In this document: one piece after another, positions 1-23,402 of the stretch
Position numbering within the stretch: the first letter of the stretch is position 1
Layout: each line of letters starts with the position of its first letter
Notes under the pieces: model-generated
The model's database searches: none
Told to the model about the DNA's origin: nothing
The model's input: the letters and a program-made list of their open reading frames with translations, nothing else
Program-made: the position numbers and the translations under genes
Virus record (IMG/VR): IMGVR_UViG_3300027509_000036
Span: 1-23,402 of that record
From: a virus
Length of the DNA: 23,402 nt
Direction: 5' to 3' (one strand)

Positions 1-237
1 CAAGAATTGCTGATCTGTTGTTCGAATGATCGCGCCGTCGATAAGTTCGTTTTCAAAATTAATTTGTACTGCCCATATAACTTCTTCTGTTGGTTCGCCT
101 TGATCGTTATTTCTATTTCGGTCAAACACAGGACCGGTGCCAGATGTTGTATTTGCAGTTTGCAAAATAATTTGACGACCGTTTTGTTCAATCTCAACAG
201 CGGCATCAAGTGCATCGTCAAGATTTCTATCAGCCAC
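1..237 (-). CDS. Partial neck/head-completion gene, unknown product
   Basis: An open frame starts with GTG at 237 and runs off the left edge, giving 79 codons without a stop. The start lies 8 nt inside the end of the preceding connector gene, which suggests translational coupling, and GGTGGGAG upstream can serve as a ribosome-binding site. The visible protein begins VADRNLDDALDAA, is acidic and shows no motif I recognise. Its place directly after the DnaT-like connector is where head-completion or tail-terminator genes usually sit in tailed phages, so that role is a positional inference only. Confidence 0.7.
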   Translation of the reverse strand, partial: MADRNLDDALDAAVEIEQNGRQIILQTANTTSGTGPVFDRNRNNDQGEPTEEVIWAVQINFENELIDGAIIRTTDQQFL

Positions 238-733
238 GATAAACTCTCCCACCGCTTGTACCGACTGCTAGTAAATGTTTAATTTCGTTGATGACCAATG
301 GCAGATCTTTGATAGTTGTCTTTTTGATAACAGCTCCCTCTCCGGTTGCGAACTCAGTAGATATAGAACTGATCACTTTTTTCTTGATCATCGGCCCGGA
401 GATATCTGAAAACTTAGGATTTTTCTCTAGATACCATGCCAGATAGATAGTCGCAGTTTTTAATTCTTTCGGAATTGTGCTTTCGCGATATCTGACATTC
501 TCTTTGTCAGCAATTTTTGATCGCGGAAAAGAGAGTGGCTGGTCTGGAGTCTGTTTAACTCCTTTGTAGTTTTGTTGTTCAAGTATGTCTGTAGCACGTA
601 GTATCAGTGCCTCTTCAGTACCAGCAGTTACAGATAGATTTCGCGCACTCAGAAAATCAGTCAGCTCTGTAATAGTTATATAACTATTTGCTGATTGATC
701 AGTGCCAGTGCCAGTCTCTACTGTTAGTGCCAT
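230..733 (-). CDS. DnaT-like head-tail connector (adaptor) protein
   Basis: This 167-aa protein has the layout of phage proteins often labelled putative DnaT-like ssDNA-binding protein, whose fold resembles HK97 gp6-type head-tail adaptors. Visible marks are ANSYITITELTDFL near residue 15, an alpha-helical stretch ILRATDILEQQ near residues 44-54, YKG shortly after, and LSFPR near residue 70. The family is known at the portal-tail interface, where it extends the connector ring. The gene follows capsid and a small charged protein, and its last 8 nt overlap the next gene. No clear Shine-Dalgarno precedes ATG 733, so it may depend on coupling with the gene ending at 737. The DnaT label should not be read as a replication function here. 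Confidence 0.75.
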   Translation of the reverse strand: MALTVETGTGTDQSANSYITITELTDFLSARNLSVTAGTEEALILRATDILEQQNYKGVKQTPDQPLSFPRSKIADKENVRYRESTIPKELKTATIYLAWYLEKNPKFSDISGPMIKKKVISSISTEFATGEGAVIKKTTIKDLPLVINEIKHLLAVGTSGGRVYRG

Positions 734-736
734 ATT

Positions 737-1042
737 TTATTTTTTAGATTTACGATCAGCTTCGATTTGACGTTGTTTGATCGAGGCTGCTTGATTGCGT
801 TTGATTTCAGCTCGTTGTACAGCTGCACGATCTACTGTCTTCGCATTCGCATTGATAGCAGCAATTTCTTCAGCTTGAGCTTCGTCGAATTGTGCTTTTG
901 CTTCATTCAAATCTTTAAGCGTTTTAGCAGTTTTTACTCTAAGTTCTTTAATTAATTCAATTGGAGATTTTTCTTTCTTAGCTGCGGATTTCTTTTTTGG
1001 TTTTTGTTTTACAGCTTCTTGGTCTTGATTTTCATCGGTCAT
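737..1042 (-). CDS. Small Lys/Ala-rich coiled-coil protein of the head region
   Basis: A 101-aa charged protein with a Lys-rich segment (residues about 13-26, KQKPKKKSAAKKEK) followed by a long predicted helix rich in Ala, Glu, Gln and Arg. There is no signal peptide or membrane segment. An AGGA ribosome-binding site, itself preceded by a CA-dinucleotide tract, lies upstream of ATG 1042. It sits between the capsid terminator and the connector gene, where capsid decoration or head-completion proteins are often found, but no family is recognisable. Function unknown. Confidence 0.7.
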   Translation of the reverse strand: MTDENQDQEAVKQKPKKKSAAKKEKSPIELIKELRVKTAKTLKDLNEAKAQFDEAQAEEIAAINANAKTVDRAAVQRAEIKRNQAASIKQRQIEADRKSKK

Positions 1043-1083
1043 TGTTTAAATTCCTGTGTGTGTTTTTTTGGTAGTACTGAGTA

Positions 1084-1116
1084 TAAAAAGAATGCCGGAG
1101 CCACAAGGACTCCGAC
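1084..1116 (-). terminator. Rho-independent terminator after the capsid gene
   Basis: On the minus strand, positions 1116-1108 pair with 1102-1094 (9 bp including two G-U pairs) around a 5-nt loop, followed by ATTCTTTTT. It lies 16 nt after the capsid stop codon. Such a terminator would cut expression of the downstream connector and neck genes relative to capsid. Confidence 0.8.
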
Positions 1117-1131
1117 AATCACACACTCGGT

Positions 1132-2112
1132 TTACGATTCGCGATGAGTCAACATGCACATCTTGATCGCTTTACGCTCGTTAAAAACTCGGCTCCAAGA
1201 TCCGGCCGTTTCTAGTACCGCATTGCTTGGGTTACTGCCGCCGGTATATTTCATCCCGGTGGGGTGAAAACACGATTCCCAACGATGATACAATGCCTGA
1301 CCCCCATGCCCGTTGCCTTCTGATGGCAAGGATTCGACTTCTGTGGGAACCGTCGGATTACCCAAACCGAACTGAAAACAGCCTGCTCCGAACACGTAAG
1401 TGTTGTAAACGCCAGCAGACTCTGGAGCTAGAGCATCATCGACAATTACTCGTCTACCGATGAAAGTTGAGAATGCTGGATCGCCGTTGGCGGGTGTAAT
1501 AGTTCGGATAAGTTCTTGCTTCTGCAAATTAGCGAATGGCAAACTATGCATTACTATAATATCTAAATCAGCAGAAGAGTCTCCAAGCGAAGTTGTGGTG
1601 TCGATCAGCGCCGACGGCGAGATGTTAGTTACACCAGCGCTATATGCGCTACCGGAAATATCGAGTACCATATCGTCCTCATTAGCGAGATTGTTTGCAA
1701 AAACACCTTTAGTTACCGCAAGAGCACATGCTTGTAGTTTGCGCATTTTATATGCGGCTACCCGATTTGCAATAGCATTAGCAGGATCTGCATGAGCCAA
1801 TTCTCGCGCTAGGGACATCGTCTTCCAAGATTTATTTCTAGAAAGTCGGACAGTCTCTTCTGTCTGAGTTTGAATGCCATCGTGAGTTGATTTTACTGCC
1901 GGATCATCACTAGAGATATTCTCGTCGGAGTCGTCCAGATCTCGGTAGCTATGAACGTCAATCTTCGAGCCGGGACCGGCAAGAAATGCGTCAAGTTGGG
2001 GTGAGCGCTGGAATGCGCCGGAGCTAATAAAAGCAGATTTTTGTTCGGTTAGAACTTGTACCCGGCTTGTAAAAAGCGACGGATCTATTACATCGGAAAT
2101 TCTGACGGTCAT
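1132..2112 (-). CDS. Major capsid protein (gp13-like, HK97-fold family)
   Basis: The 326-aa protein forms the icosahedral shell. It has the features of the gp13-like major capsid family: a short N-terminal stretch with ISDVIDPSLF, an acidic region near residues 55-70, a helical middle segment (DPANAIANRVAAYKMRKLQ), a beta-rich domain with GRRVIVDDAL, and the typical ending with SWSRVFNERKAIKMCMLTH. It lies directly after the scaffold gene and before the connector, as expected. ATG 2112 is chosen because GAGG sits 8 nt upstream; a TTG at 2118 is in frame but lies too close to that site. The long leader, a strong hairpin at 2181-2210 and a terminator just downstream suggest separate high-level expression. 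Confidence 0.85.
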   Translation of the reverse strand: MTVRISDVIDPSLFTSRVQVLTEQKSAFISSGAFQRSPQLDAFLAGPGSKIDVHSYRDLDDSDENISSDDPAVKSTHDGIQTQTEETVRLSRNKSWKTMSLARELAHADPANAIANRVAAYKMRKLQACALAVTKGVFANNLANEDDMVLDISGSAYSAGVTNISPSALIDTTTSLGDSSADLDIIVMHSLPFANLQKQELIRTITPANGDPAFSTFIGRRVIVDDALAPESAGVYNTYVFGAGCFQFGLGNPTVPTEVESLPSEGNGHGGQALYHRWESCFHPTGMKYTGGSNPSNAVLETAGSWSRVFNERKAIKMCMLTHRES

Positions 2113-2180
2113 TTGCAATTCCTCTTGTTAGTTTGCAGTTGTTGTAATTCGAGCTGCAGTGACTTTTTAAGACGGATTGC

Positions 2181-2210
2181 GGCCCTATGATTTCAAACGC
2201 TGGTAGGGCC
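2181..2210. promoter_or_regulatory. Stem-loop in the capsid leader
   Basis: GGCCCTA (2181-2187) and TAGGGCC (2204-2210) form a perfect 7-bp stem with a 16-nt loop. No T-run follows on the minus strand, so it is more likely a leader structure or processing element than a terminator. The 216-nt gap between scaffold and capsid otherwise holds a CGTATATA motif at 2302-2309 and a small hairpin at 2266-2279 (ACTGC/GCAGT). No gene is seen in it. Confidence 0.5.
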
Positions 2211-2301
2211 ATCCCGAAAAAGCGCTTGTACTACGTTGTTAGATTGTTGATATAGTCAGATTAATACTGCGCATGCAGTGATAAATGCTAATCGTTTGAC
2301 A

Positions 2302-2309
2302 TATATACG
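2302..2309 (-). promoter_or_regulatory. CGTATATA motif upstream of capsid
   Basis: Minus-strand context is AATTACGTATATATGTC. It lies 20 nt after the scaffold stop and about 190 nt before the capsid start, and is a candidate phage promoter for capsid (see findings). Confidence 0.5.
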
Positions 2310-2328
2310 TAATTGTTAATTATTTTTT

Positions 2329-3105
2329 TTAAACTTCAACGCCTGCCGCTTTTGCTAATGCTGCATAGCGAGTTGGATTGTCACGTTTAAGCTGCGTCTG
2401 CTGCGTTAAATTATAAGTTTTTTCGGCAAATGGATTTGTAATAGTGCTTGCAGTATTAGCTGAGCCTTTTATATCAGCTGACTGACTATCAGGAAAATAA
2501 AACGGCTGGTGCTCTCTCTTATTCTCGATCCATTGCTCCGGAGTTAGTCCAACATCAACGCCAACATTATCTTTTGTGACGACAGCGCCTTCATCGTTAA
2601 TATCAAATAGATGACTAGCGGAGCTAAGTAACTCACTCATAGCATCTTGTCTAACTTTACTTTCGTTGAGCGCTGCTTGTACTGACTCGTTGATTTTTGA
2701 TTTTCTGTTAGTAGTTTCATACTCATTGATCCGTTCATCACGCATCTCTAGCTCTTTTGATAACTTATCAATCTCGCGTTGCAATGGAGCTGTTTTACTA
2801 TTGAGTGCAGCGGTGACTTGATCTTCCACGCTTGCGTCTGGTGTTGCTGATGCTCGGAGACTTTCGATTTCATCGAGTTGTGTTCTGACCTCATCAGCAT
2901 CAAGACCTGCAAAAGCTTGTAGCGCTTGTTTGTTTGTTCGGTTATCAGTGCGCTCTCTTTGAAGTGCTAAGTGGATCTTATCTACATCAGTTTGTGTTTT
3001 TATATCAGCTGCTGGAAGTAGCGTAAAGCCATCATCGTCAGCTTTATATAAATGTTCAAATCCTGCTGGAATATCTTCTACTTTTTCAAATTTTTCTAGT
3101 AACAT
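2329..3105 (-). CDS. Capsid assembly scaffolding protein
   Basis: A 258-aa protein expected to fill the procapsid interior during assembly and leave or be degraded before DNA packaging. The N-terminus is LLEKFEKVEDIPAGFEHLY, the centre (about residues 45-150) is a charged, coiled-coil-rich helix, and the C-terminus has the common scaffold ending NPFAEKTYNLTQQTQLKRDN followed by PTRYAALAKAAG, with an NPF..T.NLT..  motif. It lies between the Mu-F-like head protein and the capsid gene, the standard position. AGGA with a 7-nt CA-rich spacer precedes ATG 3105. No protease domain is visible. Confidence 0.85.
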   Translation of the reverse strand: MLLEKFEKVEDIPAGFEHLYKADDDGFTLLPAADIKTQTDVDKIHLALQRERTDNRTNKQALQAFAGLDADEVRTQLDEIESLRASATPDASVEDQVTAALNSKTAPLQREIDKLSKELEMRDERINEYETTNRKSKINESVQAALNESKVRQDAMSELLSSASHLFDINDEGAVVTKDNVGVDVGLTPEQWIENKREHQPFYFPDSQSADIKGSANTASTITNPFAEKTYNLTQQTQLKRDNPTRYAALAKAAGVEV

Positions 3106-3128
3106 GTGTGTGTCCTGTGTGTGTTTTG

Positions 3129-3136
3129 TATTTACG
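3129..3136 (-). promoter_or_regulatory. CGTAAATA motif upstream of scaffold
   Basis: Minus-strand context is AAATCCGTAAATACAAAAC, directly after the Mu-F-like stop codon at 3141 and 23 nt before the scaffold ATG. It matches the A-variant of the recurring CGTAWATA motif. Confidence 0.4.
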
Positions 3137-3140
3137 GATT

Positions 3141-4298
3141 TTATGAGTTAAGTCTGGCCTTCAATTCATCGAGATTTATAAACTTTCCTTGGCCGTTTAC
3201 AAACTTAGAAATTGGCTGACCAGACTTTCTATATAGCGCTGCTCGCTTCTTACCAAGCACTTCATTCTGGAAATCAGTGGACTGTTTGGAAAGGAACAAA
3301 TTGTAGTCTGTTTTTTCGGGCACTCGGCCAATTCTTGCACGGCGTTGTTGCCTTGCAAATTTGTCAAAAGTGCCTTTTTCACCACGGGGTAAGTCTGCTC
3401 TAGATTTGATATTTTTTAGTTTATTTTTCTTTGCATACTCTGATAGTAGAATCTTTTCAGTAGTCGGATCGAATGGCCTTTCCCAATAACTATTCGGATC
3501 TAGATAAGGTAGATAAATTGATCTGCAATTATAGTGTCGTGGTATTCGTGGTCTTCCGGCATCGCCTACATCAAACAAATTACCATCAAGGGCAATACAG
3601 CCGGGAGTCGTACCGCTGTCTAAAGTTGCTCTGAAGATCTCTTGCTTAACAAAGTTTTTATTAGTCTCGTATAGTTTAGATCTTGCTTGAGTTGATACAC
3701 TGATAACTGATGTACTAGCAATTGTCGATAATGCATTTTTTGCATGTTTGATAGCGCCTTTTTTCACTTGGGCTACAGCTTGAGTTGGAGTAGACCCAGC
3801 TCGCATTGCTGTTGATAATTGAGTTGTCATACGCTTTGCGTCGAGATTTTCAAGCTCTTCGATAGACTCGTCGATAGTCTGTCCTTGCGGTAGAGTGATG
3901 TCTTTGACTGTTTGTTTTAAATCGTCTTTTTTTGGTTGTTTGAATTCGAGTGGTTCGGCAAGTGGCAGACTGTTTGAAATTGTTGTAGCTGCAAATATCG
4001 CTTCTATCTGCGATAGCTCTAGCATCTCATCAGGTAGTGTTGTGCGAAGTGCGCGATATGCTGGTGCTCTGAGCTTAGTCAGCTCTTTTAAAAGTTTGTT
4101 TACTGTTGATTTATACCTAGGTGATGTTATTGGTATGCCTTCAAGCTTTGTTGCATAAAACAAAAGTAGTTGCTCGGCTTTTTCATCAGTGTTTTTTAAT
4201 AGCTTTCCTGACTCTTTACTGAGATTGTTTGCGTAATTTATAAGATATAGCTGACGTCTGACGAAGATGTCGAAAATCGTTTCATTGACTGTTGCCAC
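3141..4298 (-). CDS. Mu gpF-like head morphogenesis protein
   Basis: A 385-aa minor head protein. The C-terminal half carries the Mu-F-like domain: a helical segment (KHAKNALSTIASTSVISVSTQ), then IFRATLDSGTTPGCIALDGN near residues 223-242, and IPRHYNCRSIYLP near residues 253-265. The Cys and His-Tyr-Asn-Cys-Arg-Ser elements are hallmarks of the family. Family members bind the portal or procapsid interior and are needed for head assembly. The gene begins 5 nt after the portal stop with GTG 4298 and a weak ribosome-binding site, so coupling with portal is likely. There is no toxin domain fused at the C-terminus; the last 100 residues are basic. Confidence 0.8.
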   Translation of the reverse strand: MATVNETIFDIFVRRQLYLINYANNLSKESGKLLKNTDEKAEQLLLFYATKLEGIPITSPRYKSTVNKLLKELTKLRAPAYRALRTTLPDEMLELSQIEAIFAATTISNSLPLAEPLEFKQPKKDDLKQTVKDITLPQGQTIDESIEELENLDAKRMTTQLSTAMRAGSTPTQAVAQVKKGAIKHAKNALSTIASTSVISVSTQARSKLYETNKNFVKQEIFRATLDSGTTPGCIALDGNLFDVGDAGRPRIPRHYNCRSIYLPYLDPNSYWERPFDPTTEKILLSEYAKKNKLKNIKSRADLPRGEKGTFDKFARQQRRARIGRVPEKTDYNLFLSKQSTDFQNEVLGKKRAALYRKSGQPISKFVNGQGKFINLDELKARLNS

Positions 4299-4303
4299 TG
4301 TCG

Positions 4304-5701
4304 TTACTCGTCAAACAGCAGCTGTTCTTCTTGTGACAATAGTATTTGCTCTTCGTCAAAAGTTGTTTCGACGATTCCCTTTTTCTGCAACAACTTGTGC
4401 ATACTTGCATCTGAGATCTTAAGACCATTTTGCTTGCTTGTAGTTAAGTCGAGTATCTCAGAAGAGCCGAGAACAGAATTAGTAAATTGCAAGTTAGCTC
4501 GAACTTCAATTTCCTTTTCGGGGTTTGCAACGTTGAATAGTGGAGCTAATTGTCGAAGTACATTTTCCAGTGCTTGCGCTCCTGCTATTGCCATCTGTGA
4601 GTAGCTTGCGAGCATCGATTCTTCGCGAAGTGAAATCGCAGTACTGGAATCTCTATTTGATTTACTCTGCGGAGATTGCATTGTTGCCAGTTGATGCGCC
4701 TTTTCATATTCATTTTCAATTGCTACTCGTGTCTCTTGCAAACCGAGCGATGATGCTCCGATGAATGATGCGCTACCGCCTTCTTGAAGTTCGATCTTTG
4801 CGCCGTATCCAGTCCTGACATCTTCGTCTTCTTGGCCGAATTTTCTTCCTGAAATTACAAGAGTCTCATTCGCCATGGAGTGTAAATTAAGATGGTAGTC
4901 ACAGGTAAGTTTATAGATTGTCAGACATGATGATTTCAAAGCTGACAATGGTGGAGCGCTGATATCGCAGTGAGTATCGCCAGCATTTACAAACGAAAAC
5001 GGCATCAGAGGTAATGTTTTACCCTGAGCATTTGGTGCGATATAACTGAGTGCATCGACGTTTGCAGACTCGTCATTTGTTGTTGCAGTGACGTATCGAA
5101 AGTTTCCATCTTCATCGGGTAGCAGTCGGATAACTCGATATTGTTTTACTTCAGAGTATTTATAGTTTTCATCAAGTTGATGTGCTGTTTCATTCAATAC
5201 GACATAGTTGATTTTATTGTCATCGTCACAAGACCAGATCGGTACGGCTGTGTTCTTGTAAATTTTTACTATAGGCCGGATCTTTTTTGTAACAGGATCA
5301 ATGGCGATGTCTCCCAACAGCGAGGCTCTGCCGAATTTTAATTGTTCCTCATTAATGGCTCGGATAAATTCATAGATAGTCGTATGGTCGCCAGTCGCAT
5401 CTGTAAACAGACTTTCCATCGATTTGGGTAGAGTTACAGATGCTGGATATCTGTGCAGTACTCCGAGAATACGTTTTACAGCAGTCTCAAAAATATGCGG
5501 TACAGTGCCTCGATCTTTATAAGCTTCGTAATTTTTAAAGCCAATTTGTCCGGGTAGCATTCCGTCAATTTGCATGCCCGTTGTCGGCTTTAAGTACACT
5601 GCAGATTTAGCTTTAACTGCGGAAGGTCCAGCAATAAGATCAGCTAGCTCTTCCCATTCTTCTAGCATGGCAGTAAAACAGGGATGTTCGGCTCTCAGCA
5701 T
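4304..5701 (-). CDS. Portal protein (DUF4055-type)
   Basis: A 465-aa protein forming the dodecameric ring through which DNA enters and leaves the head. It resembles the DUF4055 portal family: an N-terminal helix with EHPCFTAMLEEWEELADLIA, then VYLKPTTGM, an RILGVLHRYP segment, SLLGDIAIDP in the middle and STAISLREESMLASYSQMAI near residue 355, followed by an acidic C-terminus. It lies between large terminase and the Mu-F-like protein. Translation starts at ATG 5701, inside a perfect inverted repeat (5700-5730) that would also cover the ACGAGAG ribosome-binding region. Confidence 0.85.
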   Translation of the reverse strand: MLRAEHPCFTAMLEEWEELADLIAGPSAVKAKSAVYLKPTTGMQIDGMLPGQIGFKNYEAYKDRGTVPHIFETAVKRILGVLHRYPASVTLPKSMESLFTDATGDHTTIYEFIRAINEEQLKFGRASLLGDIAIDPVTKKIRPIVKIYKNTAVPIWSCDDDNKINYVVLNETAHQLDENYKYSEVKQYRVIRLLPDEDGNFRYVTATTNDESANVDALSYIAPNAQGKTLPLMPFSFVNAGDTHCDISAPPLSALKSSCLTIYKLTCDYHLNLHSMANETLVISGRKFGQEDEDVRTGYGAKIELQEGGSASFIGASSLGLQETRVAIENEYEKAHQLATMQSPQSKSNRDSSTAISLREESMLASYSQMAIAGAQALENVLRQLAPLFNVANPEKEIEVRANLQFTNSVLGSSEILDLTTSKQNGLKISDASMHKLLQKKGIVETTFDEEQILLSQEEQLLFDE

Positions 5702-5730
5702 ATATACTCTCGTGTGTTAAGAGTATATAT
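5700..5730. repeat. 11-bp inverted repeat over the portal start
   Basis: ATATATACTCT (5700-5710) and AGAGTATATAT (5720-5730) are perfect complements with a 9-nt loop that holds the ribosome-binding region. The outer arm overlaps the CGTATATA motif at 5726-5733 and the inner arm includes the first bases of the portal ATG. It may be a protein-binding dyad or a translation-masking hairpin. Confidence 0.7.
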
Positions 5731-5733
5731 ACG
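5726..5733 (-). promoter_or_regulatory. CGTATATA motif upstream of portal
   Basis: Minus-strand context is AAAAAACGTATATATACTC, 16 nt after the large terminase stop and 25 nt before the portal ATG. Confidence 0.5.
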
Positions 5734-5749
5734 TTTTTTATAGTGGTTT

Positions 5750-7324
5750 TTAGTATTGTCCGAGTACTCGTGACTCAGAGAAATGTTGAGACATTGAATT
5801 GCACAGATAACGTAGGACATCTGAGCAATGATCCTCTGATGACTTCAAGGTATCAAAATCTCGATCCGGATCTCTCTGTAACGCGGGTACGGTGCGAAGT
5901 ATTCCTTCATCGCAGCATTCACATATAAACAAGCCCGGTTTTTCTCGCGTAACACCTTCAAACTTTCGGGCGTTGGCAAAAGCAATTCGCATACGCTCGT
6001 ATCCAGTTTTTCGAGTGCCGGGTGATTTATCTGATTTTAGAAATGTTGGACCTTTATACGTTGTACCATCAATACGAACTTTTTCTGCCAGATCTCGTCC
6101 GACGCTATGGCCGTTATCGACATTGAAGATGGCACTGTCAGACGGCCCGGGTTTTACGTGACCATAAATTCCCATTTCTAGCTCGCGTTCGATGATGCCT
6201 CTTCCAATTTGCGTTGCAAGCATGCGTACTCCGGTATCTTTTTTACCAGTCCAGCCATACCATTCTTTAAAACAAAATATGTCGTTTTTAACTGTATGTA
6301 CAAGCTCTCCGTCGATCATTACATCAGAGCCATCAGAGATCGCAGCCCAAATTACCGCGAAAGGTTTTGCTGATCCATAGTCGAAGCAACGATAGATTTT
6401 CCATTGCTGCGGTGGCATAAAATCATTGACTACGTTGAAGCGCTTATCAAATACGTCTCCAAACATCAGAGTATCGTCATTTTGGGAAAATTCGCCCGTC
6501 AGCCAAGCGATTCTTTTAGCCGGATCTGCCACATCCATCAATTCAGATCCGTACCCTTTCAGATACGTGTTCTCGATCCAACTTGAGAATATTGCGCATT
6601 GTGTGCGCTCATAAGTTTCTATTTTTTGTGTAATTGGATCGTATGCCTCTGTCTTGCGCGTTGTTATTTTTCCGTAAGGGACAGTTCCAATTCCGAATCT
6701 TTCTTTAATGTCTCTCGCACTAGGCCCATAAGGATTTGTTGTGGCTATGGAGAAATTTTTTAGCTCTGGTAGAAGAGTCATTTCTCCAGTTTCTTCATCC
6801 ACGGGGCTGTGTTTTTCTGGCTCGAAAGAGTTTCGGTTTGAGCTATGTACTAAGTCATAAACACTAAGATCAGGCCAACTTGATAATTCATTGAAGTATA
6901 TATGCGATACTTCGTGCCCGTGGAGAATTGAATTGTATTGTGCTTCATTATTTATAACTCGAAATAGTAGAGACTCACCACTTGGCCACTTCCAATAATT
7001 TGAGCCAGCGCTTGCGAGGAATTTAGCGCCATCGTTAAATGCGCCGTACATTCGTTGAGATTTTGTTATTAAATCGTCAAGGCCTTTATATGATGTTGCG
7101 AGATATACTCCTTTAAGAAATGGGCCATAGCCCATACCGACATACTTTCTAAAATGCGCCAGAGTGATTTCAGTTTTTCCAGATCCGCGAGTGCCTACAA
7201 ATAATTGCCGCTGTGCAGGACATGAAAGCATCATAGACTGAGCACCGGGTAGCGGCTTGAACACTATATTGTATTCATCGTCTTCGTCTTCGTTTGGTAG
7301 TTCTATTGCTGTATTACTCAACAA
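5750..7324 (-). CDS. Terminase large subunit (packaging ATPase/nuclease)
   Basis: A 524-aa DNA packaging motor. The N-terminal ATPase has Walker A VGTRGSGKT at residues 43-51 and a Walker B-like segment HIYFNE at 141-146, with the usual Asp replaced by Asn before the catalytic Glu. A TTNPYGPS coupling-like motif lies near 195-202. The C-terminal RNase H-like nuclease shows CFDYG (Asp315), GPSDSAIFN (Asp396) and SEDHCSDVLRY (Asp502), the three expected metal-binding acids. The start overlaps the end of the preceding small gene by 11 nt, and portal follows. Length and motif order fit an intact protein. Confidence 0.92.
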   Translation of the reverse strand: MLSNTAIELPNEDEDDEYNIVFKPLPGAQSMMLSCPAQRQLFVGTRGSGKTEITLAHFRKYVGMGYGPFLKGVYLATSYKGLDDLITKSQRMYGAFNDGAKFLASAGSNYWKWPSGESLLFRVINNEAQYNSILHGHEVSHIYFNELSSWPDLSVYDLVHSSNRNSFEPEKHSPVDEETGEMTLLPELKNFSIATTNPYGPSARDIKERFGIGTVPYGKITTRKTEAYDPITQKIETYERTQCAIFSSWIENTYLKGYGSELMDVADPAKRIAWLTGEFSQNDDTLMFGDVFDKRFNVVNDFMPPQQWKIYRCFDYGSAKPFAVIWAAISDGSDVMIDGELVHTVKNDIFCFKEWYGWTGKKDTGVRMLATQIGRGIIERELEMGIYGHVKPGPSDSAIFNVDNGHSVGRDLAEKVRIDGTTYKGPTFLKSDKSPGTRKTGYERMRIAFANARKFEGVTREKPGLFICECCDEGILRTVPALQRDPDRDFDTLKSSEDHCSDVLRYLCNSMSQHFSESRVLGQY

Positions 7325-7778
7325 GCTTTTTTGCCTTGTCTTGCAAGTCTTGTTGAGATTCTATTGCTGCTTGTTCCCAGTCATCTGCATTAATTGCAGG
7401 CACTTCCATAACTTGATGGACTACTTTCTTTTTAGATTGTTTTTGTACTGCTTGAAGTTTCGGGCTTGTGTATGATGCAGCGTCTGACTGTGCTTTCATC
7501 TGCTCTTGTAGAGTCGGAAAAATCAGCTTTGGTATTTGCGTAATTATAAAATCGCCGTTAGTTCCGACCATCTCGCAATGTGGAAATGTCACGATACTCG
7601 GCATACCTTTTGATGTTCGCATGAGTAATTCGTGCGGAAGCAAGCCTTCCATTTCTTCGCGTACTTTAGCGACTGCTGGAGAGTCTTCAGCAAATTTTAT
7701 TTCGAGAGGTTCTTTCTGTACACGATCTGTGTATTTCTTGTCGCGTAGTGCTACCGTACTAGCTTTTGGTCTTGCCAT
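7314..7778 (-). CDS. Probable terminase small subunit
   Basis: A 154-aa protein beginning MARPKAST, with a Lys-rich segment and a Gln/Glu-rich C-terminal helix. It has no obvious catalytic motif and I do not recognise a specific family. It overlaps the large terminase start by 11 nt, the position typical of the small subunit that recognises packaging sites, so the call is mainly positional. GGGA lies upstream of ATG 7778; a nearby ATG at about 7792 is out of frame. The leader carries a CGTATATA motif, a 6-bp hairpin and a CA-repeat tract. Confidence 0.55.
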   Translation of the reverse strand: MARPKASTVALRDKKYTDRVQKEPLEIKFAEDSPAVAKVREEMEGLLPHELLMRTSKGMPSIVTFPHCEMVGTNGDFIITQIPKLIFPTLQEQMKAQSDAASYTSPKLQAVQKQSKKKVVHQVMEVPAINADDWEQAAIESQQDLQDKAKKLVE

Positions 7779-7827
7779 GCTAATTTTCCCATGAAAATTA
7801 CATTCTTGTGTGTGTGTGAATGTCTTC

Positions 7828-7856
7828 GAGCAACCATTTGCTCAGAGGTATATACG
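7828..7856 (-). promoter_or_regulatory. CGTATATA motif plus leader hairpin upstream of the small terminase
   Basis: CGTATATA occupies 7856-7849 on the minus strand (context ATCTCACGTATATACCTC). Six nt downstream, GAGCAA and TTGCTC (7828-7843) form a perfect 6-bp stem with a 4-nt loop. If the motif acts as a -10 element, the transcript would start at the base of the hairpin. It lies immediately after the o-spanin stop. Confidence 0.5.
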
Positions 7857-7867
7857 TGAGATGGCTA

Positions 7868-8143
7868 TTACTCTGTAATTTCTTCCATAATAGTTTCCAA
7901 CTGCTCAATATGAATTAGTAGTTGCTTGATAGTCACTGCGTAGGATTTAGCTATTAGTTTATAGTCAGTATTTGGAGAATTTGGTACGTCAGTGATTGCA
8001 AGTAGCGGTCGATACGGTATCTGAATATCTGGCTTAACCTGCACGGGTATCTGCACTTCAACGGGTCGAAATGGATTTGCACTACAGCTGCTCGTGACTA
8101 GTAAAATAAGCAACAGAGCTTTTAAGCGTAGTATCTTAGTCAT
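7868..8143 (-). CDS. o-spanin-like outer-membrane lipoprotein (Rz1-like)
   Basis: A 91-aa protein with a short basic N-terminus, a hydrophobic stretch LLLILLVTSSC and a lipobox-like Cys at residue 20; Thr at position -3 deviates slightly from the usual Leu/Val/Ile. The mature part is Pro-rich (NPFRPVEVQIPVQVKPDIQI) like Rz1, followed by a predicted helix. It would sit in the inner leaflet of the outer membrane and pair with the i-spanin to disrupt that membrane at lysis. Its start overlaps the end of the i-spanin gene by 8 nt, a usual spanin arrangement. It is longer than lambda Rz1. Confidence 0.75.
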   Translation of the reverse strand: MTKILRLKALLLILLVTSSCSANPFRPVEVQIPVQVKPDIQIPYRPLLAITDVPNSPNTDYKLIAKSYAVTIKQLLIHIEQLETIMEEITE

Positions 8144-8546
8144 CGAAAATTAATTTTGGTGCTTGATCATAGAGATATTGCATGCTCGCTTCGCAACTAG
8201 AGTCAACTATCGGCGCGGATTCTATATATCTGATTGTTTCTTTCCCGCGTTTTGAAAGCTCTCTGATCGTCTCTTGTAACTTTTCTGATGATGTCTCTGA
8301 CTGTTGTTGAATAGCTATAAGAGCAGCATTTTGTCTGGTGATGCTTGAAGATAGATCTTTGTTATCTTGCTCTAGATTGTCGTTGATAATTTCTAATTGT
8401 TCGATTTTGTTTTCAAGATTTGGTATTGTCTGGAGTATTAGCCAACGATTGTCTATGAGATTTTGATAGATAACAATTGTTAGTAAGATGTATGCGAGCG
8501 GTATCTTTGAAAAGAATGGCAGTGCTTTGAGTATAAAAGTTGGCAT
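8136..8546 (-). CDS. i-spanin (Rz-like) inner-membrane lysis protein
   Basis: A 136-aa protein starting MPTFILKALPFFS. One N-terminal membrane segment (IPLAYILLTIVIY, about residues 15-27) is followed by a long periplasmic coiled coil and a C-terminal SCEASMQYLYDQAPKL segment that recalls the conserved CEA..  region of Rz proteins. ATG 8546 is chosen because it overlaps the endolysin stop as TAATG; a longer frame from 8585 would overlap endolysin coding sequence without support. Together with the overlapping lipoprotein gene it forms a two-component spanin. Confidence 0.8.
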   Translation of the reverse strand: MPTFILKALPFFSKIPLAYILLTIVIYQNLIDNRWLILQTIPNLENKIEQLEIINDNLEQDNKDLSSSITRQNAALIAIQQQSETSSEKLQETIRELSKRGKETIRYIESAPIVDSSCEASMQYLYDQAPKLIFDD

Positions 8547-9031
8547 TACTGAGTTGCTTGAAAGTGGCAAGCATCTCGGCCCCATCTTCTACCACCGACA
8601 AGCCAATTTTCATACTCATAAAAGTTTAGAAACTCGTCATAGTCGGGATGTGAAAAAGCGGAGTCTTCAAATGGCTGCTTAAGTCTATTTTCGGTATAGA
8701 GCCAATCAACAGCACATCCGAAGCTATGCCGCGAGATCCATTGCTTTCCTCGTGCTTTTCTTACATTCAAACAGCCTGAAAATTCATCTATTCTTAAACG
8801 TTGGATCTCATCGATACCATAATAGTCAAGAGTGCGCTGCATAATTCGATATAGAGAATCCGCAACTTTTTCATGGCAGGTAAATCTTGTTATATATTTG
8901 TCTGGCTGCCACGCAAGATATACCGGATATGGAGTATCAAGCTTGCATTGATTCTCGCCTTCATTACCGTAAAATCTACGTATGTCGCGAATACGATTGG
9001 CTGGCCAGTTGTTCCGTTGCAATGCTTGCAT
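8546..9031 (-). CDS. Endolysin, peptidase M15 family
   Basis: A 161-aa single-domain zinc peptidase expected to cut peptide cross-links of the cell wall. M15-type metal ligands are visible in SRHSFGCAVDW (His102, Asp109) and DACHFQ (His156), with Asp153 as the likely catalytic acid. The N-terminal part (YGNEGENQCKL, PYPVYLAW) is less conserved. There is no signal peptide, so it should act only after a holin opens the membrane. No holin is evident nearby. It starts 3 nt after the preceding stop and its own stop overlaps the i-spanin start. Confidence 0.85.
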   Translation of the reverse strand: MQALQRNNWPANRIRDIRRFYGNEGENQCKLDTPYPVYLAWQPDKYITRFTCHEKVADSLYRIMQRTLDYYGIDEIQRLRIDEFSGCLNVRKARGKQWISRHSFGCAVDWLYTENRLKQPFEDSAFSHPDYDEFLNFYEYENWLVGGRRWGRDACHFQATQ

Positions 9032-9033
9032 TG

Positions 9034-9315
9034 TTACGCTGCTGTGCGATTTGCCAGAGCTTCATTGACTGCAGCATGAATAAGATCGTGGAGTTTCGCA
9101 CCGTGACAAAAATTTATTCTATCAAACATTCCAGTGTGGCGATGATAAGTACCATTGATGAAAGTTGAAATTTTCATGCACGAGAAGTGATCAGATGGTT
9201 TGTCCGGATCGTCTCGCAATGACTCGACTTTTTGATGCAGTATGTCATCTACTGTGTCGTCAGGAAACAGATAGATTGTCATGATCTTTTGTTGTTCTTG
9301 TTTTTTGTTTTGCAT
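9034..9315 (-). CDS. Small protein of the lysis region, unknown
   Basis: A 93-aa soluble-looking protein (MQNKKQEQQKIMTIYLFPDD at the start) with no membrane segment, so it is not an obvious holin. A strong AGGAG lies upstream of ATG 9315, preceded by a long CA-dinucleotide tract and a CGTATATA motif. It sits directly before endolysin. I do not recognise the family. Confidence 0.65.
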   Translation of the reverse strand: MQNKKQEQQKIMTIYLFPDDTVDDILHQKVESLRDDPDKPSDHFSCMKISTFINGTYHRHTGMFDRINFCHGAKLHDLIHAAVNEALANRTAA

Positions 9316-9347
9316 ATAGTTCTCCTTGTGTGTGTGTGTGTGGAGTC

Positions 9348-9355
9348 TATATACG
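9348..9355 (-). promoter_or_regulatory. CGTATATA motif upstream of the 93-aa/endolysin genes
   Basis: Minus-strand context is AATCTCACGTATATAGACTC, 10 nt after the preceding stop codon. A (CA)n tract and AGGAG follow before the ATG at 9315. Confidence 0.5.
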
Positions 9356-9364
9356 TGAGATTTT

Positions 9365-10150
9365 TTACTCTGAAATTATTTCTATTTTACTGACTTCTGC
9401 AGCGTTAGATCGTCCGCTCATAGTGAGTACATACCGACCGGCCTTTTCAATTTTGAATTCATTGCGTAATTTTGTATGACCAACTTCTGCTGATGTTGAT
9501 GTTGTCCACTGACCACGGCCAGAAAAAAAATGTTTACGCAAACCGAAAATTACTTCGCTGTTGCTACGATCCAGCAAGAACCAGACGTCGTTGTGTAGAT
9601 CATGCCGTCCCGGAGTTTGTTTAGCAGCTCGGGCACTTATTCGTATGACGTAATTGCCCGGTTCAAGATCGAGGTGAAAATGCAGGACGCCATCAGTTTT
9701 TATTCCCGGAGTTTTGGAACTGTATCGATTGCCAGCAGTCCATATAACTCCGTCAGGAGTCTGTGTCCAGCCGTCACCAACTTGATCTGATGCGTGAGGA
9801 ATTAGTGTGAGATTTACTGATTGTGTTTGTGATTGTTCTACATCAGCTGGTGAAAAACGTTGTGATGCTGAGTACCATTTTCCATTGACGGGATCAGTAT
9901 CAACTGGCCATTTTCCGTATGCTACTTCAAATCCGAGTTTTGCTTTGCGTTGGGTATCTGCGACGTAAAAATCAACTCCGTTGTGAGTAAACATTTGATC
10001 TGGATTTGCAGGTTCCATGGTCAGCGGGGATTTGTCTTTAGGTGCTGGATCTACTATAGGTGCTGGATCTTCTGTAGGTGCTGACATTGCAGCGATGATA
10101 CTCTTAAGCTCTTTTATGACTGACTCTAAACGTGTTTTTAAATTTTCCAT
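9365..10150 (-). CDS. Unknown protein with C-terminal beta-sandwich-like domain
   Basis: A 261-aa protein. Residues 1-25 look like a short coiled coil, then comes a Pro/Ala-rich linker (APTEDPAPIVDPAPKDKSP), a middle segment with HNGVDFYVADTQ, and a C-terminal domain of about 130 residues with GNYVIRISARA, HDLHNDVWFLLD and AGRYVLTMSGRS. That pattern recalls carbohydrate-binding beta-sandwich domains, which is an inference from composition and motif spacing. It could be a virion decoration or host-surface-binding protein. ATG 10150 is chosen; a GTG lies 3 nt upstream. There is no Shine-Dalgarno, and a CGTATATA motif ends 5 nt before the ATG, which would give a leaderless mRNA. Confidence 0.7.
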   Translation of the reverse strand: MENLKTRLESVIKELKSIIAAMSAPTEDPAPIVDPAPKDKSPLTMEPANPDQMFTHNGVDFYVADTQRKAKLGFEVAYGKWPVDTDPVNGKWYSASQRFSPADVEQSQTQSVNLTLIPHASDQVGDGWTQTPDGVIWTAGNRYSSKTPGIKTDGVLHFHLDLEPGNYVIRISARAAKQTPGRHDLHNDVWFLLDRSNSEVIFGLRKHFFSGRGQWTTSTSAEVGHTKLRNEFKIEKAGRYVLTMSGRSNAAEVSKIEIISE

Positions 10151-10155
10151 CACAC

Positions 10156-10163
10156 TATATACG
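10156..10163 (-). promoter_or_regulatory. CGTATATA motif 5 nt before the 261-aa gene start
   Basis: Minus-strand context is AATCGACGTATATAGTGTG followed by ATG. It lies 5 nt past the thioredoxin stop. The spacing to ATG equals that of the copy at 15993-16000. Confidence 0.55.
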
Positions 10164-10168
10164 TCGAT

Positions 10169-10438
10169 TTATAAGCCAAGTAATTTTTCTAAAGTCATTT
10201 GGCTGCAGCCGTCGAAACGACTTAGTACGTTGTCGTTTTTGTCTATAGCAATAATTGTCGGTACAGTTCTGACACTGAAACGAGCGCAAAAATCAAATGC
10301 GTAGTCGTCGTCGATATTTATAGTGGTCGTTTTGATAGCAGTTGTGTCTTTGACGTATTCGCTGATAGTTTTTGATACTGTTTTGCACGGTGCGCATGAT
10401 GTAGATTTGAAATAGTAAAGATGGTCGATCTGGCTCAT
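10169..10438 (-). CDS. Phage thioredoxin-like protein
   Basis: An 89-aa minimal thioredoxin fold. The active site is CAPC (residues 16-19) in STSCAPCKTVS, and the cis-Pro loop is RTVPTIIAI. The length is close to that of other short phage thioredoxins and glutaredoxins. It would carry out dithiol-disulfide exchange in the cytoplasm, for example as electron donor or host-redox modulator; a processivity role like that of host thioredoxin with T7 polymerase is not supported by anything here. It is the first gene of the late block, directly after a terminator and a CGTATATA motif. Confidence 0.85.
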   Translation of the reverse strand: MSQIDHLYYFKSTSCAPCKTVSKTISEYVKDTTAIKTTTINIDDDYAFDFCARFSVRTVPTIIAIDKNDNVLSRFDGCSQMTLEKLLGL

Positions 10439-10443
10439 ATATT

Positions 10444-10469
10444 GATCTCTGTGTGAGATTTTATATACG
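10444..10469 (-). promoter_or_regulatory. CGTATATA motif and small hairpin starting the late block
   Basis: CGTATATA at 10469-10462 on the minus strand (context AACTCGCGTATATAAAATC) lies just downstream of the strong terminator at 10490-10517. A 5-bp hairpin (ATCTC/GAGAT, 10445-10459) follows. A position between a terminator and the next gene is good circumstantial evidence for a promoter. Confidence 0.6.
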
Positions 10470-10489
10470 CGAGTTGCAAGTTTTTTGCA

Positions 10490-10517
10490 GGCAAGAAAAA
10501 GGCTCCCGAAGGAGCCT
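10490..10517 (-). terminator. Strong rho-independent terminator with TTCG loop
   Basis: On the minus strand AGGCTCC-TTCG-GGAGCCT (10517-10500) is a perfect 7-bp stem with the stable TTCG tetraloop, followed by TTTTTC. It ends the accessory transcript that includes the Fis-like gene and separates it from the late block. Confidence 0.92.
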
Positions 10518-10546
10518 AGATCCGATCTACCACAACAACGAGGTAT

Positions 10547-10747
10547 TTACATTCGGTATTTACGCTTGATATTCAGCCGTGTCATTTTAGCGCATAGTGT
10601 TGTGCGTTTTACACCAAGTAGTTTTGCAGCTTTGGTGACTGACCACTGGCGTTTCCTGAGTGCAGCTTCAATTACTGTTCGCTCGCAATTGTCGAGATAG
10701 TTTTGCAAGCGCCAGTTTGGGTCGCCGAAGTTTCTTTTTGTCGTCAT
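10547..10747 (-). CDS. Stand-alone Fis-type helix-turn-helix protein
   Basis: A 66-aa DNA-binding protein consisting almost only of a Fis/HTH_8 domain: LQNYLDNCERTVIEAALRKR, then WSVTKAAKLLGVKRTTLCAK as the helix-turn-helix. The domain is known from the C-terminus of sigma-54 activators and from Fis. Here it is free-standing, so it is a candidate regulator or nucleoid-type protein. ATG 10747 is preferred because GGAG sits 9 nt upstream; longer frames to 10792 would overlap the preceding gene. It is the last gene before the terminator and lies directly before the late block, so it could control the switch to late transcription (inference). Confidence 0.8.
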   Translation of the reverse strand: MTTKRNFGDPNWRLQNYLDNCERTVIEAALRKRQWSVTKAAKLLGVKRTTLCAKMTRLNIKRKYRM

Positions 10748-10778
10748 ATTTTTTTTCTCCATAAAATTGTTCCCAAAT

Positions 10779-11603
10779 TTATAACACTTCAACTGTTACA
10801 AATTTTTCATCGTCCCAATTGATTTCAGACAAGCAAGTATCCACTCCCTTAACCTCAGGGAAGCTCCAGACCATGCGGATTTCGTCGCCGTCTTCATTCC
10901 AGCCAAAACGTTCATTCTCACTAAAGTATTCATCACCATTATCAAGACCATCAAGCCATGGCAGGTATACTGCCCATACAGCGTCGTCGTGTAAAAAGCA
11001 GCCGTGAAAATACTCACAAAGTGAATTACGATAGTCGATGCAACGTTTTAGTATATCGTCCCGGTCGGTGTGAATTTTTTCAATTTCTTCCACCGCTTCT
11101 GCGAGATCGCTGTTATCTGTAGATCCGCAAATGTATTGGTACATTAAAGCCTCCACTGAAACTGATTTTGCTGCTTCGGCTTTAAGATAATTAAAATACT
11201 CATTCTTCAGGCCGTGTATTTCATCAAGCAATTCGATGAATTCGTGGCACACATCATCACTATCACCGACGTATTCACATTCATCATCTGATATTACACC
11301 AACACTTATTAGATAGTCAGTTATGATCTCGATAGCGCCCGAATCATGAGAAATACCAAAGCTGTTTTTTAGTATCTCTATATCCTCATCGTCCAACAAG
11401 TGTTTTTGATCCAGTAGCTTTGTAGAATAACCCACATCAGTATATTGCATTGCGAAAACGTAGTCGGGAGCTAACTCGACATGTAACTCGACTTGGCTCA
11501 TATCGTAGTCTGGATGAACGTAGTCTTCATATACTTTGTTGTAGTCTTCAATCAATGTGCTAACGATCCGGCCGCCGATATTTAATTTCTCAAAATTAGT
11601 CAT
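10779..11603 (-). CDS. Highly acidic accessory protein, unknown
   Basis: A 274-aa protein with about 64 Asp/Glu and about 18 Lys/Arg by my count, so strongly negative over its whole length. Acid-rich patches include LLDDEDIEIL, DDECEYVGDSDD and NEDGDEIRMV. No catalytic motif, membrane segment or signal peptide is visible. Such charge is typical of DNA-mimic anti-restriction or anti-defence proteins, but no named family is recognised, so the function is open. It shares an almost identical ribosome-binding leader with the two genes upstream (11716 and 12140), and a hairpin terminator lies just before its own leader, which implies its own promoter. Confidence 0.75.
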   Translation of the reverse strand: MTNFEKLNIGGRIVSTLIEDYNKVYEDYVHPDYDMSQVELHVELAPDYVFAMQYTDVGYSTKLLDQKHLLDDEDIEILKNSFGISHDSGAIEIITDYLISVGVISDDECEYVGDSDDVCHEFIELLDEIHGLKNEYFNYLKAEAAKSVSVEALMYQYICGSTDNSDLAEAVEEIEKIHTDRDDILKRCIDYRNSLCEYFHGCFLHDDAVWAVYLPWLDGLDNGDEYFSENERFGWNEDGDEIRMVWSFPEVKGVDTCLSEINWDDEKFVTVEVL

Positions 11604-11622
11604 TTAAATTCTCCTATGAATT
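11601..11622 (-). repeat. Copied RBS leader, copy 1
   Basis: On the minus strand AATTCATAGGAGAATTTAAATG ends in the start codon of the gene at 11603. The same 22 nt occur at 12094-12115 and, with 2 extra nt, at 12791-12814. AACTTAACAA-like sequence precedes each copy. AGGAG is 8 nt from the ATG. Confidence 0.9.
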
Positions 11623-11676
11623 TTTTGATTGTTAAGTTTATTTATAGTTTTAGTATGTTTGAAAAAAGTTTTTTTG

Positions 11677-11709
11677 AAAGGCTCGGAAGGTTTGATATTC
11701 CGAGCCTTT
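11677..11709 (-). terminator. Hairpin terminator after the 126-aa gene
   Basis: AAAGGCTCGGAA (11677-11688) and TTCCGAGCCTTT (11698-11709) form a perfect 12-bp stem with a 9-nt loop, just after the stop codon at 11716. A short T-run follows on either strand, so it may work in both directions. Confidence 0.8.
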
Positions 11710-11715
11710 TGTCAA

Positions 11716-12096
11716 TTAAGCTGCTTTTTGAATAGCTAAATAGTCAAAATAACATAGTGCAGTTTCATCAACGTCAGCAATTGCTGCGTATGTGCCATCG
11801 CTGTAGATGTACTGATAGTGGAATGTATCAGGACACTCTCGTTGTATGCGTATCATTAGATGTCCATTTTCATCGACCATTGGCTGCAGCCACACTTGTG
11901 CATCTGGTGCGATGATTTTCAAATTTCTACCCACAACATCGAAACGTGTGTCGATAGTTGTGTTTTGTACACCTATCCAGTTGTGTAGCGTGAAATTTGT
12001 CTCTGTGATCAGTTTTTCCCAAAGTGCATCAGAATTGAGTATGTCTACTGCTATCTGTGAGATTTCGCGGACGTTTATTATAAGATTGTCGTACAT
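11716..12096 (-). CDS. Accessory protein, unknown
   Basis: A 126-aa protein, mildly acidic, with alternating hydrophobic segments (RFDVVGRNLKIIAP, HLMIRIQREC, YIYSDGTYAAIAD) that suggest a compact beta-rich fold. No motif is recognised. It is the middle member of the three-gene set with copied leaders and is followed by a strong hairpin terminator. Confidence 0.7.
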   Translation of the reverse strand: MYDNLIINVREISQIAVDILNSDALWEKLITETNFTLHNWIGVQNTTIDTRFDVVGRNLKIIAPDAQVWLQPMVDENGHLMIRIQRECPDTFHYQYIYSDGTYAAIADVDETALCYFDYLAIQKAA

Positions 12097-12115
12097 TTAA
12101 ATTCTCCTATGAATT
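12094..12115 (-). repeat. Copied RBS leader, copy 2
   Basis: Identical over 22 nt to copy 1, ending in the start codon at 12096. Confidence 0.9.
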
Positions 12116-12139
12116 TGATTGTTAAAGTTTATTAGATTG

Positions 12140-12793
12140 TTATTCGAAATATGATCTTGGAACAACATCGGCATCGTGCCAGTTGTCTCCGACAATCATA
12201 AAATGATCATCATATGACCAGTACTCTGGAGCGTCTGGAGCGCTGTCTTTCTTTTCAAAAGTGGGTAGATTGTCACCGATATATTCGAAGTCACTATGAC
12301 TTCGCATCCACTGACATAGCTCATCAAGATCTTCGACCTGTTCAAGTGAGTCAAAGCTACGGGGGTACGCCTCTTTGATGACTTTCTCTAGCAGCCTTTC
12401 GACACCAAGACCAAGTGTTGTGTTTTCAATTATGAATTCGATAGTCTCACTATTAGAAAGATAGTACGGATCGTCATCGTCACCGTCGTGTATTTCGAGA
12501 TTTTTAATTTCTGTGTTGTCTGGCGATGACTCTGCGAAAGTAGTAATTTCGAAATTCCATACTAGTTGTGTGCTTAGCGGATTGCGCATGGTAGCGAGAT
12601 TTCCATACTCGTCAAATTCAAAATTGACATTAGCTTCGAAATTTAAAGTGATGTCTCCGTGCTTCGCTTCTATATAATAAGTTTTGTTATTTGAGTCTGA
12701 TGTGTCCCAGATTTCGTCCACAATTTTTACGTCGAAGCTAATTCGATCTGAAAGTATCGACTCTGATAAATTTGTTTGATCTATTGTGTGCAT
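12140..12793 (-). CDS. Highly acidic accessory protein, unknown
   Basis: A 217-aa protein with about 49 Asp/Glu and 14 Lys/Arg. Acidic patches include IHDGDDDDPYY and LEQVEDLDELC; the N-terminal half (KTYYIEAKHGDITLNFEANV) looks beta-rich. There is no membrane segment or catalytic motif. It is first in the accessory set and has a good sigma-70-type promoter at 12860-12888. By charge it is a candidate DNA mimic or anti-defence protein; this is inference from composition only. Confidence 0.75.
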   Translation of the reverse strand: MHTIDQTNLSESILSDRISFDVKIVDEIWDTSDSNNKTYYIEAKHGDITLNFEANVNFEFDEYGNLATMRNPLSTQLVWNFEITTFAESSPDNTEIKNLEIHDGDDDDPYYLSNSETIEFIIENTTLGLGVERLLEKVIKEAYPRSFDSLEQVEDLDELCQWMRSHSDFEYIGDNLPTFEKKDSAPDAPEYWSYDDHFMIVGDNWHDADVVPRSYFE

Positions 12794-12814
12794 TTTTAAA
12801 TTCTCCTATGAATT
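12791..12814 (-). repeat. Copied RBS leader, copy 3
   Basis: Same leader as copies 1 and 2 with two extra bases between AGGAGAATTT and the start codon at 12793. Confidence 0.85.
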
Positions 12815-12835
12815 TGTGTTTGTTAAGTTATTAAG

Positions 12836-12902
12836 TTCAACTATTGTTGAAGTACGTTTATAGTAATTGTTTGCTAATATGTTGTCAACGTGTTTCGACA
12901 AC
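12836..12902. promoter_or_regulatory. Two dyads flanking the accessory promoter
   Basis: GTTGTC (12881-12886) and GACAAC (12897-12902) form a 22-bp dyad that covers the -35 box. TTCAAC (12836-12841) and GTTGAA (12846-12851) form a second dyad just downstream of the -10. They are good candidates for repressor operators; the binding protein is unknown. Confidence 0.5.
12860..12888 (-). promoter_or_regulatory. Sigma-70-type promoter of the accessory genes
   Basis: On the minus strand a perfect -35 TTGACA (12888-12883) is separated by 17 nt from TACTAT (12865-12860). It lies between the integrase stop and the 217-aa gene start. Being host-like, it should be active early or in the lysogen. Confidence 0.7.
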
Positions 12903-12926
12903 ATTATAGCTATTTAGTGAAGTTGA

Positions 12927-14210
12927 TCAAATTTTATTCAGTTTTTTCTGATCTTCAAGAAAATTAAGAAATTTGACGGCTTTGGCGGCTACCTTATTTG
13001 ACTTGAAATGAATATAGCGCTCAGCCATTTGGACACTACTCCAGCCAAAATATTCTTGTACTTCCACAGTTTCCATTGTTTGAATGAGTTTTGATGCGAG
13101 AGTGTGGCGGCAACTATGCAAGACTAATTTTTCACCGTTGCGTTTTTCCAGATTGTCTGGTGAGTTGGGATGCTCTGGCAGTGATTTCATAGCGCGCTCT
13201 AGCCAGCAGTGGTTTTTCACTGATCGGTAGCCAGTGTTGCTATTTTTCGACGGCCATACATAATTACTGTTTAAGTGTTTAGTATCGTCTTGTTGTTGTT
13301 TCAGAGCTGTTATTAGATGGTCCGGGAGATCTGCGTGACCGTCCGTGCTGCCCTTGTCTCGCTCGATCCAGACGCGTTTGCGCTCGTAGTCTATATTGTG
13401 CCACTGGAGCCTTGCGCATTCATCAACACGTATAGGTAAATTGTTTAGTGCGAGAAAATAGCAATAATTGCCGCGATTTTTACTCTTATATAGATAGTCT
13501 AGAATGCCGTCGATTTGATAGTCTTCAAACACATGTACACGGCGCTTCGCTGGTTTGAAAAGTTTTTGTGTCGGCTTTGATGCTGACATTGTTTTGTGTG
13601 TTGGAATTTTCAGGGCTTTGACTGAGTATTTGACTTTGTAAGTGCCTTTGTGTTTTTTAGCTTCGTTTTCGTCTGCAGGCGTTTGGTCTGATAGCCACCA
13701 TTTTAGAATTCGATTGAATCTGCCGCAAAAGGCTTGGTAGGTATCATGGCTGCCATAGTCGGCCTTTGTAGATTTGAGGAAATTGTCTACATCGATCTGA
13801 GTGATTGTATTTAAGTTGGCGTCTGATGCGGCGAGAGGTGTCACATTGTGTCTGATTGAGCCATGGGTTTTCCATCCCTGCAAGCGTCTTGTTGCAGTGC
13901 GGTACATTGATTTTGATCCTGCTTTTAAGTCGTCAGCAGGGTCGTCACTGTCGAGTAATTTTAGAAAATTGTCACAGGCTTCTTCAAGAGTGATGATCTG
14001 GCCTGAAATGTTGCTAGTGTGCTTGTCGAGCATCTCACGGTACATTTCTTGCGCTCTAGTACGTGCAAGGTGCATATCAGAGTGTCCGGTGGAGCGCTGA
14101 TGGTTTTTGCCATTTATCGGGATGGATACATAGAGTATTTTTGTGTTTTTGCGGGCAAATGGCTCTAGACGTGGGTGATAGTCGGCTGATTTTGTTGATT
14201 TGGTGCTCAT
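12927..14210 (-). CDS. int: Tyrosine-recombinase integrase
   Basis: A 427-aa site-specific recombinase for integration and excision of the phage genome. It has an N-terminal arm-binding-like region (residues 1-70), a SAM-like core-binding domain (about 75-180) and a C-terminal catalytic domain. Catalytic residues are visible: Arg261 in LPIRVDECARL, Lys286 in ERDKGSTDG, His365 and Arg368 in LHSCRHTLAS, Trp390 in FGWSS (Trp in the usual His/Trp position), and Tyr399 in AERYIH. AGGAG lies 6 nt before ATG 14210. It reads away from the repeat-rich region 14211-15127, where the phage attachment site is expected; the att core cannot be identified without the host. Confidence 0.93.
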   Translation of the reverse strand: MSTKSTKSADYHPRLEPFARKNTKILYVSIPINGKNHQRSTGHSDMHLARTRAQEMYREMLDKHTSNISGQIITLEEACDNFLKLLDSDDPADDLKAGSKSMYRTATRRLQGWKTHGSIRHNVTPLAASDANLNTITQIDVDNFLKSTKADYGSHDTYQAFCGRFNRILKWWLSDQTPADENEAKKHKGTYKVKYSVKALKIPTHKTMSASKPTQKLFKPAKRRVHVFEDYQIDGILDYLYKSKNRGNYCYFLALNNLPIRVDECARLQWHNIDYERKRVWIERDKGSTDGHADLPDHLITALKQQQDDTKHLNSNYVWPSKNSNTGYRSVKNHCWLERAMKSLPEHPNSPDNLEKRNGEKLVLHSCRHTLASKLIQTMETVEVQEYFGWSSVQMAERYIHFKSNKVAAKAVKFLNFLEDQKKLNKI

Positions 14211-14506
14211 AAACGTCTCCTAGGCGTTGTTATGAATGTATTTAGTGAATATAGCACAATTGTGGGTGACTTTTGTAGTTTTTAACGTTGTTAATTTGTT
14301 TAGTGCAATGTTGTTTGCAGTATTGTTGAGATTGTTGTTGACGTAAGGAAAGTCAGGGCTGACTTTTGAAACGTTGTTGAACAATGTTGTTGTTGAAATT
14401 TCGTCGGGGGTATATATGGTGCGATATCTAGCGTATTGACGGGGTGCTTGGTCAATCGCTGGTGGATTTGACTGCAAACAATACTGCAAATGTTAGCGAC
14501 GAGTTG

Positions 14507-14536
14507 ACAGTCCTCTACAGTCCCCGACAGTCCCCG
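14507..14536 (+). repeat. Three tandem 10-bp repeats
   Basis: ACAGTCCTCT is followed by two exact copies of ACAGTCCCCG (14517-14526, 14527-14536) and then ACA. Helical-turn spacing suggests protein-binding sites. Confidence 0.85.
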
Positions 14537-14744
14537 ACAATTCCACACAGTTCAAAATTATGCAGAAAAATTCTGGAAACTGCACAATACTGCAGAAAAT
14601 TCAGGGTAGGAAAACTACTGCTACTGTCACCCATGATCTCCCGACTGTTTGTAAATTGTATGTTGACTGTTTGAAACTGTTATAAACTGTTGAAAGTATT
14701 AAAGAAAATAAAATATTGTTAGAGCACTTCAGACTATCTGCAAT

Positions 14745-14787
14745 GACTGCAAACATCAGACTGCAAACATCACTGCACTAAGCAGTG
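14745..14787 (+). repeat. Tandem 14-bp iteron-like repeats and hairpin
   Basis: GACTGCAAACATCA occurs twice in direct tandem (14745-14758, 14759-14772); a shorter GACTGCAAACA copy lies at 14470-14480. The second copy runs into CACTGC/GCAGTG (14771-14787), a perfect 6-bp stem with a 5-nt loop. Confidence 0.85.
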
Positions 14788-14860
14788 GCGGTAAGAGACT
14801 ATTATAGAGTGGTTTTGATGGTGTTGAAAAGTGGAAAACGGGCTGTGTTATTTTGTAAAA

Positions 14861-14868
14861 CGTAAATA
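14861..14868 (+). promoter_or_regulatory. CGTAAATA motif, plus strand
   Basis: Plus-strand context is AAAACGTAAATATTGACTC. It lies 260 nt upstream of the plus-strand gene at 15128 and abuts a short TTG-started frame at 14869. Confidence 0.35.
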
Positions 14869-15012
14869 TTGACTCACACACTCGTATTTTTGGCTAGAAT
14901 TTCAAATGGGGAAAAAATCCCGCCAGACGCTCGAAAAAAATCTCGAATGATTGATTCGGTTTTTCCGATGTATCAAATTCGATATTTGATTTTTAATAAT
15001 TATGGAAATTGA
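14869..15012 (+). CDS. Possible small protein or remnant with GEKIPPDAR
   Basis: A 47-codon frame from TTG 14869 to TGA 15012 contains ARISNGEKIPPDARKK, a wording seen in many small phage proteins and similar to GEKIPQD in the gene at the right end. There is no Shine-Dalgarno and the C-terminal part is AT-biased, so it may be a remnant or chance. Confidence 0.25.
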   Translation: MTHTLVFLARISNGEKIPPDARKKSRMIDSVFPMYQIRYLIFNNYGN

Positions 15013-15127
15013 AATCTTAAAATTCTGATTTTTAGAAATTCAATATTTCGGAAATCATATTTTCAAATATTGTTAATTAAAAATACAAAAATACAATTGT
15101 CTTAATTTGAGATTTTAAATACTCAAA

Positions 15128-15739
15128 ATGCGTAAAGACCAGAAGCGTAAAATTCGATCTAGAATCCGCAAAAAACCAAATCCAAATTACAAAAAACAAC
15201 AATACGAATATGCAATTGATCTGTGTTCAGATCTACGAGAATTGTCTGAGAGTTTAGAAGATCCTGATCAACGACGGGAGCTTAAGCGATTGTCTCGTTG
15301 TATGTCTCATGTTATTACAGTTATAAGTAAGTCTAATACCGGCGGTAAAAGTCTGCAGCCACAAGATTTTGATGTATATCATTCCGTGTACGTTGTAGAG
15401 TGGATTGAACAAGATGACGATCCACGCGATCCACCTGCGCCGATGTTAATTTTGAACTTAGGTGATTTAGCAGAAGCTGTAAATTTGAGTAAGACATCTA
15501 CAAATAAATATACTCGAAATTACAAAAAACATCTTAAGACAACTATGACTATAGATCCACGACTTCCCGAAGAGTACGCTTTCAAAAGTCCGGTATGGAT
15601 ACAACGATTTGCAGATACCGAAGAGTCAGTAGCGAGGCTTATAGAGTTAGGTTTTGAGAGTCGGCTTGATGAAATCCGGTATGCGTGGTTACCAGAAGTG
15701 AGGCGAGTACCACCAGAGCCTGATGAAGATAAAAAATGA
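15128..15739 (+). CDS. Unknown basic protein, possible DNA-binding regulator
   Basis: A 203-aa protein on the opposite strand to the surrounding blocks. The N-terminus is very basic (MRKDQKRKIRSRIRKKPN), the middle is acidic (WIEQDDDPRDPP), and LGDLAEAVNLSKTSTNKYTR near residues 110-130 could be a helix-turn-helix. Being divergent from integrase across the control region, it holds the position of a phage repressor or early regulator, but no family is recognised. No clear Shine-Dalgarno precedes ATG 15128. It ends against a terminator that serves the opposite strand. Confidence 0.65.
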   Translation: MRKDQKRKIRSRIRKKPNPNYKKQQYEYAIDLCSDLRELSESLEDPDQRRELKRLSRCMSHVITVISKSNTGGKSLQPQDFDVYHSVYVVEWIEQDDDPRDPPAPMLILNLGDLAEAVNLSKTSTNKYTRNYKKHLKTTMTIDPRLPEEYAFKSPVWIQRFADTEESVARLIELGFESRLDEIRYAWLPEVRRVPPEPDEDKK

Positions 15740-15785
15740 AAAATGAAACCCACCGAAAAACCTAGGAGAGTAGTCAGTCGGCGGG
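15727..15785 (-). terminator. Minus-strand terminator in the convergent gap
   Basis: On the minus strand CCCGCCGA (15785-15778) pairs with TCGGTGGG (15756-15749), 8 bp with one G-U, followed by TTTCATTTTTCATTTTTT. It would stop transcripts from the CGTATATA motif at 15818 or from the 52-aa gene before they enter the plus-strand gene. Confidence 0.6.
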
Positions 15786-15817
15786 ATCATTTCAACTATG
15801 GAAAAACTTAACATGAC

Positions 15818-15825
15818 TATATACG
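15818..15825 (-). promoter_or_regulatory. CGTATATA motif after the 52-aa gene
   Basis: Minus-strand context is CTAATTACGTATATAGTCATG, directly after the stop of the 52-aa gene and about 30 nt before the terminator hairpin. No convincing gene lies between, so any transcript would be a very short RNA. Confidence 0.4.
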
Positions 15826-15828
15826 TAA

Positions 15829-15987
15829 TTAGTCGGATGTCGGTTCCAGTATTTCCGTAATTTCTTTTAATTTTTCAGCGATGGCTGTTAATTTAGTAAT
15901 ATCAACAAGTATAGATAATTTACTGTCTGATACGTAGCTAGTCGTCGGTAGCAATTTGTCTGCGTCAACTTCGAGTGTAATTTTCAT
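15829..15987 (-). CDS. Small unknown phage protein (52 aa)
   Basis: The frame encodes MKITLEVDADKLL at the start, then a helical C-terminus with ITKLTAIAEKLKEITEIL. The composition and a beta-strand followed by an amphipathic helix look like a genuine small phage protein. There is no ribosome-binding site; a CGTATATA motif ends 5 nt before ATG 15987, which fits leaderless expression. Its function is unknown. Confidence 0.6.
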   Translation of the reverse strand: MKITLEVDADKLLPTTSYVSDSKLSILVDITKLTAIAEKLKEITEILEPTSD

Positions 15988-15992
15988 ACTGC

Positions 15993-16000
15993 TATATACG
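15993..16000 (-). promoter_or_regulatory. CGTATATA motif 5 nt before the 52-aa gene
   Basis: Minus-strand context is GAAATCCCGTATATAGCAGT followed by ATG, the same spacing as at 10156-10163. Confidence 0.5.
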
Positions 16001-16023
16001 GGATTTCAAAAGTCGTTTTTGCA

Positions 16024-16069
16024 TTTTTGGATTTTGAAAAATTGTCAAATTGCTATCCAAAAATATACG
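16024..16069 (-). repeat. AT-rich hairpin with variant CGTATATT motif
   Basis: TTTTTGGAT (16024-16032) and ATCCAAAAA (16055-16063) form a perfect 9-bp stem with a 22-nt loop. The variant motif ACGTATATT (16070-16062) overlaps one arm. It lies in the gap between divergent small genes. Confidence 0.55.
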
Positions 16070-16093
16070 TAGGTAACCAGTAGGACAATAAAT

Positions 16094-16101
16094 CGTAAAT
16101 A
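16094..16101 (+). promoter_or_regulatory. CGTAAATA motif, plus strand
   Basis: Plus-strand context is TAAATCGTAAATATAGATAT, 27 nt before the ATG at 16129, with AGAGG between them. Confidence 0.45.
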
Positions 16102-16128
16102 TAGATATAACCAGAAGAGGATATATTT

Positions 16129-16233
16129 ATGTTTGAAGATTTAATAGAAGTATTAGCAGAGTTAGAACGACACGAGGCGCTGCGTAAGCTTATAAGATTG
16201 GATACTGAGCAGGAGTCCAATGCTGATGAGTAA
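16129..16233 (+). CDS. Mini-protein (34 aa), unknown
   Basis: ATG 16129 has AGAGG 8 nt upstream. The product, beginning MFEDLIEVLAELERHEALRK, is a single predicted acidic amphipathic helix. Its 3' end overlaps the start of the next gene, so the two are probably coupled. A good ribosome-binding site and the coupling support it despite its size. Confidence 0.55.
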   Translation: MFEDLIEVLAELERHEALRKLIRLDTEQESNADE

Positions 16234-16453
16234 TTACACTGTAGTGTCACCAGAAGGTGTTGAGTACACGTTTGATGATCCGATGGAGTTTGCTGTTGAG
16301 CATGGCATACAAAGCAAGTACCACTTCAACGAAATGTGTCGTGGATTGCCCGTCAAAGGTGGATGGAATTCGGGTGCCTATAGTGGCGTCAAAGAGGGCT
16401 ATAGAATCTACTATCGGAATGTAGTGAAAGGTTGGAAAATAGCCTCTGAATAG
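16220..16453 (+). CDS. Stand-alone NUMOD-like DNA-binding domain protein
   Basis: A 77-aa protein resembling the modular DNA-binding repeats at the C-terminus of phage HNH/GIY-YIG homing nucleases: VVSPEGVEYTFDDPMEFAVE, then HFNEMCRGLPVKGGWNSG and a closing VKGWKIAS. No HNH or GIY-YIG catalytic domain is present, so it is a free DNA-binding module or the remnant of a homing endonuclease. AGGAG sits 4 nt before ATG 16220 and 10 nt before the in-frame ATG 16226, so the start is uncertain. Confidence 0.65.
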   Translation: MLMSNYTVVSPEGVEYTFDDPMEFAVEHGIQSKYHFNEMCRGLPVKGGWNSGAYSGVKEGYRIYYRNVVKGWKIASE

Positions 16454-16467
16454 TAGTCTCTGATAGT

Positions 16468-16561
16468 CCTTTGTCCTACGTTTCTGCAGAAAACGAGGGT
16501 AATTACTCAGGGACACTCTGATTCCTTTATCCTACGCTTTCTGATACGAGTAGGACAAAGG
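16468..16561. repeat. Repeated GTAGGACAAAGG words and hairpin between convergent genes
   Basis: CCTTTGTCCTAC (16468-16479) and CCTTTATCCTAC (16524-16535) are near-identical direct repeats, each able to pair with GTAGGACAAAGG (16550-16561). A further GTAGGACAA lies at 16080-16088. The 168-nt gap (16454-16621) between convergent genes holds no gene. Confidence 0.75.
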
Positions 16562-16621
16562 GCTGTAGGTATACTTTGAAAATAACTACACTTTTTTGTT
16601 CACTTTCAGCAAAAAACAAGC

Positions 16622-16831
16622 TTATATCTCTAACAGTGCTTCCACGTGCATCTGCATAACAGTGCAATCTCTTAAATATGAGAATCTTTTATTTTCAGTA
16701 GAAAACCGCAATGCAGTACCTAATTTTAATTGCTTTACAAGACGTCGTTGCTCACGATTTGATATTGATTGAGTAAGATCAATAAATTCCTGTAACTCTG
16801 CATCATTCAATATTTTTAGATTGTCACTCAC
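16622..16831 (-). CDS. Small unknown protein (69 aa), replication-operon tail
   Basis: The protein begins MSDNLKILNDAELQEFIDLT and looks helical. GTG 16831 is chosen because it overlaps the preceding stop as GTGA; a TTG at 16849 would extend into the previous gene. No family is recognised. It is the last member of a chain of overlapping small genes. Confidence 0.6.
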   Translation of the reverse strand: MSDNLKILNDAELQEFIDLTQSISNREQRRLVKQLKLGTALRFSTENKRFSYLRDCTVMQMHVEALLEI

Positions 16832-17079
16832 AGCATATCTAACTGCCAAAGCGCATATGCAACTCGCCAGATCCCGTAAAGATAATCAGTCTCATCTAGT
16901 AATTGTTCAGTCATCTTAATAGTCCCGTAAGTCGCGCGCTTTTTAGATAATTTATCGAGCTTCGTATATCGGTTTGTGAGCATCGTAGAGACTGCTTGGA
17001 GGTGAGTCTGGTGGTTGCTATAGCGTTTGATGTCTGATGTCTTCAGGACGCTCTCAGATAGGTCTGTGTTGATTGTCAT
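16828..17079 (-). CDS. Small unknown protein (83 aa)
   Basis: ATG 17079 overlaps the preceding stop as ATGA, and its own stop overlaps the next GTG. The sequence is mixed charged with a basic middle (RYTKLDKLSKKRATYG) and an aromatic C-terminus (YLYGIWRVAYALW). No membrane segment or motif is clear. Tight coupling on both sides supports it as real. Confidence 0.65.
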   Translation of the reverse strand: MTINTDLSESVLKTSDIKRYSNHQTHLQAVSTMLTNRYTKLDKLSKKRATYGTIKMTEQLLDETDYLYGIWRVAYALWQLDML

Positions 17080-17339
17080 AGGTTCGCCATCTCATCTAAC
17101 TCACGATTGCGTAGAAACTCTAAATATCGTCGCTGGTTGTTTAGTATATTAATAACATCTAAGCATATCTCTGAGTTTTGCTCGTACCAAAGTCCATTGC
17201 AGTTTTCTAGAGTGGTTTTTGTTAAATCTATCTGTTCGATGATTTGCTCTAGTGATAATTTTTGTATAAATTTTAGTACATGCTGCTGAGAAGGTTGGAT
17301 AGTCAGAGCGTTCTGTATGTGTTCAGCGTGTAAGTTCAT
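17076..17339 (-). CDS. Small unknown protein (87 aa)
   Basis: AGGAG lies 8 nt before ATG 17339. The protein is helical (FIQKLSLEQIIEQIDLTKTT) with a single CNGLWYEQ segment. No family is recognised. It heads the coupled trio 17339-16622. Confidence 0.65.
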   Translation of the reverse strand: MNLHAEHIQNALTIQPSQQHVLKFIQKLSLEQIIEQIDLTKTTLENCNGLWYEQNSEICLDVINILNNQRRYLEFLRNRELDEMANL

Positions 17340-17357
17340 TTTATTTTTCTCCTGTGT

Positions 17358-17441
17358 TTATTTATAAAAGTTGTAGAACTGTGTAACTGCGTTTTTTAGT
17401 TCATCGAATGTCATAGATTTTTCATATCTTAGGTAGGTCAT
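17358..17441 (-). CDS. Mini-protein (27 aa)
   Basis: ATG 17441 overlaps the stop of the 52-aa gene as ATGA. The product begins MTYLRYEKSMTFDELKNAVT. It is supported by coupling, coding-like composition and its fit in the gene chain. Confidence 0.45.
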   Translation of the reverse strand: MTYLRYEKSMTFDELKNAVTQFYNFYK

Positions 17442-17596
17442 AGTTGGATTAACTCATGTATTCGATCATGCATTAGTCCGTCACACAATTCCTGTCTATG
17501 TTCGATCATTATCGAAAGTACCTCTTTCTCCTGATCAATATCAACCATCAACCCAGATGCAATCTTCTCTTCGGTCAATTCAATAAGTTTATTCAT
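17438..17596 (-). CDS. Small unknown protein (52 aa)
   Basis: The frame begins MNKLIELTEEKIASGLMVDI and reads as an acidic helical protein. It overlaps the next gene by ATGA. There is no strong Shine-Dalgarno. The chain of coupled frames and the amino-acid make-up support it. Confidence 0.5.
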   Translation of the reverse strand: MNKLIELTEEKIASGLMVDIDQEKEVLSIMIEHRQELCDGLMHDRIHELIQL

Positions 17597-17617
17597 CTGG
17601 ATTACATCGTAATGATA

Positions 17618-17668
17618 TTACGCACTCTTAAGCCTAGCTGGAGTGAAATCCCACGAATGTATACTCAT
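17618..17668 (-). CDS. Possible 16-aa leader peptide
   Basis: A short frame, MSIHSWDFTPARLKSA, from ATG 17668; its stop region forms the 6-bp dyad CGTAAT/ATTACG (about 17609-17623). It lies upstream of the 52-aa gene. Too short to be sure. Confidence 0.2.
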   Translation of the reverse strand: MSIHSWDFTPARLKSA

Positions 17669-17783
17669 AACTTCACCATTGCATTGATCAAGTCGGATAG
17701 ACTTTCGTTTTCTTGTTTAATGTATTTGATATGTCGTGTTCTCCTGTTGTGGTTATTTATGGTTTATGTTGAAGTTCAACTTC

Positions 17784-17851
17784 AAGTGTCACGCCAGAAA
17801 TTGAAGTTACTCTATACTATTAGAGCAACTCTGATTTCTGGCGTGACACTT
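17784..17851. repeat. 68-nt inverted repeat, unit 1
   Basis: AAGTGTCACGCCAGAAAT (17784-17801) and its exact complement (17834-17851) give an 18-bp perfect stem. Inside, AGTTACTCTA and TAGAGCAACT give a further 10 bp with one mismatch (G-U on one strand) around TACTAT. The two stems are separated by a symmetric 3-nt mismatch. Confidence 0.95.
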
Positions 17852-17887
17852 AACATCAATCCCACCAATCTTCACGAGTTCAACTTC

Positions 17888-17955
17888 AAGTGTCACGCCA
17901 GAAATTGAAGTTACTCTATACTATTAGAGCAACTCTGATTTCTGGCGTGACACTT
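17888..17955. repeat. 68-nt inverted repeat, unit 2
   Basis: Identical to unit 1, with arms at 17888-17905 and 17938-17955. It lies 4 nt before the stop of the replication gene on the minus strand side, so it could also serve as its terminator, though no T-run follows. Confidence 0.95.
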
Positions 17956-17959
17956 AACA

Positions 17960-18694
17960 TCAATCCCACCAATCTTCACGAGTTCTACGGGTTATAGCTG
18001 ACTCAATGACCTCATTAATCTCAACATCAAGCTGAGTAATACGAATTCTCTCGCCATTCTCCCTCACTTGCTTACTCTTTGTTAAAGTCATCCCAGCTTT
18101 CTTAATGAAGTCACCAACTACTCGTAATGGCTCATTCTCCATTCTCTCGCCATCCACAGACATTCCAAGCAATGCCTTGATATCATGTGACATCTCTTCT
18201 TGTATAGCCCAATCACTAAACCTTTCAACATTTGGTGCACTCTTCGAGAATACATGAATACAATCAGGTCCATCAATACCCAACTTAGACAATCCAATAT
18301 CAATTAATTCTCTCTTCGCTACCTGAGTTCCATAGTCAATCACATGATTTTTAGCAACATCATATCTATCAGAATCTTCTAATTCCTGATCAACTCGCTC
18401 ATACCACTCACGAGCTTTCACAAGCCACCCAACTTTATTAAATTCATGTTCAATGATACTCAGCTCTTCATCTTCAACACTTGCACACCAGAACTGTTCA
18501 AGATCATATCGACATAATGCAAATTTCTCATCTAGTCGTTTACCTTTCTTCTTACGCAATCGCTTAGCATCATCTTCATCGATCACATAAGCCGCTCTTA
18601 TATTATCAATGTAGTTCTGTCGGCCCTTCTTTTTTGCTGAGGATAGACAGACTTGCCTATCCTCCTCGACTTTCCCAAATAATTCACCTTCCAC
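17960..18694 (-). CDS. C-terminal part of the replication primase-helicase (separate frame)
   Basis: A 244-aa frame overlapping the end of the helicase gene by 97 nt in the -1 frame. It begins at GTG 18694 with AAGG too close to act as a normal ribosome-binding site. The sequence is helical and charged (GRQNYIDNIRAAYVIDEDDA, KKKGKRLDEKFALC), without a catalytic motif, and ends RTREDWWD. It most likely continues the upstream protein: adding one A to the A6 run at 18630-18635, or a -1 shift there, joins them as one chain of about 1,010 residues. As a free protein it would be a small helical replication accessory factor. Confidence 0.65.
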   Translation of the reverse strand: MEGELFGKVEEDRQVCLSSAKKKGRQNYIDNIRAAYVIDEDDAKRLRKKKGKRLDEKFALCRYDLEQFWCASVEDEELSIIEHEFNKVGWLVKAREWYERVDQELEDSDRYDVAKNHVIDYGTQVAKRELIDIGLSKLGIDGPDCIHVFSKSAPNVERFSDWAIQEEMSHDIKALLGMSVDGERMENEPLRVVGDFIKKAGMTLTKSKQVRENGERIRITQLDVEINEVIESAITRRTREDWWD

Positions 18695-20991
18695 CCTTGA
18701 TCACGCTTCATACGAACATAATTTCCAAATACGTAATTCTTGGCCAAATTATCAGCGGCAACCACTTTCACATGAATTTCTTTGAGGAACTCATACCATG
18801 ATGAATCCTTTTTCGGAATGTCGGAACATAACTCTTCAACCAGAGCAGCATTGCGCGCCAATAGGTCTCTGATCACATCAACGTCAACACAATCACTACA
18901 TTGTCGCTTGGTGACAAACGCGGAGTACTCTCCACCATGTCTAACACGAGCCATCTGCTGGTCAAAATCTGAGTGAGTGATATTGTTGAAGTTGAATATA
19001 CCTATAACATGATCGAACGACCCTTGAATATCAACACCAGTACCAATCGAAGGAGTCGCCAGTACTATCTCACCCTCGAACTTCTCACCTTCAGACAACG
19101 ATCCTAGATACTTGATATAGTCCAATATCTCGATAGTGTCTGAATTGTCTCCATGTATAGCAGTGTGCCTAATACCTCGATCCCTAAGATGCGTAGAGAA
19201 CGCCATTACCCAATTTTTACTATTGGTTGTAACAAAAACAGAATCACCAGATTTTACACAACGATTGATGTGATTTTCAATGTTCACTTGATTTTCATAT
19301 ACATCAATACACTTACCACTAACCTTATATTCGTTCTCTTGGAATATCATATTCGGTAATACCATCGAATCATCAATATCCACTTCACCTCGAATCATCA
19401 TTAACGTTTCAACTGTTATCATGCCTAAATCAGCATCAAGACATACTACTTGTTTAGCACACTTGATAATTCTATAAAAGAGTCGGGCTATCATTGCTCT
19501 GTCCTTGCTGTGGATAGTCCCTTTCTTTTGAGCCAGTGTTCGAATAACTTGCTCACATTCATCGATCAACACAATGTCATATCCCTTACCGAAAATTACT
19601 CGCTCTTCAATCCTTCGTAAAGAGTTGATACAAATGGCAAGTTCGTCACTGCTCTGTAAATCGGTTCCTGTACTGTCCTTGTAATTGTCCAAACCTATAC
19701 GAGTGGATTGATCTGCAAGTAGACTGATCCGATGTCCTATGTTCAACACTGATAGACCCTTGGCTCTAGCCTTCTCTACGAGTGATTTTAGTTGATATGT
19801 TTTACCAGTACCCTTTGGTGATTTTATAAATGTCTCACCGTCATGCAACTCAATCGGAGCACAATGTTCATGAGTGTATTTTACTATAGGTGACTCTTCT
19901 TCTTCTTCATCATCATCATCATCGATATCCACATCAGCAGCAACACGAGCCGCTTTATTTGCTTTACTCTTTGCCACCATATCTTCGAGTACAGTATCAA
20001 CGACATTAACACTAGTGTTATTCAAGCTAAATTCAGGATATCCATTTTCCTGCACTAACCTAATAAGACTTCCTATAGCACGATCATCAGGATCGATATT
20101 CTGGAGACTATTATTGATGAATTCTATAGAACCATAACTACCATCAGATAAATTCTTGATCCAATTCTCATCAAACTCAGCAGCAACCATTGAATTAATG
20201 AATTTGTACCAAGGATCGTATTCAACGCCATCCTCAAAGATATAGAAGATCATCTCAGCCAATTTTACTTTATCGGCTTGTGTTGATGGACTGAATACTT
20301 TACCTACTTGCTTCGATATCTTCTTCTCACGATCAATAATCTTTTGATCCCGCTTGAACGCAAGTGCATCAAGTAATTTGCCGTCATTGTAGGTCATGTA
20401 GAATTCATCTTCGTAACCCTTACGCGCTACGGGAGCAACGTAACCACGGGCACGAGAGCTGTTGCTGTTGTCCACCCTTGCAGTATCCAGAAAATCAGTG
20501 AATATAGCGTCGCGACGTTCATGGTGCTCTTCCACTGCCATGTGTCGCTTCAAAGGAAAGTACATCCTGAATCGTGGTCCAATATCACCCTTGCCATCTG
20601 GTGAATTATGTGAGAATGATGTGTGTAGGACATACGCATACTCGGAGTAACGCTGTTCCGCTTCTTCGATAGTCATACCACCATCATGGTCAGCAACGAT
20701 CATCGTATAGTCTTCGCCATACATCCACTTCTTGCGAATACAATCATCTTGACCGTTCCATTCCATTCGTCCAACGTCATCATCATCTCTGAAAGTTAGT
20801 GGATATATGTATGGTGCATTGTGTTTATTGTCAGTCACCATCTTAAGTGATTTCAACTGTTCATAGAACTCACCAAAGGTCATAGTGAATTGATCTTCTG
20901 ATCTTATACCGCCCTTGTTGGTTTCCCTATCACCATCTACGTCAGGTCGTACCATTGCGTATTTTATTTCTGTTGATTTTGACTTACTCAT
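18598..20991 (-). CDS. Primase-polymerase-like plus SF2 helicase replication protein
   Basis: A 797-aa replication initiator; numbers here count from the in-frame ATG at 21006. Residues about 95-200 resemble an archaeo-eukaryotic-type primase: Asp106-His-Asp108 in MIVADHDGG, then VLHTSFSH and GPRFRMYFPL. An acidic Asp/Glu run (360-371) links to a helicase like herpes-type origin-binding proteins and CyRepA-type plasmid initiators: Walker A SPKGTGKT (396-403), Walker B LIDECEQ (480-486), CLDADLG (522-528), TPSIGTGVDIQG (651-662) and QQMARVRHGG (683-692) with arginine finger. ATG 20991 is chosen because GGAGG lies 8 nt upstream and it overlaps the preceding stop. The 3' end is out of frame with its probable continuation. 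Confidence 0.85.
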   Translation of the reverse strand: MSKSKSTEIKYAMVRPDVDGDRETNKGGIRSEDQFTMTFGEFYEQLKSLKMVTDNKHNAPYIYPLTFRDDDDVGRMEWNGQDDCIRKKWMYGEDYTMIVADHDGGMTIEEAEQRYSEYAYVLHTSFSHNSPDGKGDIGPRFRMYFPLKRHMAVEEHHERRDAIFTDFLDTARVDNSNSSRARGYVAPVARKGYEDEFYMTYNDGKLLDALAFKRDQKIIDREKKISKQVGKVFSPSTQADKVKLAEMIFYIFEDGVEYDPWYKFINSMVAAEFDENWIKNLSDGSYGSIEFINNSLQNIDPDDRAIGSLIRLVQENGYPEFSLNNTSVNVVDTVLEDMVAKSKANKAARVAADVDIDDDDDEEEEESPIVKYTHEHCAPIELHDGETFIKSPKGTGKTYQLKSLVEKARAKGLSVLNIGHRISLLADQSTRIGLDNYKDSTGTDLQSSDELAICINSLRRIEERVIFGKGYDIVLIDECEQVIRTLAQKKGTIHSKDRAMIARLFYRIIKCAKQVVCLDADLGMITVETLMMIRGEVDIDDSMVLPNMIFQENEYKVSGKCIDVYENQVNIENHINRCVKSGDSVFVTTNSKNWVMAFSTHLRDRGIRHTAIHGDNSDTIEILDYIKYLGSLSEGEKFEGEIVLATPSIGTGVDIQGSFDHVIGIFNFNNITHSDFDQQMARVRHGGEYSAFVTKRQCSDCVDVDVIRDLLARNAALVEELCSDIPKKDSSWYEFLKEIHVKVVAADNLAKNYVFGNYVRMKRDQGWKVNYLGKSRRIGKSVYPQQKRRADRTTLII

Positions 20992-21649
20992 CGAAAAGTC
21001 CTCCATGTGTTATATCAACTTGCTTATTTTTATTTATAACTTTTCCGATTTGTATATCAAACAAATCAAAATTCTCTTGATTTAACTGCTTTTCAATGTA
21101 ATATGATCCATCCACAACCTTGACTGGACTATGAAAACCAACGCCAGATTTTAAGTCTGTTGGCTCCGCTGTGGTGAAAATCTTCTTCAATTTTGCATGT
21201 CTTTTTGTCATATCTTTTTTAACGAAACGAGTTTCACATGGCAAGTACACTCGATACTCACGACCATCATTCTCAGTCGGTGGGATGCTGTGTATGATGT
21301 AATTCCAATCTTCAAGCTCTTCCAATACATCATCTATATCAGTTCCAGCTATAACATCAAATATGAGCATCTGACTGTCATGCAGGTTTTTACTGTTGTT
21401 GCCAGTAGTCTTGCCTTTAAAGTCATGGTCTATGCAACTCCAAGCAGTGATCGATCCAGCCTCGCTTATACCCACATTGACGTTGATATTTATAGGATTT
21501 TCAATTAAGTGACAAATAGCTTCTAATTTAAATTCGTCTTTTATTACTCTAGTGAATTGCAGGGTATTATCAATAGTCTCAACCTGTTTGATGTAACTGA
21601 ATATCCTACGTCCATCGAGATCATCAAAAAATGTCATTGGTATCATCAT
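20984..21649 (-). CDS. Primase-like protein with altered active site
   Basis: A 221-aa protein whose residues about 90-150 follow the same pattern as the primase region of the next gene: MLIFDVIAGTDIDDVLEELE, then YIIHSIPPTEN and REYRVYLPCE. The Asp-x-Asp pair expected at the metal site is not preserved (FDVIAG), so it may be a catalytically weak paralogue, a regulatory primase subunit, or the AEP-like half of a two-chain enzyme. GGGAG precedes ATG 21649, which overlaps the preceding stop as ATGA; the 3' end overlaps the next gene. Confidence 0.6.
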   Translation of the reverse strand: MMIPMTFFDDLDGRRIFSYIKQVETIDNTLQFTRVIKDEFKLEAICHLIENPININVNVGISEAGSITAWSCIDHDFKGKTTGNNSKNLHDSQMLIFDVIAGTDIDDVLEELEDWNYIIHSIPPTENDGREYRVYLPCETRFVKKDMTKRHAKLKKIFTTAEPTDLKSGVGFHSPVKVVDGSYYIEKQLNQENFDLFDIQIGKVINKNKQVDITHGGLFDE

Positions 21650-21936
21650 GATATTTCTCCCTTCATAACTCGTCGTGCTCCAAGATCAATCAACTTTTTT
21701 TCAATCTCTTCGTCAGTCGAAGGATTGGCGTACTTCATACGACCATCATCAAGTCGATTCTGTTGTTGTCTCAACCATGACTTCATTAGACGCTCAGTCT
21801 CGTTATACTTCTCGATATCATTGCTTTCTGAAGCATCTTTCATATCCATCATCAATCGTTCCCATATCACCTCCAGTTGCGAGTTACTGGCTTTCTTAAT
21901 AGCCGAATATTTCTTTATTAAATTCCTATCAATCAT
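21646..21936 (-). CDS. Small helical unknown protein (96 aa), replication operon
   Basis: Begins MIDRNLIKKYSAIKKASNSQ and is charged and helical throughout (LEVIWERLMMDMKDASESND, WLRQQQNRLDDGRM). ATGA overlaps join it to the genes on both sides. There is no motif; a helicase-loader or primase partner role is possible from context only. Confidence 0.65.
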   Translation of the reverse strand: MIDRNLIKKYSAIKKASNSQLEVIWERLMMDMKDASESNDIEKYNETERLMKSWLRQQQNRLDDGRMKYANPSTDEEIEKKLIDLGARRVMKGEIS

Positions 21937-22119
21937 GACTTATCCCTCTTCTTCCCTATCTCGAACTCTGCATCAATATCAGACTTAAACCTAGTTGTGC
22001 AATTAGCGCATAACACAACCTCAATACCATTTAAATGATTCTTAAACGTACCCCATGATGGTGATTTGGTGACACCACAAGGACATACCCTTGCAGACTT
22101 TTCATTTTTTTTTACTCAT
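21933..22119 (-). CDS. Zinc-ribbon protein interrupted at an A9 run
   Basis: AAGGAG lies 8 nt before ATG 22119, but that frame (ATG AGT then three AAA codons) stops at once. One base shift in the A9 run (22105-22113) opens a 61-aa protein with CPCG and CANC Cys pairs (residues about 12-15 and 37-40), typical of a small zinc ribbon, ending AEFEIGKKRDKS. No start codon exists in the zinc-ribbon frame itself, so slippage or an assembly error is needed. The stop overlaps the next gene by ATGA. Confidence 0.65.
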
Positions 22120-22148
22120 TACATATTCTCCTTGCGCTCTTCGCGCTG

Positions 22149-22298
22149 TTAAGTTTTTTTACTACTGTTACTGCTATGTATACTTCTATTTAGTCTTCTG
22201 ACCGTTTCATCCGAAACTTTTTGAATTTGCTCTCTGTTATAACGTCGAGCAATCTCAGTTACACATCTATTTAGTCGCTCCGCAATAGTGTTGTTCAA
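22149..22298 (-). CDS. 49-aa frame continuing the 64-aa gene
   Basis: The frame can start at TTG 22298, overlapping the previous stop as TTGA, or be reached by -1 frameshifting at the A-AAA-AAG site at 22307-22301. It encodes a basic helical segment (AERLNRCVTEIARRYNREQI, KVSDETVRRLNRS) with possible DNA-binding character. The joined product would be 113 aa. Confidence 0.55.
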   Translation of the reverse strand: MNNTIAERLNRCVTEIARRYNREQIQKVSDETVRRLNRSIHSSNSSKKT

Positions 22299-22489
22299 GA
22301 CTTTTTTTCTATCTCAAACTCGGCACCTGATAGCAGATACGTCAACAGTCCACGATTTTCATCTTTCTTTAACTGTTGCATCACGTGTGTCTTGATCTTC
22401 TGATCCCGAGCTGACCTCTCTTTTCTAGCCTCGTAACTCGGTTGACTTGTCTGGTCCCTATAACCTCGTTGATCCTTCTTCTTCGACAT
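22295..22489 (-). CDS. Small basic unknown protein (64 aa), first gene of the replication operon
   Basis: Begins MSKKKDQRGYRDQTSQPSYE, is rich in Lys, Arg and Gln, and ends LLSGAEFEIEKKS. GAGGGA lies upstream of ATG 22489. It follows a CGTATATA motif and a strong leader hairpin. The ending resembles that of the zinc-ribbon protein (AEFEIGKK). Its function is unknown; together with the next frame it may be one 113-aa protein. Confidence 0.65.
   Translation of the reverse strand: MSKKKDQRGYRDQTSQPSYEARKERSARDQKIKTHVMQQLKKDENRGLLTYLLSGAEFEIEKKS
22301..22307 (-). other. Candidate -1 frameshift heptamer A-AAA-AAG
   Basis: In the frame of the 64-aa gene the codons are GAA AAA AAG TCT TGA, so A-AAA-AAG is correctly phased two codons before the stop. 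This is the slippery sequence used by E. coli dnaX. A purine-rich GAG about 10 nt upstream could act as a stimulator; no strong downstream hairpin is seen. Confidence 0.5.
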
Positions 22490-22511
22490 TAGATTCCCTC
22501 TCTATTAGTAA

Positions 22512-22549
22512 CCAGTGGAGGAATTGTTCCTCCACTGGCCTTATATACG
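22512..22549 (-). promoter_or_regulatory. CGTATATA motif and 12-bp leader hairpin of the replication operon
   Basis: CGTATATA at 22549-22542 (minus strand, context GAGTTACGTATATAAGG) is followed 3 nt later by a perfect 12-bp stem with a 3-nt loop (arms 22512-22523 and 22527-22538). No T-run follows, so it is a 5' leader structure of the 22489 gene rather than a terminator. Confidence 0.65.
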
Positions 22550-22570
22550 TAACTCATCACGAATTAGTTT

Positions 22571-22651
22571 ACGTTGTTGAACAACTTATTGCAACATTTT
22601 CTCAACAACATTCTAAAAACGTTGTCAAACCACTCAAAACTATATTAAAAT
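22571..22651 (+). promoter_or_regulatory. Plus-strand promoter with dyad operator-like site
   Basis: TTGTCA (22622-22627) and TAAAAT (22646-22651) with an 18-nt spacer form a sigma-70-like promoter for the gene at 22673. Upstream, GTTGTT-G-AACAAC (22573-22585) is a perfect dyad, and the 14-mer ACGTTGTTGAACAA (22571-22584) recurs exactly at 14371-14384 near the integrase. It may be a shared regulator-binding site. Confidence 0.55.
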
Positions 22652-22672
22652 CACTGTAGGAGACCACAAAAT

Positions 22673-22831
22673 ATGCAAAAAACCATCAAAATCACGCCTC
22701 AACAGCCAGCAGAGCCACGACATCAGTACCGGGAGCGTCTGCTCACGCAACTATACAGAAGCTCACCAGAGCATCACCACGCAGCCCGCAGGCGCACACT
22801 TATTAGACTTATAAGACAGTTACAGCACTAA
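22673..22831 (+). CDS. Small Arg/His-rich protein (52 aa), unknown
   Basis: ATG 22673 with AGGAG 10 nt upstream and its own promoter. The product begins MQKTIKITPQQPAEPRHQYR and is very basic, ending with a helix RRTLIRLIRQLQH. It could bind nucleic acid. No family is recognised. It is divergent from the replication operon and in the position of an early regulator. Confidence 0.6.
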   Translation: MQKTIKITPQQPAEPRHQYRERLLTQLYRSSPEHHHAARRRTLIRLIRQLQH

Positions 22832-22904
22832 TAGTCGGTGGTACTCAGCTATATGTTGACTCTGGCCAGCTAACAAGAGCATTCTGAGCATCGCTCTACG
22901 CTCT

Positions 22905-23207
22905 TCAGTCATTATCACGTGAGTCATTCTTGACTATAGAGAGTCGTGGCTTTGACGGTTTAGTATCTGTTGCATTACCGTAGCCAAGGTCCCTAATTAA
23001 CTGCGCTATGATTTCATTATGACTAACATCGTTGCCGTGTAATTTTTTGTTGATATCGACTTGTTGCACCTGCAATTTGACGATCAACACCATTTTCTTT
23101 TGCAACATCTCCACATCAAATTTAGATTTCAAAATCTCTACGCGATTTGCGCAGATCATTATAAAATTCCATAAGACAAAAACTGATATTAATATATTGA
23201 ATAACAT
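22905..23207 (-). CDS. Small membrane-anchored protein (100 aa)
   Basis: An N-terminal membrane segment (residues about 2-19, ILISVFVLWNFIMIC) is followed by a charged coiled-coil region (FDVEMLQKKMVLIVKLQVQQ) and a flexible basic tail. CGGAG precedes ATG 23207 by 6 nt. The topology resembles small phage inner-membrane proteins such as superinfection-exclusion factors, but that is only a possibility. Confidence 0.65.
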   Translation of the reverse strand: MLFNILISVFVLWNFIMICANRVEILKSKFDVEMLQKKMVLIVKLQVQQVDINKKLHGNDVSHNEIIAQLIRDLGYGNATDTKPSKPRLSIVKNDSRDND

Positions 23208-23228
23208 TTAATTCTCCGGTGTGTCCAA

Positions 23229-23249
23229 TATTTACGACGGCCGTAAATA
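23229..23249. promoter_or_regulatory. Palindrome made of two back-to-back CGTAAATA motifs
   Basis: TATTTACG (23229-23236) and CGTAAATA (23242-23249) are perfect complements around 5 nt. One motif points to the minus-strand gene at 23207, the other to the plus-strand gene at 23256, so this looks like a divergent promoter pair or an operator. Confidence 0.6.
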
Positions 23250-23255
23250 TGATGT

Positions 23256-23402
23256 ATGAAAACAAAACATCACGTATACGCATTGAATTTTAAACAGTCT
23301 GATATTCCGAAAAAAAGAGTCACGGAGTTCTGGCAAAAAGTCAGAGAAATTATTGACTACGGAGAAAAAATCCCGCAAGACGATACACTGGTGTTTTATA
23401 TA
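23256..23402 (+). CDS. Partial plus-strand gene at the right edge
   Basis: An open frame of 49 codons from ATG 23256 without a stop before the window ends. It begins MKTKHHVYALNFKQSDIPKK and continues with a helical basic segment and YGEKIPQDDTLVFYI. No Shine-Dalgarno is visible, and the CGTAAATA motif ends 6 nt before the ATG. The short motif GEKIP is also found in the frame at 14869-15012. Function unknown. Confidence 0.6.
   Translation, partial: MKTKHHVYALNFKQSDIPKKRVTEFWQKVREIIDYGEKIPQDDTLVFYI

Follow-up and report, generated by a model that had tools for sequence, protein, structure and literature searches.

A large dyad lies immediately 3′ of the replication gene rep in the window, which is the complete virus record IMGVR_UViG_3300027509_000036 (23,402 bp), and we consider it rather likely that this dyad is the core of the phage replication origin, acted on by the adjacent Rep protein. 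The origin reading is favored because stem-loops are enriched 3′ of rep in relatives, because the flanks of these genes carry the motif GGGGAYAAC and, at some loci, tandem units, and because a Limnohabitans relative has a dyad of matching dimensions. The record is linear, has no end repeats, and is probably a fragment, probably derived from a metagenome assembly.

Hairpin scanning and folding located two copies of the dyad on the minus strand, at positions 17784 to 17851 and 17888 to 17955. Each spans 68 nt and is composed of 18-nt perfectly complementary arms, AAGTGTCACGCCAGAAAT and ATTTCTGGCGTGACACTT, flanking a 32-nt interior. The interior contains 66% AT (60% for the contig) and also pairs with itself around a 6-nt loop; the dyad has 6 unpaired nucleotides at its centre and includes four mismatches. 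The 68-nt inverted repeat described in the initial annotation, with 18 perfect base pairs and a near-perfect inner part, was therefore recovered in both units. The two dyads clearly outrank all other hairpins in the contig (score of 19 versus a best score of 13 in 40 whole-contig shuffles), with a DNA fold z score of −11.9. Copy 2 begins 4 nt past the Rep stop codon, indicating that the window has a large stem-loop within ~60 nt of the 3′ end of rep (start, +4; span, 68). Neither the dyad arm nor the repeat was found when viral contigs, phages, and plasmids were searched; an Rfam search gave no match, and a tRNA search found none.

The gene beside the dyad is located on the minus strand and is split over two frames, 18598 to 21006 and 17960 to 18694. 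Profile, structure, and motif comparisons indicated that the first frame (802 aa) encodes a primase-like N terminus with a DxD motif followed by an SF2 helicase of the CyRepA1/origin-binding-protein type, and that the second (244 aa), in the −1 frame, encodes the C-terminal part. The two open reading frames (ORFs) match positions 5 to 392 and 406 to 594, respectively, of the CyRepA1 Rep profile, and the helicase ORF scores 214.6 bits against the curated family cut-off of 200 (NCBIfam NF042913). The adjoining gene had been described as a primase-helicase gene; its helicase was confirmed, and in place of a single intact frame we found two ORFs in different frames that are parts of one family profile. 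The −1 frame break is located at CAGCAAAAAAGAAGG, with an A6 run within positions 18625 to 18639, an ORF overlap extending from 18598 to 18694, and an 8-bp hairpin upstream. Rep is encoded by one open frame in most relatives. The break may be a sequencing or homopolymer error, a real mutation, or programmed slippage. An annotated CyRepA1 gene of Bradyrhizobium (L006:2029-5017) is also seemingly split into two adjacent ORFs.

The Rep helicase matches the Pfam family Herpes_ori_bp. The herpes origin-binding protein was the best PDB sequence match of a profile built from 24 Reps (E = 2e-14) and provided the top folds for the modelled helicase of the window (E = 1e-16). This resemblance, in sequence and in predicted fold, agrees with the earlier assignment of the protein to helicases of the origin-binding type. 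The model of the window's own N-terminal region was poor. The DxD motif of this region is common to the window and its relatives, and the N-terminal region of one of them, from Mesorhizobium (L034), was confidently modelled as an archaeo-eukaryotic primase (AEP), the closest folds being those of the cyanophage S-2L PrimPol (Z = 10.6) and RSF1010 RepB′ (Z = 9.1 and 8.8). An ORF upstream of rep (20984 to 21649) displays weak similarity to the Rep N terminus (E = 9e-5 in a single-target comparison) and is possibly a second primase-like domain. Close relatives were sought in viral contigs with Rep, the portal, the integrase, the primase-like ORF, and the terminase, and none was found; genome-wide searches for further relatives returned few matches.

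In a first test, hairpins with loops of ≤30 nt were not enriched 3′ of CyRepA1 rep genes (3/52 versus 29/569 elsewhere). No enrichment was detected for the fold z score over 160 nt 3′ of rep (P = 0.31) or for the fold z score and long-range pairs over 110 nt (P = 0.16 and 0.33, respectively), and inverted repeats anywhere in the 200 nt 3′ of rep gave a P value of 0.08. Folding of the 3′ flanks of AEP-type relatives revealed several stem-loops similar to that of the Sulfolobus plasmid pRN1, including a stem of ~30 bp in Mesorhizobium L034. A pRN1-like geometry was defined by a start at ≤60 nt from the rep stop codon and a span of 40 to 115; because these criteria (start, span, and loop range) were set after seeing some of the tested loci, held-out loci were scored apart. 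With this definition, half of the rep 3′ ends (16/32) were positive, compared with 15/118 intergenic ends of other genes. After removal of near-duplicates, the stem-loop was present at 14/27 AEP-type rep 3′ ends and at 12/99 ends of other genes (P = 3e-5). The five held-out loci, unused in choosing the criteria, gave 3/5 (P = 0.015) and, under a stricter score, 2/5 (P = 0.004). Shuffled flanks contained such stem-loops in a mean of 0.5 of 30 cases, compared with 14/30 for the actual rep 3′ flanks. Stem-loops were not enriched at rep 5′ ends (4/29) or at the 3′ ends of the other CyRepA1 loci, cyanobacterial or encoding other non-AEP Reps (4/31), and about half of the AEP-type relatives have no such stem-loop 3′ of rep.

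The nonamer GGGGAYAAC, which was first noticed in stems, is present 17 times in the 6.6 kb following rep and 6 times in the other 349 kb, corresponding to a ~150-fold enrichment, and is found in seven relatives. Counts of 8-mers, which were run unbiased, placed TATATAAA, GGGGACAA, and GGGGATAA above Bonferroni thresholds in the 3′ flanks of relatives. Since the Reps of motif-bearing loci are mostly 30 to 38% identical (L044/L046 and L040/L047 being closer pairs), sharing of the nonamer does not merely reflect recent ancestry. GGGGAYAAC often occurs as inverted pairs, which form the dyad arms in several loci, in several cases around an AT-rich TATATAAA core; at L027, L044, and L046, the inverted copies are 47 bp apart with the AT-rich core between them. 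Two or three tandem units are present at L027, L040, and L047, with periods of 72, 101, and 85 to 90. In the dyad of L046 (Limnohabitans), the arms measure 17 nt and the interior 32 nt, compared to 18 and 32 nt in the window. GGGGAYAAC is absent near the window dyad (best match, 6/9), and our confidence in the origin reading is held to a moderate level because the arm sequence differs from that of the seven motif-bearing relatives.

Replication of pRN1 requires a 100-nt stem-loop, which begins 54 bp after the primase-helicase gene and is conserved in structure rather than in sequence (PMC4234260). A similar stem-loop has been proposed for phage BIP-1 (PMC4234260, PMC3869888). The window and pRN1 share a large stem-loop located immediately 3′ of the gene for a primase-helicase initiator (with a putative primase part in the window), the structure being in both cases more widely shared than the sequence. 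They differ by the helicase, which is of the SF3 type in pRN1 and of the SF2, origin-binding-protein type in the window, and by the size of the loop (58 nt in pRN1 versus a 32-nt interior in the window, where the unit is also doubled). Function of the stem-loop has been experimentally established in pRN1 only, and specific binding of Rep to it was not detected (PMC4234260). A second precedent is herpes simplex oriS, in which inverted sites around an AT-rich spacer are used by the origin-binding protein (PMC12543377). This protein (UL9/OBP) is a relative of the Rep helicase in sequence and fold, and the relatives may have an oriS-like layout, with inverted GGGGAYAAC pairs and, in several of them, an AT-rich core, whereas the window has inverted arms, putative Rep sites, around the AT-rich interior; a hairpin can form, as in oriS. 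OBP has no primase domain; the site sequences also differ, and the herpes origin is not directly 3′ of the initiator gene. RSF1010 provides a parallel for the primase, since RepB′ has the AEP fold modelled for L034 and recognizes hairpin DNA, whereas its short ssiA and ssiB hairpins are single-strand initiation sites and its replication proteins are three separate polypeptides (PMC4434180). Plasmid pSYSA encodes a helicase of the same family (NF042913), but the start of this CyRepA1 replicon, which is subject to sRNA control, has been proposed to lie 5′ of rep (PMC9978351), in contrast to the 3′ location of the window dyad.

Based on these comparisons, we infer that Rep binds, melts, and primes at the dyad. 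The adjacent Rep, in which a putative RepB′-like primase accompanies a herpes-OBP-type helicase, would bind the inverted arms and open or extrude the AT-rich interior, and the strand exposed in this way would be primed by its primase domain. This origin core would have been doubled by a recent duplication event involving the AGTTC repeats.

The main rival to the origin reading is an RNA hairpin at the 3′ end of rep, which would act in the transcript extending from rep to the downstream genes as an RNase III site or a 3′-end stabilizer, without any role in replication initiation. The position of the dyad, 4 nt past the rep stop codon and ahead of small same-strand ORFs, is compatible with such a role, as is RNA folding, which was slightly better in the rep sense (−44.8 kcal/mol, 29 pairs) than in the antisense orientation (−41.1 kcal/mol). 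RNase III is known to act on long double-stranded stretches of phage transcripts (PMC5371410). However, an RNA element explains neither the nonamer, enriched 150-fold, and the AT-rich 8-mer that the relatives carry 3′ of rep, nor why the ends of other genes show no such enrichment, and we consider this explanation unlikely.

The dyads are carried by a 104-bp unit repeated in tandem (17773 to 17876 and 17877 to 17980). Self-comparison of the sequence showed that the copies are 100% identical, in agreement with the exact duplication reported in the initial annotation, and that identity spans 109 nt, to position 17985, since AGTTC recurs at 17981 to 17985. This 5-bp microhomology is found on the plus strand at the duplication junctions (17773 to 17777, with recurrences at 17877 to 17881 and 17981 to 17985). 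The octamer TTGAAGTT/AACTTCAA, for which five positions had been listed, occurs at exactly those positions (17769, 17778, 17801, 17882, and 17905), which account for 5 of its 10 copies in the contig. The 17-bp palindrome TTGAAGTTcAACTTCAA (17769 to 17785) straddles the outer border of copy 1, and copy 2 contains only half of it. The duplication does carry, as noted previously, the last codons and the stop codon of rep, an orphan minus-strand copy at 17856 to 17876 repeating 17960 to 17980. This orphan end and the AGTTC microhomology suggest that a single ancestral unit was recently duplicated in tandem. Identity of the copies had been ascribed to either recent duplication or selection and gene conversion; recent slippage at the 5-bp repeats, or an assembly error, fits these features, and gene conversion explains them less well.

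If the second copy were an assembly artefact, the phage would have one dyad that was doubled in the contig, a possibility that concerns copy number only and is compatible with any reading of the dyad. An exact identity of 109 nt in a record probably assembled from a metagenome is in keeping with an artefact, and the period of 104 equals k + 1 for k = 103, a value included in a k-list of JGI MEGAHIT assemblies (PMC7541895), which may have included this record. Conversely, simple contig overlap would rarely place AGTTC at both borders by chance (~1% by our estimate), and the relatives have diverged tandem units whose periods differ (72, 85 to 90, and 101). An artefactual copy therefore appears improbable to us.

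A recombination site, either the core site of a tyrosine integrase or the telomere site of a protelomerase, is very improbable. The inner arms and their 6-bp spacer look like a tyrosine-recombinase core, the contig encodes a tyrosine integrase, and relatives of Rep occur in telomere phages. However, the telomere sites of VP58.5 and phiARM81ld, used as controls, are perfect palindromes of 42 to 44 bp with a loop of 0, in contrast to the 6-nt centre and four mismatches of the window dyad, and no protelomerase family match was obtained among the ORFs scanned in this contig, itself probably a fragment; a telomere site was rejected on these two grounds. For the integrase, putative arm-type repeats adjoin int instead, in the noncoding region upstream of this gene (14211 to 15127). 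This region contains eight ACTGCA sequences and tandem repeats of the 10-bp GACAGTCCCC, includes the 100 nt with the highest AT content in the contig, and is a candidate attP or a candidate second or competing origin. Finally, an intrinsic transcription terminator, suggested by a strong hairpin right behind a stop codon, was rejected as scarcely plausible because no T-run follows the stem on either strand and the dyad was not among the results of a terminator scan.

Cumulative skew, proposed in the initial annotation as a check, did not point to the dyad. The change-point at 4-fold sites was located at 16.3 kb (support, 14.2 to 17.3 kb), outside the dyad, and the skew switches with all major genes running in one direction. 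The change-point is a cumulative maximum, which under the usual bacterial rule has the polarity of a terminus and is the opposite of that of an origin. Given this offset and this polarity, the skew profile was discarded as evidence for an origin precisely at the dyad.

Several other features of the contig were recorded. The packaging and head genes (1132 to 7324) are 35 to 47% identical to those of Vibrio, Alteromonas, Pseudomonas, and other phages of ~55 to 62 kb; judged from sequence comparison, the virus is a mosaic temperate phage combining such genes with a CyRepA1 replication module. CGTATATA occurs nine times, always on the minus strand (2302, 5726, 7849, 9348, 10156, 10462, 15818, 15993, and 22542) and mostly just upstream of minus-strand genes, and is likely a phage promoter motif. 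A perfect 12-bp hairpin (22512 to 22538) is present right after a CGTATATA motif, before the point at which the 22489 gene starts. A near-identical leader, TTCATAGGAGAATTTAA, is located upstream of three consecutive genes, at 11603, 12096, and 12793.

The possible origin of the initial annotation has thus gained comparative support from the 3′ stem-loops, the nonamer, the OBP-like helicase, and the pRN1 precedent. Arms that do not carry the motif of the relatives, the lack of a close relative, and the skew offset weigh against it, as do the half of the relatives without the structure, the negative outcome of the first enrichment and fold-energy tests, the repeats on the integrase side, the 5′ start proposed for pSYSA, the undetected specific binding of Rep in pRN1, and the possibly artefactual copy. 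More broadly, the window may belong to a class of phage and plasmid replicons in which a RepB′-like primase fused to a herpes-OBP-like helicase would start replication at an AT-cored dyad of inverted sites that directly follows the gene encoding it and is in some cases multiplied in tandem. Such an arrangement would parallel, in bacteria, both oriS and the origin of pRN1; we regard this generalization as evenly poised. If the origin reading is correct, an origin would be located and defined for phage and plasmid replicons of a class that has received little study, and the fused primase-helicase would link two precedents that have been studied separately, the stem-loop origin of pRN1 and the herpes origin, which is recognized by a related helicase. 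A repeat that looks like a product of chance would become a directly testable origin, with GGGGAYAAC as a candidate recognition site in cultivated bacteria, including Limnohabitans and Methylobacterium.
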